NCBI GenBank assembly: GCA_019637175.1
Contig: JAHBWD010000029.1
Coordinates: 1-64,000, forward strand
From: Labilithrix sp.
GTDB taxonomy: Bacteria > Myxococcota_A > Polyangia > Polyangiales > Polyangiaceae
Reading direction: 5' to 3'
Length of the DNA stretch: 64,000 bases
Positions 1-64,000 of the stretch are shown here, one piece after another; position 1 is the first letter of the stretch; every line of letters starts with the position of its first letter. The notes under the pieces were generated by a model, which was given only the letters and a program-made list of their open reading frames with translations, searched no databases and was not told the DNA's origin. The translations under genes and the position numbers were made by a program.

Positions 1-1035
1 CCGCGCGCGGACGAGGCGATCCCCGACGCGCCCGGCGTCGACGAAGGCTCCGAGCACAAGACCGAGGAGTACGAGCTCCTGCCTTCGTACGTGCTCAAGG
101 CCTCGGGCGAGAAGCTCGGGCCGTGGACGTTCGCGCGCTTGATGGAGGCGCTCGCGACCGGGCAGCTCCAGCGCGGCGATCGCATCGACTTCGTCGGGCG
201 CGGCATGCAAGCCGTCGACGACATCGAGGAGCTCAAGCGCTTCTTCCCCGCGATCACGGCGACGACGGGCAAGCTCGCAGGCCCGGGCCAGCCCGACTTC
301 CACGAGCAGATCGGCGCGGCGTCGATGCTCTCCATCTTGATGCGCGTGCTCGCGCAGCGAGAGACAGGCGTGCTCTTCGCCGAGCGCGCCGACGAGACGG
401 GCGAGGGCGGCCGCAAGGAGCTCTACTTCGTCGGCGGGAGGCTCCATCACGTCGCGTCGAGCAACGCCAGCGAGCTGCTCGGCGAGTACCTCGTGCGCCG
501 CGGCAAGCTCGAGCGCGAAGAGCTCGATCTCGCGCTCGCCGTGCTGCCCCGTTACAGCGGGCGCATGGGCGACACGCTCATCTCGATGGGCCTCGTCGGT
601 CCCGTCGACATCTTCCGCGCGATCCGCGAGCAGGGCCGCGATCGCGTCGCCGATCTGTTCTTGTGGCGCGGCGGCGAGGCCACGTTCTATCGCGGCCACA
701 CCGCGCCCCACGTCGAGTTCCCCCTCGATCTCGAGCTGCCGACGCTCATGCTCGCGGGCCTCGAGGCCGCCAAGCCGGGCGACGCGCCGATGGACGAGCA
801 CCGGCAGAACGTCGATCGCACGCTCGGCCCGTCGAGCAGCAGCAGCGAGGCGCCGTTGCTCGACGGCGTGATCTGGCCGCCGCTCGTCGCGCGGGTGCAG
901 ACGCTCGTCAAGCAGCCGATGAAGCTCCGCGAGGTCTTGCAGGCCGCCGCGCGCGCCGGCGGCCTCACGGCCGGCGAGGTGCTGCGCGGCCTCGAGATCC
1001 TGCTCGCCGCGCGCCTCGTTCGCTACGAGGAGTGA
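1..1035 (+). CDS. GYF-like / DUF4388 regulatory protein, C-terminal part (partial)
   Basis: The frame is open from the first base, so the protein begins upstream; only its last 344 residues are visible. Seen: an acidic linker, then a GYF-like segment (GEKLGPWTF...LQRGDRIDF), then a region from about residue 95 that fits DUF4388 (PATAN-like), with ELYFVGGRLHHVASS, LLGEYLVRRGKL and GDTLISMGLV. A poly-Ser linker and a small helical domain close it. In myxobacteria these domains often sit at the C-terminus of Ser/Thr kinases or response regulators, so the missing part may be a kinase; that is inference. The stop lies 4 bp from the convergent K+ channel stop, leaving no room for a terminator. Confidence 0.75.
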   Translation, partial: PRADEAIPDAPGVDEGSEHKTEEYELLPSYVLKASGEKLGPWTFARLMEALATGQLQRGDRIDFVGRGMQAVDDIEELKRFFPAITATTGKLAGPGQPDFHEQIGAASMLSILMRVLAQRETGVLFAERADETGEGGRKELYFVGGRLHHVASSNASELLGEYLVRRGKLEREELDLALAVLPRYSGRMGDTLISMGLVGPVDIFRAIREQGRDRVADLFLWRGGEATFYRGHTAPHVEFPLDLELPTLMLAGLEAAKPGDAPMDEHRQNVDRTLGPSSSSSEAPLLDGVIWPPLVARVQTLVKQPMKLREVLQAAARAGGLTAGEVLRGLEILLAARLVRYEE

Positions 1036-1039
1036 TCCG

Positions 1040-2740
1040 CTACGCCTCGTACGCGCGGACGAACGTCTGCCGCTGCTCGATCGATCCGATCGCGATGATC
1101 TCTCCGCCCTCGGGGAAGATCGCCGACGCAGGCGGGTTGGTGACGACGTCGTCGCCCTTCTGGATGGCGATCACGTTGAGCCCCGTGCGCGCGCGGATGT
1201 CGCTCTCGGCGAGCGTCTTGCCCGCGAGCGTCGCCGCGACGGGGACGACGACGATGTCGGCCCCCTCCTCGAGCACGACGAGCTCGTGCCCGCGGAGGAA
1301 CGCGAGCACCGACTTCACGCCGAGCGAGCCGTAGCTCAGCACCGAGTCGGCGCCGGCGCGGTGGATCGCCTCGAGGTTTCGCTCGTGGGTGATGCGGCTC
1401 ACGATGCGCACGTCGGGGTTGAGGCGCCGGCAGTAGATCGCGAGGAAGATGTTCGTCGCGTCGTCGTTGGTCGTGACGACGACCGAAGGCGCGCGCGCGA
1501 GCCCCGCGCGCATGAGCAGATCGCGATCGGCCGCGTCGCCGATGAAGACCTCGTCGGCGACGCCCTCGAGCGACGCGCTCCCGGCGCTCTTCTCGACGAG
1601 GTGAACGGCGACCTCGCGCGCCCGGAGCGCGCGCGCGGCGGCGACGCCGACGCGGCCGCCGCCGATCACGACGACCGGGTTGTCGTTCGGCTCGTAGATG
1701 ACGAAGAGCGAGTCGAGCAGGATGATCTGCTCCTCGGTGCCCGCGACGACCACGACGCTGTACGAGCCGAGCACCGCGTCGGCGAGCGCGGGCCGGAGGA
1801 CGCCGCCCTCCCAGTAGGCGACGACGGTGAGCCCCGTGACCTCGCGGAGCTTCGTGTCGCGGATCGACTTGCCCGCCAGGCCCGTGTTGTGGACGGGGAA
1901 CTCGGCGATCACGAGGTCGCGGTAGCGCCCGACGACATGCGCGCGGATGTGCCCCGCGTCGACGCGCGCGGCGAGGTGCTCGCCGAGGCGGTGCTTGAGC
2001 GGGAGCACCGTCGTGACGCCGCTCAGCTCGAGGACGTCGACCGCGTCGTCGCTGTCGGCGAGCGCCGCGACGCGCACGTCCGGCGCGTGCTCGCGCACGG
2101 TGAGCGTGATGTTCGTGTTGGTGGCGTCGTCGAGGTTCGCGAAGACGAGGCGGGCTTTCTCCGCGCGGAGCGACGCGTACGTGGCGCGGCTGTCGATCTC
2201 GCCGGCGACGACGGAGATGCCGTCGGCGTGCAGCGTCCCGGCGACCGTCGGATCGGGCTCGATGACGAAGTACGGGATCCCGAGCGGCTGGAGCCGCTCG
2301 ACGAGCCCGCGGGCGATGGTGTCCCAGCGGCAGATGATGACGTGGCCCGTCGTCTCCGGCGGCACCTCGCGCGGCACGCGCAGGCGGATCTGCGCCTCGA
2401 GCCACGGCGCGTAGAAGAAGCGAATGAACGCGAAGGGCAGGACGATGACGAACATGACGAGGCCGGTCATCAGCACGAGGATGCTGAAGAGGCGCCCGAC
2501 GTCGGTGTGGAAGGTGATGTCGCCGAAGCCGAGCGTGCTCATCACCGTGAGCGTCCAGTAGAGGCTCGTGATCCACGAGTACTCGCGGCCCTCGACGAAC
2601 CACATGATCGCGCGGAAGCCGAAGGAGAACGCCACGACGGTCGAGGCGATCACGACGAGGAACTTCGCGAACGCGCGAAGGTTCTGGCGGAGCCCCTTCT
2701 CGCGGAGGACGAACGCGAGGAGCGGTGCGAGCGCCCGCAC
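1040..2740 (-). CDS. Two-TM potassium channel with two RCK (TrkA-N/TrkA-C) domains
   Basis: Predicted inner-membrane K+ channel gated by cytoplasmic RCK domains. Two transmembrane helices (about residues 26-48 and 83-110) flank a pore loop carrying the selectivity filter TLGFGD at residues 69-74. A first TrkA-N domain starts near residue 132; its glycine loop is degenerate (ICRWDT in place of the usual G-x-G). A second TrkA-N near residue 353 has an intact loop (VIGGGRVG). A TrkA-C-like domain ends the protein (TLAESDIRARTGLNVIAI). At 566 aa it has the usual size of 2TM-RCK-RCK channels. The GTG start lies 3 bp past the stop of the MCE gene, so the two are probably co-translated. The channel assignment is firm; the ligand is not known. 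Confidence 0.88.
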   Translation of the reverse strand: MRALAPLLAFVLREKGLRQNLRAFAKFLVVIASTVVAFSFGFRAIMWFVEGREYSWITSLYWTLTVMSTLGFGDITFHTDVGRLFSILVLMTGLVMFVIVLPFAFIRFFYAPWLEAQIRLRVPREVPPETTGHVIICRWDTIARGLVERLQPLGIPYFVIEPDPTVAGTLHADGISVVAGEIDSRATYASLRAEKARLVFANLDDATNTNITLTVREHAPDVRVAALADSDDAVDVLELSGVTTVLPLKHRLGEHLAARVDAGHIRAHVVGRYRDLVIAEFPVHNTGLAGKSIRDTKLREVTGLTVVAYWEGGVLRPALADAVLGSYSVVVVAGTEEQIILLDSLFVIYEPNDNPVVVIGGGRVGVAAARALRAREVAVHLVEKSAGSASLEGVADEVFIGDAADRDLLMRAGLARAPSVVVTTNDDATNIFLAIYCRRLNPDVRIVSRITHERNLEAIHRAGADSVLSYGSLGVKSVLAFLRGHELVVLEEGADIVVVPVAATLAGKTLAESDIRARTGLNVIAIQKGDDVVTNPPASAIFPEGGEIIAIGSIEQRQTFVRAYEA

Positions 2741-2743
2741 GGT

Positions 2744-4213
2744 CTATCGCCCGCCGGCCGCGCCGGAGAAGGGGAGGATCGTCTTGAGGTCTTCGTCGGT
2801 GAACCGCAGCTGGAGGCCGAGGAAGTAGTCGCGCCGGTTCGGCAGGAAGATGTGGTCGACGCCGCCGATGAGCCAGAGGCGGTGGATGAACTCGTAGCCG
2901 ACCCAGAGGCGGTAGCGCGGGCGGATCTCCTCGCCGAAGCCGAAGAGGTCTTGCACGATCTCGAAGCGGTTCGAGAGCAGGTGCGTGTCGACGCCGATGC
3001 CGCCCGTCGACTCCTTGATGCCGAAGCGGCCGGTGAACGGGCCGAGGCGCCGCGCGAACTGGATGGTGAAGCGGAACGCGTCCGTCGTGGTCGTCGTGAC
3101 GGTGCGGTAGTGCGCCGGATCGTTCGGGTTGGTGGTGTCGACGTCGGTCTGCGTGAAGCTCGTCCTGCCGCGCGGATCGTTGATGAGCTCGATGAGGTAG
3201 TACTTGTCTTCGCGCGGCTGGAGGCGGATCTCGACGTAGCTCTTGATGGTGTTCGCGAGGAAGTTGTAGTCGGAGCGGAGGCCGACGATCGTCTGGAGGC
3301 GCCGCAGGCTGTCGACGTAGTCGTTGACGCCCTCGGCGACGCCTTGCACCTCGTTGATGAGCGTCTCGTCTTTGGTGAGGCGGCCGACGGTGCCCTCGCC
3401 GCGATCGATGCGCGCGGCGATGTTGTCGGCGTGACCGAGCGCGCTCTCGAGGCTCTGGCTCGCGCGGTTGATGCGCTCCATCGTGCTGCGGAGCTCGCCC
3501 GGCTGCCCGTCTTTGCCCGCCTGCTGCGCGAGCAGCTCCTTGACGTCGTCGGTGATGATCCGGACGTTGACGAGGATCTTCTGGAGCTCCGGGCCGCCCG
3601 TCAGGGTGATGCGGTCGATGTTCTCGAGCGTCTCCTTGATGACCGTGCGGTTCTCGCGGACGGTGAGGTTGATCGCCTCCGTCGCGTCGGCGAGGTTCTT
3701 GAGGATCGCCTTCATGTTGCGGCCGCCCTCTTCGCTGCCGACCGACGCGGCGAGCTGCTGGGCGACCTTCTCGACGAGATCGGCGATGCGGCCGACGGTC
3801 TCCTTGAGATCCTCGACCGAGCGCGCCTCGGCCATGGTCTCGATCTCGTCGCCGTCCTTCTTGTCAGGCTCTCCGGTGCCTTCGGCGAGGATGACGATGT
3901 TCTCGCCGAGGAGCGAGGCGCTCCGGACGCCGAGCCGGGCCGTCTGATGGAGCTTCACGTCCTGGTTGATGCGGACGTCGATGCGCGCGAGCCCCTTCTC
4001 GAGGCGGATGTCCTCGACGCTGCCGACGGGGATGCCGGCGATCGTGACGCGCGAGTGCTTGGCGATGCCGGTCGCGTCCTTCAGGTACGCGTGCACGACA
4101 TATCCTTTGCCGCCGCCCACTTGCGAGCCGACCGTGCGAAAGACGAGGTATCCCGCGGCCGCCGTGACGACGACGAAGAGGCCGATTTTGGCCGCCTGCG
4201 AGACCTTCGCCAT
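2744..4213 (-). CDS. MCE/MlaD-family envelope lipid-transport protein
   Basis: Single N-terminal membrane anchor (AAKIGLFVVVTAAAGYLVF) followed by an MCE domain at roughly residues 30-115 (KDATGIAKHSRVTIAGIPVG, then ENIVILAEGTGEPD). A long helical region, probably coiled-coil, follows, then a C-terminal region rich in aromatic and beta-like segments. MCE proteins form periplasmic rings or tubes that carry lipids between membranes, usually with an MlaE permease and MlaF ATPase. Neither partner lies next to it, so it is an orphan here. The ATG at 4213 gives the typical MAKVSQAAKIG start; a GTG at 4231 would add six residues, and neither has a well-spaced ribosome site. It is followed after 3 bp by the K+ channel gene. 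Confidence 0.85.
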   Translation of the reverse strand: MAKVSQAAKIGLFVVVTAAAGYLVFRTVGSQVGGGKGYVVHAYLKDATGIAKHSRVTIAGIPVGSVEDIRLEKGLARIDVRINQDVKLHQTARLGVRSASLLGENIVILAEGTGEPDKKDGDEIETMAEARSVEDLKETVGRIADLVEKVAQQLAASVGSEEGGRNMKAILKNLADATEAINLTVRENRTVIKETLENIDRITLTGGPELQKILVNVRIITDDVKELLAQQAGKDGQPGELRSTMERINRASQSLESALGHADNIAARIDRGEGTVGRLTKDETLINEVQGVAEGVNDYVDSLRRLQTIVGLRSDYNFLANTIKSYVEIRLQPREDKYYLIELINDPRGRTSFTQTDVDTTNPNDPAHYRTVTTTTTDAFRFTIQFARRLGPFTGRFGIKESTGGIGVDTHLLSNRFEIVQDLFGFGEEIRPRYRLWVGYEFIHRLWLIGGVDHIFLPNRRDYFLGLQLRFTDEDLKTILPFSGAAGGR

Positions 4214-4289
4214 CCTCTCGCGCTCGTACACTAGACGGGTTTGCCCTCAAAGGGTGGGCAAACCGCGCGGGAGAGGGGGCGGAGCCCGC

Positions 4290-5186
4290 TCAGGGCTGAA
4301 GGACGAAATCGACGTTGTCGCGGGAGACGAGGGCGTCGCTGGCGTCGTACGCGGCGACGGTCAGGGTCTTGTCGCCCATGTACTTGAACGTGTAGGCGAG
4401 CGCGAAGTCGTCGTCTTTGTCGGTCGACTCGCCGAACACGAACGTGCCCTGGCTGTAGACGACCTTCGCGATGTTCGACGCGTAGGCGCGCGACTTCACG
4501 GTGAAGCCGTTCTTGAGCGTGGCGTCTTGGCTCGGCGCGACCCACTTGATCTTGCCGTTGATCGGGTTCGGCAGCGGGCCGTCGTCGCGCGCCTCTTCGT
4601 CGCCGGGCACCGTGGTGGTCGCGCCGCGCGAGCACGGGCCGCCGGGATCCTTGCCGCGGAACTCGTAGTGCCACGGCTCCTTCGGGACGGTGCGCACGAA
4701 CCCGAAGCGCGAGGCGTTCCTCGAGAGCCACGACGACGTCGAGAGATCGAGCGCGAGACCGTTCTGGTGGTTCGAGTAGCCCGGGCGCGCGGCGAGGTTG
4801 CCGTTGTTGCAGCGCTTCGTCTGGTAGCAGTTGTAGAGGTAGCGCTGCTCCGCCATCGTGCGGAAGCCGCTCGTGAGCGAGAGACGAACGCCGGCGTCGT
4901 GCGCGGCGGCCTGCATGCGGAGGAATGCGTGGCCGGTCGCCTTCGAGACCGGCTTTCCGCCGATGTGAATCACCTGGATCGAGTACGGCGCGCCGCTCTT
5001 GTACGCGGTGTCCGTTCGCTCCTTGCAGCTCACCGCCGAGCGGAGCTCGTCGCTCGTCTCGCCGACCGGCTCCTCTTCGTGCTCGTCGTCGTCTTCGTCG
5101 CCCATCTCGGCGGTGCATCCCGCGAGGAGAGGGAGAGAAGAGACGCCGAGCGCGAGACAGACGAGCAGCTTTCGGAGGGCGAGCAT
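4290..5186 (-). CDS. VanY-type D,D-/L,D-carboxypeptidase lipoprotein (M15 family)
   Basis: Predicted zinc peptidase acting on peptidoglycan stem peptides in the periplasm. A lipoprotein signal ends in LLAGC at about residue 23, followed by a very acidic linker. The M15B/VanY core shows the substrate Arg motif SGFRT, the zinc motif SNHQNGLALDL (His and Asp ligands) and EPWHYEF (catalytic Glu, third zinc His), so it looks active. After residue about 205 there is an extra C-terminal beta-rich domain that I do not recognise, perhaps a binding module. The ATG at 5186 has an AAAGG site about 7 bp upstream. A 12-bp palindrome lies 26 bp before the start. Confidence 0.88.
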   Translation of the reverse strand: MLALRKLLVCLALGVSSLPLLAGCTAEMGDEDDDEHEEEPVGETSDELRSAVSCKERTDTAYKSGAPYSIQVIHIGGKPVSKATGHAFLRMQAAAHDAGVRLSLTSGFRTMAEQRYLYNCYQTKRCNNGNLAARPGYSNHQNGLALDLSTSSWLSRNASRFGFVRTVPKEPWHYEFRGKDPGGPCSRGATTTVPGDEEARDDGPLPNPINGKIKWVAPSQDATLKNGFTVKSRAYASNIAKVVYSQGTFVFGESTDKDDDFALAYTFKYMGDKTLTVAAYDASDALVSRDNVDFVLQP

Positions 5187-5211
5187 TGCCTACCTTTCAG
5201 CAAAGTGTATG

Positions 5212-5223
5212 CCGACCTGTCGG
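5212..5223. promoter_or_regulatory. 12-bp palindrome upstream of the M15 peptidase gene
   Basis: Perfect inverted repeat CCGAC-CT-GTCGG, 26 bp before the peptidase start and inside its likely promoter; a TACACT that could serve as a -10 lies between it and the gene. It is a candidate operator. Short palindromes arise by chance in GC-rich DNA, so confidence is low. Confidence 0.3.
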
Positions 5224-5384
5224 TAGACGTATGATGTGCCTTGAAAATAGGCGTCTGCGCGATGCTCGCCGGGCGGGCGACGCGGGGGCTCGCGGCCGGC
5301 TCCGGGCGGCGCCGATCCAGCCCCCGCGACCAGAGATTCGAGGAAGATCCACGAATTGCGAGGAAAATTACGCCACCGGCGATC

Positions 5385-6827
5385 TCACGCGATGCGCGAG
5401 ACCGCGCCCGTCCAGCGGCCGCGCCCGTAGATGAAGGCGTACGCCATCGCGCTCACGAAGTTGGTCACGGCGACGCAGCGGAAGAGCGTCGGCAGCGAGT
5501 CGGGCCAGTAGCGCGCGGCGACGAGACAGATCGGCACCTGCACGAGCGCGATGACCGTCGCGTCGATCGCGAACGTCGTGCGCGTCGCGCCCGCGCCGGC
5601 CATCGCGTTGCCGAGGACGATCCCCGCGCCGAGGCCGAAGTAGCTCGGCGCGACGATGTGGAGGTACTGGAGCGCGATCGCGACCGGCCCCGGCTCGGGA
5701 TCGAAGATGTGGAGGATCTCCTCGCCGTACCGGTAGATCACCATGAGCAGGATCACGTTCGTGATCGCGTCGTAGGCCGCCGTGATCCAGCCGCTCTTCT
5801 TCGCGCGCGCGTCTTGCTGGGCGCCGAGGTTCTGACCCACGAACGTCTGCGCCGCCGTGCCCCAACCCATCGCGACGAAGAGCGCCATCGTGTCGAGGCG
5901 GAAGACGAGGCCCATCGCCGTCGTCGCCGTCTGATCGGTCGCGGTCGTGAAGACGCGCGCCACGATCGAGTTGACGAAGAGCATCGCCGAGATGCGAATG
6001 AAGAACTGCGCGCTCGAGGGCCACGCGATCGACGCGATGCGGAGGAGCATCTCCTTGTCGGGCCGCCGCGCGCCCCGCGGCGGGATCACGTCGAAGCGGC
6101 GCGCGAGGATCCAGATGTTCGGGACGAGCACGATGCAGCGCGCGAAGATCGAGGCCCACGCCGCCCCGACCATCCCCATGCGCGGGACGTGCAGCGCCTC
6201 GGCGACGGGCGTGAGCCAGCCGAAGCCCGTCGGCGCCGGCCCGGACCCGAACATCAAGAGCACGGCCAAGACGACGTTGATGGCGTTGCCCGTCACGAGC
6301 AGCGTCACCGGCGTCTTCGAAGAGCCGAGCGCGCGCTGGATGTTCGTGAGCTGGAGGAGGAAGAAGATCGAGAAGCTGCCGCCGGTGATGACGCGGAGGT
6401 AGCTCGTCGCCACGGTCGCGACCTCGCCCTTGGCGCCGATGAGATCGCGCACGATGAACCCGGCGCCGAAGCCGCCGACGAGGCCGAGCAAGAGGCTCAG
6501 CCCCGTGATGATCAGCATCGACTGCCACGCGGCTTGCTGGATGCCGGCCTTGTCGCCGCTGCCCTGGCGCTGCGCGAGGATCGCGCCCGCCGCCGTCGAG
6601 ACGCCGTAGCTCACGATCGTGCCGAGCGCCGAGACCTGATCGCAGATCCCGATCGCGCCGACCGCGGCGCCGACCTCCGCCGCGGGGAGGCGCGCGATGA
6701 GGTACGCGTCGACGAGGTTGAACGTCGTCTGGAGCGCCATCCCGACGGCGAGCGGCGTGCCGAAACGCGCGACCTCGAGCCCGAGTGGCCCGCTGAGGAT
6801 GCGCGTGTCGGCCTTCGTTTCCGCCAT
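5385..6827 (-). CDS. MATE-family multidrug/toxin exporter
   Basis: Predicted inner-membrane drug:cation antiporter of 480 aa, the usual size for the family, with twelve hydrophobic segments in two similar halves. The first MatE half begins near residue 15 (LGLEVARFGTPLAVGMALQ...VDAYLIARL), which fits the conserved family start; the second half begins near residue 250 (RIASIAWPSSAQFFIRI). The ATG at 6827 is followed by a short polar leader. The gene stands alone between the M15 peptidase and the histidine kinase, all on the minus strand but with separate spacers. The substrate cannot be told from sequence; flavin, polyketide or toxin export are all possible. Confidence 0.9.
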   Translation of the reverse strand: MAETKADTRILSGPLGLEVARFGTPLAVGMALQTTFNLVDAYLIARLPAAEVGAAVGAIGICDQVSALGTIVSYGVSTAAGAILAQRQGSGDKAGIQQAAWQSMLIITGLSLLLGLVGGFGAGFIVRDLIGAKGEVATVATSYLRVITGGSFSIFFLLQLTNIQRALGSSKTPVTLLVTGNAINVVLAVLLMFGSGPAPTGFGWLTPVAEALHVPRMGMVGAAWASIFARCIVLVPNIWILARRFDVIPPRGARRPDKEMLLRIASIAWPSSAQFFIRISAMLFVNSIVARVFTTATDQTATTAMGLVFRLDTMALFVAMGWGTAAQTFVGQNLGAQQDARAKKSGWITAAYDAITNVILLMVIYRYGEEILHIFDPEPGPVAIALQYLHIVAPSYFGLGAGIVLGNAMAGAGATRTTFAIDATVIALVQVPICLVAARYWPDSLPTLFRCVAVTNFVSAMAYAFIYGRGRWTGAVSRIA

Positions 6828-6872
6828 CCGGGGGGGCCTTATTTGTCAGGGTTTCGCCGCGCGGTCAAAGCC

Positions 6873-9410
6873 TCACCGCTCCTCGCGCACGATCTTGGCG
6901 AAGCCGTGCAGCTCGGCGCGCTCGTCGCGGATCGCGGTGATGATGCAGCTCGCCCAGAAGCGCGAGCCGTCCTTGCGCGTGCGCCAGCCGTCGATCTCTG
7001 CGCGCCCTTCGATGCGCGCCGCCTCGAGCTCTCGCTCCGGCGTTCCGCGATCGCGCTCCTCTCGCGTGTAGAACGTCGTGAAGTGTCGGCCGATCACCTC
7101 CTCGGCGCGGTAGCCCGTCATCGCCTCGGCGCCCGCGTTCCACGTCGTCACGTTCCCGTCGAGGTCGAGCATGACGATGCCGTAGTCGGTGATCGCGTCG
7201 ACGACGCGGCGAAAGCGCGCTTCGCTCTCGCGGCGCTGCTCTTCCATCATCTTGCGCCGGATGACCTGGCCGAGCTGCGCCGCCATCGCGCTCAGCACCT
7301 CGACGAGGCGCGCGCTCTCGTCGATCGCGTCGCGCATGAAGAGCTCGATGACGGCGAGGACCTCGCCGCCTTCGCAGATCGGCATCGCGATGCCCGTCTT
7401 GAGGCCGGCCGCTTCGGCCTCCGCGCGCCGCGGCGCCTGCGGCTCCGAAGGCAGATCGACGATCCACACGTGCTCCTTCGCCTGCCACGCGCGCCCCGGC
7501 AGCCCGACGCCGGGCAGGAACGTCGTTCGCTCGCTCCGCTCGCGGAACGGCCCGAGGCCCGGCGCGCCCTCGTACCACGTGGGGCTGCAGTGGAGCGCGC
7601 CGTCGGCGCCGGGGAGCCACGCTTGCCCGCACACCCAGCCGGTGGCGGCGCCGATCCGCTCGAGCACGAGGCCGAGCCCCGAGTCGACGTCGGGCGCGTT
7701 GACCAGCGACAGGATGAGCGACGGCAGCGATCGGAAGAGCTCGCCCTCGCCGCTCGGAGGCGGCGGCGGCTCCTCGGTCGCGATCTCCTCGTCGGCGCCG
7801 CGATCGGTCGATCGCCGCGCGGGCAGGGTGAACGAGAAGGTGCTCCCCGTTCCGACGGTGCTCCGCACGCAGATCTTGCCGCCGTGGCCCTCGACGATCG
7901 CCTTGGCGATCGCGAGCCCGAGCCCGGTGCCCGCGCCCGCGCCGGCGCCGTGCCAGTAGCGATCGAAGACGTGGCGCAGCGCGGCGCGCTCGATCCCGAT
8001 GCCTTCGTCGGTGACGGAGAAGCGCGCGTCGGTCTCGTCGTGATCCGCCTTGATGGTGACCGTGCCGCCTGGGCCCGTGAACTTGATCGCGTTTCCGATC
8101 AGGTTCGCGAGCACCTGGACGACCCGCGCGCGATCGCAGCTCCACTCGAAGTCTTCGACGGCGACGACGCGAATCTGCACCTTCTTCGCCGTCGCCTGCG
8201 CGAGCAGATCGTCGACGGCCTCGTGCACGATCGGCTGCACGCGCTCCACGTGAGGCGCGACGGAGATGCGGCCCGACGTGATCGCGGCGGCGTCGAGGAG
8301 ATCGCCGAGCAGGCGCGTCATCCGATCGAGCGATCGCCCGACGAGCGCGCAGTGACGCTCGACGTGGACCGACGCCACGTCGGGGAGCCGCGTGCGCAAG
8401 ACGTCGGCGCTCAGCTTGATCGCGCCGAGCGGGTTCCGGAGATCGTGCGACACGATCGCGAGCAGCTCCTGGCGCGCGCGGATCGCGCGCTGGCGCTCGG
8501 CGTTGGCCATGCCCACGATCAGGATCGTCAGGGCCGAGGTGGCGATGAAGAGCTGCAGCCGCGTGAAGCCGTCGACCAGCGTCGCGTGGACGAAGGGGCC
8601 GTAGCCGTGCACCGTCGCCCAGCTCGCGACGAAGCAGCCGACGGCGACCGACGTCACGCCGCCGAGGACGCCGAAGCGCAGCCCCGCCCAGACGAACACG
8701 GGGAAGAGGAAGTGCGGCAGCCCCAGCGGGTTCTCCGGCCAGCGAGGGAGGAAGAAGATGACGCCCGAGAGCGTGCCCATCAGGGCGCCGAGCGCGCTGA
8801 TCTCGGCGACCTGCGCGCGCGCGAGCCTGAGGCTTCGCGCCTTCGACCACGTGAGGACGAGCGGGGCGACGATCACGTTGCTCGCCGCGTCGCCGAGCCA
8901 CCACGTGCGCCCGGTGGGGAGCACGTCGGCGGCGTCGATCACGCCGGCGAGCAAGAGGCTCGTCGTCCCGATCGTCGCGCCGAGCAGCGAGCAGAGCACG
9001 CCGGGGAAGATGAGGAGCACGATGACGTGCCTCAAGCGATCGAGCTCGGTGCAGAACCCGCCGAAGCGCCGGAGCGCGTACGCCCCGAGCAGCGCCTCCG
9101 TCGTGCTGCCGAACGCGATGCCCAGCGCGGCGAGCGGCGGCACGCCGATCCACGCGTTGAGCGCGAAGGCGCCCGCTGCGACGCCAGGCCACAGGCGGTA
9201 GCCGCGCAGAAGCAGGGCGGCGAGGGCGATCCCCGAGGGCGGCCAGACCGACGTGGCGACGCCGTTCACGGCGCCGAAGAGCAAGCCGAGCCGGCCGGCG
9301 ACGACGTAGACGACGACGAGCGCCGCCACCTGCACGGCCGAGCGGCTCATGATCGACCGAGCCGAGGCGACCGGGGAGGGCGCGCGACGGTGCGGAGAAA
9401 ACGTCGTCAT
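6873..9410 (-). CDS. MASE1 membrane histidine kinase with C-terminal GAF and PAS domains
   Basis: Hybrid-like sensor kinase of 845 aa. N-terminal MASE1 integral membrane sensor (about residues 25-300, eight helices, with NGVATSVWPPSGIALA). The HisKA box has phospho-acceptor His322 in AIVSHDLRNPLGAI. The HATPase_c domain shows NLIGNAIKF, DEGIGIE and GTGLGLAIAKAIVEGHGG, so catalysis should be intact. Unusually, a GAF domain (about 570-715) and a PAS domain (about 730-845, ending FAKIVREER) come after the kinase rather than before it, and no receiver domain follows. A second Met at residue 21 (base 9350) is an alternative start. No response regulator gene adjoins it, so it is an orphan kinase. 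Confidence 0.9.
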   Translation of the reverse strand: MTTFSPHRRAPSPVASARSIMSRSAVQVAALVVVYVVAGRLGLLFGAVNGVATSVWPPSGIALAALLLRGYRLWPGVAAGAFALNAWIGVPPLAALGIAFGSTTEALLGAYALRRFGGFCTELDRLRHVIVLLIFPGVLCSLLGATIGTTSLLLAGVIDAADVLPTGRTWWLGDAASNVIVAPLVLTWSKARSLRLARAQVAEISALGALMGTLSGVIFFLPRWPENPLGLPHFLFPVFVWAGLRFGVLGGVTSVAVGCFVASWATVHGYGPFVHATLVDGFTRLQLFIATSALTILIVGMANAERQRAIRARQELLAIVSHDLRNPLGAIKLSADVLRTRLPDVASVHVERHCALVGRSLDRMTRLLGDLLDAAAITSGRISVAPHVERVQPIVHEAVDDLLAQATAKKVQIRVVAVEDFEWSCDRARVVQVLANLIGNAIKFTGPGGTVTIKADHDETDARFSVTDEGIGIERAALRHVFDRYWHGAGAGAGTGLGLAIAKAIVEGHGGKICVRSTVGTGSTFSFTLPARRSTDRGADEEIATEEPPPPPSGEGELFRSLPSLILSLVNAPDVDSGLGLVLERIGAATGWVCGQAWLPGADGALHCSPTWYEGAPGLGPFRERSERTTFLPGVGLPGRAWQAKEHVWIVDLPSEPQAPRRAEAEAAGLKTGIAMPICEGGEVLAVIELFMRDAIDESARLVEVLSAMAAQLGQVIRRKMMEEQRRESEARFRRVVDAITDYGIVMLDLDGNVTTWNAGAEAMTGYRAEEVIGRHFTTFYTREERDRGTPERELEAARIEGRAEIDGWRTRKDGSRFWASCIITAIRDERAELHGFAKIVREER

Positions 9411-9584
9411 TGCGCGCGTGAAGCGGACGCAAGATCAGATCCTCCAGGGGTCGTGGCTCCGCCGGGCGCCGCGACGCCCGTGTGTGCCCCGGGCCGCCTA
9501 AATAGACGGATGTTGGTGGGCATTAAGCCGAAGTGTCCCGCGGAGTTGTCTTTCGGCGACGGAAGAGGCTAAGAGATCAGGGTC

Positions 9585-10622
9585 ATGCCCGCCCCGCCGT
9601 CTCGCAAAAGCCCGGATTCGGCGGTTTCGCCGATGTTCGAGCCTCCTTCGCGCCGCGACGTGCTGAAGCGTGTCGGCCTCGCGGGCGGCGTGCTCGCGGG
9701 CTCCGCGGTCCTCGGCCGCGCGCTCTGGGACAAAGGCGGCTTCGGCGCTGCCACCTCCACCGCGGCTCGCCAGGTGCGCGACTACCGGCTCGCCGAGCGG
9801 TCGCCCGAGCACGCCGAGCTCGCGATCGCGCGCGGCAAGGAGGGCGACCCGCCGCCTTCGGCCGATCAGCTCGTGCGTCGCGCGGTCGACGCGATGGGCG
9901 GGATGAAGCGCTTCGTCAGCCGCGGCGACGTCGTCGTGATCAAGCCCAACATCGGGTGGGATCGGATGCCGATCCACGCGGCCAACACCAACCCCGACGT
10001 CGTCGGCACGGTCGTGCAGCTCGCGTTCGAGGCCGGCGCGAAGCGCGTCGTCGTCGCCGACGGCTCGTGCAACGACGCGCACCGCTGCTTTCAGCGCTCG
10101 GGCATCTGGCGCAAGGCGCACGCCCTCGGCGCCGAGGTCGTGCTGCCGGCCGAGCATCGCTATCGCACGACGCGGATGAAGGGCGAGATCCTCGACGAGT
10201 GGCCGATCTTCACCACGCTCGTCGACGCCGACAAGGTGATCAACGTCCCGGTCGCGAAGCACCACAACCTCGCGAAGTACACGGCGGCGATGAAGAACTG
10301 GTACGGCGTGCTCGGCGGGCGCCGCAACCGGCTCCACCAGAACATCGACGTGTCGATCGCCGATCTCGCGACGTTCATGCGCCCCACGCTCGTCGTGGTC
10401 GACGCGCTGCGCGTGCTCATGCGCAACGGCCCGCAGGGCGGCAACATCGACGACACGAAGGTGATGAACACGGTCTTCGCGACCGTCGATCAGGTCGCCG
10501 CCGACGCGTTCGGCGCGACGCTCATCGGGCAGCACCGCGACAACCTCCCGTTCGTCAAGATGGGCCACGAGCGCGGGCTCGGGACGATGTACTGGGAGAA
10601 CTTGAGGGTGCGGGAAGTCTGA
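9585..10622 (+). CDS. Tat-exported DUF362 protein
   Basis: A twin-arginine signal (PPSRRDVLKRVGLAGGVLAGSAVLG) lies at about residues 21-45, so the protein is probably exported folded. The body fits DUF362: VVIKPNIGWDRMP, a region around NVPVAKHHNLAKYTAAMKN, and a late VVVDALRVLMRNGPQGG. DUF362 proteins are of uncertain function and are often fused to or encoded beside ferredoxin domains. This gene overlaps the next by one base (TGATG), and that next gene encodes a membrane polyferredoxin, so the two products probably act together in periplasmic electron transfer. The ATG at 9585 is chosen because it precedes the Tat motif at a normal distance. Confidence 0.85.
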   Translation: MPAPPSRKSPDSAVSPMFEPPSRRDVLKRVGLAGGVLAGSAVLGRALWDKGGFGAATSTAARQVRDYRLAERSPEHAELAIARGKEGDPPPSADQLVRRAVDAMGGMKRFVSRGDVVVIKPNIGWDRMPIHAANTNPDVVGTVVQLAFEAGAKRVVVADGSCNDAHRCFQRSGIWRKAHALGAEVVLPAEHRYRTTRMKGEILDEWPIFTTLVDADKVINVPVAKHHNLAKYTAAMKNWYGVLGGRRNRLHQNIDVSIADLATFMRPTLVVVDALRVLMRNGPQGGNIDDTKVMNTVFATVDQVAADAFGATLIGQHRDNLPFVKMGHERGLGTMYWENLRVREV

Positions 10623-12661
10623 TGAACGAGCCCTCGCCCAACGCGCAGAGCGCGCGGCCTCACGCGGGCGTGTCGCTCGACGTGAAGGGGATCGAGCGCG
10701 CGCACGATCACGCGCACGAGAGCGTCGAGCCGATCCCGTGGAAGACGGGCGAGGTCGGCGCGGTCGGGCCGATCGATCGCGCGGCGCCTGCGATCGCGAG
10801 CGCGAGCGCGAGCGCGAAGAAAGACGCGCGCGCGATGGCCGCCGCCGAGAAGCGAGCGACGGCGGCGATCGAGGCGGCCGTGGGGATCGGCGCGCCGGGC
10901 GCCGGCGCCGGCGCGGGCGGGAAGAAGAAGAAGGTCGATCCCAAGCTCCCGGGCTCGGGGATCCCCGCGCGCAAGAGCATCCGCACGCTCGTGTGGGTGC
11001 GGAGGGCGTCGCAGATCTTCTTCTTCTCCGTCTTCATGTACTTCCTCTTCCAGACGGGCTTCCGCGGGAGCTTCGCGGCGAAGGCCGACACGCCCGTGCG
11101 CCTGCCGTGGCCGGTCGAGGCGTTCCTCCTCGCGGATCCGTTCGTGAGCGGCATGACCGTGCTCTCGACGCACACGGTCTATCGCGGCCTGCTCTGGAGC
11201 GTGGGCCTGCTCGCGATCACGCTCGTGTTCGGGCGCGTCTTCTGCGGGTGGATCTGCCCGTTCGGAACGCTCCACCACTTCTTCGGGTGGATCCTGCCTT
11301 CGCGCAAGGGCCGCGGCGCGGCGCGCGTCGAGGCGAACAGGACGAGCGAGCGCCGGCAGAACGTCAAGTACTACCTGATGTACGCGTCGCTCCTCGCGGC
11401 GGTCGCGGGCAGCGCGATCGGCGGGCTCTTCGATCCGATCTGCGTCGCGGTGCGCGCGATCGGCCTCGGCGTCATCCCCGGCGTCCAGTACATCACGCAC
11501 CGCGGCCTCGGCGCGGTGCAAGACGTGCCGGTTCGGCCCGTCCAGTCGGCCGCCGATCACACGCAAGACGCGCTGGCGAGCGCGGTGTGGGGCTCGCACC
11601 AGTTCTACTTCCACCAGACGTGGCTCATCGTCGTCTTGCTCATCGCGATCCTCTTCATGAACCGCTTCGTGCCGCGGTTCTGGTGCCGCGTGCTCTGCCC
11701 GCTCGGCGCGTTCCTCGGCGTCTTCGCCAAGTTCGCGCTCTTCGGGATGGAGAAGGATCACGCGAAGTGCACCGACTGCAACCTTTGCCTCGTCAACTGC
11801 CAGGGCGCCGACAGCCCGCAGGGCGGCGTGAAGTGGCGGCAAGACGAGTGTCACATGTGCCTGAACTGCGAGTCTTCGTGCCCCGAAGACGTCATCAAGT
11901 TCAGGTTCCTGCCGAACCGCAAGAGCCGCCTCGGCGCGCCCGCGCTCCAGCGGCGCACCCTCCTCGCGACGACCGCGGCGGGCGCGGCGTTCATCCCCGC
12001 GGCGCGCATCGCCGACGCGCTCGACGTCAACTACCACTCCAAGGTCATCCGGCCGCCGGGCGCGGTCGAGGAGCGCGAGTTCCTCGAGCGCTGCATCCGC
12101 TGCGCCGAGTGCATGAAGGTGTGCCCGAACAACGCGCTCCATCCGGCGCTCTTCGAGGCGGGCATCGAAGGCCTGTGGACGCCGATCCTCATCGCGCGCG
12201 TCGGCTACTGCGAGCACTCGTGCGTGCTCTGCGGCCAGGTCTGCCCGACCGGCGCGATCCAGAAGATCACCGAGAAGGAGAAGCTCGGGCAGGGCGTGCC
12301 CCCCGTGAAGATCGGGACGGCGTTCTACGATCACGGCCGCTGCCTGCCGTGGAGCATGGGCACGCCGTGCATCGTGTGCGAAGAGTTCTGCCCGACGTCG
12401 CCCAAGGCCATCTGGGTCGAAGAGGGCGAGTGGCCGATGCGCGACAGCAAGCCCGGCCCCGAAGGCGAACAGCCTGCGATGAAGATGGTGAAGCTCCAGC
12501 GGCCTCACGTCGATCCGAGCCTCTGCATCGGCTGCGGCGCGTGCGAGAAGGTCTGCCCGGTGCAGGATCAGCCGGCCGTCTACATCACGAGCGTCGGCGA
12601 GAGCCGCTCGAAAACGAACGTGATCCTGCTCGAGAACACGAACTACAACCAGAAATCCTGA
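10622..12661 (+). CDS. Membrane polyferredoxin (NapH/CcoG-like 4Fe-4S protein)
   Basis: Predicted inner-membrane iron-sulfur protein of 679 aa. A low-complexity hydrophilic stretch of about 120 residues (Ala/Ser/Lys-rich) precedes the membrane part. NapH-like motifs CGWICPFGTLHHFFGW and CRVLCPLGAF each follow hydrophobic helices. Then come CTDCNLCLVNC, CHMCLNCESSCP, an internal twin-Arg-like hydrophobic segment (RRTLLATTAAGAAFIPAA), CIRCAECMKVCP, CEHSCVLCGQVCP, CIVCEEFCP and CIGCGACEKVCP, enough for about six clusters. Translation is coupled to the DUF362 gene by TGATG. The likely role is passing electrons across or along the membrane to an unknown periplasmic reductase. Confidence 0.88.
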   Translation: MNEPSPNAQSARPHAGVSLDVKGIERAHDHAHESVEPIPWKTGEVGAVGPIDRAAPAIASASASAKKDARAMAAAEKRATAAIEAAVGIGAPGAGAGAGGKKKKVDPKLPGSGIPARKSIRTLVWVRRASQIFFFSVFMYFLFQTGFRGSFAAKADTPVRLPWPVEAFLLADPFVSGMTVLSTHTVYRGLLWSVGLLAITLVFGRVFCGWICPFGTLHHFFGWILPSRKGRGAARVEANRTSERRQNVKYYLMYASLLAAVAGSAIGGLFDPICVAVRAIGLGVIPGVQYITHRGLGAVQDVPVRPVQSAADHTQDALASAVWGSHQFYFHQTWLIVVLLIAILFMNRFVPRFWCRVLCPLGAFLGVFAKFALFGMEKDHAKCTDCNLCLVNCQGADSPQGGVKWRQDECHMCLNCESSCPEDVIKFRFLPNRKSRLGAPALQRRTLLATTAAGAAFIPAARIADALDVNYHSKVIRPPGAVEEREFLERCIRCAECMKVCPNNALHPALFEAGIEGLWTPILIARVGYCEHSCVLCGQVCPTGAIQKITEKEKLGQGVPPVKIGTAFYDHGRCLPWSMGTPCIVCEEFCPTSPKAIWVEEGEWPMRDSKPGPEGEQPAMKMVKLQRPHVDPSLCIGCGACEKVCPVQDQPAVYITSVGESRSKTNVILLENTNYNQKS

Positions 12662-12709
12662 GCGGCGTCCTTGACGCTGCGCGTCGCGGCGCTAGACCTC
12701 TGCCGCTCG

Positions 12710-13633
12710 ATGCGCCTCGCCCTCTGCCTCGCCTCCGTGCTCCTCGTTTGCGCCTGCGCGGCTCCGGCCGGCGAAGGCGAAGGGGAACTCGAAGACGTCG
12801 AGTCGGCGGAAGAGGCGGCGACCGCCGGGCCGCCCACCGTCCTCGCCGACGTCAGCGGCACGTCGGCGTTCCGCGTGCGCGCGGGCGGGCTCACGGCGTG
12901 GGTCGATCCGCTCGCGGTCACGAAGCGCGCGGAGGGTCTCGTCGCCACCGTGCGCTTCCGCACGAGCCGCTCGCTCGCGAGCGCCGCCGATCGCGGCGTC
13001 GGCGAGGCGCGCCTCGTCAGCCCTCGCGTCGTCGAGGTCGATCTTCGCGGTGAAGATTTGAGCACGACGCTCGGCGGCGAGCCTCTGATCGTGCGCCTCC
13101 GCGCCGCGAGCGGCGCCGATCGCGACTACGACGTGCGCCTCGATCTCGCCCCGCGCTTCGCCCGCTTCGTGGGTTCGACTTCGGTGCTCGTCGATCGCGA
13201 CATCGCGCGCGTCTATTGGCGCGATCCCCGCGTCTCGAGCCTGCGCTACCGCTACGACATCCGCGCCACGGGCGCGCAGGCGATGGGCGTGTACATCGGC
13301 GGGCAGCCGAGCGTGCTCCTCACGCCCCTCGGCATCGCGACCGGCCGCTTCCAGGCGAACTGGAGCCACGAGCGCTTCGAGCGCGGCATCGGCCTCGCGA
13401 ACGCGGTCGAGCACACCGGCACCTTCCGCGGCGCCCGCCTCACGAAGACCGCCGAGATCGATCTCGCCGTCACGCGCGTCGGCCTCACGAAGCAGGGCGC
13501 CGAGATCGCGTGGCCCGCGCAGGGGTGCAAGCCCGCGGTCGCGGCGTGCATCGCTTCGAAGGCGCCGGCGGAGAAAGATCTCGGCTCGTGCGGCGCCTAC
13601 CTCGACGTCAGGCGCTGCGTCGACGCGGACTGA
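12710..13633 (+). CDS. Unknown lipoprotein
   Basis: Not recognised as a known family. The start at ATG 12710 gives a clean lipoprotein signal (MRLALCLASVLLVCAC), so the mature protein is probably lipid-anchored; the upstream TTG at 12671 would bury it. An acidic, Glu-rich linker follows. The body looks beta-rich, with an internal VYWRDPRVSSLRYRYDIRA. The final 55 residues hold five cysteines (GCKPAVAACIASK...GSCGAYLDVRRC) that could form disulfides. It starts 48 bp after the polyferredoxin on the same strand and could be co-transcribed. It ends 1 bp from the convergent arsC stop. Confidence 0.7.
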   Translation: MRLALCLASVLLVCACAAPAGEGEGELEDVESAEEAATAGPPTVLADVSGTSAFRVRAGGLTAWVDPLAVTKRAEGLVATVRFRTSRSLASAADRGVGEARLVSPRVVEVDLRGEDLSTTLGGEPLIVRLRAASGADRDYDVRLDLAPRFARFVGSTSVLVDRDIARVYWRDPRVSSLRYRYDIRATGAQAMGVYIGGQPSVLLTPLGIATGRFQANWSHERFERGIGLANAVEHTGTFRGARLTKTAEIDLAVTRVGLTKQGAEIAWPAQGCKPAVAACIASKAPAEKDLGSCGAYLDVRRCVDAD

Positions 13634-13634
13634 G

Positions 13635-14057
13635 CTATCGGCAGCGACAGTCATCAAGACGCTGTTCGATCACGATGGACGCAAGAATTCGAACGCGCGC
13701 GGCGATCTCGTCGCGAATGCGTCGCACTTCGTCGAGAGGACGCCCCTTCGGGTCCTCGAGCGGCCAGTCCTCGCGTTTCGAGCCGGGCACGACGGGGCAC
13801 GCTTCGCCGCACCCCATCGTGACGAGCAAGCTCGCGCTTCGCGCGAGCTCATCGGTGAGCAGCGCTGGCTTCGCGTGACCGAGGTCGACGCCGACCTCCC
13901 GCATGGCCTGCACGACCTCGGGATGCACCCGCGGGCCTGGCTGGGTGCCGGCGGAGATCGCTCGAGCCCTCGACCCGTCGACGGTCGCATTGAACAGAGC
14001 GGCGGCCATCTGTGACCGACCGGCGTTGTGCACGCACGCGAAGAGTACGGTGAACAT
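13635..14057 (-). CDS. arsC: Arsenate reductase, low-molecular-weight phosphatase type
   Basis: Cytoplasmic enzyme reducing arsenate to arsenite. The phosphatase-like P-loop CVHNAGRS sits at residues 8-15 (nucleophile Cys8, Arg14). The relay cysteines are Cys83 and Cys87 (MGCGEACP), and DWPLEDP supplies the general acid region. The length of 140 aa is normal for the family. This Cys set suits the thioredoxin- or mycothiol-linked types; which reductant is used is not clear. It is the last gene of the minus-strand arsR-arsI-aqpS-arsC cluster and starts on the base after the aqpS stop, with no spacer. Confidence 0.92.
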   Translation of the reverse strand: MFTVLFACVHNAGRSQMAAALFNATVDGSRARAISAGTQPGPRVHPEVVQAMREVGVDLGHAKPALLTDELARSASLLVTMGCGEACPVVPGSKREDWPLEDPKGRPLDEVRRIRDEIAARVRILASIVIEQRLDDCRCR

Positions 14058-14732
14058 CTAGCCCTCCGCCTCCGGGACGAGCCATCGAAGGGTCGCGGTC
14101 GCCGCGCCCGCGCCGAGCAGCTGCGCCACGATGAATCCGGGGGTGTCGGCGGGACGGATGCCCGCGAACGTGTCGCTCGCCGACCGCGCGAGCGTGACGG
14201 CGGGATTCGCGAACGAGGTGGACGCGGTGAACCAGTAGGCCGCCGTGATGTACGCGCCCACCGCGAAGGGAACGGATCCGGGCCGGCGTCTCGAGCAGGC
14301 GGCGATGACGGCGAGGAGACCGAACGTCGCGACGAGCTCGCTCAAGAGCTGAGCTCTGCCGCTCCGGACGTGTCGTGACGCGAAGAAGAGCGCCCGCTCC
14401 TCGAACATGACGTGCGCGATCGCGACGCCCGCGAAAGCTCCGCCGACTTGCGCGGCGACGTAGCCGGGTACCTCGCGCCAAGCGAGACGCCCGCACGTCG
14501 CGTCTGCGAGGGTCACCGCCGGATTGAAATGAGCGCCGGAGACCGGACCCAACGTGAGGATGAGCGCCACGAGGACGGCGCCGGTCGCGAGCGTGTTCGC
14601 GAGCAGCGCGATCGCCGCGTTGCCGCCGGCGAGACGCTCGCCCATGATCCCCGATCCGACGATCGCGGTGAGCAGCAGGCAGGTTCCCAGCGCCTCGGCG
14701 ACGATCTTGCGCGCGCGATCAACCCGTCGCAT
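14058..14732 (-). CDS. aqpS: Aquaglyceroporin-type channel, arsenite conduit (AqpS-like)
   Basis: MIP-family channel of 224 aa with six helices and both pore motifs: HFNPAVT with NPA at residues 70-72, and SFANPAVT with NPA at 176-178. It lies between arsI and arsC. In Sinorhizobium meliloti AqpS sits in an ars operon and lets arsenite made by ArsC flow out passively; the same role is inferred here, since no ArsB or Acr3 pump is present in the window. The start overlaps the end of arsI by 14 bp, which suggests coupled translation. Confidence 0.87.
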   Translation of the reverse strand: MRRVDRARKIVAEALGTCLLLTAIVGSGIMGERLAGGNAAIALLANTLATGAVLVALILTLGPVSGAHFNPAVTLADATCGRLAWREVPGYVAAQVGGAFAGVAIAHVMFEERALFFASRHVRSGRAQLLSELVATFGLLAVIAACSRRRPGSVPFAVGAYITAAYWFTASTSFANPAVTLARSASDTFAGIRPADTPGFIVAQLLGAGAATATLRWLVPEAEG

Positions 14733-15183
14733 CGGGCGTCTTCGGGGCGCAGGCGCCTGGCCCGCAGCAAGAGGAGCGCTTCGAAGCGGCGGGCTGTCCG
14801 TCGCCCATGGTCGCGGCGTCGGCGAGGACGACGAACACCTCCCACGAGTTGCCGTCGGGATCTTCGACCCAGACCTTGTTCTGGACGGCGTAGCAGCAGG
14901 AGGTCGCCTCTTCGACCACGGTCCGCAGCCCCGCCGCTTCGAACCGCGCCTTGGCCTCGTCGACGTCGCCCGGGCTCGCGACCTGAATGCCGAAGTGGCT
15001 CGCGTTCAGGCCGGTGCGAGGCGCCTCGACCATCGACAGGTTGAGCGAGGGCGCGTTCAAGTCGAACTTGGCGTATCCAGGGCGGCGCTTCGTCACTCCG
15101 ACGCCGAAGGCCTTCTCGTAGAACGCGATCGAGGCGTCGATGTCGGCGACGTTGAGTGACACGTGCGGTTTGAGGATGTTCAT
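14719..15183 (-). CDS. arsI: ArsI/CadI-family metalloenzyme (vicinal-oxygen-chelate fold)
   Basis: Glyoxalase/VOC-fold protein of 154 aa. The metal ligands expected for ArsI are all present at the expected spacing: His7, His63 and Glu115. The vicinal pair Cys96-Cys97 (SCCYAVQNK) corresponds to the methylarsenite-binding pair of characterised ArsI C-As lyases, which split trivalent organoarsenicals. CadI cadmium-induced proteins share the fold, so cleavage activity is inferred. A Cys-rich tail (SSCCGPGACAP) may bind As(III) or another thiophilic metal. It is the second gene of the ars cluster, 51 bp after arsR, and that spacer has its own inverted repeat. Confidence 0.85.
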   Translation of the reverse strand: MNILKPHVSLNVADIDASIAFYEKAFGVGVTKRRPGYAKFDLNAPSLNLSMVEAPRTGLNASHFGIQVASPGDVDEAKARFEAAGLRTVVEEATSCCYAVQNKVWVEDPDGNSWEVFVVLADAATMGDGQPAASKRSSCCGPGACAPKTPDATG

Positions 15184-15203
15184 GTCGGCTCCTATTTCTA
15201 TGA

Positions 15204-15219
15204 TTCGAGTAATATCGAA
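15204..15219. promoter_or_regulatory. Candidate ArsR operator between arsR and arsI
   Basis: Inverted repeat TTCGA-N6-TCGAA in the AT-rich 51-bp spacer. A wider TATTTC...GAAATA pair (15193-15198 and 15217-15222) surrounds it. It shares ATTCGA followed by GTAA with the site upstream of arsR. The 5-6-5 layout is like ArsR/SmtB-family operators. Its position suggests a second promoter or attenuation point for arsI-aqpS-arsC. Confidence 0.45.
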
Positions 15220-15234
15220 ATAAAGCGCGCGAGG

Positions 15235-15540
15235 TCAGCAGCAGCCCTTGCCGGCCTTGCAGCAATCCTCCCAGAGGTAGTCGGTGAGCGCTCGAAGGGC
15301 CGGGAAGACCGCGCTGTAGTAGATGAACGTGCCCTCCCGCTTCGCCTCGAGCAAGCCCGTTCGCGCGAGGCGATCGATGTGGTGGCTCAGGGTCGACGCC
15401 GGGACGTCGAGCTTCGCTTGGATCTCGCCCGCAGCGGCGCCCGCGGGCCCTGCCTGTACGACGTGTCGCAGGATCGCGAGCCGCACTGGGTGCCCGAGCG
15501 CGCCGAGCTGCTCCGCGTGCGCCTCCAGCTTGCGGTTCAT
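15235..15540 (-). CDS. arsR: ArsR-family arsenic repressor with C-terminal cysteine sensor
   Basis: Winged-helix repressor of 101 aa that would release DNA on binding As(III). The HTH lies at about residues 46-63 (VPASTLSHHIDRLARTGLL) and the wing at EGTFIYYS. There is no ELCVCDL-type sensor in the DNA-reading helix. Instead there are Cys93-Cys94 and Cys100-Cys101 at the extreme C-terminus (EDCCKAGKGCC), closely matching the Cys95/96/102 sensor known from Acidithiobacillus ferrooxidans ArsR. It is first in the arsenic cluster, with palindromes on both sides fitting autoregulation. Confidence 0.9.
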   Translation of the reverse strand: MNRKLEAHAEQLGALGHPVRLAILRHVVQAGPAGAAAGEIQAKLDVPASTLSHHIDRLARTGLLEAKREGTFIYYSAVFPALRALTDYLWEDCCKAGKGCC

Positions 15541-15550
15541 TCGATTGTTC

Positions 15551-15566
15551 TACTTCATTCGAAGTA
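15551..15566. promoter_or_regulatory. Candidate ArsR operator upstream of arsR
   Basis: Perfect inverted repeat TACTTC-ATTC-GAAGTA, 10 bp before the arsR start and in the only 57 bp available for its promoter. This block is clearly AT-richer than its surroundings. It is the obvious site for autorepression; binding is inferred. Confidence 0.55.
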
Positions 15567-15597
15567 AAACGCAACCGATCTCGCCGTGAGACGTCGG

Positions 15598-16803
15598 TCA
15601 GCCGCTCGCTCGAGGTCGGATCGAGGGCGCGAACGCGACGAGCCACGCGACGCCGAGCGCGCCGCACGCCGCGGGCAGACCGAACGCGAGGCGCGTGTGA
15701 CCGCTCGCCAGCATGACGCCCACGAAGATGCTCGAGAGCATGTCGCCGACGGCGTTCGCCGACGCGAGGATGCCGAGGCCCAACGTGCGCTGCTCGCGCT
15801 CGAGCATCTCGGCGCACGCCGCCTTCTCGATCGTCTCTTCTATCGCGACGTAGATCCCCGAGAGGACGATCGCGGGCACGAGCCACGCGATCGCGTCGCT
15901 CGACCACGCGAGGGTCGCGTTGGTGACGACGCCCAGCACGTAGCCGCCGAGCAAGATGCCGAGCTTGGAGCGCCGATCGCCGAGGCGGCCCACAGGATAG
16001 GCGGCGACCGCGCTCACGAGGTTGTGCAAGACGTAGAGCAGGACGGGGATCGAGAGCGCGCCGTGCGACGCCTCGCTCCCGGGCGCGACTGCCCGCGCGG
16101 CGAGGAGAATGAGGAAGCTCCGCGAGAAGTCGCCGAGCCCGAACAAGAGCACGCCGCCGAGGAAGAGCCAGTAGCGTCGAGGGAGCGGCGCGCGCTTCGC
16201 CTTCTCGGACCTCGCTTCGCTGGCTTCTGCGGGCTGCGAGCGGTCACGCGTCATGAGCGCGATCGCGAGCACCGAGACGAGCGCGGGGACGATGCTGACG
16301 AGGATGACGACGCGGAGCGGCGCCCCCGCGGCGACGAGCGCGACGGCGACGAGCGGCCCGGCGACCGCGCCCAGCATGTCGGCGGATCGCTCGATCCCGT
16401 ACGCGCGCCCGAAGTGCGTGGGCCCGACCTCGTCGGCGAGGAGGAAGTCGCGCAGCGGCGAGCGCAGGCCGCGGCCGATCCAGGCGACGCCGCGGAGCGC
16501 GCCGAGCGCGATCGCCGAGGTCACGAGCGCCATCGCGGCCGACGCGACCGTCGTGAGTGAGTATCCGACCGTCGCCAACGGCTTCTTCTTCTCCAGGCGA
16601 TGGCCCACGATCCCGCCCGCGAGCTTCGAGAGGCTGAAGAGCAGGTCGGCCGCTCCCTCGAGCAAGCCGAGCGCCGCAGGGCCGAGCCCGACGCTCACGA
16701 GGTAGAGCGGCAGCACCGCCGTCACCATCTCGTGGCCGACGTCGGAGAAGAAGGTCGCGAGGACGATGCCGACGACCCCGCGCGTGACCCAACGCGGCTT
16801 CAC
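15598..16803 (-). CDS. MFS transporter, last gene of the envelope uptake operon
   Basis: Inner-membrane major facilitator of 401 aa with about twelve helices. Typical MFS loop motifs are seen: GLLEGAADLLFSLSKLAGGIVGHRLEKKK after helix 2 and GRLGDRRSKLGILLGGY in the second half. The start is the GTG at 16803 in a 4-bp GTGA overlap with the lipoprotein before it; the frame stays open far upstream by chance, but the homologous part begins here (VKPRWVTRGVVGIVL). It ends 57 bp before arsR. It may carry the operon's substrate across the inner membrane, or export a product; direction is not shown by sequence. Confidence 0.85.
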   Translation of the reverse strand: MKPRWVTRGVVGIVLATFFSDVGHEMVTAVLPLYLVSVGLGPAALGLLEGAADLLFSLSKLAGGIVGHRLEKKKPLATVGYSLTTVASAAMALVTSAIALGALRGVAWIGRGLRSPLRDFLLADEVGPTHFGRAYGIERSADMLGAVAGPLVAVALVAAGAPLRVVILVSIVPALVSVLAIALMTRDRSQPAEASEARSEKAKRAPLPRRYWLFLGGVLLFGLGDFSRSFLILLAARAVAPGSEASHGALSIPVLLYVLHNLVSAVAAYPVGRLGDRRSKLGILLGGYVLGVVTNATLAWSSDAIAWLVPAIVLSGIYVAIEETIEKAACAEMLEREQRTLGLGILASANAVGDMLSSIFVGVMLASGHTRLAFGLPAACGALGVAWLVAFAPSIRPRASG

Positions 16804-17705
16804 TCGGTCGTCAGCTCCGTGCTCGCGAACGCCGTGCCGCCGCGCGAGTCGCGCAGCACGACCCAGAGGTAGACGTCGCGCGCCTCGGTGGGCGCCGTCC
16901 AGACGTTCTCGGTGAAGCTCTCGGGCTCCATCTCGTCGCGGCCGGTGCGATCGCTCTCGAAGCTGCCCGCGGTGGTGAACCACGACGCGCGCAAGCTCTC
17001 GCGGCGCGTGACCACCGCCTGCGCGCGGACGTCGAACATGAGGTAGCTCTCGGCGTCGCCCTCTGACCACGAGGCGCGCAAGACGACGCGCGCGCCTCGC
17101 GGCACTCTCTTCTCGCGCGGAACGCCGTCGGCGATGACCTCGATCGGCAGGAGCGACGGATTTCGGTTCGGCGCGTAGTCGCGGCCCATGATCGTCGCGG
17201 CGTCGGCCGGGATGCTCGCGAGCTTGCACGTGATGCGCGCGAAGCCGAACGCCATCAGCGTGTCGCCGCCGGCGGCGACCGTCGCGCGGATCGGCTGGTA
17301 GAAGCCGCCCGTGACGTCGGGATCGCGCGGCCGGAGCTCGGTCGACTGGATCTCGGGCCCGAAGAGGAAGCACGCGTCGGCAGGGACGGGCGCGGTGAGG
17401 CCGCCTCGAGCGTCGCCGATGGGCGCGACGCCGCCGCGCGTGCATCGCACGCTCACCGCGCCGTTCTCGCTGAGCAGCTTCGGCGAAGCGCAGAACGCCC
17501 ACGAGGTGGGCGGGAACGCGATCGGTCCGTCGGGTGACGCGACCAGGATCGACGTCGTCACGGGCGCGCCCGGCGTGACCTCGGGCGGATCCATCCGCAC
17601 GGCGAGGACCACGGGGCGATCGACGAACGACTCGCGCTCGCCGAAGTCGGGCTTGCACGACGGGATCGCGGCGACGACGAGGAACGAAACAGGGAGGAGC
17701 CGCAT
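16800..17705 (-). CDS. Unknown lipoprotein of the uptake operon
   Basis: No known family recognised. A signal peptide ends in a lipobox (AIPSC at residues 13-17), giving a lipid-anchored protein of about 285 residues. The beginning (VVLAVRMDPPEVTPGAPVTTSILV) resembles an Ig-like or fibronectin-like strand pattern, and the last third repeats such strands (REKRVPRGARVVLRASW, WVVLRDSRGGTAFAS). Four cysteines lie in the mature part. It starts on the last base of the TonB-receptor stop (TGATG) and overlaps the MFS start by GTGA. A role as a surface or periplasmic accessory to the receptor is inferred from the coupling alone. Confidence 0.75.
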   Translation of the reverse strand: MRLLPVSFLVVAAIPSCKPDFGERESFVDRPVVLAVRMDPPEVTPGAPVTTSILVASPDGPIAFPPTSWAFCASPKLLSENGAVSVRCTRGGVAPIGDARGGLTAPVPADACFLFGPEIQSTELRPRDPDVTGGFYQPIRATVAAGGDTLMAFGFARITCKLASIPADAATIMGRDYAPNRNPSLLPIEVIADGVPREKRVPRGARVVLRASWSEGDAESYLMFDVRAQAVVTRRESLRASWFTTAGSFESDRTGRDEMEPESFTENVWTAPTEARDVYLWVVLRDSRGGTAFASTELTTE

Positions 17706-20149
17706 CAAAACTCGAACCTCGCGCCGACGACGGCGATGGTGGGCAGGCCCGTGATGACGCTCCTTCGGCGGAAGCTCGCGGAGTAGACGATCTCTTCGGC
17801 GTTCTCGCGGTTGGTCACGTTCTGGACGTCGGCGAAGACGAGCACGCGCGACGACTCGCCGAGCGGAAAGGATCGCTCGACGCGCACGTCGAGCTGCCAG
17901 AACGCGGGGATGCGGATCGAGTTCTGCGGCCCGAAGACGGGATCGTAGCGATCGGTCCGCGCGTCGTAGACGCTGCCGTCGACGGGCGTGCGCGGGTTGC
18001 CCGACGCGTAGCGGAAGCGCGCGCCGAAGCCCCAGCGTCCGATGTCCTGGCTGGCGACGATCGAGAGCACGTGCGGCTGATCGAAGTCGAACGCGCGCCA
18101 GCTCTCGTCGCCCTCGTTGCGCCGCTCGCTGCGCGTGATCGCGTACGAGATCCATCCGAAGAAGCCCTTCCACAGCTCCTGGCGGAGGAGGAACTGCACG
18201 CCGTAGCTCCGGCCTTCGCCGTTCTGGGTGAGCGCGCGCGCGAGGATCGGGTTGCTCAGGCGGCTCCGCACCACCAGATCCTTCATCGACTTCTGGAACG
18301 CGACCACGTCGGCGGAGAGCGTCTGCGTGATCTTGAGCGACTCGCCCACGGTCACGTGCGTCGCGCGAGAGAGCGCGAGATCCGGCGTTCCGAACACCGC
18401 GGAGAGATCTTCGGGCTCGGGCGCCTGATGATAGGTGCCGTAGGCGGTGGTGAGCGCGAGGCGAGGCGTGACCTCCCAGCGGGCGGAGGCGCGCGGCGCG
18501 AGCGCGGTCTCGAGGCGCGAGAAGCCGATCGACGGCGTCAAGCCGACGCGCGGCGTCTTGCGGCTGCCCTCGACGAGGTACGCGTCGAACCGCACGCCGG
18601 GGGTGAACGTGACCGGACCCAGGCGCACGTCCGCGTACGCGTGAGGGCCGACGTCGACGACGTTGGTGCGCCACGTGTCGGCGGCGTACTCGTCGCCGGG
18701 AGGTTGCCCGAAGACGGCGATGTCGCCTTCGCGCGGCGGGAGCGTGAGCGAACCCTCGCGATCGACCTTCGACGACGTGCCGAGCGTGTCGAGGCCCGTC
18801 GTGAGCGCGACGCGCGAGCCGAGGCGCGTGCGGAACGACGCGCGCGCGCCGTAGCGATGGGAGTCGACGTCGAGGCGCGCAGGCGTCGGGCCGAAGCGCT
18901 GGAGCAGCTCGCTCGTGTCGCGGCCGAAGAAGGGCGTCACGATGGTCGTGTCGCCGCCCTCGGCGACCTTGGTGTAGCGCGCGTACGTGCGCCAGAAGCC
19001 CGTGAAGGTCTTCTCCGAGCGCACGCTCGCGGGATCGGGCGAGGGCACCGTGCGCGTCAGATCGTCGGTCGCGCCGAGGAGCACGAGGTCGACCGCTTCG
19101 CGCCGGCGCAGATCGATCGTCGCCTTGATCTGACCGTCGCGATAGCGAGGGATGGGGAAGAAGTCGCCGACGTCGGGCGCGCTCGTCCACGCGAGCACGC
19201 GATCGAGCCAGCTCTGGCGCGCGGCGATCGCGACGCGCGCGCGGTCGCCGAGCTCGGCGGAGACGAGCGCGGATCCGTCGAGCGTGTCGGCGCCGACGTA
19301 GCCGTGCGTGCCGCGCGGGAGCGTGCGCGTCTCGACGCGCACGAGGCCGCCGAGGCCGCGGCCGTACTCGGCGCCGAACGCGCCGGGCACCAGATCGATC
19401 GAGGAGACGAGATCGGAGCTGATGACGGAGCGAAGCCCGCTGCCGTGATAGAGCGCGGGGACGTCGACGCCGTCGACGTAGATGCGCGTCTCGCGCGGCG
19501 CCGATCCCCAGACGACGATCTGACCCGAGGCGACCGGAGGACGAGAGACGCCCGGGAGGTTCTGGACGACCTTGAGGACGTCGCCTTGGGTGCCGGCGAC
19601 CTTGCGGGCTTGTTCCGCGCGGATGGTCGTCTGGTGGGTCTCTTGGCGGGCGCGCGGGCGGCCGCGGACTTCGACGTCGACTTCGCCGGCGGGCGCGGGA
19701 GCGGGAGGGGGAGCGGGAGCGGGAGGGGGAGCGGGCGCGGGAGCGGGAGCGGGTGCGGGAGCTTCTTGGATCGTGAAGCTGTAGCGGTAGGTGATCTTCG
19801 AAGGCGCGGGCTTGTCGTCGACCTCCGCGGGCTCGAAGACGAACTGGCGGGCGGCGGCGACGGCCGCGGCGTCGAACGCGGGATCGGTGGAGGAGGCGAC
19901 GGTGACGTTCGCCACCTCGCCGGTCGCGGAGATCTCGATCGTGAGGATGACCGAAGCCGCGACACCCTCGCGATCCTTGGGATGCTCCGCTTCGACGAAC
20001 TTCACGAGCTTCGGCATCTTCGTGACCTGGCGGCGCGCGGGCTGGCCGCCCACGTCGGTGCCGCGCTGCTGCGCGAAGGTCGACGACGTCGTGCACGTCA
20101 GCGCGAGGAGGATCGCGAGCGCGTGCGCGATGCCTCGCGTCGAGCGCAT
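17705..20149 (-). CDS. TonB-dependent outer-membrane receptor with fused TonB C-terminal domain
   Basis: Outer-membrane active transporter of 814 aa. After a signal peptide (cut near STFAQQ) comes a TonB C-terminal domain (about residues 40-130, with SVILTIEISATGEVANVTV and AARQFVFEPA), then a Pro/Ala linker, a plug domain (GDVLKVVQNLPGV, IYVDGVDVP, EYGRGLGGLVRVETR) and a beta-barrel ending in Phe (VVGARFEF). Energising domain and receptor are thus one chain, an arrangement seen in myxobacteria. The start at 20149 shares one base with the preceding stop (TGATG), and the stop does the same with the next gene. Substrate unknown; a phosphate-like or organophosphorus solute is guessed from the neighbouring porin. 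Confidence 0.9.
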   Translation of the reverse strand: MRSTRGIAHALAILLALTCTTSSTFAQQRGTDVGGQPARRQVTKMPKLVKFVEAEHPKDREGVAASVILTIEISATGEVANVTVASSTDPAFDAAAVAAARQFVFEPAEVDDKPAPSKITYRYSFTIQEAPAPAPAPAPAPPPAPAPPPAPAPAGEVDVEVRGRPRARQETHQTTIRAEQARKVAGTQGDVLKVVQNLPGVSRPPVASGQIVVWGSAPRETRIYVDGVDVPALYHGSGLRSVISSDLVSSIDLVPGAFGAEYGRGLGGLVRVETRTLPRGTHGYVGADTLDGSALVSAELGDRARVAIAARQSWLDRVLAWTSAPDVGDFFPIPRYRDGQIKATIDLRRREAVDLVLLGATDDLTRTVPSPDPASVRSEKTFTGFWRTYARYTKVAEGGDTTIVTPFFGRDTSELLQRFGPTPARLDVDSHRYGARASFRTRLGSRVALTTGLDTLGTSSKVDREGSLTLPPREGDIAVFGQPPGDEYAADTWRTNVVDVGPHAYADVRLGPVTFTPGVRFDAYLVEGSRKTPRVGLTPSIGFSRLETALAPRASARWEVTPRLALTTAYGTYHQAPEPEDLSAVFGTPDLALSRATHVTVGESLKITQTLSADVVAFQKSMKDLVVRSRLSNPILARALTQNGEGRSYGVQFLLRQELWKGFFGWISYAITRSERRNEGDESWRAFDFDQPHVLSIVASQDIGRWGFGARFRYASGNPRTPVDGSVYDARTDRYDPVFGPQNSIRIPAFWQLDVRVERSFPLGESSRVLVFADVQNVTNRENAEEIVYSASFRRRSVITGLPTIAVVGARFEF
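19691..19763. repeat. GGGAGC-type low-complexity tract in the receptor linker
   Basis: About 73 bp built almost only from GGGAGC, GGGCGC and GGGGGAGC units on the plus strand, encoding the Pro/Ala linker of the receptor on the minus strand. Closely spaced GGG runs make it a strong G-quadruplex candidate and prone to slippage; units are whole codons, so linker length could change without a frameshift. Confidence 0.85.
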
Positions 20150-21063
20150 CAACGTCCCGGCGCGCTCGCGGGGATGTCGATCTCGAGCGCGAGCACGCCC
20201 GCGCCGCGATCGTGCGGCGCGCGGGAGTCGATCTCGGTGGCGAGCCCCTCGGCCGCCTTCACGGAGACGCCGTCGACGAACACTTCGACGCGCCAATACG
20301 CGTTCACTTGGCCGCAGAGCGAAAAGGTGTCGACGCGCGCGACGTAGCGGCCGGGCGGGGGCGCCGTCGTCCAAACGACGTTCTCCGCGCGACGGCCGTC
20401 TTGCACGCAGCTCGCGTTGGAGTCGAAGTCGAGCACGCCTCCTTGGCGCACGGTTCCCGGAGGCTCGGGCGGCGATCCCGGCGGAGGCGGCTGGTACGAG
20501 GTCACGTTTCGCTTCCAGATCTCGGTGCCGTTGGGATCGACGACGTGCAGATCGAGGTCCGCTTGATTCATCCACGTGAGGGAGACGACGAGCTTGCCCG
20601 GAGGCGGCACGCGCGCGTTCACGTTCAGCGGACGCACGAGCGGAGGACCGAAGTTGCCGCCGGCGTCGATCGCGCGGGCGACGAAGCTCTTCGCGCCGGC
20701 GCGGAGCATCGGCGCGAAGGAGACGCCGGCGACGAACGTGGGAAAGCCGGGCGCCGTCACGTCGGGGAGGCCCGCGGGAACGACCCAGTAGCCGGGATCG
20801 CCGTCGAGGCCGACGGCGATCGCGGTCGCCGTGGGCTCGAGATCGCCGGAGACCTTCGTCGCCGAGCCCGCGAGGACCGTGGGCGCGAGCACGACGTTGC
20901 GCACGCCGGGCCCCGAGGTCTCCGCGGGCATCGCGCGGCGGAAGAACTGCGCGCCGTCGACGCGCAGACCGGCGTCGAGACCGGCGTCGACGACGACGTC
21001 TTCGCACGACGCGGTGAGCGCGAGGGCGACGGCGGCGCCGAGCATCGTCGAGAGGCGACGCAT
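20149..21063 (-). CDS. Lipoprotein with YfaP/DUF2135-like domain
   Basis: Signal and lipobox (LTASC) followed by about 285 residues. The C-terminal half matches the YfaP/DUF2135 pattern: LTWMNQADLDLHVVDPNGTEI, GGVLDFDSNASCVQDG, ENVVWTTAPPPGRYVARVD and a CGQVNAYWRVEV strand, a beta-sandwich of unknown function often found in secreted or surface proteins. The first half (LAPTVLAGSATKVSGDLEPTA) looks like another beta domain. It is joined by TGATG overlaps to the porin before it and the TonB receptor after it, so equal expression with both is likely. It may present substrate to, or cap, the receptor; that is inference. Confidence 0.78.
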   Translation of the reverse strand: MRRLSTMLGAAVALALTASCEDVVVDAGLDAGLRVDGAQFFRRAMPAETSGPGVRNVVLAPTVLAGSATKVSGDLEPTATAIAVGLDGDPGYWVVPAGLPDVTAPGFPTFVAGVSFAPMLRAGAKSFVARAIDAGGNFGPPLVRPLNVNARVPPPGKLVVSLTWMNQADLDLHVVDPNGTEIWKRNVTSYQPPPPGSPPEPPGTVRQGGVLDFDSNASCVQDGRRAENVVWTTAPPPGRYVARVDTFSLCGQVNAYWRVEVFVDGVSVKAAEGLATEIDSRAPHDRGAGVLALEIDIPASAPGR

Positions 21064-22481
21064 CAGAACCCGACCACCGCGCGGAGGGTGAACGAGTCGT
21101 CGGCGAGCGTCGTCGGCGCGCCGGTGACGTCGCGGCCGAGCGCGTTCTTGCGTTTGTCGTACTCGGCGACGAGGCGCGCCTTCTTCCAGCGCGCCGTCGC
21201 CATGAACGCCCACGTCGAGAGGCTCGTGTCGTTGGGGACGCGGGCGAAGGGCCTCTGATCGAGCGCGTCGGCGTCGGGATCGAAAACGTCGTAGCGGACG
21301 CCGACGATGGCCCACTTCGTGATCTCCTGCGTCACGCTCACGTACCAGCCGAGCTCGCGGAGATCGCGCGACGCGGCGACCGGATCGGCCTTGAAGATCC
21401 CGCGGCTCAAGTTCTTGGCGCGAACGAGCTCGCCGCGGACTTGCAGCTCACCGAGCACGGGCATCGTGACGTGCGCGCGGACGTCGGCGCCGAGCGCGAA
21501 GCGCTGAAAGCCCTCGGAGGGCGTCGCGGCGGAGCCTGCGAGCACCTCGAGCTCGACGGGATCGACGGCGCCGTCGCCGTTGCCGTCGCGCCACACGATC
21601 TGATCCTTCGTCGGCGGCGTGCCCTCGTGAAAGCCGCGGCCGGTGAGGCCGGAGAAGCCGGCGTCGAAGCGCACGCCCGTCGTCACCTCCGACGAGGCGC
21701 CGACGCGGAAGACGAGATCCTTGCTCTTGTCGGGATCGCGGCCGGGGAAGGTGCGCTCGCCGATGGGGTCGCCGTTGACGATCGCGAGCGCGTAGTTGAC
21801 GAACTTGTATCCGCCGAGCACGCGCAGGCCCAGATCGTACGACTGGGGGAAGAGCTCGTTGGCCATCGTCGTTCGCTCGAGGAACGGGCGCTGGTTCTCG
21901 CGCTCGGGCACGTCGTAGCCGAACGGCGTCATCAGCAGGCCGGCAGAGACCATGATGAACGGCTCGTCGAACGTCTCGCGCATCACCTGCGCGACGGCGC
22001 GGTAAGGCGCCGAGGCCGGCCACTTGATCGACGCCTCGGCGTTCCACGGTCTCACCTGCGGCCCGTTGACGGTGTTGGCGTCGAGCTCGAGCGCGCCGTG
22101 AACGAGGCCTTGATCGCTCTCGAGGCGGATACGCGCGCGCCGGATCGAAAAGCGATCTTCGTTGAGCGGCGCGCGCGTCGCGGGATCGAGCTCGTTCTGC
22201 GACGATTGCCGGAAGACGGTCCAGTCGCCGTGGACGTAGCCCGAGACCGTGAGGCTCTTCTGCGCCGTGACGCGCGCCTCGAGATCGGCGTGCGCGCGCT
22301 TCTGGGCCTCGAGCTCTTCGCGCAGGCGCGCGAGCTCGCCGTCGCGCGCGACGGGCGCAGCCTGCGAAGCGGGCGCGGCGGGCGGATCGGCGGCGCTCGC
22401 GCGGCCGGCGCCGAAGGCGATGCCGGCCGCGAGCGCCCGAGCGACGAGGAAGTGAACGCGACGTGCGCGCACGCGCGTCAC
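21063..22481 (-). CDS. OprO/OprP-type (phosphate-selective family) porin
   Basis: Outer-membrane beta-barrel of 472 aa with a Sec signal (cut near RASAADPP), a short coiled-coil (DGELARLREELEAQKRAHADLEARV), and a barrel that fits the phosphate-selective porin O/P family: LTVSGYVHGDWTVF, RFSIRRARIRLES, RPFLERTTMANEL and a terminal Phe (TLRAVVGF). The N-terminal coiled-coil is usual for this family. The family name does not prove phosphate selectivity; members also carry pyrophosphate and other anions. The GTG start lies 6 bp after the stop of the small lipoprotein. The stop overlaps the next start by one base. Confidence 0.85.
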   Translation of the reverse strand: MTRVRARRVHFLVARALAAGIAFGAGRASAADPPAAPASQAAPVARDGELARLREELEAQKRAHADLEARVTAQKSLTVSGYVHGDWTVFRQSSQNELDPATRAPLNEDRFSIRRARIRLESDQGLVHGALELDANTVNGPQVRPWNAEASIKWPASAPYRAVAQVMRETFDEPFIMVSAGLLMTPFGYDVPERENQRPFLERTTMANELFPQSYDLGLRVLGGYKFVNYALAIVNGDPIGERTFPGRDPDKSKDLVFRVGASSEVTTGVRFDAGFSGLTGRGFHEGTPPTKDQIVWRDGNGDGAVDPVELEVLAGSAATPSEGFQRFALGADVRAHVTMPVLGELQVRGELVRAKNLSRGIFKADPVAASRDLRELGWYVSVTQEITKWAIVGVRYDVFDPDADALDQRPFARVPNDTSLSTWAFMATARWKKARLVAEYDKRKNALGRDVTGAPTTLADDSFTLRAVVGF

Positions 22482-22487
22482 TCTACT

Positions 22488-22808
22488 TCACGGCACCGGC
22501 GGAAGACCACCGTCGGCGAGCTTCAGCGGGAGGACGGGGTTCTTCGTGATCTGAACGGCGTCGGTGCATGCGTTGAGGATCTCGAGGTGCGTCGTCGGGT
22601 TGAGGACGCAGTCGCCGGGTCCGCCGTCGGGCTGGGGCCCGCCGTCGTTCTGCGCGTTTGGTCCGCCGTCGACAGGGTTGAGGGGGCCCGCGTCCGGGGT
22701 GATCTGCGGCTCCTTCACCACGCCCGAGTCGCTGTCGCACGCGACGTAGCTGAGGGCCGAGGCCGCGAAGAGGCCGACGAGCAGGAAGGTCGATCGGGAG
22801 CGCTTCAT
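22488..22808 (-). CDS. Small Asp/Gly/Pro-rich lipoprotein of the uptake operon
   Basis: 106 residues: signal with lipobox YVAC, then a low-complexity linker (TPDAGPLNPVDGGPNAQNDGG) and a short C-terminal segment with two cysteines (GDCVLNPTTHLEILNACTDAVQI). No family recognised. Its end (VLPLKLADGGLPPVP) is extended and proline-rich. It begins on the final base of the binding-protein-like gene stop (TGATG) and ends 6 bp before the porin. Size and position suggest a tether or adaptor between periplasmic and outer-membrane components, but nothing in the sequence proves it. Confidence 0.75.
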   Translation of the reverse strand: MKRSRSTFLLVGLFAASALSYVACDSDSGVVKEPQITPDAGPLNPVDGGPNAQNDGGPQPDGGPGDCVLNPTTHLEILNACTDAVQITKNPVLPLKLADGGLPPVP

Positions 22809-24031
22809 CACCGCACCTCGCAGAAGTTGCGCCGGCACTTGCCGCTGCCGCAGGGAGTGTCGTCCGTGCACGGCGTGCACTTCGTGCTCCCTTGCGGGAC
22901 CTTCGCCTCGAAGTAACAGGTGCACGGCTCGGGATCGGCGTAGAGGGAGAGGACGTCGCCGTCGAAGCCGCGCTTCACCTTCATCGCGCACTCGGGAACG
23001 AGGCCGCTCGCGATGACCTGATCGAGGCCGTTGACGTCGGGATCGACGCGGTGACCGAAGACGAGATCGATGATCCGCTGCACGTTCGGATCGGTCGCCT
23101 TGCCCGTTCCGTCGACGCGCGTGATGTACGGCGTCGGCGACCACGGGACGTAGTGACCGTCGCGGACGTTCTGCTTGTCGAAGCTCGTCGACGTCTTGTC
23201 GGGGAAGTAGGCGAACTTCTGACCGAACGCCTTGAACGCGAGAAACTTCACCTGATTGCGGTTCGAGTCGTAGACGTCGACGCCCATGAGGCCGATCGTC
23301 GGCTCGGGGTTGATCGACGTCGCGACGAGGTTGAGCACCTCGGTCGACGTGTTGTTCGTCGGGATCGTGCCCTTGAGCTGGTTGGCGCGGAGGCCGATGT
23401 TGGCCGCGTTGGTGAGCGCCGTGCTCGCGGTCGCGCCGCGGCTGAAGCGGAGCGCCTGATCGATCCACGGCGTCGCCATGCCGGTGTTGCCCGCGAACCC
23501 CCAGGCGAAGTAGCCCTCTTCGGCGGTGATCGCGACCTGCGAGCTGCCGAAGGGAACGATGAACCCGTATGCCTGGACGGGCCCGTTGACGACCGCGAGA
23601 TCGGCGGGCTTCGCGGGCAGCGCGGTACAGCTCGACAGGTACGTCGCGCCGATGCCGAGGCCGATCTCGTTGCCTCCGGGATCGTCGGCTTCGCAGGTGG
23701 GGGCGGGGAGGTTCGGGTTCCACGCGGCATCCTCGGTGAGCGACGGGATGTAGCGGATCGGCCGCGCGCCCGTCAGATCGGTCACCATGTTGTTGCCGTT
23801 GTAGAGATCCGCTCCCAGCGTGCACGTCGGCAGGTTCTTGTAGACGAGGCGGATCGGCGTGGCCGAGTTGACGAGGCGGAACCCGAGGCGCTTCACGAGC
23901 CCCTCTTGGGTATCGCCGTTTTCGATGTAGACGACCGGCTGGGCGCCGAGGGTCGAGCACGGGGCCGCGGATGCTTCCTGCGTTGCGCCGAGCGTGACGA
24001 TCGTGAGCGCGACGAGAATCTTTGCTCGCAT
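22808..24031 (-). CDS. Secreted periplasmic-binding-protein-like protein, first gene of the uptake operon
   Basis: 407 aa with a Sec signal ending ASAAP. No exact family assigned. The body has features that recall phosphate-type (PstS-like) binding proteins: an early VVYIENGDTQEGLVKRL, a NNMVTDLTGARPI segment, IVPFGSSQVAITAEEGYFAW, and a late VRDGHYVPWSPTPYI resembling the 'I-R-x-G-x-Y-P' segment of those proteins. Binding-protein identity is therefore an inference of moderate strength. The last 40 residues form a Cys-rich tail (CTCYFEAK...CTPCTDDTPCGSGKC). It heads the operon; its promoter must lie in the 142-bp divergent spacer before 24174. Confidence 0.6.
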   Translation of the reverse strand: MRAKILVALTIVTLGATQEASAAPCSTLGAQPVVYIENGDTQEGLVKRLGFRLVNSATPIRLVYKNLPTCTLGADLYNGNNMVTDLTGARPIRYIPSLTEDAAWNPNLPAPTCEADDPGGNEIGLGIGATYLSSCTALPAKPADLAVVNGPVQAYGFIVPFGSSQVAITAEEGYFAWGFAGNTGMATPWIDQALRFSRGATASTALTNAANIGLRANQLKGTIPTNNTSTEVLNLVATSINPEPTIGLMGVDVYDSNRNQVKFLAFKAFGQKFAYFPDKTSTSFDKQNVRDGHYVPWSPTPYITRVDGTGKATDPNVQRIIDLVFGHRVDPDVNGLDQVIASGLVPECAMKVKRGFDGDVLSLYADPEPCTCYFEAKVPQGSTKCTPCTDDTPCGSGKCRRNFCEVR

Positions 24032-24161
24032 GGTCCGTAACGCTGTCACGCTGCGCGCGATGCGGGTGCTCACACTTTCGTGAACTGTGGCTGAGCAGAA
24101 TTGACGGCGCTGTAACAATTGCTTCAGGCGCGTCGCGGTGCCGTCGTCAATAATCGACGTC

Positions 24162-24167
24162 GGAGGA
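24162..24167 (+). promoter_or_regulatory. Ribosome binding site fixing the 24174 start
   Basis: GGAGGA, 6 bp before the ATG at 24174. It is one of the best Shine-Dalgarno sequences in the window and decides for this start over the in-frame upstream codon at 24138, which has none and would spoil the signal peptide. Confidence 0.8.
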
Positions 24168-24173
24168 AGAAGC

Positions 24174-24626
24174 ATGCAGGCTTCATTCAAAGTCGTCGGG
24201 GTTGTGCTTCTCGCCGCGGGCGCCGTGCTGATCGCGGCTTGCAGCGACGACACGGGATCGTCGAGCGGATCGAACGGCGATGCCGGTTCGAGCGGTTCGA
24301 GCGGTTCGAGTGGTTCGAGTGGTTCGAGCGGCGACGCCGGATCGAGCGGCGACGCCGGATCGAGCGGCGACGCCGGATCGAGCGGCGGTGATGGCGGCGC
24401 CAAGAAGGCGAACGGTCAAGACTGCACGGCGAACGAAGACTGCCAGAGCAACGCCTGCCGGCAGCAAGGCGGCGGAGGCGGAGGCGGCGGCGGCGGCGGG
24501 GCCCGCGCGGGGACCTTCTGCACGATCCCCTGCACGATGCCGGGCACCGACGGCGATCCGGCTTGCGCCGACGCGACGATCTTCACCGGTCGCTGCAGCG
24601 GCCAATCGTTCTGTCAGGTCAAGTAG
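24174..24626 (+). CDS. Low-complexity Ser/Gly-repeat lipoprotein with Cys-rich tail
   Basis: 150 aa. Signal peptide with lipobox (IAACS) at about residues 20-24, then a flexible tether of GSS and GDAGSS repeats, then a Cys-rich module (NGQDCTANEDCQSNACRQQ) split by a run of eleven glycines from a second one (GTFCTIPCTMPG...CADATIF...CSGQSFCQVK). Such tethered 'C-x(4)-D/E-C-x-S-x-x-C' modules are common in myxobacterial surface lipoproteins, with no known function. It reads divergently from the uptake operon and shares its upstream spacer. It is followed after 96 bp by another surface lipoprotein. Confidence 0.82.
   Translation: MQASFKVVGVVLLAAGAVLIAACSDDTGSSSGSNGDAGSSGSSGSSGSSGSSGDAGSSGDAGSSGDAGSSGGDGGAKKANGQDCTANEDCQSNACRQQGGGGGGGGGGGARAGTFCTIPCTMPGTDGDPACADATIFTGRCSGQSFCQVK
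24285..24383. repeat. In-frame tandem repeats: five 9-bp and three 18-bp units
   Basis: Five copies of GGTTCGAG(C/T) (24285-24329, coding Gly-Ser-Ser) run straight into three identical 18-bp units (24330-24383, coding Gly-Asp-Ala-Gly-Ser-Ser). Units are whole codons, so slippage would change tether length but keep the frame. Confidence 0.95.
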
Positions 24627-24710
24627 CGCACACCCCACGCGCTTTCGCCCACACGCGGCGCGCGACACCTCCTTGCCCGCTATCGCGAGCGTCTGCTCTA
24701 AGTAGATGCT

Positions 24711-24715
24711 GGAGG
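24711..24715 (+). promoter_or_regulatory. Ribosome binding site of the fibro-slime gene
   Basis: GGAGG, 7 bp before ATG 24723. It supports this start over a second in-frame ATG two codons later. Confidence 0.75.
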
Positions 24716-24722
24716 TCCTCGC

Positions 24723-26291
24723 ATGTCGATGCGCCGTCCCGCGGCCGTGCTCGTCTCGCTCGTCGGTGTGATCGTCGCTTACGGGTGTGGAGGAGAGCAG
24801 CCGCCGACCGGCGGCGAGTTTCCTCCCGAGGTCACGCTGAACGAAGGGCCGGATCCGGGCTCCGGCTTCGGGCCGAGCAATCCGCTCGGCCCGAGCGAGG
24901 CGGGCCCTTCGGGCTCGGGTTGCGGCAACTCCGTCAAGGAAGGCGCCGAGACGTGCGACGACGGCAACGCGACGCCCGGCGACGGGTGCAGCGCGACCTG
25001 CCAGCTCGAGCCGGGATGGAATTGCCCCACGGTCGGCGCCGCGTGCGTCGCCGCGGGCTGCGGTGACGGCATCGTCGCGGGCGACGAAGACTGCGACGAC
25101 GGCAACACGACCTCGCTCGACGGATGCAGCTCGGTCTGCGTGCTCGAGGAGGGGTTCAAGTGCCCGGTCCCGAACGCGGCGTGCGTCGCGACGACGTGCG
25201 GCGACAAGAAGATCGAGGGCACCGAGCAGTGTGACGACGGCAACCAGCGCCCGTACGACGGCTGCTCCCCCGACTGCAAGATCGAGCCGACGTGCGCCGG
25301 CGGCACGTGCACCGCGGTGTGCGGCGACGGCGTGAAGTTCCCCGGCGAGCAGTGCGACGACGGCAACCGCCGCTCGGGCGACGGATGCAGCGCGACGTGC
25401 ACGCTCGAGCCCGGCTTCACCTGTCAGGTCATCACGTCGGATCTGCCGGGGACGATCGACGTGCCGGTCGTCTATCGCGACTTCCAGCCGACGACGCATC
25501 CCGACTTCCAGAGCTACTGCTGCGGTCTCGTGACGGGCCTCGTGAAGCCGAGCCTCGCGATGGACGGCACGCCGGAGTTTCTCTCCATCGGCTCCACGCA
25601 GATGCTGACGAGCGCGGCGGACTTCTTCGACTGGTACCACGACAGCGCGCGCAGCCAGGTCATCGTGTCGAAGCTCACGCTCACGAAGCAGCCCGACGAC
25701 GCGTACGTCTACGACGACGGCGCCTTCTTCCCGCTCGACGGCCTCGGCTACGGCAACGAGGGCAACTCGCACAACTATCACTTCACGAGCGAGCTTCGTT
25801 ACTACTTCACGTACAAGGGCGGCGAGATCCTCGACTTCCGCGGCGACGACGACGTGTTCGTCTTCATCAACGGCAAGCTCGCGGTCGACATCGGCGGCGT
25901 CCACGGCGCGCTCCCCGGCGGCGTGACGCTCGACGCGGCGAAGGCGACCGAGCTCGGTCTCGCGGTCAACGGCATGTACGAGCTCGACGTCTTCCAGGCG
26001 GAGCGCCACACCGTCGACAGCAACTACAAGCTCACGCTCCGCGGCTTCGTGAAGGCGCGCACCGAGTGCGCGCCGATCTGCGGCGACGGCATCAAGACGA
26101 AGAACGAGGCGTGCGACGACGGCGTCAACGCCGGCGGCTACGGCAAGTGCGCGCCCGGTTGCGTCTTCGGCCCTCGCTGCGGCGACGGGCAGATCCAGGC
26201 CGAGCACGGCGAGCAGTGCGACGACGGCAACCTCGTCGACGGCGACGGCTGCTCGTCGAAGTGCAAGGTCGACGTCGTCGTCCCCAAGTAA
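24723..26291 (+). CDS. DUF4215 Cys-rich and fibro-slime domain surface lipoprotein
   Basis: 522 aa with a lipobox (AYGC). Four DUF4215-type Cys-rich repeats come first (each 'CG-x-G...E-x-CDDGN-x(4)-DGCS-x-x-C'), then a fibro-slime/PA14-like domain at about residues 230-440 ([51 protein letters not shown]), then two more DUF4215 repeats. Fibro-slime domains were named from slime-mould and Fibrobacter adhesins. An adhesive or extracellular-matrix role on the cell surface is likely but inferred. The gene stands alone between a lipoprotein and hemE, 30 bp before hemE. Confidence 0.87.
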
Positions 26292-26321
26292 TCCTCGGCG
26301 AGTTGCGATACGCTCGGACCG

Positions 26322-27344
26322 ATGAACGATCGGTTCCTCAAGGCGTGTCGCCGCGAGCCGGTGGACTGCACGCCGGTCTGGATGATGCGCCAGGCCGGCC
26401 GCTACATGGCCGAGTATCGCGCGCTCCGCGAGAAGTACACGATGCTCGAGCTGTGCCGCACGCCCGAGCTCGCGCTCGAGGTCACGCTCCAGCCGCTCAA
26501 GTACGGGATGGACGCGGCGATCCTCTTCGCCGACATCCTCTTACCCCTCGAGCCGATGGGCGCGCCTTTCGAATTCGCGAAGGGCGAAGGCCCTGTCATC
26601 CACTCGCCGGTGGCGAGCAAGGCCGACGTCGAGAAGCTGCACGACATCGACGTGGAGGAGGGTCTCGGCTACGTGCTCCAGGCCATCCGCTTGCTCAAGA
26701 AGGAGCTGAAGGTCCCGCTCATCGGCTTCGCCGGCGCGCCGTTCACGCTCGCGAGCTACCTCATCGAAGGCGGCAAGAGCTCGCAGTTCGCGAAGGCCAA
26801 GCGCTTCATGTACGCCGAGCCGGAGACGTGGAACGTCCTCATGGGCAGGCTCGCCGAGGTCGTGCGCAAGTTCCTCCACGCGCAGATCGACGCAGGCGCC
26901 GACGCGGTGCAGCTCTTCGACTCGTGGGTGGGCCAGCTCTCGGCCGACGACTACAGGCAGTACGTGCAGCCGCACGTCGCGCACATATTGAAGGACGTCG
27001 AGAAGCGCGGCGTCCCGGTCATCCACTTCGGCACGGGCACGTATCACCTCCTCGAGGTGCAGCGCGAAGCCGGCGGCACGGTCATCGGCCTCGACTGGCG
27101 CACGCCGCTGCCCGAAGGGTGGGCGCGCGTCGGGAGCGATCGCGCGGTGCAAGGCAACCTCGATCCGATCACGCTGCTCGGTCCGCGCGAGCTCGCCGAG
27201 AAGCGCGCGGGGCGGATCCTCGAGCAGGCGGGCGGCAAGCCCGGGCACATCTTCAACCTCGGGCACGGCATCCTGCCGGAGACGCCGGTGGCGACGGTCG
27301 AGGCCGTCATCGACTACGTGCATCGGACGTCCGCGCGATCATGA
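26322..27344 (+). CDS. hemE: Uroporphyrinogen decarboxylase
   Basis: Cytoplasmic enzyme converting uroporphyrinogen III to coproporphyrinogen III in haem synthesis. Family motifs: PVWMMRQAGRYMAEYR near residue 20, DAAILFADILLPLEPMG, IGFAGAPFTLASYLIEG, and NLGHGILPETPVATVEAVIDYVH at the end. The length of 340 aa is normal. It opens a hemE-hemH-hemG operon; its stop overlaps the ferrochelatase start by 4 bp (ATGA). Confidence 0.96.
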   Translation: MNDRFLKACRREPVDCTPVWMMRQAGRYMAEYRALREKYTMLELCRTPELALEVTLQPLKYGMDAAILFADILLPLEPMGAPFEFAKGEGPVIHSPVASKADVEKLHDIDVEEGLGYVLQAIRLLKKELKVPLIGFAGAPFTLASYLIEGGKSSQFAKAKRFMYAEPETWNVLMGRLAEVVRKFLHAQIDAGADAVQLFDSWVGQLSADDYRQYVQPHVAHILKDVEKRGVPVIHFGTGTYHLLEVQREAGGTVIGLDWRTPLPEGWARVGSDRAVQGNLDPITLLGPRELAEKRAGRILEQAGGKPGHIFNLGHGILPETPVATVEAVIDYVHRTSARS

Positions 27345-28276
27345 CGAGCGAGGCGGTGGTGCTCGTGGCTCACGGCACCGTCGACTCGCTCGACGACCTG
27401 CCGGAGTTTCTCACGAACATCCGCCGCGGGCACCCGGCCCCCGCCGAGCTCTTGGCCGAGGTGCGCCGGCGCTACGAGGCGATCGGCGGGCAGTCGCCGC
27501 TCAACGCGATCAACCGCGAGCTCGCCCGAAAGCTCGAGGCGCGCTTGGGCCTTCCGGTGCGGCTCTCGAACCGGCTGTTCGCGCCGTACCCGCGCGACGT
27601 CCTCGGCGCGCTCGCGGCCTCGGGCGTGACGCGCGTGCGCGTGGTCCCGCTCGCGCAGCACTCGGCGCACGTCTACGGAGAGGCGGTGCGCGAAGCGGCG
27701 CGGGATCGCGGCATCGAGGTGACGGCGGCGCCGAACTGGGGCCGCACGCCCGCGCTGACGGACGCGTTCGCGCGCGCGATCGTCGCGAGCGTGCGCGAGG
27801 GCGCGGGGGAGGGGGGCGCGGCGCTCTTGATGACGGCTCACAGCTTGCCCATGAGCGTCGTCGAAGCGGGCGATCCGTACGAGGAGGAGTTCCGCGCGAG
27901 CGCGGAGGACGTGGCCGCGCGCGCGAGAGCGCTCGCGCCCGGCGTGATCGTCGCGCACGCGGTCGCGTTCCAGAGCCAGGGGATGTCGACGGGGGCCGGC
28001 GGCAGACCGATGCCCTGGCTCGGGCCCGATCTCAGGCATCAGATGGAAGAGCTCGCCGCGCACGGGCACCGGACGGTCGTGGTCGCGCCGATCGGCTTTC
28101 TGGCCGATCACGTCGAGATCCTCTATGACCTCGACATCGAGGCGCGCGCTTGGGCCGACGAGCTCGGGATCGCGCTGCGGCGAACGCGTTCGCTCAACGC
28201 GAGCGACGCGCTCGTCGACGTGCTCGCCGTCGTGGCGAAGGCGCTGGAGCCGAAGGAGGGGGCGACGTCTGTATGA
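27341..28276 (+). CDS. hemH: Ferrochelatase
   Basis: Predicted enzyme inserting Fe(II) into a porphyrin, 311 aa. Visible family features: VVLVAHGTVDSLDDLPEFLTNI at the start, a QSPLNAINRELARKL segment, the active-site region LLMTAHSLPMSV with the conserved His, and VVVAPIGFLADHVEILYDLDIEA carrying the conserved Glu. The SQGMSTGAGGRPMPWLGP segment replaces the usual 'QS-x-x-G-x-x-WL-x-P' stretch and is slightly divergent. It is coupled by 4-bp overlaps to hemE before and hemG after. Whether protoporphyrin or coproporphyrin is the substrate cannot be told. Confidence 0.92.
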   Translation: MTSEAVVLVAHGTVDSLDDLPEFLTNIRRGHPAPAELLAEVRRRYEAIGGQSPLNAINRELARKLEARLGLPVRLSNRLFAPYPRDVLGALAASGVTRVRVVPLAQHSAHVYGEAVREAARDRGIEVTAAPNWGRTPALTDAFARAIVASVREGAGEGGAALLMTAHSLPMSVVEAGDPYEEEFRASAEDVAARARALAPGVIVAHAVAFQSQGMSTGAGGRPMPWLGPDLRHQMEELAAHGHRTVVVAPIGFLADHVEILYDLDIEARAWADELGIALRRTRSLNASDALVDVLAVVAKALEPKEGATSV

Positions 28277-29715
28277 AGCGGGTCGTCATCGTCGGCGGCG
28301 GCATCACGGGGCTCGCGACCGCGCACGCCCTCGAGAAGTCGCGCGAGCCGTGCCAGGTGCGGATCATCGAGGCCGGGCCGGGCCTCGGCGGCAACATCGT
28401 GACGATCCGTCACAACGGCTTCACCATCGACGGCGGTCCCGACTCGTGGGTCGCGACCAAGCCTCACGCCACGCGGCTCGCGAAGGCGGTCGGTCTCGGC
28501 GACGAGCTGATCGGCACGCGGCCTGACAGCCGCAAGGTCTACATCGTGTGGCAGAGGCGCCTCCACCCGATGCCCGAGGGCCTCGTCCTCGGCATCCCGA
28601 CGGAGTGGCGACCGTTCGCGCAGACGGAGCTCTTCGGCCTCGACACGAAGCTTCGCGCGCTGCTCGAGCCGCTGGTTCCGAAGAAGACGTTCAGCGGCGA
28701 CGACGACGAGACCATCGCGTCGTTCGTGTCACGCCGCCTTGGCTCCGACATCGCCGAGCGGATCGCCGGTCCGCTCCTCGGAGGCATCTTCGCGGGCGAC
28801 CCCGAGTCGCTGTCGGTGAGGGCGTGCGTGCCGCAGCTCGTCGAGGCGGAGGCCAAGCACGGCTCGCTGGTGATGGCGATGCGCGAGCTCCGCCGCGCGC
28901 GGCAGGAGGCGGGCGCGAGGAGCGACGCGGCGGCGAGCACGTTCCTCTCCGTGAAGCGCGGCCTCGGCGACTTCGTGACGACGGTCGCCCATCGCCTGCG
29001 CGACGCCGAGATCATGACGGGCCGAGCGGCCACGCGCGTCGTACGCCTCGACGACGATCCGCGCGGCCGCTGGGCGATCGAGACGCCGACCGAAACGCTC
29101 TACGCCGATCACGTCGCGCTCACGGTCCCCGCGCGCGCCGCGTCTCGCTTGGTCGCCGATCTCGATCCCTCGCTGTCGGCGAAGCTCGCCGAGGTCGCTT
29201 ACGTCTCGACGGCGACGGTCTTCCTCGCGTACCGCACCTACGACGTGCGGCACCCGCTCGACGCCGCGGGGTTCCTCGTGCCGCGCGCGGAGAACCGTCC
29301 GATCCTCGCGTGCACGTTCGTCTCCAGCAAATGGGATCACCGCGCCCCCTCGGGGCAGGCGCTCTTGCGGGTCTTCTTCGGCGGCGCCGCCGGCGAGCAC
29401 TGGCTCGCGCGCGACGACGACGCGCTCACGCGGCTCGCGCGCGAGCAGCTCTCGGATCTGCTCGGCATCGAGCGCCCGCCGGTCTTCTCACGGGTGTTTC
29501 GGTTCGATCGCGCGAGCCCGCAGCCGACGGTCGGTCACCTCGCGCGCATGCGGCGGATCCTGGCGAACGTCGACGCGCACCCGGGGCTGCATGTCGGCGG
29601 CAACGGCTACGTAGGCACGGGGATCCCGGACGCGATTCGCCAGGGCGAGGAGATCGCCGAGCGGATCGCGGGCGCGAGCCTCTCGAGCGCGCTCGACGAG
29701 CCGGCGACGCGCTGA
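28273..29715 (+). CDS. hemG: Protoporphyrinogen/coproporphyrinogen oxidase, HemY type
   Basis: FAD-dependent oxidase of 480 aa for the oxidation step that yields the porphyrin ring. N-terminal FAD motif RVVIVGGGITGLATAHAL, then GGNIVTIRHNGFTIDGGPDSW, typical of oxygen-dependent HemG/HemY, and a C-terminal FAD-contact region (LHVGGNGYVGTGIPDAIRQGE). Called hemG as in Myxococcus naming; hemY is the same family. Start ATG 28273 lies in an ATGA overlap with hemH. The E-H-G order equals hemEHY of Bacillus, where these enzymes serve the coproporphyrin route; no hemQ is seen here, so the route is open. Confidence 0.92.
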   Translation: MKRVVIVGGGITGLATAHALEKSREPCQVRIIEAGPGLGGNIVTIRHNGFTIDGGPDSWVATKPHATRLAKAVGLGDELIGTRPDSRKVYIVWQRRLHPMPEGLVLGIPTEWRPFAQTELFGLDTKLRALLEPLVPKKTFSGDDDETIASFVSRRLGSDIAERIAGPLLGGIFAGDPESLSVRACVPQLVEAEAKHGSLVMAMRELRRARQEAGARSDAAASTFLSVKRGLGDFVTTVAHRLRDAEIMTGRAATRVVRLDDDPRGRWAIETPTETLYADHVALTVPARAASRLVADLDPSLSAKLAEVAYVSTATVFLAYRTYDVRHPLDAAGFLVPRAENRPILACTFVSSKWDHRAPSGQALLRVFFGGAAGEHWLARDDDALTRLAREQLSDLLGIERPPVFSRVFRFDRASPQPTVGHLARMRRILANVDAHPGLHVGGNGYVGTGIPDAIRQGEEIAERIAGASLSSALDEPATR

Positions 29716-29745
29716 GCGCGACGCGGCGCGGGGGCGTCGGCGCCG

Positions 29746-30963
29746 TCACCGGCGCGCGAGCGCGGCGCGCGCGACCTCGACGTCGGAGAAGCGGCGCACC
29801 TCCGAGCCCACGATCTGCTCCGTCTCGTGGCCCTTGCCGGCGACGAGGACGACGTCGTCGTCGCCCGCATCGAGCAGCGCCGCCTCGACCGCCTTCGCGC
29901 GATCGAGCTCGGTGCGCACGCCGCCGTGGCCCGCGAGGCCGCTCGCGAGCGCGCGCGCGATGTCGGCGGGATCCTCGTCGCGCGGGTTGTCCGTCGTGAG
30001 GACGACGACGTCGGCCGGGCGCGCCGCCTCGCCCATCGCGCCGCGCTTGGCCTTGTCGCGCTTGCCGCCCGCGCCGAAGATCACGAAGAGGCGCGCCTTC
30101 GCGAGCGCGCGCGCCGTCGCCACGGTGCGCGCGAGCGCGTCGGGGCTGTGCGCGTAGTCGACGACCACCCACGGGCGTCGATGGATCACTTCGAAGCGAC
30201 CTGGAGGCGCCTCCGCCGCGGCGAGCGCGGAGGCCGCCGCCGCGGGAGCGACGCCGGCCGCGATCGCGCCGAGGAGCGCCGCGAGCGCGTTCTCCGCGTA
30301 CACGTCGCCGATCGCGCGCACCGCGACGCGTGAAGGAACGCCCGCGTCGCGCAGCGCCTTCGAGACGTCGCATTCGACGCTCGTGCCCTCCCACGAGACC
30401 GAGACCGAGCGCGCGACGAGATCGGGCGCGCCCTGCACCTCGCCGCGCGCCGGGACCGCGTACGTCGTCGTCGTCACGTGCGGAGGTGTGATCTCGCGCA
30501 ACAGATCGAAGACCGGATCGGCCGCGTTGAGGACGGCGCGCCCGCCCTCGGGGAGCGTCACGAAGAGCTGCGCCTTGCTCGCGAGGTAGTGCTCCGCGCT
30601 CCCGTGCGCGTCGAGGTGATCGTGCGTGAGGTTCGTGAAGACGCCGACCCTGCACGGCCACGCGCGCGCGAAGCCGCGCGCGAGCGCTTCGCTCGTGAGC
30701 TCGATCGACGCGTGGCGCCCGCCGCGCGCGTGCGCCGCGCGCATCGCCTCGATGAACCCGTCGTAGCTCTTCTCGACCGGGAGCTCCTCGTCGTCGAGGA
30801 AGAAGCCCACCGTCGTCGCGCGCGCCACCGGGCGCGAGAGCGCGCGGAGCGCGGCGGCGATCCAGGCCGTCGTCGTCGTCTTGCCGTTCGTTCCGGTCAC
30901 GCCGACGGTGAAGACGTCGCCGTGAAACGGCGGCGGATGCGGCACCCTCGCGACCGAGCTCAC
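29746..30963 (-). CDS. MurE-like Mur ligase lacking the N-terminal domain
   Basis: ATP-dependent ligase of 405 aa. The P-loop GTNGKTTT is at residues 24-31, whereas a complete MurE has about 80-100 residues (the UDP-binding first domain) before it. The rest is well kept: HASIELTSEAL, TNLTHDHLDAHGS, KAQLF with the carbamate-Lys position, VVDYAHSPDAL, and near the end DNPRDEDP (the diaminopimelate-recognition motif of MurE) and GKGHETEQ. It may use another nucleotide-sugar or a tailored substrate, or be a paralogue of the housekeeping MurE. The start is GTG 30963, at an intergenic edge; no earlier in-frame Mur domain could be seen. It converges on hemG. Confidence 0.82.
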   Translation of the reverse strand: MSSVARVPHPPPFHGDVFTVGVTGTNGKTTTTAWIAAALRALSRPVARATTVGFFLDDEELPVEKSYDGFIEAMRAAHARGGRHASIELTSEALARGFARAWPCRVGVFTNLTHDHLDAHGSAEHYLASKAQLFVTLPEGGRAVLNAADPVFDLLREITPPHVTTTTYAVPARGEVQGAPDLVARSVSVSWEGTSVECDVSKALRDAGVPSRVAVRAIGDVYAENALAALLGAIAAGVAPAAAASALAAAEAPPGRFEVIHRRPWVVVDYAHSPDALARTVATARALAKARLFVIFGAGGKRDKAKRGAMGEAARPADVVVLTTDNPRDEDPADIARALASGLAGHGGVRTELDRAKAVEAALLDAGDDDVVLVAGKGHETEQIVGSEVRRFSDVEVARAALARR

Positions 30964-31068
30964 CGCCCGATTCTACCGCGGCGTGGAAAGGATCCGACCG
31001 TCCGTTGGCGTGCCGTCGAGCTCCACGCGGAGGCCGGCGAACACACCGCGAGCGCGAAGGAGCGTCTC

Positions 31069-31086
31069 TGTCGATTTATTTCGACA
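31069..31086. promoter_or_regulatory. Inverted repeat in the divergent spacer before the NHL lipoprotein
   Basis: Perfect palindrome TGTCGA-TTTATT-TCGACA, 31 bp before the ATG at 31118, in the one AT-rich patch of the 154-bp spacer between the Mur ligase and the propeller gene. It is probably an operator or promoter element for the propeller gene. No regulator gene adjoins it. Confidence 0.45.
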
Positions 31087-31117
31087 ACAAGGCTTCGCGC
31101 TCGCCGATACTCGAACG

Positions 31118-33874
31118 ATGCGGCTCTCTGCACCCGGTCTGGCGACGGCGATCGTGCTCCTGCTCCCTACCGCGATGCTCGCCTGCGGCGGCGACGACGC
31201 GATCCTCGACGCAACACCGGACGATGGGCAGCAAGACGGAGCGCGCTCCGACGCGGGGGGCATCGACGGGAGCGCTCCCGACGGAAAGGGCGGCGACGCG
31301 CCGACGGGGAGCGGGCCCTTGATCCTGACGGCGCCCTCGACGCCGCTCGTGAGTCACTTGTGCGGCACGTTCACGTTGAGCATGAAGGACGAGTCGGGCG
31401 CGCCGATCGCCTTCCCCGCCGCAGAGAGCGTCGCGATCGCGAGCGATCCATCGACGAAGGTGTTCGCGAACGAAGCCGATTGCAAGTCGGGAGCCGCGAC
31501 TGCGACCGGCGCCGTCCCCGTCGCGCTCGGTGAGATGACGAAATCGTTCTTCGTGCGCACCGCCTCCGAGGGTGCGGTCACGCTCGACGCCACCGCGAGC
31601 TTCGGTCGCGGAACCCTCACGTTCAGCCCCCAAGTGTTCCTGACCGTCGGGCAGCCCGATCCGCGGACGATCAAAGGCGTCGTGAGGGGCTCCGGCGGCG
31701 TCGCGGGCACGTTCATCGTTGGCACCAAGCTCTTGGTCGCCGACGACAACCGCGTTCGCATCTGGAACACGTTCCCGACCGCGCCTGACCAGCCTGCGTC
31801 GATCGTGCTCGGGCAGCCGAGCGCGAGCTCGTATGCCTTCAACGTCGGCGGCGTCACGGGCTCGTCGATGGGGCAGGCCTACGACGTCTGGAGCGACGGG
31901 ACGAGGGTCGTGGTGGCCGACGGGTACAACCATCGCGTCCTCGTATGGAACACGTTCCCGACGGCCCACGGAACGCCCGCGAGCTTCGCGCTCGGCCAAC
32001 CCGCGGGCGCGGCGAACCTCACGTCGAACATGGCCAACAACGGCGGCCTCTCGGCCTCGTCGATGTTCTATCCGTCCGGAGTCTACAGCGACGGCACACG
32101 CCTCTTCGTCGCGGACGGCTCCAACCATCGCGTCCTCGTGTGGAGCACCTTTCCCACGACGGGCGGACAGCCCGCGAGCTTCGCGCTAGGGCAGCCTCCG
32201 GGGCCAGGCAATCTCACGTCGGATACCCCAAACGCGGAAGGGGTCTCCGGCTCGAGCCTCTTCCTCCCCAGGATGGTCGCGGGAAGCGGCACGAGGCTCC
32301 TCGTCTCCGATCTCTTGAACAACCGCGTCCTCGTGTGGAACACGCTGCCGACGAGCGGAGGGCAGTCGGCAGACTTCGCGCTCGGGCAGCCCCCTGGCGC
32401 AGCCAACCTCTTTGCCAACGCGGAGAACAACGGCGGCGTCTCCGGGACGAGCATGAGCCGACCCATGCAGATGGCGACCGACGGAACACGCCTCGCGATC
32501 GTGGAGGAGATGAACCATCGTGTGTTGGTCTGGTCGACGTTCCCTTCGCCCGGGCAGCCCGCGGACTTTGCGCTCGGGCAACCCGCGGGCGCCGCGAACC
32601 TGACATCGAACGCGGAGAACCACGGGGGCGTGTCGGGGTCGAGCGTTCGGGACCCCTGGGGCGTTGCGTTCGACGCGACGCGGTTCGTGGTCGGTGACAG
32701 GAGCAACTGCCGTGCGCTCGTGTGGAATTCCTTCCCGACGTCGGGAGGGCAAAGCGCTTCCTTCGCGCTCGGTCAGCAGAGCGGGCCGACGAACCTCACG
32801 ACGAACGAGTATTACCGGCTCGGCCTCGGGCCCTCGAGCGACGTCATGTTCGAAGGAGGCGTCGCGAGCGACGGCACGCGGCTCTTTGCGGTCGACGCGC
32901 GGAATCATCGGGTCCTCGTCTGGAACACGATGCCGAAGTCGCCGAACGATCCGCCCTCGTTCGCGCTCGGCCAGCCTGCAGGGCCTGACAACCTCGTCAG
33001 CGGTCTCGCGAACAACGGCGGGATCAGCGGCTCTTCGCTGAACAACCCGACGGACGTTCGCACGGACGGCACGCGTCTCTTCGTCACCGACCAGTACAAC
33101 AGTCGCGTGCTCGTTTGGAACCTGATCCCGACCGCCGGCGGGCAGCCCGCCAACTTCGCGCTCGGCCACCCTGCGGGACCGAACAACCTGACCTCTGGCG
33201 CGGCGAACGAAGGCGGGGTGAGCGGCTCGGCGATGTCTTACCCTCAGTCGGTGTCCATCTCGGGCACGAAGCTCTTCGTCACGGACTACGGCAACAATCG
33301 CGTGCTCGTGTGGAGCACGATCCCCACGACGGGCGGCCAGCCCGCCGACTTCGCGGTCGGTCCGCCGGCGGGAGCGAGCAACCTGACGTCGAACGGCTCG
33401 AGCACCCTCACCAGCCCCACCGCGGTCGTGGCGGTCGGCGGGAAGCTCTACGTCAGCGACATGAAGAGTCGCGTGGTCGGTTGGAACACGGCTCCGACGG
33501 CGGGCGGCGAGCCTCCCGACTTCGCGCTGGGCCAGCCGGCGGGGCCGAACAACCTGACGAGCAGCGGCGCGAACGCGGCGGGTGTATCGGCGAGCTCGAT
33601 GGGCTACCCCTTCGCGATCGGCAGCGACGGCACTCGACTGTTCGTCGTCGACTCGTCGAACAACCGCGTCCTCGTGTGGTCGTCGCTTCCGACGACGGGC
33701 GGAGCGCCCGCGACCTCGGTGCTCGGTCAAGCGAGCTTCACCTCGAATCTCGCCAACGCGGGCGGACCGCCATCCAGCGCGTCGCTTGACGTCCCTGTGG
33801 GGATCGCCCTCGAACCCACCCGTGCATTCATCACGGACTCGGGCAATCGCCGAATCCTGATCGTTCCTCTCTGA
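31118..33874 (+). CDS. Large NHL-type beta-propeller lipoprotein with eleven repeats
   Basis: 918 aa. Lipobox MLACG near residue 23, then an Asp/Gly-rich tether (DGQQDGARSDAGGID), then a region of about 140 residues with Ig-like strands (LILTAPSTPLVSHLCG...FFVRTASEGAVTLDA). From about residue 205 there are eleven repeats of 58-66 residues with consensus 'N-x-RVLVWN-T-x-PT...ALGQP-x-G...NLTSN...GVSGSSM...SDGTRLFVAD'. The pattern resembles NHL propeller blades with long insert loops. Eleven is more than one normal six- or seven-blade propeller, so two propellers or a superhelix are possible. The start is ATG 31118, which gives the signal peptide. A surface adhesion or binding role is likely but unproven. 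Confidence 0.82.
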   Translation: MRLSAPGLATAIVLLLPTAMLACGGDDAILDATPDDGQQDGARSDAGGIDGSAPDGKGGDAPTGSGPLILTAPSTPLVSHLCGTFTLSMKDESGAPIAFPAAESVAIASDPSTKVFANEADCKSGAATATGAVPVALGEMTKSFFVRTASEGAVTLDATASFGRGTLTFSPQVFLTVGQPDPRTIKGVVRGSGGVAGTFIVGTKLLVADDNRVRIWNTFPTAPDQPASIVLGQPSASSYAFNVGGVTGSSMGQAYDVWSDGTRVVVADGYNHRVLVWNTFPTAHGTPASFALGQPAGAANLTSNMANNGGLSASSMFYPSGVYSDGTRLFVADGSNHRVLVWSTFPTTGGQPASFALGQPPGPGNLTSDTPNAEGVSGSSLFLPRMVAGSGTRLLVSDLLNNRVLVWNTLPTSGGQSADFALGQPPGAANLFANAENNGGVSGTSMSRPMQMATDGTRLAIVEEMNHRVLVWSTFPSPGQPADFALGQPAGAANLTSNAENHGGVSGSSVRDPWGVAFDATRFVVGDRSNCRALVWNSFPTSGGQSASFALGQQSGPTNLTTNEYYRLGLGPSSDVMFEGGVASDGTRLFAVDARNHRVLVWNTMPKSPNDPPSFALGQPAGPDNLVSGLANNGGISGSSLNNPTDVRTDGTRLFVTDQYNSRVLVWNLIPTAGGQPANFALGHPAGPNNLTSGAANEGGVSGSAMSYPQSVSISGTKLFVTDYGNNRVLVWSTIPTTGGQPADFAVGPPAGASNLTSNGSSTLTSPTAVVAVGGKLYVSDMKSRVVGWNTAPTAGGEPPDFALGQPAGPNNLTSSGANAAGVSASSMGYPFAIGSDGTRLFVVDSSNNRVLVWSSLPTTGGAPATSVLGQASFTSNLANAGGPPSSASLDVPVGIALEPTRAFITDSGNRRILIVPL

Positions 33875-33922
33875 GCTTCGAGCGAGCCGTTCCTCCGCTC
33901 CCTGGCGTTGGAACCACGCCCC

Positions 33923-34891
33923 ATGGATCTGCCGTTCGCTGCCGGCTTCTGGGCGACCGCATGCCGCGCATTGAAGCCGAAGCGGCAGGCTCCTGAAGAC
34001 GAGCGCGCTTTCCTCCGCCACGCCAGCGACGTCACCGCCAGCCTCAGCGCCATCGTCCTCTTCACCGTGTTGTTCGCGGCGTGCGTCTGATGGACGGTGG
34101 CTCACTTCGTCTTCTCGGTCGACGAGGGAGCGACAGGCGCCAAGTTCCTCATGCTGCCCATCGGCACGGTCCTCTTCACTGGGCCGCTGGCCCTCTTGAT
34201 CACGCGCTCGAAGTGGGGCTGGGGCGCGGCGGTCCCCGTGATGACGACGGCGATCACGCTCGGTTGCGCGCTGTTCTCGTACGCGCTCGGCGCGCTCGGC
34301 GACGCGAGCACGCCATGGTTCGGCGCCGTCTACGCGTTGCCGTTCATGACGCTGACGCTCCAGGTGCGTCTCGTGCCTCGGATCGCGGTGTGCGTGCTCG
34401 TCGTCGTCGCGTCCGCGGGCGCCTTCTTCGTGCCTCAACCGGCCGCCGCGACGATCGAGGTGGTCAAGCGCATCAAGAGCACGAAGCCGAAGCTTCCGAT
34501 CGTGATCCTGTCGATGTATCCCGAAGATCAGCACGGTCCGCGCCTCTTGCGCGCCGGCGCCGCCTACCCTTCGAAGGGCCGGTCGTCCCACGAGGTCATC
34601 GACGCCGTTCGCCAAGTCGTGACGGGGAAGGTCTACGTCACGAGCGACGTCGCACGGGGGCTCGTCAAGACCGACACGCGCGAGGCTCCGCACGAGGCGC
34701 TCAGCCCCCGCGAGCATCAGATCTTCCTCTTGCTCGCGCAGGGCCGCGCGCCGTCGGCGATCGCCCACGAGCTCTCGCTCGGAGCGAGCACGGTGAGCAC
34801 CTATACGGCGCGCGTACGCGAGAAGCTCGGTCTGAAGTCCAACGGCGAGATCGTGCAGTACGCGTATCGCCTGAAGCTCATCGGCGAGTGA
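33923..34891 (+). pseudogene. Broken chimera: membrane-protein N-terminus joined to a truncated LuxR-type response regulator
   Basis: One frame runs from ATG 33923 to 34891 but has an in-frame TGA at 34088-34090. Before and after the stop the peptide is continuous membrane sequence (SLSAIVLFTVLFAACV, then WTVAHFVFS and four more hydrophobic segments), as in the sensor part of an integral membrane protein. At about base 34450 it changes abruptly to the second half of a response regulator receiver (VVKRIKSTKPKLPIVILSMYPEDQHG), missing the first half with the phospho-acceptor Asp. The 'GAAGYLSK' motif is altered to GAAYPSK. A good LuxR HTH follows (LSPREHQIFLLLAQGRAPSAIAHELSLGASTVSTY). It looks like a deletion fusion of two genes later hit by a stop. 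Confidence 0.8.
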
Positions 34892-35284
34892 CTAGAGCCT
34901 GCCGAACGCCGCCTTCACCGTGGGCTTCGTCCACTGGAGCAAGAGCGGCAGCGCGATGAAGATCGTGCACCCGGCGGCGCCGAGCGCGATCGCGGCGAGC
35001 GCCAGCGTCCAGCCCCACGGCTTGAACGGGACGAACGTCGCGACGACGTAGAAGAGCGCGAGCGCGGAGGCGATCGCCACCATGATCGCGAGCTCGAGCG
35101 GCCCGATCGCGGGGCCCGCGCCGTAGAGCAGATCGTGCGCCTTCTGGAGCATCACGATCGCGAGGCCGAGCGACGCCATCGAGAAGATCGCCATGAAGCC
35201 CGCGTACACGCGATACCAGAAGATCGCGCGAGGTCGCGGATCGTGGTCGGTCTTCGGCGGCTCGTAGAGGGTGGGCGCGTTCAT
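34892..35284 (-). CDS. Small integral membrane protein
   Basis: 130 aa, no family recognised. A polar N-terminus (about 25 residues, ending PRPRAIFWYRVY) is followed by three to four transmembrane helices: AGFMAIFSMASLGLAIVML, a middle helix pair (AIMVAIASALALFYVVATF), and GWTLALAAIALGAAGCTIF with LPLLLQW after it. The tail is short and basic. It converges with the pseudogene, its stop on the very next bases, and lies 36 bp before the mutase gene in the direction of reading. Function unknown. Confidence 0.75.
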   Translation of the reverse strand: MNAPTLYEPPKTDHDPRPRAIFWYRVYAGFMAIFSMASLGLAIVMLQKAHDLLYGAGPAIGPLELAIMVAIASALALFYVVATFVPFKPWGWTLALAAIALGAAGCTIFIALPLLLQWTKPTVKAAFGRL

Positions 35285-35320
35285 GCGCGTTGGGCCGACG
35301 GCGTCTTCCCGACGGGGGCG

Positions 35321-37069
<1,749 letters not shown>

Positions 37070-37112
37070 GACCACAATCTACTCCACGGCTCTCGGCCTG
37101 TCCCGGCCGCGC

Positions 37113-37898
37113 TCACTCGGCGGCGTCTTCCGCGGCCTTCTTCGCGTCGCCCTTGGCGGTCTTGTCGCTCTTGTCGCTCGAGCCGCTCTTCTCGCTCGCC
37201 TCGGCCGCCTTCTTGTCGTCTTCGCGATACTGCTTGAACGCCTTCAGGCGCGAGCGGACGAACCAGACGCCGACGACCACGATGACGACGGCGATGGCCG
37301 CGTCGAGCTTGTGCATCACCGCCTTGAGCGGCGAGTGGTCGCTCATCAGCTCGTGCCCGAGCTTCTGCCCGACCCACGCGAGGCCGAGGCACCACGGGAA
37401 CGAACCGACGAACGTGTAGATGTGGAACTTCGGGCGGTTCATCCGCGCGACGCCGGCGGGGAAGGCGATGAACGTACGGATGACCGGCAAGAGGCGCGCG
37501 ACGAGGATGATGATGTCGCCGCGCTTTTCGAACCAGCGATCGGCGATGGCGAGCTCGTGCTTGCTCATGAGCACGTAGCGGCCGTACTTCTCGATCGCCC
37601 TGCGGCCGCCCTTGGCGCCGACCCAGTAGGCGACCTCGCTGCCGAGGTTGCATCCGATCGCGCCGGCGAGGCCCGCGAGCCAGAGGTTGAACTGCGGCAG
37701 CGCGACGCCGTACTGGCGCGACAGCTCCGCGTTGACCTCGGGGATGCTCATCGCGCCCGCGTACGGCATGATGAGCTCGCTCGGCAGCGGGATGCAGGCG
37801 CTCTCGATCCCCATCAGGATCGCGATGCCGCCGTACGACATCCACGACATCACGTAGACGCAGAAGATGCCGAGGACGAAGAAGATCTTCTTGACCAT
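37113..37898 (-). CDS. DedA-family membrane protein
   Basis: 261 aa inner-membrane protein of the DedA (VTT/SNARE-associated) family. Recent work links the family to undecaprenyl-phosphate or phospholipid flipping and to membrane potential. The conserved acidic motif GIESACIPLPSELIMPYAG lies near residue 30 and the paired motif ARLLPVIRTFIAFPAGVARM near residue 140. A Lys/Asp/Ser-rich tail of about 40 residues (KKAAEASEKSGSSDKSDKT) is extra and probably cytoplasmic. The start ATG 37898 is 56 bp after the PP2C gene. Its position next to the mutase gives no clear functional link. Confidence 0.88.
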   Translation of the reverse strand: MVKKIFFVLGIFCVYVMSWMSYGGIAILMGIESACIPLPSELIMPYAGAMSIPEVNAELSRQYGVALPQFNLWLAGLAGAIGCNLGSEVAYWVGAKGGRRAIEKYGRYVLMSKHELAIADRWFEKRGDIIILVARLLPVIRTFIAFPAGVARMNRPKFHIYTFVGSFPWCLGLAWVGQKLGHELMSDHSPLKAVMHKLDAAIAVVIVVVGVWFVRSRLKAFKQYREDDKKAAEASEKSGSSDKSDKTAKGDAKKAAEDAAE

Positions 37899-37954
37899 GG
37901 AAAGTGCCGCGCACTCTGGCTTCGTTGCGGAAGCCGGTCAAGCGGAGCGAGCGA

Positions 37955-38896
37955 TCAGCTCGGTTGCGGCTTGGGGCGCGGGCCGCCCGCCGTGCCCGGG
38001 ATCCCCGGCGCGGTGGGCTCGTCGCTCATGCCGAGGTCGTCGTCGCCTTCGCCTTCGGCCGCCGCGCCGCCGCCTTCACGCGGCGCCGCGCTCCGGCGCG
38101 CCGCGGGGATCTCTTCGGTCGGCGCGTCGAGGTGCTCCTCGATCTTGATGAGGACGGCCGTGATGTTGTCTTCGCCGCCGTGCTCGTTCGCTCGAGTGAT
38201 GAGCGCCTGGCAGGCCACGCGGATGTCGGCCGACGTCGTGACGACCTTGAGGATCTCCTCGTCGGTCACCATGCCCGAGAGGCCGTCGGAGCAGAGGCAG
38301 TAGACGTCGCCCGGCCGCGGATCGTCGTGCTGGATGTCGACGACGACCTGATCCTGCATCCCGAGCGCGCGGGTGATGACGTTCTTCGGCAGCTCGCTCC
38401 GCTGCTCTTCGGTCAGATCCGGCATCGCGAGCAGGTAGTCGTTGATGAGCGAGTGATCGCGCGTGAGGAGCTGGATCGCCCCGTCGCGCACGCGGTAGCA
38501 GCGCGAATCGCCCACGTGACCGATGTACATCCGGTTCTTGCGCGGGCTGAACATCGCGCCCACGACCGTGGTGCCCATGCCGTGGTACTCGCGCGAGCGC
38601 GTCGAGCGCTCGAAGATCTGCCGGTTCGCGACGCGGATGCCGGTGAGCAGGCGGTTTTCCTCTTCCGACAGGTTCGTGTCGAAGTGGAACGGCCAGGTCA
38701 CGTCGTCGTTCGCCGTCGACTTGAAGAACTCGCTGATCGTCTCGGTGGCGAGCTTGGAGGCGACGTCGCCTGCGCGATGCCCGCCCATCCCGTCGGCCAC
38801 GACGAAGAGATCGTACTCCTTGAGCACCACGAAGGAGTCTTCGTTGTGCTCCCGCTGGAGTCCCACGTCGCTCACGCCCGCTGCGATTGCCCGCAT
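37955..38896 (-). CDS. PP2C-family Ser/Thr protein phosphatase (Stp-like)
   Basis: 313 aa cytoplasmic metal-dependent phosphatase opposing Hanks-type kinases. Metal and motif residues are present: SDVGLQREHNEDSF (motif 1), VVADGMGGHRAGDVAS (motif 2), GTTVVGAMF, YIGHVGDSRCYRVRDG, TRDHS, CSDGLSGMVTDEEI and EDNITAVLIKI with the last Asp-Asn pair. About 60 residues at the end are Gly/Glu/Pro-rich and unstructured. Start ATG 38896 (MRAIAAGVSD) is preferred over the TTG one codon upstream. It precedes DedA after 56 bp. Possible partner kinases include the one at 53451, though myxobacteria have many. Confidence 0.92.
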   Translation of the reverse strand: MRAIAAGVSDVGLQREHNEDSFVVLKEYDLFVVADGMGGHRAGDVASKLATETISEFFKSTANDDVTWPFHFDTNLSEEENRLLTGIRVANRQIFERSTRSREYHGMGTTVVGAMFSPRKNRMYIGHVGDSRCYRVRDGAIQLLTRDHSLINDYLLAMPDLTEEQRSELPKNVITRALGMQDQVVVDIQHDDPRPGDVYCLCSDGLSGMVTDEEILKVVTTSADIRVACQALITRANEHGGEDNITAVLIKIEEHLDAPTEEIPAARRSAAPREGGGAAAEGEGDDDLGMSDEPTAPGIPGTAGGPRPKPQPS

Positions 38897-39050
38897 CAAG
38901 TCAACGGCTCCGCAATGACAATGAAATGAGGCTCGCCCGCAACGTCCCGGGGTGTCAAGCCCAGCCGCCGGCTCTGGCCGGTGGGGAGCGAAGAAATATT
39001 CATTTTATCGATGATTTCCGCAAAACGGAGACCAAGAGAAGACGGAGAGA

Positions 39051-39608
39051 TCATACCTCCATGATATCCTTCTCTTTTTGGCCGATGATGCCGTCCACGG
39101 TCTTCACCGCGTCGGAGACGGTCTCCTCGGTCTTCTTCTTGGCGCGGTCGACGTCGTCGCCTCCGGCGCCGCCCTCGGCGTCGATCTCGTTCAGCATGTC
39201 GAGCGCCTCGTGGCGGGCCTTGCGGATCGTGACCTTGCACTCCTCGCCGTACCTGCGGGCGATCTTGACGAACTCCTTGCGCCGCTCTTCGGTGAGGGGC
39301 GGGAGCGGGATTCGGATGAGGTCACCGTCGGTCTGCGGGTTCAGGTTCAGGTCGCTCTCGCGGAGCGCCTTCTCGACCGGCTTCACCTGCGTCTTGTCCC
39401 ACGGTTTGACCGTGATGAGGCGCGGCTCGGGAACGTTGACGTGCGCCATCTGGCCGAGCGGCGTCATCGTTCCGTAGTAGTCGACGCGGATGCCGTCGAG
39501 GAGGCTCGGGTTGGCCCTGCCGGCGCGCAGCTTGCCGAGGTCGCGCTTGAGCACTTCGTGCGCCTTGGCGATCGACGAGACCAACTCTTTCTGTACGTCG
39601 TCAAGCAT
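39051..39608 (-). CDS. frr: Ribosome recycling factor
   Basis: 185 aa, exactly the usual size. It splits post-termination ribosomes together with EF-G. Characteristic sequence throughout: KELVSSIAKAHEVLKRDLGKLRAGRANPSLLDGI at the start, then GQMAHVNVPEPRLITVKPWD, and RIPLPPLTEERRKEFVKIARRYGEECKV in helix 2-3. ATG 39608 is chosen because the family begins here; an open frame continues upstream with no homology. In most bacteria frr follows pyrH and tsf; no such genes are next to it here. Confidence 0.96.
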   Translation of the reverse strand: MLDDVQKELVSSIAKAHEVLKRDLGKLRAGRANPSLLDGIRVDYYGTMTPLGQMAHVNVPEPRLITVKPWDKTQVKPVEKALRESDLNLNPQTDGDLIRIPLPPLTEERRKEFVKIARRYGEECKVTIRKARHEALDMLNEIDAEGGAGGDDVDRAKKKTEETVSDAVKTVDGIIGQKEKDIMEV

Positions 39609-39739
39609 CTGGTGCTCCGTACTCCGGGTTCTCGCTCTTTCGCGCCGAACCTTAGCCGCACTCGCCTTCCGCAGGAAGGGTGGACGTGACGCCGATGGCG
39701 AATAGCCCCAGGCCGCGGGACGTCTATCCTTCTGCTCGT

Positions 39740-40771
39740 ATGGCGGGCTTCGCTCCACCCCGAGACCGGCGCCGAGGCATCGCGGCCGCAGTCGTCGCGC
39801 TCGGCGTGGTCGCGGCCTCGGCCGAGGGGTCGCGCGCCTGGGCGGACGACGCGGGCAGCGGCGCCGACCCCGCTCCCGCCGCTCGATCCGCGCGCGTGAC
39901 GCCTGCCCACCTCGAAGACGTCGAGCACATGTGCGCGCTCCTGACCGCGTGCGACAAGCTCCCGCTGCCTGCCGGCCTCGTGCCTCGCGACTTCATCGGG
40001 TGCACGCGGACGCTCCACGCCGAGCTCGCGTCGCCCGCGGCCGTCTCGTTCTCGCTCACCCTCCGCGACTGCGGGCTCCGCGCGAGCTCGTGCGGCGAGC
40101 TCCGCACGTGCGCGCTTCGCGGCGCGCGCGCGGACGTCTGCGCCGGGCGCGGGAAGACGGGCCCGGTCGACATGTGCGACGGCGACGGCCGCGCGATCAC
40201 GTGCAGTGGCGAGCGCGTCGCGCTCGTTCGCGACTGCCCTCGCGGAGGCGAGCAGTGCGTCGTGCGCGAAGGCAAGGCGATCTGCGCGCTCGGCGCGTGC
40301 GAAAAGGACGGTCCTCCGGCGTGCTCGCCCTCGGGCACGCGCATCCTCGAGTGCAAGAAGGGCAAGCTGGTGAGCCTCGACTGCGGCGCGTTCGGGCTCC
40401 GCTGCGTGTCGTCGAGCGAAGGACCGAGGTGCGCGACGCAGGGGCCCTCGTGCAACGACGGGAGCACGCGGTGCGAAGGCGCGCAGGCGGTCGGCTGCTG
40501 GCACGGGCACGAGGTGCGGATCGATTGCGGCGCGCGCGGGCTCGTCTGTCGCGCGGGCCACGCGAAGTCCGACGCCGGCGTCACGCACGAGGTCGGCGCG
40601 TGCGCCGCGAGCGCGCCCGCGACGGGCGCGTGCGATCCGTCGAGCCCCGCGCGCTGCGACGGCGCGACGTTGAAATGGTGCGCGTGGGGGCAGCCGCGCT
40701 CGTACCTCTGCAAGTCGGTGGGCCTCACCCGGTGCATCGCCGACGAGCAGGGCGCGCGTTGCGCGCAGTGA
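39740..40771 (+). CDS. Secreted Cys-rich protein
   Basis: 343 aa with a signal peptide of Tat-like look (RDRRRGIAAAVVALGVVAASAEGSRAWA), cut near residue 35. The mature part has about 30 cysteines in repeated short blocks such as 'LSGER-V...DCP...QCV...ICALGAC', 'ILECKKGKLVSLDCGAFGLRCV' and 'AVGCWHGHEVRIDCGARGLVCR', that is, a unit of about 50 residues with four to six cysteines seen four times. I do not recognise the family. It must fold outside the cytoplasm with disulfides. The start ATG 39740 gives the signal sequence; an upstream in-frame codon at 39680 would not. The next gene starts 28 bp on, same strand. Confidence 0.8.
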   Translation: MAGFAPPRDRRRGIAAAVVALGVVAASAEGSRAWADDAGSGADPAPAARSARVTPAHLEDVEHMCALLTACDKLPLPAGLVPRDFIGCTRTLHAELASPAAVSFSLTLRDCGLRASSCGELRTCALRGARADVCAGRGKTGPVDMCDGDGRAITCSGERVALVRDCPRGGEQCVVREGKAICALGACEKDGPPACSPSGTRILECKKGKLVSLDCGAFGLRCVSSSEGPRCATQGPSCNDGSTRCEGAQAVGCWHGHEVRIDCGARGLVCRAGHAKSDAGVTHEVGACAASAPATGACDPSSPARCDGATLKWCAWGQPRSYLCKSVGLTRCIADEQGARCAQ

Positions 40772-40799
40772 ACGCGGGAGGCGTGCTATCAAATCGCGC

Positions 40800-42557
40800 G
40801 TGAGGTCTCCGCTCCGCGCGCTCTCCGCTCTCGCCTTTGCCCTCGCGCTCGCCGGCGCCGCGTGCAGCAAGTGCGGCGAGCAAGCGGGCGAAGACGCCGG
40901 CGCGCGCGCGCTCGAGCCCCCGGTGCCCGCGCCCGCGAGCCTGCTCGCCGACGTGTACGTCACGTCGCCGAACAGCTCGTGGTCGAAGATCCAGCGCGGC
41001 GTCGGCGGCGCCGTCGGCATCCTGCCCGCGTCGGCGGGCGGGATCGTCTGCGCGATGGTCGGCCTCGAGCCGGCGGTCGCGAACGAGGTCGACGGCACCG
41101 CGCCGCTCTTCGGCGTCGTCGCGGGGGATCCCGCCGCGCCCGGCTTCGCGCTCGCGATGAAGCTCTCCGATCTGCGCAAGGCGCGGGCCCTGCTCGTCGA
41201 CGGTGACACCGCGCGCTATTCGCCGCGCGAGGTCGCCGGGCTCACCGAGCTCGTGCCGAAGGGCGAAGAGGCTCCGTCGAAGGACGCGCCTCGCCTCGCG
41301 ATCGGTGTCACCAAGGGGAGCTACCTCGTCGTCGCGAGCAACGCCGACGAGCTCGCGAAGCTCGGGCCGTACGTCACGCGTACGCTCCCGACGCGGCCCT
41401 TGCCCGAGGGCGGCGCGATCGTCGTCGACGTGCCGCGCGCGTCGATCGCGTCCGTCCTCAAGCCGAAGGTCGAGGAGCTGTGGGAGGGCGCGAAGGCGTA
41501 CCTGCTCGCCGAAGACGCGCGGGTGCGCCGCGATCGAGGCCGCGCGCCCGACTTCGGCGATCCCGCGGCGATCGTCGCCGCGGTCGACGCGTACGCGGTC
41601 GAGCGCATCGCCGTCCTCGCCGATCTCGAGAAGATGCGCATCGACATCGACGTCGTCGACGACGGCGTCGTGATCGACGCGCGCATGGTCCCGCTCGCGT
41701 CGGGCGGGCCCGCGCGCGTGTGGACCGACGCGATGACGACGGGCGACACGGCGCCGATCGTCTCGCTGCCCGCGACGTCCGCGGTGGCGGCGCTCCTGCG
41801 CGACGGCGAAGCGCAGCGCGTCGAGGGCCTCCGCGGCTTCGAAAAGGGGATCGCGTCGTCGCTCGGGGCGCGCCTCGCGGAGGCCGACGGCAAGAAGCTC
41901 CACGACGTCGTCGAAGGCTGGATCAAGGCGGGGCCCTCGACGCTCTCCGCGTCGCTCTTCTGGGACGAGCCGCGCGGCCTCTTCCTCCGCGCCGCCGTGC
42001 GCGACGCCGACGCGGCAGCGATCGCGATGAAGGGCGCGCTCGATCTCCTGCGCGCGTCGCCGTTCAAAGACGGGCTCCAGCTCAAAGAGATCGCGACCGC
42101 GAACGAAGACGTGAGCGGCGTGGGCAAGGTGTCGGTCGCGACGCTCTTGCGCGAGCCGAAGCGCGACGACGACAAGGGCGGCCGCCGCCGCGTCGCGGAC
42201 GACGCGGGCGCGCCCGCGACGAAGAAGGAGAGCGCGGCGATCGCGTGGCTCGCCGACGGCGCGAAGGCCTTCTCGATCGGCGCCGGCGAGGAGCCGCTCC
42301 CGATCTTGCGCGGCGGGATCAAGCCGGACAAGAAGATCGGCGACGAGCCCGCCCTCGTGCGCCCGCTGAAGGCGCTCGGATCGAATGCGAGCTCGGTGCT
42401 CGTCATCCAGCCGCTTCGCTTCGATCCGAGACGCGCGGAGCTCCCCGCGGCGCCGGTCGTCGTCGCCCTCGGGCGTCGCGACAAAGACGCCTTCCTCCGG
42501 ATCGACGTCGCCAACGGCGTGCTCCGTGAGCTCGCGCGCTGGCAGATGGGACTCTGA
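40800..42557 (+). CDS. Unknown 585-residue lipoprotein
   Basis: Not recognised. Signal with lipobox (LAGAACSK) near residue 22, then a mainly globular mature part with alternating strands and helices. It shows several 'LA-x-A-x-KLSDLRKARALL' and 'GVTKGSYLVVASNADELAKL' blocks that look like repeated alpha/beta units, as in proteins that assess porin or substrate load, but I cannot name one. Mid-late there is a charged insert (REPKRDDDKGGRRRVADD). The GTG at 40800 lies 28 bp after the preceding stop. Both secreted proteins may form one operon. No Cys besides the first few. Confidence 0.72.
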   Translation: MRSPLRALSALAFALALAGAACSKCGEQAGEDAGARALEPPVPAPASLLADVYVTSPNSSWSKIQRGVGGAVGILPASAGGIVCAMVGLEPAVANEVDGTAPLFGVVAGDPAAPGFALAMKLSDLRKARALLVDGDTARYSPREVAGLTELVPKGEEAPSKDAPRLAIGVTKGSYLVVASNADELAKLGPYVTRTLPTRPLPEGGAIVVDVPRASIASVLKPKVEELWEGAKAYLLAEDARVRRDRGRAPDFGDPAAIVAAVDAYAVERIAVLADLEKMRIDIDVVDDGVVIDARMVPLASGGPARVWTDAMTTGDTAPIVSLPATSAVAALLRDGEAQRVEGLRGFEKGIASSLGARLAEADGKKLHDVVEGWIKAGPSTLSASLFWDEPRGLFLRAAVRDADAAAIAMKGALDLLRASPFKDGLQLKEIATANEDVSGVGKVSVATLLREPKRDDDKGGRRRVADDAGAPATKKESAAIAWLADGAKAFSIGAGEEPLPILRGGIKPDKKIGDEPALVRPLKALGSNASSVLVIQPLRFDPRRAELPAAPVVVALGRRDKDAFLRIDVANGVLRELARWQMGL

Positions 42558-42658
42558 TCCCGCCCAGGGATCGTCCGTGAGCCCCCTCGACTCGCGGGGA
42601 AAATAGCGAGGATCTGCTGTGTGGGGATGTGGTCCCGCGTTTGCTGGACGTCTCGCTC

Positions 42659-43663
42659 ATGAACCAGCAGCGAGCGTGGGCGGTGGGGATCGTCGGGGTG
42701 GCGATGGCGTGCGGCGGCGCCGCCTGTGGAGGCGCGCCGGAGGAGGAGACGGGATCGAGCGCCGACGAGGTGACGAGCGCCGGTCAGCTCGGCGGATCGG
42801 ACATGCCCGCGGGCAGCTACGCGCTCACCTTCGACGACGGACCGGGCCCCCGGACCGAGGAGCTCGCGAACTACCTCGGCGATCGCGGCATCGTCGGCAC
42901 CTTCTTCATCAACGGAAGGAACGCGCCCGCCTACGAGTCCGCGCTCGTGGCGATCAAGGCGCGAGGTCACATCCTCGCGAACCACACGCAGAACCACGAA
43001 GACATGCGCACGCTCCAGAGCGGCGCGCTCTATCGCGCGGTCGCCGACACCGACGCCGTCATCGCGCGGCATCAGCCCGCGGGGCCGTGGCTCCTCCGCG
43101 CGCCCTACGGCGCGTGGGACGGGCGCGTCTCCGGCGAGCTCAACGCGACCGCCATGAGCAAGTACGTCGGCAGCATCTTCTGGAACGTCGGCGGGGCGCT
43201 GAGCGCCACGACGGGCGCCGACTGGGCCTGTTGGGGCAACGGCCTCGCCGTGGACGACTGCGCGAACCGATACATGAGCGAGATGCGCGCGAAGGGGCGC
43301 GGCATCATCCTCATCCACGACTCGCACGGTCGATCGGTCGACATGACGAAGACGATCGTCGAGTCGCTCGAGGGGAGCGTTCGCTTCGTGCCGCTCACCG
43401 ATGCGCCGCAGATCGCGAGCGCGATCGGCGAGCCTGTCGTCGTCGGCGGCGGCGGCGGAGACTACGTGCCGCCGGCCGCGCTCTGCCCGAGCTTCACGCT
43501 GGGCCGATCGGTGCCTGGCGGCACGTGCGTGCGACGCAACGACGACGGCAAGTGGTATCGCTGCGACGCTTCGGCGCCCGCCGACTGGCCGGACTCGGAC
43601 GGCCCGGGGCTCGATCCGGGGTGCACGTCGTGCCCGCAGCTGCCGAACGGCGCGTGCGAGTGA
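42659..43663 (+). CDS. NodB-family polysaccharide deacetylase lipoprotein
   Basis: 334 aa metal-dependent deacetylase of extracytoplasmic N-acetylated glycans. Signal and lipobox (GGAACGG), an Asp/Ser linker, then the NodB domain: motif 1 LTFDDGPGPRT (catalytic and metal Asp), motif 2 ILANHTQNHEDM (two zinc His), motif 3 LLRAPYGAWDG, motif 4 DWACWGN, motif 5 ILIHDSHG (catalytic His). All catalytic residues are present. A C-terminal Cys-containing module of about 65 residues (LCPSFTLGRSVPGGTCVRRNDDGKWYRC) follows, like a short binding domain. ATG 42659 yields the lipoprotein signal, so I prefer it to the upstream in-frame start at 42629. Confidence 0.9.
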   Translation: MNQQRAWAVGIVGVAMACGGAACGGAPEEETGSSADEVTSAGQLGGSDMPAGSYALTFDDGPGPRTEELANYLGDRGIVGTFFINGRNAPAYESALVAIKARGHILANHTQNHEDMRTLQSGALYRAVADTDAVIARHQPAGPWLLRAPYGAWDGRVSGELNATAMSKYVGSIFWNVGGALSATTGADWACWGNGLAVDDCANRYMSEMRAKGRGIILIHDSHGRSVDMTKTIVESLEGSVRFVPLTDAPQIASAIGEPVVVGGGGGDYVPPAALCPSFTLGRSVPGGTCVRRNDDGKWYRCDASAPADWPDSDGPGLDPGCTSCPQLPNGACE

Positions 43664-43673
43664 GGCCTCCGCT

Positions 43674-44375
43674 TCAGACGAGGAGGCGCGTGGCCGGATC
43701 GACGGCGTAGAGCTCGATCTCCTCGCGCGCCGCGAAGCGAAGGAGCGCCTCGGCGAGCTTGCTCGTGTCGCCGGTGCTCGCGGTGACGCGGGCGCGCGCC
43801 TCGCGGAGGAGCGCGTCGAAGCGAACGGGCTCGGCGCGCTCGCCGAGGACGTCGAGGGCCGCGCCGACGAGCGCGTTCGCAGACGACAGCGTCGCTCCGG
43901 TCGCCTCCACCCATCCGCCGGCGACGCGATCGACCTTCACCTTCGCGAGGCCGTTCTTCGGCGCGCGCGCCGCGGGCACGAACAGGAGCGGGCGCGCGGC
44001 GGCGCCGCCGGCGATCGTCGCGAGCAGCGCGCGCCCGCGCGCGCCGGAGAGGCCGCGCACCTTCGCGAGGCCCGGCGGGAGCTCCGGCTCCACCAGGATC
44101 GAGCCGATCGCCCTCGCCGCTTCTTCGAGCCCGGAGAGCCACTCGCCGGAGACGAGCGCCGCGGGCGACGCGACGGCCGCGACGCGCGGGGCGCGGGCGA
44201 ACGCCGCCGTGATCGCGCCAGGATCGGCGTCCCACACGTCGGTCACGAGCACGACGTCGGCTTCGCGCGCATCGCCGGCGAAGCGCACGCGAACGCCCTC
44301 GGGTGAGCGGCCGAGCACGCCCGCGAGATGCGCCGCGGTCACCGCGCGATGCGCCAGCGTCTCGCGCGCGATCAC
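43674..44375 (-). CDS. Unknown protein coupled to a methyltransferase
   Basis: 233 aa, cytoplasmic, Ala/Arg/Val-rich. No family recognised. The first half (GVRVRFAGDAREADVVLVTDVWDADPGAITAAFARAP) suggests a Rossmann-like domain with a 'DVVLVTD' strand. The second half has VRFDALLREARARVTASTGDTSKLAEALLRFAAREEIELYAVDP, a helical pattern with a beta hairpin, as in winged helices of the same gene family as the upstream methyltransferase's C-terminus. The GTG start forms a 4-bp GTGA overlap with that gene, so it is translationally coupled. Function unknown. Confidence 0.72.
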   Translation of the reverse strand: MIARETLAHRAVTAAHLAGVLGRSPEGVRVRFAGDAREADVVLVTDVWDADPGAITAAFARAPRVAAVASPAALVSGEWLSGLEEAARAIGSILVEPELPPGLAKVRGLSGARGRALLATIAGGAAARPLLFVPAARAPKNGLAKVKVDRVAGGWVEATGATLSSANALVGAALDVLGERAEPVRFDALLREARARVTASTGDTSKLAEALLRFAAREEIELYAVDPATRLLV

Positions 44376-45766
44376 GAGCCGTCACCCGCGAGGAAGAAGC
44401 CGTGGCGCGCGAAGCGATCCACGACGCCGGCGTCGCGCGGGCTCGGACTCGTCGCGCCGTCGAGCGCGGCGATCACGGCGAGCTCGCCGCGCGGGACGCG
44501 AAAGCTGCGATGGAGCGCGCTCGTGAGGACGGCGCTCTCGGCCCCGCGCGCGACCGCGCTGGCGGCGCGCGCGCGGACGTGAGGCGCGACGCGGGGCTTC
44601 TCGCCGGCGCCGGCGATCGGCGCGGGCTCGGTCGCGATCGACAAGATCCCCTCGCACGAGGCGACGAACAGGTCGTGCGCGAGCTTCGTGCGCTCTTCGC
44701 CGTCGGCGAGATCGCGCACGGCGACGAAGCCCGGCGCCGCGAGCGCCGCGCGCGCGAGCGCCGAGCCCTCGGCCGCGCGAAGGAGCGCGCCGGTCGTCGT
44801 GCGATGGACGCCGGCGTCCGCCGGCGCGAGATCCGCCCAGAGGTGCATCGCCTCGATCGCGGCGACGTCGGGCTCCGCGCGGCGCGCGACGTCGTCGCGG
44901 CAGAGGAGAACCTGGAGGAAGGGCGATCCGGTCCGCTCCATTTCGGCCGCGATCCCGCCGGGGAGCGCGGGCGCCCTCGCGCGCGAGGCGAACAGCGGCG
45001 TCTCGCAGACGATCGCGAGGCCCGCGCCGCGCGCGCGCGCCTCGAGCTCCGCGGCGGAGAACGGATCGTTGCAGTATGCAAGCAAATCGTGGAACACGTA
45101 GCGGCTGAACGGGGCGTCGGGCGGCGTGGCGCGCGTCACGTGCGCGCGGTACTCGCGCGCGGCCTCGGCCAGCACGGCGGTGAAGCCTTCGCCCGTCAGC
45201 GCGGCGAGATCGTCGACGAGCGCGAGCGCGGCGGTCACCTTCGCGGCGGGATCGGCGTGCGCGGCCGCGGCCTCGCGCATCAAGACGCGCAGCGCGCGCC
45301 GGAGCTCCCAGCCCGGGAGCGCGTTGACGCTGAGGAAGGCGACGCCCGAGGGCGCGAGCGACGCGCGGATCACCGCGAGGACGTCGGCGCGGATCGGCTC
45401 GGGCACCCACGAGTACACGCCGTGCGCCACGACGTAGTCGAACACGCCGAACGCGCTCGTCGCGCGCACGTCGCGCACGTCGCGCGCGTGGATCGCGACG
45501 TTCTGCGCGCCGCTCGCCTCCGCGATCGCGACGCCTCGCGCGACCGCCTCGCGCGAGAGATCGAAGCCCACGAACGCCGCGCCGGGCAGGTACGACGCGG
45601 CGCCGATCATGTGCTCGCCGTCGCCGCATCCGATCTCGAGGACGCGCGCGGTGCTCGGCGGCGCCGTCTCGATCCCGAAGAGCCGGCCGAGCGTCGCCAT
45701 CGATCGCGGATGCGCCTCCGGGTTCGCCTCGGTGTCGTAAGGAACCTCGTCGTACGCGAAGCTCAC
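44372..45766 (-). CDS. SAM-dependent methyltransferase with methyltransferase regulatory domain
   Basis: 464 aa. A class I methyltransferase domain covers about residues 35-180: SAM-binding loop VLEIGCGDGEHMIGA, then FVGFDLSREAV, ARDVRDV and FDYVVAHGVYSWVPEPI. A second part (about 200-360) matches the 'methyltransferase regulatory' (PF10119-like) region with DAPFSRYVFHDLLAYCNDPF. The end (LHRSFRVPRGELAVIAALDG) resembles the winged-helix part of protein-lysine methyltransferases of this group. Target unknown. The start (GTG) overlaps the ABC permease stop by GTGA, and the stop overlaps the next gene likewise. Confidence 0.85.
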   Translation of the reverse strand: MSFAYDEVPYDTEANPEAHPRSMATLGRLFGIETAPPSTARVLEIGCGDGEHMIGAASYLPGAAFVGFDLSREAVARGVAIAEASGAQNVAIHARDVRDVRATSAFGVFDYVVAHGVYSWVPEPIRADVLAVIRASLAPSGVAFLSVNALPGWELRRALRVLMREAAAAHADPAAKVTAALALVDDLAALTGEGFTAVLAEAAREYRAHVTRATPPDAPFSRYVFHDLLAYCNDPFSAAELEARARGAGLAIVCETPLFASRARAPALPGGIAAEMERTGSPFLQVLLCRDDVARRAEPDVAAIEAMHLWADLAPADAGVHRTTTGALLRAAEGSALARAALAAPGFVAVRDLADGEERTKLAHDLFVASCEGILSIATEPAPIAGAGEKPRVAPHVRARAASAVARGAESAVLTSALHRSFRVPRGELAVIAALDGATSPSPRDAGVVDRFARHGFFLAGDGS

Positions 45767-46584
45767 GCTCTCCTCACCCGACGCGCCGCGCCCGCGGCGA
45801 ACAGCGTGGCGAGCGTCAGGACGATCGACGCGCCCTCGGGCCAGCCGAGCCGCACCGCGACCATGAACCCGAGCAGCACCGACGTGACGCCGGCGAGCAT
45901 GGCCCAGCCGACGACGCCGAGGAGCGAGCGGCCGAGCAGGCGCCCCGTCGCCGCGGGGATCACGAGGAACGCGCTCACGAGCACGACGCCCGCGAGGCGG
46001 ATGGCGGCGACGACGACGGCGGCCAGCAGCGCGAGCAGCGCGCTCTCGAGCCAGCCGACCTCGATCCCGGAGAGGCGCGCGAGCTCTTCGTCGAAGGTCG
46101 CGTACGCGATGCGCGTCCAGGCGAAGACCACGAAGGAGAGCGTCACCGCCGCGATGCCGAGGACGATCCAGAGATCGTCGGCGCCGACGAGCACGATGTT
46201 GCCGAAGAGGAGCTGCTCGGGATCGAACGTTTGCTGCGTGCGCTTCGCCTTCCGCAAGAAGATCACGCCGGCGGCGAAGCAGACGGCGAACAGGATCGCC
46301 ATCGCGACGTCGGATCGGAGGCCGCCCCGGCGGCGGAGCGTCCCGATCGCCATCGCCGCGACCGCGGTGAAGGGGATCGCGACGACGAGCGGCGAGCTCA
46401 GGCCGAGGAACATGCCGAGGGCGATGCCGCCGAACGCCGCGTGGGAGAGGCCGTCGCCGAGGTAGGCGAGCCCGCGCGCCGTGACGAGCACCCCGAGCAG
46501 CGCGAGGAGCGCGGCGAGGACGGATCCGGCGAGCAGCGCGCGCTGGAAGATGGGGATGCCGAGGTAGGCGAACGAGTCGAGCAC
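45763..46584 (-). CDS. ABC-3 family metal-ion permease (ZnuB/TroC type)
   Basis: 273 aa inner-membrane permease with about eight helices. Family features: ARGLAYLGDGLSHAAFGGIALG near residue 40, the conserved ABC-3 segment; and RLAGVVLVSAFLVIPAATGRLL near residue 190, contacting the ATPase. It should import zinc or manganese with an ATPase and a binding protein, but neither is encoded next to it; those partners must lie elsewhere or have been lost. The GTG start is 69 bp from the divergent lipoprotein gene. It is the first of three genes joined by GTGA overlaps; the pairing with a methyltransferase is unusual. Confidence 0.88.
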   Translation of the reverse strand: MLDSFAYLGIPIFQRALLAGSVLAALLALLGVLVTARGLAYLGDGLSHAAFGGIALGMFLGLSSPLVVAIPFTAVAAMAIGTLRRRGGLRSDVAMAILFAVCFAAGVIFLRKAKRTQQTFDPEQLLFGNIVLVGADDLWIVLGIAAVTLSFVVFAWTRIAYATFDEELARLSGIEVGWLESALLALLAAVVVAAIRLAGVVLVSAFLVIPAATGRLLGRSLLGVVGWAMLAGVTSVLLGFMVAVRLGWPEGASIVLTLATLFAAGAARRVRRA

Positions 46585-46653
46585 TGTCTCGCGACGCCAG
46601 AAGCTACCGCCCTTCGCACCCTTCCGCTACGCTGGATCCGAAAGGCCTCTCGC

Positions 46654-48621
46654 ATGCGCCTGCCTTCGCTTGCACGCTTCTTCGCGGTGTCGCTCGTCGC
46701 CGCGCTCTTCCTCGTCGTCCTCGCGGCGGGTTGCGGTCGCTCGAGCCTCGAGATCGAGACCGTCGAGGGGGGGATCACCCCGGGCAACTGCGGGCCTTCG
46801 AACTGCCCGAGCGGGTGCTGCGACGCGAACGGGATCTGCCGCGTCGGGTCGGATACGCGCGCGTGCGGCACCCGCGGCATCCGATGTCTCGACTGCGTCG
46901 CGAACGGCTTCACGTTCTGCGACGGCCGGCGGGTCTGCGGTCGCGACGTCACCAACTGCGGCCCGGGCGAGTGCCCGACGGGGTGCTGCTCGACCGAGGC
47001 GGGTCGATCCACCTGCCTCGCGGGCACCGATCCCGGCGCGTGCGGGCGGAGCGGCCAGAGCTGCATCGACTGCGCGAGGCAGGGCCGCTCGTGCGACTTC
47101 GGCACACGGGCCTGCAGCGTCGGTCGCTGCGACGCTTCGAACTGCCCCGGCTGCTGCGTCGGCGATCAATGTCTGCCCGGCTCCGACAGCGGCGCCTGCG
47201 GAGCGCGCGGCGAGCAGTGCCGGAGCTGCACCGCCACCGGCCAGGTCTGTCAGTCGACGCCCGGCGGCGGCGGCCAGTGCCAGGGCACGCCGACGTGCGG
47301 CCCGGCCAACTGCGGAGGCTGCTGTCTCGGCACGACCTGCGTGAGCGGCACCGACTCGACGGCGTGCGGCCGCCAAGGGCTCGCGTGCTCGAACTGCCAG
47401 GCGAACGGGCGCGTCTGCGTTCCTCAAGGGCAGCCCAACGAGCGCACCTGCCAGCTCCCGGTCACGTGCGGCCCCGCCAACTGCCCCGGCTGCTGCGTGG
47501 GCAACGAGTGCGTCGTCGCGACGACGCCGGCCGCGTGCGGACGCAACGGCGAGGTGTGCAGGGGCTGCGGCCTCAACGAGGCGTGCAACGCGGGCGTCTG
47601 CATTCCGGCGCCGAACTGCGGACCGGCGAACTGCGCGGGCTGCTGCATCGGCAACGACATCTGCGCCGTCGGAAATCAGAACACGGCGTGCGGCGCGGCC
47701 GGCGTCCAGTGCCTCAACTGCGCGGGTCAGGGCCGCGTGTGTCAGGGCGGCGCGTGCCAGGTGCCCGCGTGCGGTCCGGCGAACTGCGCGGGCTGCTGCC
47801 AGGGCAACACGTGCGTGATCGGCGTCCAAGACAACGCGTGCGGCGGCGGCGGCCAGCAGTGCAACGACTGCACGCAGGGCGCGCAAGTCTGCACCGCGGG
47901 TCAGTGCCGCGATCGATGCGGTCCGGCGAACTGCGCGGGCTGCTGCACGACGAGCAACGCGTGCGCCCTCGGCTTCGCCAACGGCGCGTGCGGCTCCGGA
48001 GGCGCCGCGTGCGTCAACTGCACCGGCGCCGGCTCGACGTGCAACGGCCTCGTCAACCCGCGCGTCTGCAACAACCAGCAGAACACCTGCCCCGCGCCCT
48101 ACGGCGCGTGCCCCGACGGCGTGACGACGCCGATCACGCCCTCGCTCCAGAACCATTGCGACGACCTCGATCTCGACGGCCTCCAGGGCGCCTGCGCCGG
48201 GGGCCAGGAGACGGGCACGTGCGCGGCCGCGTTCGCGCTCCTCGCGGCGGTGAAAGCGCCGTGCGCGGCGTGCCTCGCGCCGTTCAACGTGCCGCTCGGG
48301 CAGCTCTCGGGCATCTACGCCTGCGTCGCGCCGTTCGTCGACGTCGATTGCAACCGATCGACGGGCTGCGCGATGCACTGTCAGACGACGAGCTGCAGCC
48401 AGTGTCCTCCGGCGTCGACCGAGCAATGCCGCAGCCAGGTCGGCGCCAACGGCGGTCAGTGCTTCGGGCTCATCGCGCAGACCTCGTGCATCCAGACGCA
48501 AGGCGCGGTCGATCCGGGCGACCTCTGCAGCCCGCTCACGTATCCGCCGATCGCGGACACGGCGCTCTTCAGTCGCTGGTTCCGTGCGGTCGGCGATCAC
48601 TTCTGCGGCAACGGCCCGTGA
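46654..48621 (+). CDS. Cys-rich CGPANC-repeat surface lipoprotein
   Basis: 655 aa. Signal and lipobox (VLAAGCG) then eight tandem repeats of roughly 45-60 residues (about residues 45-440) with the consensus 'CGPANC-x-GCC-x(4)-C-x(8)-ACG-x(5)-C-x-x-C-x(7)-C', each about eight cysteines, so 60 or more in all. The rest (about 445-655) is another Cys-bearing domain (CPAPYGACPDGV, ACAGGQETGTCAAAFALLAA, CSQCPPASTEQC) without repeats. Such dense disulfide repeats imply export and a rigid rod-like stalk. ATG 46654 gives the lipoprotein signal. The family is not one I can name; a function in surface attachment is a guess. Confidence 0.8.
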   Translation: MRLPSLARFFAVSLVAALFLVVLAAGCGRSSLEIETVEGGITPGNCGPSNCPSGCCDANGICRVGSDTRACGTRGIRCLDCVANGFTFCDGRRVCGRDVTNCGPGECPTGCCSTEAGRSTCLAGTDPGACGRSGQSCIDCARQGRSCDFGTRACSVGRCDASNCPGCCVGDQCLPGSDSGACGARGEQCRSCTATGQVCQSTPGGGGQCQGTPTCGPANCGGCCLGTTCVSGTDSTACGRQGLACSNCQANGRVCVPQGQPNERTCQLPVTCGPANCPGCCVGNECVVATTPAACGRNGEVCRGCGLNEACNAGVCIPAPNCGPANCAGCCIGNDICAVGNQNTACGAAGVQCLNCAGQGRVCQGGACQVPACGPANCAGCCQGNTCVIGVQDNACGGGGQQCNDCTQGAQVCTAGQCRDRCGPANCAGCCTTSNACALGFANGACGSGGAACVNCTGAGSTCNGLVNPRVCNNQQNTCPAPYGACPDGVTTPITPSLQNHCDDLDLDGLQGACAGGQETGTCAAAFALLAAVKAPCAACLAPFNVPLGQLSGIYACVAPFVDVDCNRSTGCAMHCQTTSCSQCPPASTEQCRSQVGANGGQCFGLIAQTSCIQTQGAVDPGDLCSPLTYPPIADTALFSRWFRAVGDHFCGNGP

Positions 48622-48650
48622 CCCGAGGGCTGTGCTAAGACGGTCGCGCG

Positions 48651-49766
48651 ATGGCGCGGCCGGGGTATGACGAGGTCGTTCTTCTCACGGGGTTTCCCTC
48701 GTTCGGCGCGCGCAAGCTCTGCGAGCATCTCGTCGCGTCGCACGCGCGCACGCTCGTGCACGCCGTCGTGCAGAAGAAGTTCGAGGCCGACGCGCGCGAG
48801 GCGCTCGACGCGCTCCCGCTCGAGCAGCGCGGGCGGGTGAACCTGCTCGAAGGCGACGCCGCGGCGATGGACCTCGGTCTGTCGGGCAGCGAGCTGAAGG
48901 CGGTCGCGTCGGAGATCGACCGCATCCACCACATGGCGCAGGTCTCGTACCTCGGCGCCGATCGAAAGCTCGCCGAGCACGTGAACGTCGGCGGCGCGCG
49001 CGAGATCCTCGAGCTCGCGTCGGTGGCGCGATCGCTCCAGTGTCTCGTCTTCCACTCGACGGCGCACGTGTCGGGCGATCGAACCGGGCTCGTCCTCGAG
49101 GCCGAGCTCGACAAGGGGCAGACGTTTCGCAACGTCGTCGAGGAGACGATGGCGCGCGCCGAGAAGATGATGCGCGGGGCGATGTCGAAGGTGCCGATCG
49201 CCGTCGTTCGTCCCACGATCGTCGTCGGCGACTCGCAGACGGGTGAGGTCGACCGCTTCGACGGACCGTACTTCCTCATCCTGCTCATCGTCACGTCGCC
49301 GCCCGACTTCCCGATGCCGCTCCCCGGCCGCGCCGACACGCTCCTCCACCTCGTGCCCGCCGACTACTACGTGCGCGCCGCGTGCGCGATCGGGCGCGAT
49401 CCGCGCGCGCGAGGTCGCACGTTCCACATCGGTGATCCGTCTCCGCTCACGACCAAGCGGGTCTTCGAGCTCGTCGCCGCCGCCGGCGGGAGGCGAACGC
49501 CGCGCGGCTTCATCCCGGCGAACCTCACGAAGGCGCTCCTTCGCACGCCGGGGATCGATCGCTTGGCGAAGAGCCCGCGCGCGTTCATCGACGCGCTGGC
49601 GACGCCGGTGACGTACAGCTTCGCCAACACCACCGAGCTGCTCGCCGACACAGACGTGCGCTGCCCGCCGCTCGAGAGCTACGTCGACGGCCTCGTCGAG
49701 TACGTGCAGCACCGCTTGCGCGAGAAGCGCGCCCGCGACGCCGAGGTCGACGACCCCCTCGTCTGA
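48651..49766 (+). CDS. Extended SDR-fold protein lacking the catalytic Tyr/Lys pair
   Basis: 371 aa of the extended short-chain dehydrogenase (NAD_binding_4/fatty acyl-CoA reductase-like) fold: VVLLTGFPSFGARKLCEHLV in place of TG-x-x-G-x-G, IHHMAQVSYLGADRKLAEHVNVGGAREIL, VFHSTAHVSGDRTG, VAVVRPTIVVGDSQTGEV. Where Y-x-x-x-K is expected (in the 'N-x-YE-x-SK-x-x-AE' pattern) there is N-V-V163-E-E-T-M167-A-R-A-E, so both Tyr and Lys are missing. It either uses other residues, acts as an isomerase/epimerase-like or is a binding protein. The next gene is 75 bp on, same strand. The substrate is unknown; see findings. Confidence 0.82.
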   Translation: MARPGYDEVVLLTGFPSFGARKLCEHLVASHARTLVHAVVQKKFEADAREALDALPLEQRGRVNLLEGDAAAMDLGLSGSELKAVASEIDRIHHMAQVSYLGADRKLAEHVNVGGAREILELASVARSLQCLVFHSTAHVSGDRTGLVLEAELDKGQTFRNVVEETMARAEKMMRGAMSKVPIAVVRPTIVVGDSQTGEVDRFDGPYFLILLIVTSPPDFPMPLPGRADTLLHLVPADYYVRAACAIGRDPRARGRTFHIGDPSPLTTKRVFELVAAAGGRRTPRGFIPANLTKALLRTPGIDRLAKSPRAFIDALATPVTYSFANTTELLADTDVRCPPLESYVDGLVEYVQHRLREKRARDAEVDDPLV

Positions 49767-49841
49767 GCCTCCAGGGAAGAGGTCGCGGTCGCCGCGGCAC
49801 TCTACCGTTGAGTCGCGCGGCGAGTCCGCTACAAGAGCGGC

Positions 49842-50108
49842 ATGCCGCGTCGCCCCGTCCCACCCCTCGTCGGCGAGGGCATGGTCACGCGGCGGCTCGT
49901 CGTCCGCGCGAAAGACGTCGCGTTCCTCAAGGGCGTCGTGGAGGCGCACGACGGCCTCGCGCAGGTCTTCGCCGAAGCGGGGGGAGATCTCACCATCGCT
50001 TCGCCCGCGGATCGCGAAGCGGATCTGGCGGAGCTCGTGCGCGATCTCGCGGAAGAGCTCGGCGGCGTCCTCGAGCCGGAGCGTCCGGATCTCGAGGCAG
50101 AGCCGTGA
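49842..50108 (+). CDS. DUF4911-like small protein
   Basis: 88 aa. The middle (VTRRLVVRAKDVAFLKGVVEAHDGLAQVFAEAGGDLTIASP) fits the DUF4911 pattern, an alpha/beta fold of unknown role that seems to bind nothing known. The final 25 residues are charged and helical (READLAELVRDLAEELGGVLEPERPDLE). ATG 49842 follows a clear gap of 75 bp. The last four bases overlap the next start (GTGA), so it is made together with the flavoprotein. Confidence 0.75.
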   Translation: MPRRPVPPLVGEGMVTRRLVVRAKDVAFLKGVVEAHDGLAQVFAEAGGDLTIASPADREADLAELVRDLAEELGGVLEPERPDLEAEP

Positions 50109-51274
50109 GCTTCGATCGCGACGTCGCGATCGTCGGCGGCGGTCCGGCGGGAACGAGCACCGCGATCCACCTCGTACGCGCCGAAGGGATCCGCGCCGAT
50201 CGCGTCGTCGTGCTCGACAAGGCACGCTTCCCGCGCGACAAGCCCTGCGCCGGCGCGATCAGCCAGCTCGGCGTCGACGCGCTCCGCGACGTCGGCGTCA
50301 GCGTGCGCGTCCCCGCGGTGGCGATGCAGGGCGTGCGCGTGATTCTGGGCGGCGAGATCGGCGAGACGCGATGCGCGATGGGCATCGTCGTCCGTCGCAT
50401 CGAGCTCGACGCCCAGCTCGTCGACGAGGCGCGCGCGGTGGGCGTCGAGGTGCGCGAGGGCGCGGGCGTCACGGCGATCGAGCGCGTGCCCGGCGGGTTC
50501 CGCGTCACGACCGCCGAGGGGGCGATCACGGCGCGCTTCCTCGCCGCGGCCGACGGCGCGGGGAGCACGACGCGCAAGCTCCTCGGCATGCGCGAGACGG
50601 AGCGCAAGGGCCACCTCTACGTCCTCGAGACGGAGCCGAGCGCGGCCGACACCGGCACCACGCGCGGGCTCATCGACTTCGATCTGTCGGTGCTCGAGGA
50701 CGGCCTGCAAGGCTACTACTGGGACTTCCCCGTCATCGTCGGCGGCGCCCCCGGCGTGAGCCGCGGCATCTACCACGCCAACCTGTCGCCGAGCTCCGAC
50801 GTGAAGAAGGCGCTCGGCCGCGCCCTACGCCGTCGCGGCGTCGACATCGAGAAGGTGAAGCTCAAGCCCTTCAGCACGCGGCCCTACGTGCCCGGCTCGC
50901 GCGTCGCCGAGCCGGGCGTCGTCCTCGTCGGCGAGGCCGCCGGCATCGACCGCACGACGGGCGAGGGCATCGCGCAGGCGATCGTCATGGGGAAGATCGC
51001 CGCGCGCCACTTGATGCGCGCGCTGCGCACCGGCGGGAGCTGCTTCGAGCGGTACGCGCGCGACGTGCGCGCCTCCACGATCGGCCGCCACATGCTCCAG
51101 AGCGCGTGGCTCGCGCGTCGCGTCTACCGGCGCTCCGGCTTGCCCGCGCGCCGCCTCTTGCTGCGCTCCGACTTCGCGCGCGACGCGGCGATGCGCTGGT
51201 ATCACGGCGCGTCGCTCCCGTGGTCGACGCAGGCGCGACTCGCGCTCGGCCTCGCCGCTTCCGCGATCGGCTAG
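50105..51274 (+). CDS. FAD-dependent oxidoreductase of the geranylgeranyl reductase family
   Basis: 389 aa flavoprotein. FAD-binding GxGxxG motif DVAIVGGGPAGTSTAIHLVRAEG at the start, then PRDKPCAGAISQLGVDAL with the 'K-x-C-G-G-x-L'-type region, FLAAADGAGSTTRKLLGM (second FAD contact) and GVVLVGEAAGIDRTTGEGIAQAIVMGKIAA (third). These suit geranylgeranyl reductases and related tryptophan/halogenase-like enzymes that act on prenyl or ring substrates; the actual substrate is unknown. The GTG start is inside the DUF4911 stop (GTGA). It meets the convergent fusion gene within CTAG, with the two stop codons overlapping on opposite strands. Confidence 0.85.
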   Translation: MSFDRDVAIVGGGPAGTSTAIHLVRAEGIRADRVVVLDKARFPRDKPCAGAISQLGVDALRDVGVSVRVPAVAMQGVRVILGGEIGETRCAMGIVVRRIELDAQLVDEARAVGVEVREGAGVTAIERVPGGFRVTTAEGAITARFLAAADGAGSTTRKLLGMRETERKGHLYVLETEPSAADTGTTRGLIDFDLSVLEDGLQGYYWDFPVIVGGAPGVSRGIYHANLSPSSDVKKALGRALRRRGVDIEKVKLKPFSTRPYVPGSRVAEPGVVLVGEAAGIDRTTGEGIAQAIVMGKIAARHLMRALRTGGSCFERYARDVRASTIGRHMLQSAWLARRVYRRSGLPARRLLLRSDFARDAAMRWYHGASLPWSTQARLALGLAASAIG

Positions 51275-53376
51275 ACGTTCGACGGGCGGCTGCCGACGTC
51301 GTCGTCGTCCGAGGTCAGCTCCGCGTGCACCGACGGCGAGCTGCCGTCGACGTCGAGCGCGCTGCCGCGGTCGTGCGCCGAGTCGGGCGGCGGCGGCAGG
51401 CTCGACTGGCCGCTGTGGCCGAGCGCGTTCTTGTGATCGAGGAAGCGCAGCGTTCCTGGTCCGCTCGTGCGCTCGAGCACGCCGCGCAGATCGCCGGGCA
51501 TCGCCGCCTCGACGATGAGCCGCTGGTTCTTCGTCGGGTGATCGAACTCGAGGCGCACGCAGTGGAGGAAGGTCCGGTCGAGCGCGTTCTTCTCCTCGAA
51601 GAAGCGGTTGGTCGGCGCGTGGCCGTAGCGGTCGTCGCCCAGCACGGGGTGGCCGATCGCCGCGAGGTGGCGGCGCACCTGGTGGGTGCGGCCCTGCTCG
51701 GGCACGACGCGGAGGACCGAGTGCCCGCTCGCGACCGCGAGGCGGCGGTAGCGAGTGCGTGCAGGATACATCTTTCCGTCTTCGCGCAGGTCGCGCGTGA
51801 TGGCGCCCTTGCTCGGGGTCACGCCGCGCGCGCCCGCGACGAAGATCTTGCGCGCCGTCTCGGCGCCCAAGACCTGCTGCCAGCGGGGCACGAGCTCCGG
51901 CTTCTTCGCGAGCATCACGAGCCCGGACGTGCCCACGTCGATGCGGTGCACCGGCACGACGTCGGCCGCGTCGGGGAGCTTGCGCGCGCGCTGCACGAGC
52001 GAGGAGGCGTACTCGCCCTGGGGCGACGTGGGCTCGTGGGCGCCCTTCTCGACGACGAGGATCTCCTCGTCTTCGTACGCGACCTTCGGCGTAGGCACGC
52101 CGATGCGACGCAGCACCGCGATCGTCTCCACCTCGTCGGTGAGCGGGATCATGTCGAGCGGGCGGAGCGTCTGACACCCGAAGCCGAGGCGCGAGAAGTG
52201 ATCGAGATCGCGCGCGAGCGTGTCGGGATCGCAGGAGACGTACGCGATGGTGGCGACGTCGATGCGCGCGACGAGCTCGCGCGCGACCGGGCTCATGCCC
52301 CGGCGTGGAGGATTGACCACGACGGCGTCGAGCGTCGCGCGCTGCTCGTCGAGCCGCCTCAGCGCCGAAGCGACGTCGGCCGCCTCCGCGCGCACCGGGA
52401 GCCCTTGGCTCTTCGCCGCCTGCTCGGCGTGGGCCGCGGCGGGGGCGAACGACTCGACGAGGTGCACCTCGGCGCCCGACTGCGCGAGCGCGAGCGAGAT
52501 CGCGCCCGAGCCTCCGTAGAGATCGAGCACGCGCGGCCGGCGGCGGTCGGCGCGGGCGATGCCGAGCAGATCGATGAGGGTCGTGTGAACCCGCTCGGCC
52601 TGCCCGCGGTGCGCCTGGACGAACGAGCCGTAGGTCGCGCGATGGCGCGCCCTGCCGACGCGATCGTCGGCGGCGGTCGCGCCGTGGAGGACGATCGTCT
52701 CGCTCCCGAGGATCTGCGGAGACTCACCTTCGTGGAAGTTGACCGCGACGCCGGCGATCGAAGGGACGGTCGCCGCGAGGCTCCGCGCCGTCGCCTCGAG
52801 CGCCTCGCGCGTCGCGGAGCGGCCACGCTGCATGACGAGCGTGACGAGCACGCTCGAGCCTTCCTCGGTGCGCACCTCGCGGAGATCGACCGCGCGGAGC
52901 GCGCCGCCGCCGTTGGGCTCGAAGGGCGCGAGCGCGCCGGTCGTCTTCTCGTCTTCCGCGATCCGCGCGCGGAGCACCGACGCGATCTCGGCGACCACGG
53001 GCGAGAGCACGCGACAGCGCGGGATGTCGACCACCTGGTGGCCGCCCCCCTTCGCGTAGAGCCCGAGCTTGCCTCCGCCGGAGACGATGAGCTTCGCCCG
53101 CGTGCGGTACTCGACGATCGGCGCGGCGGCGGAGACGGGCTCGGTGTACACGAGCTCGAGCGTCGGATAGCGCGAGACGGACTGCACCACGCGACCGCGC
53201 TTCATCGCGAGCTGCTCGCCGTAGGGGAGGCCGATGATGGGACAACCTCCGCACCGATCGGCGTGCTCGCACACGACCCGCTGCCCGGCGACCTCGTCGC
53301 TCGGCGAGCCGGCGCGAGGCAGCTGCGCGAGCAGCGCGCTCTCGTTCGGCGTCGTTCTGTCCTCGCGCGACGGCAT
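51271..53376 (-). CDS. Fused 23S rRNA-type uracil-C5 methyltransferase and RluA/RluD-type pseudouridine synthase
   Basis: 701 aa bifunctional RNA-modifying enzyme. The first 430 residues are a TrmA/RlmD-type methyltransferase: cluster cysteines C36, C42, C45 (CEHADRCGGCPIIG) and a probable fourth in DIPRCRVLSP; SAM domain VLDLYGGSGAISLALA; VVVNPPRRGM; and YVSCDPDTLARDL with nucleophile Cys382. From about 440 is a pseudouridine synthase of the RluA type with VPVHRIDVGTSGLVMLAKKP (catalytic Asp480), EQGRTHQVRRHLAAIGHPVLGD and LHCVRLEFDHPT. Both halves keep their catalytic residues. A disordered 55-residue tail rich in Asp/Ser ends it. The positions modified in RNA are not known. Confidence 0.9.
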   Translation of the reverse strand: MPSREDRTTPNESALLAQLPRAGSPSDEVAGQRVVCEHADRCGGCPIIGLPYGEQLAMKRGRVVQSVSRYPTLELVYTEPVSAAAPIVEYRTRAKLIVSGGGKLGLYAKGGGHQVVDIPRCRVLSPVVAEIASVLRARIAEDEKTTGALAPFEPNGGGALRAVDLREVRTEEGSSVLVTLVMQRGRSATREALEATARSLAATVPSIAGVAVNFHEGESPQILGSETIVLHGATAADDRVGRARHRATYGSFVQAHRGQAERVHTTLIDLLGIARADRRRPRVLDLYGGSGAISLALAQSGAEVHLVESFAPAAAHAEQAAKSQGLPVRAEAADVASALRRLDEQRATLDAVVVNPPRRGMSPVARELVARIDVATIAYVSCDPDTLARDLDHFSRLGFGCQTLRPLDMIPLTDEVETIAVLRRIGVPTPKVAYEDEEILVVEKGAHEPTSPQGEYASSLVQRARKLPDAADVVPVHRIDVGTSGLVMLAKKPELVPRWQQVLGAETARKIFVAGARGVTPSKGAITRDLREDGKMYPARTRYRRLAVASGHSVLRVVPEQGRTHQVRRHLAAIGHPVLGDDRYGHAPTNRFFEEKNALDRTFLHCVRLEFDHPTKNQRLIVEAAMPGDLRGVLERTSGPGTLRFLDHKNALGHSGQSSLPPPPDSAHDRGSALDVDGSSPSVHAELTSDDDDVGSRPSNV

Positions 53377-53450
53377 GCGAGCGTCCAGGTTACACGAGTT
53401 GGAGGGTGGGACCGGAAGGGGATACGCTCTCGTCGAGTCTCGAGGCCCGC

Positions 53451-54884
53451 ATGTCCAGCTCGCGAAGTGATCAGGCCACGGCTCCCGCGGGGGCTCCGGC
53501 GGCGCTCCCGTCGCCCGGTCACGTCATCGCCGGCAAGTACGCGATCGAGAAGGTGCTGGGCGAGGGCGGAATGGGGATCGTCTACGAGGCCACCCACCTC
53601 AAGCTCCGGCAACGGGTCGCGGTGAAGATGCTCCTGCCGGACATGATGGCGCACGAGGTGATCGTGTCGCGCTTCGAGCGTGAGGCGCGCGCGGCAGGGC
53701 AGCTCCGCAGCCGTCACGTCGCCCGGGTGATGGACGTCGACACCACGCCCGAAGGCTTGCCGTACATGGTCATGGAGTTCCTCGAGGGCCACGATCTCCA
53801 GATCGAGATCGAGCGGCGCGGGCGCCTCCCGTGGGACGAATCCGTCGACTACGTGCTGCAAGCGTGCGCCGCGATGATCGAGGCGCATCAGCTCGGGATC
53901 GTTCACCGCGACCTGAAACCCTCGAACCTCTACCTCGCGATCGACGGCGAGGCGCGGGTGATCAAGGTGCTCGACTTCGGGATCTCGAAGGTCCAGAGCG
54001 AAGGCGACGCGAAGCTCACCGCCGCCGAGGCCGTGATGGGCACGGCGATGTACATGGCGCCGGAGCAGGTGCGCTCGTCGAAGAACGTCGACGCGCGCTC
54101 CGACATCTGGTCGCTCGGCGTGATTCTGTACGAGCTCCTGTGCGGGCGTCCGCCCTTCGTGGGCACGCCCACGCAGGTCGCGGCGGCGATCGTGAGCGAA
54201 GACCCTCCCGATCTGCGCGGGCAGTGCGACGCGCCGGCGGAGCTCGTCGCGATCGTGACGAAGGCGCTCCAGCGCGAGGCCTCCGGCCGCTTCGACGACG
54301 TGCGCGCGCTCGCGCTCGCGCTCGCGCCGCTCGCGTCGTCGACGGGCGCGGGGCGCTTGATCGCCGACGGGCTGCTCAGCGGGTCTCCCGGCGTGGCCTT
54401 CCGCGGATCGATGCGGCCGGGCGCGCGGATCGACGAGGCTTCGACCGTCGTGCAGGTCGCCGCGGTGAGCGAGGCGCGCATGCGAGGGCGCGGCGAAGGA
54501 GGCACCGCGCCCGGCTGGTCGCAGCACAGCCAGCCGGCGTTGCGCAGCCGCACGCTGCTCATCGGCTTCGCGATCGCGTTCGTCGGCGGCGTGCTCTCGC
54601 TCGGGGGCGGCGCGCTCTTCTATCTCCGATCGCGCGAGCACGCGGCTGCCCCGACCGGGCCGCCGAGCTCACCTCCGAGCGCGGAGAAGACGAGCGAGCC
54701 GTTCGTCGATCCCGTGCCTCCCTCGATCCCTGCGCCTCCGGTGACGGGACAGCCCGCCGTCAGCGCGAGCGCGTCGGCGCGGCGTCCGACGGCGGCGCCG
54801 GCGAAGCCCGCGGCGCCGGCGAAGCCCGTGGAGCCGAAGCCGGCCGCGAAGCCCGCGCCGAGCGCGAACCCGCTCCTGCTCTAG
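53451..54884 (+). CDS. Hanks-type Ser/Thr protein kinase with one TM helix
   Basis: 477 aa membrane-anchored receptor-like kinase. Kinase domain: GEGGMGIVYEATHLKLRQRVAVKM, EREARAAGQLRSRHVARVMDV, HRDLKPSN, LDFGISKV, GTAMYMAPEQVRS, SDIWSLGVILYELLCGRPPF. All catalytic residues are present. Then about 110 residues of juxtamembrane linker, one transmembrane helix (LIGFAIAFVGGVLSLGGGALFYL), and an Ala/Pro/Lys-rich tail (AAPAKPAAPAKPVEPKPAAKP) outside. ATG 53451 is the preferred start; one further upstream in-frame start at 53406 would add 15 residues. No extracellular PASTA or sensor domain. It converges with a small outer-membrane protein gene. Confidence 0.9.
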   Translation: MSSSRSDQATAPAGAPAALPSPGHVIAGKYAIEKVLGEGGMGIVYEATHLKLRQRVAVKMLLPDMMAHEVIVSRFEREARAAGQLRSRHVARVMDVDTTPEGLPYMVMEFLEGHDLQIEIERRGRLPWDESVDYVLQACAAMIEAHQLGIVHRDLKPSNLYLAIDGEARVIKVLDFGISKVQSEGDAKLTAAEAVMGTAMYMAPEQVRSSKNVDARSDIWSLGVILYELLCGRPPFVGTPTQVAAAIVSEDPPDLRGQCDAPAELVAIVTKALQREASGRFDDVRALALALAPLASSTGAGRLIADGLLSGSPGVAFRGSMRPGARIDEASTVVQVAAVSEARMRGRGEGGTAPGWSQHSQPALRSRTLLIGFAIAFVGGVLSLGGGALFYLRSREHAAAPTGPPSSPPSAEKTSEPFVDPVPPSIPAPPVTGQPAVSASASARRPTAAPAKPAAPAKPVEPKPAAKPAPSANPLLL

Positions 54885-54893
54885 CTCGGCGCT

Positions 54894-55541
54894 TCAGAAC
54901 TCGAGGCGAGAGGCGACCATCGTGCTCCACATCCGGAGCGCGGGGATGTCGCCCTGACCGTGCACCTCGCGGTAGAGCGCGGTCGTCGTCGATTCGAAGG
55001 CCATCTGCCAGGCGCGCGTGATCCGGAGCTCGAAGCCGCCGCCGATCTGCGCCGCGACCTCCATCTCGCGGCGGAAGTGGGGGAGGAGATCGGTGTCGGT
55101 GCGCCACTGCCCGAAGCCGACCTGCGCGAACGGCGTGAAGCGCGCCTGGTTCAACCGAACGCGCGAGAGGACCATGCGCGTCGACGCCGAGAGGCGCATC
55201 GCGTCGGCGATCGAGAGTCGATCGCCGGCGACCTTGTACGCATTGAACCAGTCGCGCGCGACGAGCGACACGCGCGGCGCGACGCCGAACCACGCGTTGC
55301 CCACGTTCTGGACGTTGAGCTCGCCGTGACGCTCGGAAGGGTGGAGCGCGGCGGCGTTGGTCTCGACGAAGCAGCCCGCCGCCGTGCAGCGCGGCGTGTC
55401 GAGGACATCGGTTCCCTTGCGCGCGATGACGTCGAGCTCCGTGAGCACGCGTCCCCAGTCGGGCGCCGACGGATCTGCGCTCGCGCTCGTGGCGACGGTC
55501 GTCGCGAAGAGCGCCGCACCCAGGGCCGCAGTCAGACGCAT
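54894..55541 (-). CDS. Small outer-membrane beta-barrel-like protein
   Basis: 215 aa with a signal peptide (ALFATTVATSASADPSAP). No family recognised. The mature part is beta-rich with aromatic-bearing strands (AWFGVAPRVSLVARDWFNAY, RMVLSRVRLNQARFTPFAQVGFGQW, FELRITRAWQMAFESTTTALYREV) and ends in Phe (SRLEF), the usual outer-membrane barrel signature; an eight-strand barrel is plausible. Two cysteines near residue 50 (RCTAAGCFV) could form a disulfide. ATG 55541 is picked because it starts the signal peptide. It is divergent from the sigma factor gene. Confidence 0.72.
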   Translation of the reverse strand: MRLTAALGAALFATTVATSASADPSAPDWGRVLTELDVIARKGTDVLDTPRCTAAGCFVETNAAALHPSERHGELNVQNVGNAWFGVAPRVSLVARDWFNAYKVAGDRLSIADAMRLSASTRMVLSRVRLNQARFTPFAQVGFGQWRTDTDLLPHFRREMEVAAQIGGGFELRITRAWQMAFESTTTALYREVHGQGDIPALRMWSTMVASRLEF

Positions 55542-55818
55542 TCCCTTAACACCTATCGGGCGGGCGGGAGGTCTGGAAGCATTCGCGCGCATTTCCGTGG
55601 GATTCCGTGGGAGGTCGTGCGTCGGTCTCCGCGCGGCCGGCCGCAGAACGGGAGCAATCGACGTGCCGTGTAGCTCATGTGGGATAATCCGCGTTTGTCG
55701 GGATTTTTGGGCATCTGGCGGCCCAGCGGCCTGAGGCCGGATGTCCTCGGGTGGGCGGTGCCCGACCCAGGCGCGACGAGCGAAACCCGCGCGTCGCCGC
55801 CGCGTAGTGCGACCAGGG

Positions 55819-56448
55819 ATGTTCGCTGCGCCGACCGAGAGTGATAAGAGCGTCCGCGTGAGCCGCGGGAGCGATCGTGAGCGGCACGGCGCGCTTCTCG
55901 ACGCCGCGATGGATCGGTACGCCACGGGCGACGACGCCGCGTTCGAAGAGCTCTACGACGGTCTCGTCCCGCGGCTCGAGGGGTTCTTGCTCCGCCAGAC
56001 GTCCGACCGCGCGCGCGTCGAGGACGTCGTGCAGAACACGATGCTCCAGATCCATCGTCACCGCGGTCGCTTCATCGCGGGCGCGCAGGTCGTGCCCTGG
56101 GCGTTCGCGATCGCGCGGCGGCTGCTCATCGATCAGCATCGCCGCGGCGGCCGCGAGGTCCTCTCGCGCGACGACGACGGCGCTTCGGCGCAGCTCCTCG
56201 AGGCGATCGACGCGCGCGCGGACGACGTGGCGATCGCGAAGGAGGTCGCCGCGCGGCTGACCGAAGAGCTCGGGCGCCTCCCCGAGAACCAGCGGGTGGC
56301 GTTCGAGCTGATCAAGCAAGACGGGTTGAGCGTCGCCGAGGCCGCGCAGGTGCTCGGGACGACCGTGGCGGCGGTGAAGCTCCGCGCGCACCGCGCCTAC
56401 GAGGCGATGCGCGCCGTGCTCGCCGATCTCGACAGGAAGGACCATTGA
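55819..56448 (+). CDS. ECF-type RNA polymerase sigma factor
   Basis: 209 aa sigma-70-family factor. Region 2 is ALLDAAMDRYATGDDAAFEELYDGLVPRLEGFL through DVVQNTMLQIHRHRGRF, region 4 is LPENQRVAFELIKQDGLSVAEAAQVLGTTVAAVKLRAHRAYEAM. Regions 1 and 3 are absent, as in the extracytoplasmic-function group. The start is uncertain: ATG 55819 (MFAAPTESDK) or GTG 55858; an earlier ATG at 55741 gives an unlikely basic leader. One base separates its stop from the gene of a multi-pass NrsF-like protein, so it is presumably held by that protein. Confidence 0.88.
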   Translation: MFAAPTESDKSVRVSRGSDRERHGALLDAAMDRYATGDDAAFEELYDGLVPRLEGFLLRQTSDRARVEDVVQNTMLQIHRHRGRFIAGAQVVPWAFAIARRLLIDQHRRGGREVLSRDDDGASAQLLEAIDARADDVAIAKEVAARLTEELGRLPENQRVAFELIKQDGLSVAEAAQVLGTTVAAVKLRAHRAYEAMRAVLADLDRKDH

Positions 56449-56449
56449 G

Positions 56450-57109
56450 ATGACGACCCACACGAGCGATCTCCGCGCGCGCATCCTCGCCGAGGTGAAG
56501 AAGGCGCCGTCGGTCACCCGCGCGACGCAAAGGCGGCGCGTCGCGCTCGTCTCTGCGATCGGCGCGCTCGCGACGGCCTCGATGTTCTTCGCGATGGGAG
56601 GCGTCAAGGCGGGGAGCCGGCCCGCGGAGCTCGTCGCGTTCACCGCCGGCTTCGGCCTCTTCGCCGCGGCCGTCTTGACGCGGCTCTCTTCGCCTTCGAA
56701 GCGCGTGCCCTCGATGCTCGGGCGCCCGCGCTCGGTGCTCGTCACGGCCACGGTCATCGCGGCGCCGGTGCTCGCGCTCGTCGTCCTCGCGGCGGGGCTC
56801 GTCTGGCCTCACGATCCCGCAGACGAGGTCGGCGGGCGCGTCCACCTCGCGTGCGGGGCCATGACGCTCGCGCAAGGGGCGCTGCCGCTCGTCGCGATGC
56901 TCATTCCCAAGCGGGGCACGGATCCGGTGCACCCCGCGATCACCGGCGCCGCGCTGGGAATGACCGCGGGCGGATGGACCGTGATGATGGCCTACCTCCG
57001 GTGTCCGCACCCCGACGGGGCGCACTGCCTGATCGCGCACGTCCTGCCGACGCTGGTGCTGTCCGCGGTCGGCGCCGCGCTCGGGGCCATTCTCCTGCGC
57101 ATGAGGTGA
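56450..57109 (+). CDS. NrsF-like multi-pass anti-sigma factor (DUF1109-like)
   Basis: 219 aa with six transmembrane helices after a polar N-terminus of about 30 residues (TSDLRARILAEVKKAPSVTRATQ). The layout and the late RCPHPDGAHCLIAHVLPTLVLSAVGAALG motif recall NrsF/DUF1109 proteins, which bind and hold ECF sigma factors at the inner membrane. That this one does so is inferred from its position one base after the sigma gene. The conserved Cys and His in that motif may sense metal or redox state, as proposed for NrsF of Caulobacter. ATG 56450. Confidence 0.8.
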   Translation: MTTHTSDLRARILAEVKKAPSVTRATQRRRVALVSAIGALATASMFFAMGGVKAGSRPAELVAFTAGFGLFAAAVLTRLSSPSKRVPSMLGRPRSVLVTATVIAAPVLALVVLAAGLVWPHDPADEVGGRVHLACGAMTLAQGALPLVAMLIPKRGTDPVHPAITGAALGMTAGGWTVMMAYLRCPHPDGAHCLIAHVLPTLVLSAVGAALGAILLRMR

Positions 57110-57142
57110 GAGCGTCGTGGCACAATCGTTCCCTTCGAGGGA

Positions 57143-58633
57143 ATGAGGCCGCGCATCCTGATGATCTCGTCCGAGGTCGAGTCGCTCGCGCGGACGGGCG
57201 GCCTCGGAGACGTCGTCGACGCGCTGTCTCTCGCCCTCGCCGAGCGCGGCGCGCAGGTCATGGTCGTGACGCCGCTCTACGGCGTCACGCGCCTCCCGCG
57301 CGCGACGCACCGCTGGCCCGGCGAGGTCGTCGTGCGATGGGGCTGGGGCCCCGCCGACGTGCGCCACGGCGGCGTCGTCGAGCTCGAGACGTCGCGCTTC
57401 GACTCGGGCGGGAGCCGCCGCGTGTGCCTGCTCGACGATCCTGGGCTCTTCGGCCGCGCCGGCATCTACGGCGACGCGGCGGGCGCGTTCGGCGACAACG
57501 ATCTCCGCTTCGCGGTGATGTCGCGCGGCGCGCTCGAGATCGCCGCGCGCGCGTGGGACGGCGGGCCCGACGTCATCCACGCCCACGACTGGCACGCGAC
57601 GTTCGCCGTGCTCTACGCGAAGCTCGTGATGGGTGAGCACTGGGCGAACAAACCCGTCGTCTTCACGATCCACAACCTCGCGTTCCAGGGGGTGCTCGAC
57701 GACGGCGCGCTCGACCGCCTGCACCTGCCGCGCGTCGCGTACGTTCCCGAGATCCTCCGGCACGAAGGCAACGTGAACCTGATGAAGGGCGCGACGGCGC
57801 TCGCGGATCGGATCACCACCGTGAGCCCGACGTACGCCCGCGAGATCCTGACGCCCGAGTTCGGCTTCGGGCTCGATCTCCACCTGCGCGCGCATCAATC
57901 GAAGCTCGTCGGGATCATCAACGGGATCGACGAAACGCTCTTCGATCCGCGCACCGACGTCGCGCTCGCCGCGCAGTACGATCTCGCCGGCGCCGGGCTC
58001 GGCCGCGCCGAGTGCAAAGACACGCTCGCCGCGGAGGTCGGCCTCGACGCCGGCGCCGGGCCGCTGTTCGGCGCGGTGAGCCGCCTGACGTGGCAGAAGG
58101 GGATCGATCTCTTGATCCCGCTCTTGGGCGACATCGTCGAGCGCGGGGGCCGCGTGCTCCTCGTCGGCCAGGGCGACGCCGACATCGAGGCGGAGCTCGC
58201 CGCCGCGGCGAGGCGCTTCCCCGGTCGCGTCGCGGTGCGCATCGCCTTCGATCCGCCGCTCTCGCGCCGGGTGTACTCGGGCGTCGACTTCTTCTTCGTC
58301 CCGTCGCGCTTCGAGCCGTGCGGCCTCACCCAGATGTACGCGATGCGCTACGGCGCGATCCCGATCGTGACCGACGTGGGAGGCCTCCACGACACCGTCG
58401 AGCCGATCACGTCGGAGCGAGGCACGGGCCGAGGTACGGGTACGCGTACGGGTACGGGACTCGTCGCGCCGTGGGCCGACGTCGAGGCGCTGAAGAAGGT
58501 GACGCTCGCGGCGTTCGATCTGCACGCCGACGGCCCCGCCATGGCGGCCGCCCGCGCGTCCGCGATGAGGAAGAGCTTCTCCTGGGCGGCGCCCGCCGCC
58601 GACTACGCGGCGCTCTACCGGAGCGTGACTTGA
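57143..58633 (+). CDS. glgA: Glycogen synthase (ADP-glucose type)
   Basis: 496 aa GT5-family glucosyltransferase that extends alpha-1,4-glucan chains from ADP-glucose. N-terminal RTGGLGDVV at residues 17-25, where many enzymes have K-TGGL; the start Arg is a known variant. Later VIHAHDWHATFA, TIHNLAFQG, GIINGIDETLFDPRTD, SRLTWQKGIDLLIP and the C-terminal active-site ARFEPCGLTQMYAM-type motif (RFEPCGLTQMYAMRYG). An insertion coded by a hexamer repeat adds ERGTGRGTGTRTGTG before the last 50 residues, at a surface loop. ATG 57143 has GAGGGA just before it. It starts 33 bp after the NrsF-like gene. Confidence 0.93.
   Translation: MRPRILMISSEVESLARTGGLGDVVDALSLALAERGAQVMVVTPLYGVTRLPRATHRWPGEVVVRWGWGPADVRHGGVVELETSRFDSGGSRRVCLLDDPGLFGRAGIYGDAAGAFGDNDLRFAVMSRGALEIAARAWDGGPDVIHAHDWHATFAVLYAKLVMGEHWANKPVVFTIHNLAFQGVLDDGALDRLHLPRVAYVPEILRHEGNVNLMKGATALADRITTVSPTYAREILTPEFGFGLDLHLRAHQSKLVGIINGIDETLFDPRTDVALAAQYDLAGAGLGRAECKDTLAAEVGLDAGAGPLFGAVSRLTWQKGIDLLIPLLGDIVERGGRVLLVGQGDADIEAELAAAARRFPGRVAVRIAFDPPLSRRVYSGVDFFFVPSRFEPCGLTQMYAMRYGAIPIVTDVGGLHDTVEPITSERGTGRGTGTRTGTGLVAPWADVEALKKVTLAAFDLHADGPAMAAARASAMRKSFSWAAPAADYAALYRSVT
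58433..58458. repeat. Hexanucleotide repeat inside glgA
   Basis: Four copies of a TACGGG-like hexamer with one variant unit, in frame, coding alternating Gly-Thr and Arg. It forms a loop before the last C-terminal helices of GlgA, probably tolerated as a surface insertion. Flanking codons (58421-58432) show similar degenerate units. Confidence 0.85.
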
Positions 58634-58660
58634 CCTCCCGCGCTCGGCTACGCTGAAGGA

Positions 58661-59527
58661 ATGCTGGGCCGTTTCTCGTCGTTGGTCGTCGCAACGGCAG
58701 TCGTCGCTTGCGGGGCGCCGGGTCAGGTCTCCTTCGTGAGCAACGAGCGCCCGTCCGCGCAGGGCGCGCCGCAGGTGGGCCTCTCGCCCGCGGCCGCGCA
58801 CGCGGAGAATCCGAACGGCGTCAGCCGCGAGCTGCCGAACGACGATGAGCTCATCGAGCCCGAGCGCCCGGCGGCCGATTCGAAGCAGGAGCGCGCGCTC
58901 GTCCACATCCACGGCCCGGGGGGCGTCGTCTGCTCCGGCGTGGTGCTCGGCCCGCGCATCGTCGCGACGGCGCAGCAGTGCCTCAAGGGCGAGACGAAGG
59001 GCGTCACGACGCTCGGCGCGAGCCGCGAGTATCGCGTGGAGGTCGCGTCGAGCACGCTCACGTGGACCAACCGCATCGCCAAGTTCGTGCTGCTCCCGCA
59101 GTGCGACTGGAACGAGCTCGACATCGGCGTGCTCGTCCTCGCCGAGCCCGCGCAGTACGTGCAGCCGCTCAACATCGTGAGCGCCCCGGGCCCGGGCGCG
59201 CGCGTGCAAGCGCTCGGCTACGGCCACTGCGCGGGGCAGAGCCGCTCGATGAAGGATCGCGTCGGCATCGTCCGCTCGCGCGTCTCCGAGGCGGTCGTCA
59301 TCGACGTGCCGCTCTGCAGGGGCGACACCGGCGGCCCGGTGGTCGACGGCCGCGACGGCGACGTCGTCGGCCTCATCTCCCACCGCGACGATCCCGAGGG
59401 CTCACCGCTCCGCACGACGACGATCGCGCGCCTCGACACGACGCACGCCCGCGAGCTGCTCGCGCAGGCGAAGCTCCTCGCCGACGGCGCGGAGCCGGCG
59501 AAGGTGCAGAACGTGGCCTGTCGCTGA
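58661..59527 (+). CDS. Trypsin-fold lipoprotein with a broken catalytic triad (pseudoprotease)
   Basis: 288 aa. Probable lipoprotein (TAVVACGA) with a polar linker of about 70 residues, then a chymotrypsin-like fold (S1 family). The usual TA-A-HC is ATAQQC, so the catalytic His is Gln106; the Asp is kept (NELDIGVLVL, Asp154); GDSGGP is GDTGGP, so the Ser is Thr223. A Thr could in principle serve as nucleophile, but with no His general base it should be inactive as a protease. It is probably a binding or regulatory relative. The disulfide cysteines around positions 91/107 and 138/204 are present. ATG 58661. Confidence 0.85.
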   Translation: MLGRFSSLVVATAVVACGAPGQVSFVSNERPSAQGAPQVGLSPAAAHAENPNGVSRELPNDDELIEPERPAADSKQERALVHIHGPGGVVCSGVVLGPRIVATAQQCLKGETKGVTTLGASREYRVEVASSTLTWTNRIAKFVLLPQCDWNELDIGVLVLAEPAQYVQPLNIVSAPGPGARVQALGYGHCAGQSRSMKDRVGIVRSRVSEAVVIDVPLCRGDTGGPVVDGRDGDVVGLISHRDDPEGSPLRTTTIARLDTTHARELLAQAKLLADGAEPAKVQNVACR

Positions 59528-59547
59528 CGCTCCTCTCCGCGGATGCG

Positions 59548-59604
59548 CTCAGCGCGCGTCTGCGCGTGCGTCCAGCTCAGCGCGCGTCTGCGCGTGCGTC
59601 CAGC

Positions 59605-59607
<3 letters not shown>
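59548..59607. repeat. 28-bp tandem duplication between the pseudoprotease and asnS
   Basis: Two identical 28-bp units (59548-59575 and 59576-59603) and a 4-bp start of a third, ending in the asnS stop codon region. It fills most of the 77-bp space between the two convergent genes. The unit starts CTCAGCGCGCGTCTG. It probably arose by slippage; no hairpin with a T-run is evident in it. Confidence 0.95.
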
Positions 59608-60896
<1,289 letters not shown>

Positions 60897-60900
<4 letters not shown>

Positions 60901-61406
60901 GACGTCTTTCCCGGTTGCTGAGGGCCCCCGGGGTTACCACGCTTTTGCAAAAGACGCGCGCCCCGCCGCGCCTCGCCCGCTGCCTGCGACGCGCGGACCT
61001 CGTCCGTATCGAGCACCAGCGGCGGGACCGCGGTGGGCTTTCGGTTCGCGTCGATCGCCACGAACGTGACCCGCGCGTCGACGCAAGGCCATCGCCGTCC
61101 GGTCGTCGCGTCCTCGCCCTCGACGATGACCTCGATCTCCATCGACGTGTGGAACGCCGCCGTGACCTTGGCCTCGAGGCGCACCACCTGTCCGATCCGC
61201 ACCGGCTGCTCGAACCGCAGATCGTCGACGAACGCGGTGACGGCCATGTTCCCGCAGTGGCGCTGCGCCGAGATCGCCGCGCAGAGATCGATCCACGCCA
61301 TGATCTGTCCGCCGAAGACGCCGCCGAGCGCGTTGGCGTGTTGGGGCAGGACGTACTCCGTCATCTGGGTGAGGCTCTGAGACTGAGGGCGAGGCGTCAG
61401 CGGCAT
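60897..61406 (-). CDS. Hotdog-fold acyl-CoA thioesterase (YciA/BACH-like)
   Basis: 169 aa. Single hotdog domain with the characteristic [32 protein letters not shown] helix (Asp in the active site of YciA-type enzymes), [18 protein letters not shown] and [21 protein letters not shown]. It would hydrolyse acyl-CoAs, probably medium or long chain, in the cytoplasm. The last 35 residues are polar and probably flexible. It precedes asnS with an ATGA overlap, an unusual operon partner for a tRNA synthetase. ATG 61406. Divergent to the TetR gene. Confidence 0.87.
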
Positions 61407-61464
61407 GGAGAGCCGCGATCGTTAGCGTGCTTGCGGTCGATTGACAGCCTCCTCGGTCGTGCTA

Positions 61465-61484
61465 CGGAATGAATGTTCATTCCG
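61465..61484. promoter_or_regulatory. 20-bp palindromic TetR operator upstream of tetR
   Basis: CGGAATGAA-TG-TTCATTCCG, a perfect inverted repeat. A TTGACA box at 61441-61446 lies 18 bp before it, so the operator overlaps the -10 region, consistent with autorepression. The same palindrome with CG at its centre occurs at 62109-62128 before the SDR gene. It covers the first in-frame ATG (61469), hence start 61490 is preferred. Confidence 0.75.
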
Positions 61485-61489
61485 AAACC

Positions 61490-62056
61490 ATGGTCGCCGT
61501 CGACAAACGAGAAGCCATTCTGGAGGCAGCCCTCGCGCTGTTCGCCGAGCGTGGGTTCCACGGCGCGGCGGTGCCCGACATCGCCCAGCGCGCGAGCGTC
61601 GGCGCCGGCACGATCTATCGGTATTTCGAGAACAAAGAGGGCCTCGTGAACGCCCTCTACCAGCAGTACAAGCACGTCCTCGGGCAGACGCTGCTCGGGG
61701 GCTTCGATCCGGCGGCTCCTCCGCGCGCGGCCTTCCACCACTTCTGGCGCCAGGCCTTCGTTTTCGCGCAGAAGCACCCGCTCGCGTTCCAGTTCCTGGA
61801 GCTCCACCACCACGCCCCGTACCTCGACGCCACGAGCCGGGGGCTCGAAGACCAGCTCCTCGCGATGGCGCACGACTTCATCGCCGCGGCCACGGCCCGT
61901 CAGGTCTTCAAAGACGTCCCCCCGCCGGTGCTCCTCGCGCTCGTGTGGGGCGCTTTTCGGGGGCTCGTCCAGGGCGGGGTCGAGGGGCGTATCGATATGA
62001 CTGAAAAGGTTATTTCCCAGGCGGAAGAGTGCGTCTGGGAGGCGATTCGGCGCTAG
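61490..62056 (+). CDS. TetR-family transcriptional regulator
   Basis: 188 aa. HTH at about residues 9-50 (REAILEAALALFAERGFHGAAVPDIAQRASVGAGTIYRYFENKEGLVNALY), a standard TetR DNA-binding domain. The C-terminal domain is helical (PRAAFHHFWRQAFVFAQKHPLAFQFLELHHHAPYL), of the type that binds fatty or hydrophobic ligands; the ligand is unknown. ATG 61490 is chosen over 61469 because the operator covers the latter. It lies divergent from the thioesterase and 94 bp before an SDR gene with an identical operator, so it probably represses itself and that gene. Confidence 0.9.
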   Translation: MVAVDKREAILEAALALFAERGFHGAAVPDIAQRASVGAGTIYRYFENKEGLVNALYQQYKHVLGQTLLGGFDPAAPPRAAFHHFWRQAFVFAQKHPLAFQFLELHHHAPYLDATSRGLEDQLLAMAHDFIAAATARQVFKDVPPPVLLALVWGAFRGLVQGGVEGRIDMTEKVISQAEECVWEAIRR

Positions 62057-62108
62057 CTGCCCTCGCGTGAGCCACGGAGGGAAGCCGGCGTCTTCTTGCG
62101 ACGTAAAG

Positions 62109-62128
62109 CGGAATGAACGTTCATTCCG
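62109..62128. promoter_or_regulatory. 20-bp palindromic TetR operator upstream of the SDR gene
   Basis: CGGAATGAA-CG-TTCATTCCG, a perfect inverted repeat, identical to the one before tetR save one centre base. It is 22 bp before the SDR start and would block transcription there. The match of two 20-mers in one 700-bp stretch makes binding by the adjacent TetR protein very likely. Confidence 0.78.
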
Positions 62129-62138
62129 AATCATCAGT

Positions 62139-62144
62139 GAAGGA
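62139..62144 (+). promoter_or_regulatory. Ribosome binding site of the SDR gene
   Basis: GAAGGA, 6 bp before ATG 62151, choosing that start over an in-frame ATG-free extension to 62067, which would cross the operator. Confidence 0.7.
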
Positions 62145-62150
62145 AATCGA

Positions 62151-63050
62151 ATGAAGACCATCCTCATCACGGGCGCGACGGCAGGGATCGGCAGGCACGC
62201 GGCGCTCGATCTGGCTCGCAAGGGGCACCACGTGATCGCCACCGGTCGTCGCAAGGCCGCCCTCGACACGCTGGCGAAAGAAGCCGGATCCCTCGCGGGG
62301 CGGCTCGACGTCGTCGTCCTCGACGTGACGAGCGAGAGCTCGATCGCCGCCGCCGTCTCGGCCGTCGACGCGCTCACCGACGGCTACGGCCTCGACGTCC
62401 TCGTCAACAACGCCGGCTACGGTCAGATGGGGCCGATCGAAGAGGTGAGCGACGCGGTCGTCCGCAGGCAGTTCGACACCAACGTGTTCGGGCTCCTCGC
62501 CATGACGCGCGCGTTCCTCCCGAAGATGCGCGAGCGCGGCCGCGGGCGCGTCGTCAACGTCGGCAGCATCGGCGGGCGCGTCACGTTCCCGCTCATGGGC
62601 ATCTACAACGCGACGAAGTACGCGCTCGAGTCGATCTCCGACGCGCTCCGCAACGAGGTGAAGCCCTTCGGCGTCGACGTCAGCATCGTCGAGCCCGGTC
62701 CCATCGCCACGGAGTTCAACGATCGCGCGATGGAGACGATCGACGTCGTCGACGGATCGCCCTACGCGCCCGTCGTCGCCGCGGCCGACGACTTCCGCAA
62801 GCAGTTCGAGTCGAACGCCTCGGGTCCCGAGGTCACGACGCGCGCGATCGTCCACGCGAGCCTCGCGCGCCGCCCGCGCGTTCGCTACGTCGCGCCGGGC
62901 TACCTCGCGCTGATGTTCTTCTTCCTCGCGATCCTGCCGACGCGCCTCGTCGACGCGGTCATGCGCCGCGTCTCCGGTCTCACCGCGAAGAACCTCGCGC
63001 GCGAGACGTCTTCGACGCCGGTGTCGCGCAAGATCGCGAAGGCCGCCTGA
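62151..63050 (+). CDS. Short-chain dehydrogenase/reductase (classical SDR)
   Basis: 299 aa NAD(P)-dependent oxidoreductase. Cofactor loop ILITGATAGIGRHAALDL, then VLDVTSESS, NNAGYGQMGPIEE, VNVGSIGGRVTFPL (catalytic Ser) and YNATKYALE (catalytic Tyr-x-x-x-Lys). A hydrophobic segment near the C-terminus (YLALMFFFLAILPTRLV) suggests membrane association, as in retinol- or fatty-alcohol-type SDRs. It is under the TetR operator at 62109-62128, so it is induced with the TetR ligand, which may well be its substrate or product. ATG 62151. Confidence 0.9.
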   Translation: MKTILITGATAGIGRHAALDLARKGHHVIATGRRKAALDTLAKEAGSLAGRLDVVVLDVTSESSIAAAVSAVDALTDGYGLDVLVNNAGYGQMGPIEEVSDAVVRRQFDTNVFGLLAMTRAFLPKMRERGRGRVVNVGSIGGRVTFPLMGIYNATKYALESISDALRNEVKPFGVDVSIVEPGPIATEFNDRAMETIDVVDGSPYAPVVAAADDFRKQFESNASGPEVTTRAIVHASLARRPRVRYVAPGYLALMFFFLAILPTRLVDAVMRRVSGLTAKNLARETSSTPVSRKIAKAA

Positions 63051-63080
63051 GCGCGGTCGAGGTCGTCCTCAGGCCTCGCG

Positions 63081-64000
63081 TCACGGCGGGAGCACGCGGA
63101 CGTCGAGGTTCCACGCGCCCCGATCGCCGCTGAAGCCGTCGATCTGCACCCAGTACGTCCCCGCGGGCAGCGTGACGTCGAGGAAGCTCTTGTTCGGCCC
63201 GAAGCCGACGTGGCACGCGTCGGGCACCTCGATTCCGGGGCACGTCGGGCCCGTGCGGATGTCGAGGAGCGTCGTGTAGAACGATCCCGACATGTCGAAG
63301 ACGACGCGCCGCTGCTGCGCGAGATCGAGGCGCAGCATCTGATCGCGCGCGCCGCCGATCGGCTGCCCCGGCGCGTCGCACCCCGCGTTGAAGTCGGCCG
63401 TCATCGACGTCGTGTCGCCGGTGAAGAAGCCGCCCGTCGCCGGGATGACCACGGGCGACACGCACCCGTCGGATCCGGTGACGTTCGTCGGCGGCAGGTG
63501 CGGCCGCACGAGCACGGAGAGCTGCCCGTTCTGGCCGAGCTCGTCGGCGATGATCGCGCGATGGCTGCCCGCCGGTACGTTGCGTCGCGAGGCGCGCTGC
63601 GGGCTCGCGCCCATCGAGCACCTGAGCGTGTCGCCGGCGGTGCAGAGCGGGCCGCTCAGCGACACCGCGCCGTTCTCGTTGAGCGGGAAGCGTCCGATGA
63701 GCAGCACGTCGCTCGCGGTCGTCAGATCGAGGTCGTACGCCGCCGCGAGGCCGCCCGGCAGGCAGTCGTTGAGCGCGTCTTCTTGCGTCGAGAGATCGAC
63801 GAGGAACGTCGTCGCCGGAGGCGTGGGCGCCGTCGCGCAGCTCTGGTTCGGGGGCGTGGGCGTCGGCGGGTACGTCTTGACGAGGATGTTCGCGTCGATC
63901 TGCCTCGTGCCCGCGACCGAGAAGACGTGCGTCCCCGCCGGCAGGCTGCGCGCGAAGAGCGGCGGCGTCTGCCCGACGCGGCAGCGCATCTCGTCGTTGC
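63081..64000 (-). CDS. Secreted protein with PPC-like beta domains (partial, start beyond window)
   Basis: The frame is open to the last base, so the true start is outside. The visible 306 residues hold two or three beta-rich units of about 100-120 residues that resemble pre-peptidase C-terminal (PPC) domains: FLVDLSTQEDALNDCLPGG...YDLDLTTASDVLLIGRFP, and DGCVSPVVIPATGGFFTGDTTSM...VFDMSGSFYTTLLDIRTGP...LPAGTYWVQIDGFSGDRGAWNLDV. Cysteines appear in pairs. PPC domains follow secreted peptidases or occur in surface proteins in myxobacteria; no peptidase is visible. It converges with the SDR gene, 30 bp apart. Confidence 0.75.
   Translation of the reverse strand, partial: NDEMRCRVGQTPPLFARSLPAGTHVFSVAGTRQIDANILVKTYPPTPTPPNQSCATAPTPPATTFLVDLSTQEDALNDCLPGGLAAAYDLDLTTASDVLLIGRFPLNENGAVSLSGPLCTAGDTLRCSMGASPQRASRRNVPAGSHRAIIADELGQNGQLSVLVRPHLPPTNVTGSDGCVSPVVIPATGGFFTGDTTSMTADFNAGCDAPGQPIGGARDQMLRLDLAQQRRVVFDMSGSFYTTLLDIRTGPTCPGIEVPDACHVGFGPNKSFLDVTLPAGTYWVQIDGFSGDRGAWNLDVRVLPP

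Follow-up and report, generated by a model that had tools for sequence, protein, structure and literature searches.

Porin, TonB-dependent receptor and PstS-like protein in a conserved Myxococcota operon with an apparent role in the uptake of phosphate-like anions

Introduction

To our knowledge, phosphate is in other cases assumed to cross the outer membrane passively, by way of porins. Several described systems resemble in part the locus analyzed here, which lies in a 64,000-nt stretch of Labilithrix sp. DNA (the window; contig JAHBWD010000029.1) and includes a conserved operon, genes A to F. Its products, among them a pore, a receptor of the energised type and a protein shaped like PstS, appear to collect phosphate-like anions. 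The PstSCAB-PhoU system with PhoBR shares with it the PstS fold of protein A, the pocket motifs of group I relatives, adjacency in two loci and Pho-type control sites, but A–F would act on the outer-membrane side with porin, receptor and lipoproteins, and in the window A is devoid of the PstS pocket residues and ABC genes do not adjoin. The phosphate and polyphosphate porins OprO/OprP are the nearest structural relatives of protein C, which is likewise predicted to be of the 16-strand type; unlike them, C is embedded in a receptor operon, and the window's C falls below the Pfam threshold. TonB_C-fused receptors such as MxcH (myxochelin) have the same order of TonB_C, Plug and barrel as protein E, yet only the N-terminal third of E matches the MxcH model, with 94 of 925 bits and far below its cutoff, siderophore genes are missing, and E is conserved together with a PstS-fold protein and a porin. 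SusCD-type pairs also present a receptor followed by a lipoprotein, as in E–F, but Pfam links F neither to SusD nor to any other family. In Caulobacter, the phosphate-starvation surface lipoprotein ElpS (CC0170) co-occurs with the TonB receptor CC0171 and has been proposed to function in phosphate uptake, a likeness to A–F; in contrast to A–F, this unit comprises neither porin nor ExbBD and is tied to type II secretion (PMC2996285).

Results

All seven reading frames that a preliminary description had assigned to one strand are found on the minus strand at 15598–24031, and the same seven genes were chosen by a codon-usage gene caller. The junctions are as described there: A/B, C/D, D/E and E/F are one-base overlaps (TGATG), B and C are separated by 6 bp, and F/G overlap in GTGA. 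Scans for sigma-70 promoters and terminators gave nothing above chance. A search for the gene order in other Myxococcota retrieved A–F (PstS-fold protein, lipoprotein, OprP-like porin, lipoprotein, TonB_C-fused receptor, lipoprotein) in fixed order from many genomes, so that this order is not a matter of chance; G was absent. The proposed coupled envelope operon is thus conserved for A–F. Inner-membrane partners in sister operons are ExbB-ExbD-TonB, encoded in most of them between D and E (within the operon in 19/20 group II and 14/17 group I cases), with PstSCAB or PhnDCE-type ABC transporters as neighbours. The window copy has no adjoining pst, pho or ExbBD-TonB gene; the source genome harbors a second copy of the module on contig C72. 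No description of the gene set was found in the literature searched, in which subscription journals were poorly covered, in agreement with the initial impression that no named system has this composition.

Gene A (22808..24031, minus strand) encodes a predicted exported protein with an export signal, no lipobox and a Cys-rich C-terminal tail that includes an invariant Cys. Its structure model (pLDDT 85, pTM 0.84) matched two PstS structures with Z scores of 24.3 and 24.2 over 252 and 251 residues at 2.3 Å, placing it among type II periplasmic-binding-protein folds, with PstS as the nearest relative, and bearing out the earlier label 'binding-protein-like'. The likeness to PstS came from structure alone: the window's A matched no PstS or PBP model in Pfam or NCBIfam, one of 18 homologues matched PBP_like_2 weakly in Pfam (E 0.031), and a PDB sequence search with the A profile returned nothing. 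Group I A proteins are collinear with PstS in the alignment (E 6e-5), and group I relatives carry the PstS pocket motifs GS[ST]A, SD and RxxxSGT, not present in the window's A. At these positions the latter has GDTQE, AT and RGATAST, meaning that the second-loop Asp of PstS is missing and AST replaces SGT; without this aspartate, phosphate as its ligand is not assured. Across the A family, at least four co-varying pocket signatures were distinguished, with 16 sequences that fitted none kept as 'other'. Minicystis rosea possesses operons of groups I, II and III, while G037 falls into group I, Nannocystis into group II and Plesiocystis into group IV. The suggestion that the operon serves one solute is therefore too simple, considering this diversity and a window pocket unlike that of canonical PstS.

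Gene C (21063..22481, minus strand) encodes the porin, whose model is nearest to OprP (2o4v, Z 28.0), followed by 4rjw (27.5) and a next match at 24.8. No Pfam family was matched by the window's own C, and a PDB sequence search with the C profile yielded nothing, the OprP/OprO likeness again having come from structure alone; together with matches to PF07396 in 7/19 homologues (best E 5.7e-8), the predicted structure supports the original 'OprO/OprP-type' assignment. Of the three lipoproteins, B (22488..22808, minus strand) is small, with its lipobox Cys (Cys24), C67 and C81 invariant among 16 homologues, whereas D (20149..21063, minus strand) and F (16800..17705, minus strand) represent unnamed families conserved in 17 and 16 loci, respectively, F always following E. 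For D, the name 'YfaP-like' had been put forward, but it found no support in Pfam: none of the 17 homologues matched any family, YfaP or related ones included.

Protein E (17705..20149, minus strand) is a TonB-fused receptor as initially proposed, with TonB_C at residues 60–126, Plug at 174–268 and the barrel at 386–778 (PF07715 and PF00593 over cutoff). TonB-dependent receptors usually handle solutes that are scarce or large, and an energised receptor encoded next to a pore would otherwise seem redundant. Both points would suit a division of labor in which E, together with D and F, takes up phosphorus in organic or complexed form, and C and A deal only with the phosphate released from it, giving two routes in one operon. 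We nevertheless judge this improbable, as genes for phosphatases, nucleases or phytases do not recur in the neighbour clusters of the module. E might instead signal ligand status or export A, with no solute imported at all, considering that regulators adjoin A in several clades and that A carries an export signal but no lipobox. Such a sensing or export device seems very improbable to us in the face of the conserved porin and three lipoproteins, the presence of ExbB-ExbD-TonB in the operon, which fits import, and neighbour clusters in which no sigma/anti-sigma pair recurs.

A Pho-box-like direct repeat, GTTACAGCGCCGTCAA (24101..24116, minus strand), is situated 85 bp upstream of gene A and is the sole match to GTYAHN6GTYAH in the window. 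The site is aligned in close relatives, and a like site precedes phoB of the source genome's own pst operon. In the window's group, such repeats were found before A in 13/34 cases versus 9/405 controls, a count to be read in the light of a repeat pattern fixed after a first look at the data and of the kinship shared by the relatives. Complete pst-pho operons adjoin the module in G037 (PhoU, PstC and PstA models over cutoff) and L095 (PstB, PhoU, PstC and PstA); as the A proteins of these two loci are sisters in the tree, the pst linkage may reflect a single event. PhoB-PhoR-type genes directly precede A in G011, and a PhoB-type gene lies before A in L056; PhoB-like regulators beyond a distance of a few genes were left out of the count because such regulators are common. 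The pst-pho neighbours of relatives and the Pho-box-like sites suggest a phosphate-type anion, as had been surmised.

Gene G (15598..16803, minus strand) encodes an MFS protein, confirmed by a Pfam match to MFS_1. It follows F in no relative with the module and has no counterpart in other genus members at E 1e-40. On its other side it adjoins an arsenic block (13635..15540, minus strand) consisting of arsR (15540-15235; ArsR/SmtB model over cutoff), arsI (15183-14719; ArsI/CadI model over cutoff), an aqpS-type aquaporin gene (14732-14058; MIP match) and a gene for an arsC-type phosphatase-fold protein (14057-13635; LMWPc match). In two congeners the entire MFS-arsR-arsI-aqpS-arsC block is missing between conserved flanks. 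G looks like a local insertion, part of a locus-specific MFS-ars block outside the conserved module. The preliminary description had cast the MFS protein as the inner-membrane step of a seven-part system, for which the overlap of F and G could be adduced; with G lacking after F in all relatives, and the block lacking in the two congeners, such a system is hardly credible. As the inner-membrane carrier, the MFS protein was rejected on account of its absence from every relative's operon and at syntenic sites. The relatives of this MFS protein encoded in G044 and G050 are flanked by neither ars nor module genes and thus offer no clue to the substrate of G.

Discussion

The reading we favor, with moderate confidence, is that A–F represent the window copy of a conserved Myxococcota module, a Pho-controlled, TonB-energised scavenging device for phosphate-class oxyanions. 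It builds on the genes present and their order, on their conservation and predicted folds, and on neighbours and motif enrichment; regulation, transport, ligand, the cargo of the receptor and the place where A acts would then be as follows. Upon phosphate scarcity, PhoB may bind the repeat before A. Porin C would let the free anion in, and A, on the outer-membrane side and with the fold predicted by its model, would bind it. E, with D, F and B, could import bound or complexed anion at the expense of the proton motive force via ExbB-ExbD-TonB, which for the window copy would have to work in trans, for example from the second module on C72. Transfer across the inner membrane would fall to an ABC transporter, for instance PstCAB, whose genes lie at another site of the genome (C68), with the MFS gene grouped with the locus-specific arsenic-resistance block. 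A point against this reading is that OprP gives phosphate passive passage, so that a role of E with the same small ion is no more than putative.

The same uptake module may take another oxyanion in the window's clade (arsenate, molybdate/tungstate, selenate or phosphonate), the altered A pocket then marking a ligand switch, which we regard as rather unlikely though not negligible. The four co-varying pocket signatures would be in line with it, as would neighbours that vary by group: PhnDCE-type ABC genes adjoin the module in three loci of another clade (group IV), where PhnD passes a putative selenate-binding model, and in group III HTH and PBP_like regulators stand beside A, with the end of a molybdopterin protein as best partial match. 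Arsenic genes are neighbours of the module both here and in G392; the adjacency of aqpS is a weak pointer to arsenate as ligand. On the other hand, it is the window's own group in which Pho-box-like sites and PhoB-type neighbours stand out most, and the loss of one Asp, with another gained in the first loop, could preserve phosphate binding.

Returning to the scavenging module for phosphate-class oxyanions, a further and more tentative proposal, which we put forward as a possibility, is that in Myxococcota a small inorganic oxyanion, phosphate for example, enters by a TonB-energised route. A would be a capture protein that either passes the anion on to the energised receptor beside an OprP-like pore or receives it from there, its pocket having changed across the family to suit several oxyanions. 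If true, a large phylum of soil and water would have a nutrient system not described before, joining the Pho regulon to proton-driven outer-membrane uptake, and the A paralogues with altered pockets would constitute a natural series on ligand change in a PstS-type pocket. It would also give a reason for arsenic-resistance genes settling beside the module.

Conservation of the A–F module and the MFS gene

The seven reading frames of the minus-strand operon (15598-24031), their strands and their junctions match the preliminary description, which had taken all seven genes as one uptake system for a single solute, possibly a phosphate-like anion. Genes A–F are a conserved module for which we found no description in the literature searched, and their order is identical in many relatives by DNA and protein comparison. 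A search of other Myxococcota returned the fixed order that had been asked about. A scan of GTDB genomes with a single peptide pattern gave at least 122 relatives of A, with neighbourhoods for the best 80 of the 122; nearly all are labelled Myxococcota or carry the older name ‘Deltaproteobacteria’, with Labilithrix, Polyangium, Minicystis, Sorangium, Nannocystis, Plesiocystis and Kofleriaceae among them. In a sample of the phylum, A was matched at E 1e-10 in 53 of 379 genomes. Since the trees of receptor E and porin C form clusters that match the groups of A, the A–F operon descends largely as a unit. B and A stand alone at some Polyangium and Sorangium loci, and four loci (L092, L102, L107, L112) have the reversed order B-A without porin or receptor; at the first of these, from Minicystis, PiT, a DUF47 protein and another outer-membrane-type protein are encoded about 7 kb upstream.

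The MFS carrier gene (G), counted as an operon member in the preliminary description, does not belong to the module: it follows F in no relative, is found in none of the eleven other genus members, and is matched at E 1e-40 in only 2 of 57 other genomes, both times away from the module. It is followed directly by an arsR-arsI-aqpS-arsC block (13635-15540). Two congeneric loci (L009, L014) retain F as well as the far-side genes (window 9633-12661), the latter at 73–90% identity, and MFS, arsR, arsI, aqpS and arsC are all missing between them, which argues that the MFS gene and the arsenic block were gained or lost as one and that the GTGA overlap of F and G is a local join. Of 189 genomes of the phylum, 19 have an AqpS-type aquaporin, yet a cassette of this type borders the module both in the window and in a genome of a different family (G392); the window's adjacency was given beforehand, so that G392 alone counts as a test, with about 0.02 such neighbours expected in the set by our own rough estimate. 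As weak evidence, the adjacency is in keeping with the load of arsenate that phosphate-type uptake would bring. A similar aqpS-arsC-arsI block lies upstream of A at L174 (1833-4486).

Predicted folds and the pocket of A

The AlphaFold model of A (24031-22808), built with 18 homologues (pLDDT 85, pTM 0.84), groups with PstS proteins in Foldseek and VIA-align (Z 24.3 and 24.2), as the proposed binding-protein fold had implied. Likewise, the model of C (pLDDT 81.6, pTM 0.73) is nearest to OprP (Z 28.0), then OprO (27.5), with general porins at 24.8 or below, consistent with the suggested porin type. The ligand does not follow from these shared folds. E comprises TonB_C, Plug and barrel domains (Pfam), and because its first third is matched by the model of the receptor MxcH, the fusion to a TonB domain is not new but a layout already known from myxobacteria. 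In a Kofleriaceae receptor (L056:10261-12531), a carboxypeptidase-regulatory-like stretch seems, by eye, to replace TonB_C at the start. The Pro-Ala repeat linker of E (19689-19762) is 84–93% identical to many unrelated places in the relatives' DNA, matches that reflect low complexity and not homology.

Three loops of A co-vary among 126 distinct sequences and define four groups. Group I has GS[ST]A, SDV[FY] and RxxxSGT, the PstS signature; in a profile alignment (E 6e-5), its RxxxSGT and DGHYPI fall on RxxxSGT and DGSYPI of PstS. Group II has GGSA, MGNS and RxxxSAA; group III, that of the window, GDTQE, a replaced SD and RxxTxST; and group IV FPATTLLES, AMDVGG and RNPGSST. The tree of A needs two pocket changes for group III, three for II and one for IV, and group I is scattered on it, as would be expected of an ancestral state. 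The second-loop aspartate of PstS is the acceptor for the hydrogen phosphate proton. The window's group has lost this residue and gained an aspartate in the first loop, which suggests, by our inference, a pocket that is rearranged rather than dead.

Neighbouring genes and probable Pho-type control

In G037, a genome of family f8, the order A-B-C-D-exbB-exbD-tonB-E-F is followed on the same strand by genes for a receiver-type protein, Porin_O_P, PhoB, a histidine kinase, PstB, PhoU, PstS, PstC and PstA; at L095, phoB-kinase-pstB-phoU-pstS-pstC-pstA lies before A, with DUF47-PiT after F. PhoU, PstC and PstA of both, and PstB of L095, score above the NCBIfam cutoffs, whereas PhoB and the kinase are best matches yet below equivalog cutoffs. 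As the two A proteins are sisters (support 92), the linkage of module and pst genes may go back to a single old event. In Plesiocystis pacifica, PhnD-, PhnC- and PhnE-type genes with overlapping ends follow F (L094:17896-21179), the PhnD-like protein scoring above the cutoff of a putative selenate-binding ABC model (TIGR04553), and PhnDCE-type genes are divergent from A at two related loci. Pho-type regulators also stand close to A within the window's group: PhoB-PhoR-type genes are immediately upstream in G011, a PhoB-type gene with a divergent kinase is upstream at L056, and both lie nearby in G020. At nine loci, related regulators of one cluster adjoin A; the two scanned carry HTH_17 plus PBP_like. 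In Polyangium and Minicystis (L049:9138-9989, L047:8823-9725), an excisionase-type HTH fused to a PBP_like domain is encoded beside A. Such a protein is possibly a ligand-sensing regulator, and what it binds would then reveal the ligand of the operon.

The 160 bp before A were scored with a position matrix that had been drawn up beforehand from the E. coli Pho box, and 405 intergenic regions from the same loci served as controls. After a first unsplit pass, scores were split by group: regions of the window's group exceeded the controls (Mann-Whitney p 3e-7), group I gave p 0.08 and group II p 0.03, and group IV showed no enrichment in these 160 bp. The pattern GTYAH-N6-GTYAH, picked after seeing the matrix hits and the sites before the G037 pho genes, occurs before A in 13 of 34 regions of the window's group versus 9 of 405 controls, or 7 of 21 when weighted by 70% identity clusters (p 2e-6). 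All these p values are optimistic, given non-independent relatives and a fitted pattern. The single match to this pattern in the 64-kb window lies 85 bp before A, with 0.70 expected anywhere in the window, and the phoB-pst operon of the same genome (contig C68) has GTCATGGTCGCGTCAA before phoB. Pho-type control of the module is the most likely reading for the window's clade. The anion-uptake proposal is partly supported, for A–F but not for the MFS gene: A–F most likely serve uptake of phosphate-class oxyanions, with transport, the window's ligand, the cargo of E and the location of A as predictions.

Two operon architectures

The operon is A-B-C-D-E-F in the window's clade; most sister operons have their own ExbB, ExbD and TonB-like protein genes, three in all, between D and E. 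No full operon of group III has this cassette (0 of 22), against 19 of 20 in group II, 14 of 17 in group I and 1 of 7 in group IV. The window, contig C74, comes from a genome of 9.1 Mb split over 151 contigs; its close relatives bear the names Labilithrix sp. and Polyangiaceae MAGs, and a second, cassette-bearing operon (L024) lies on contig C72 of this same genome.
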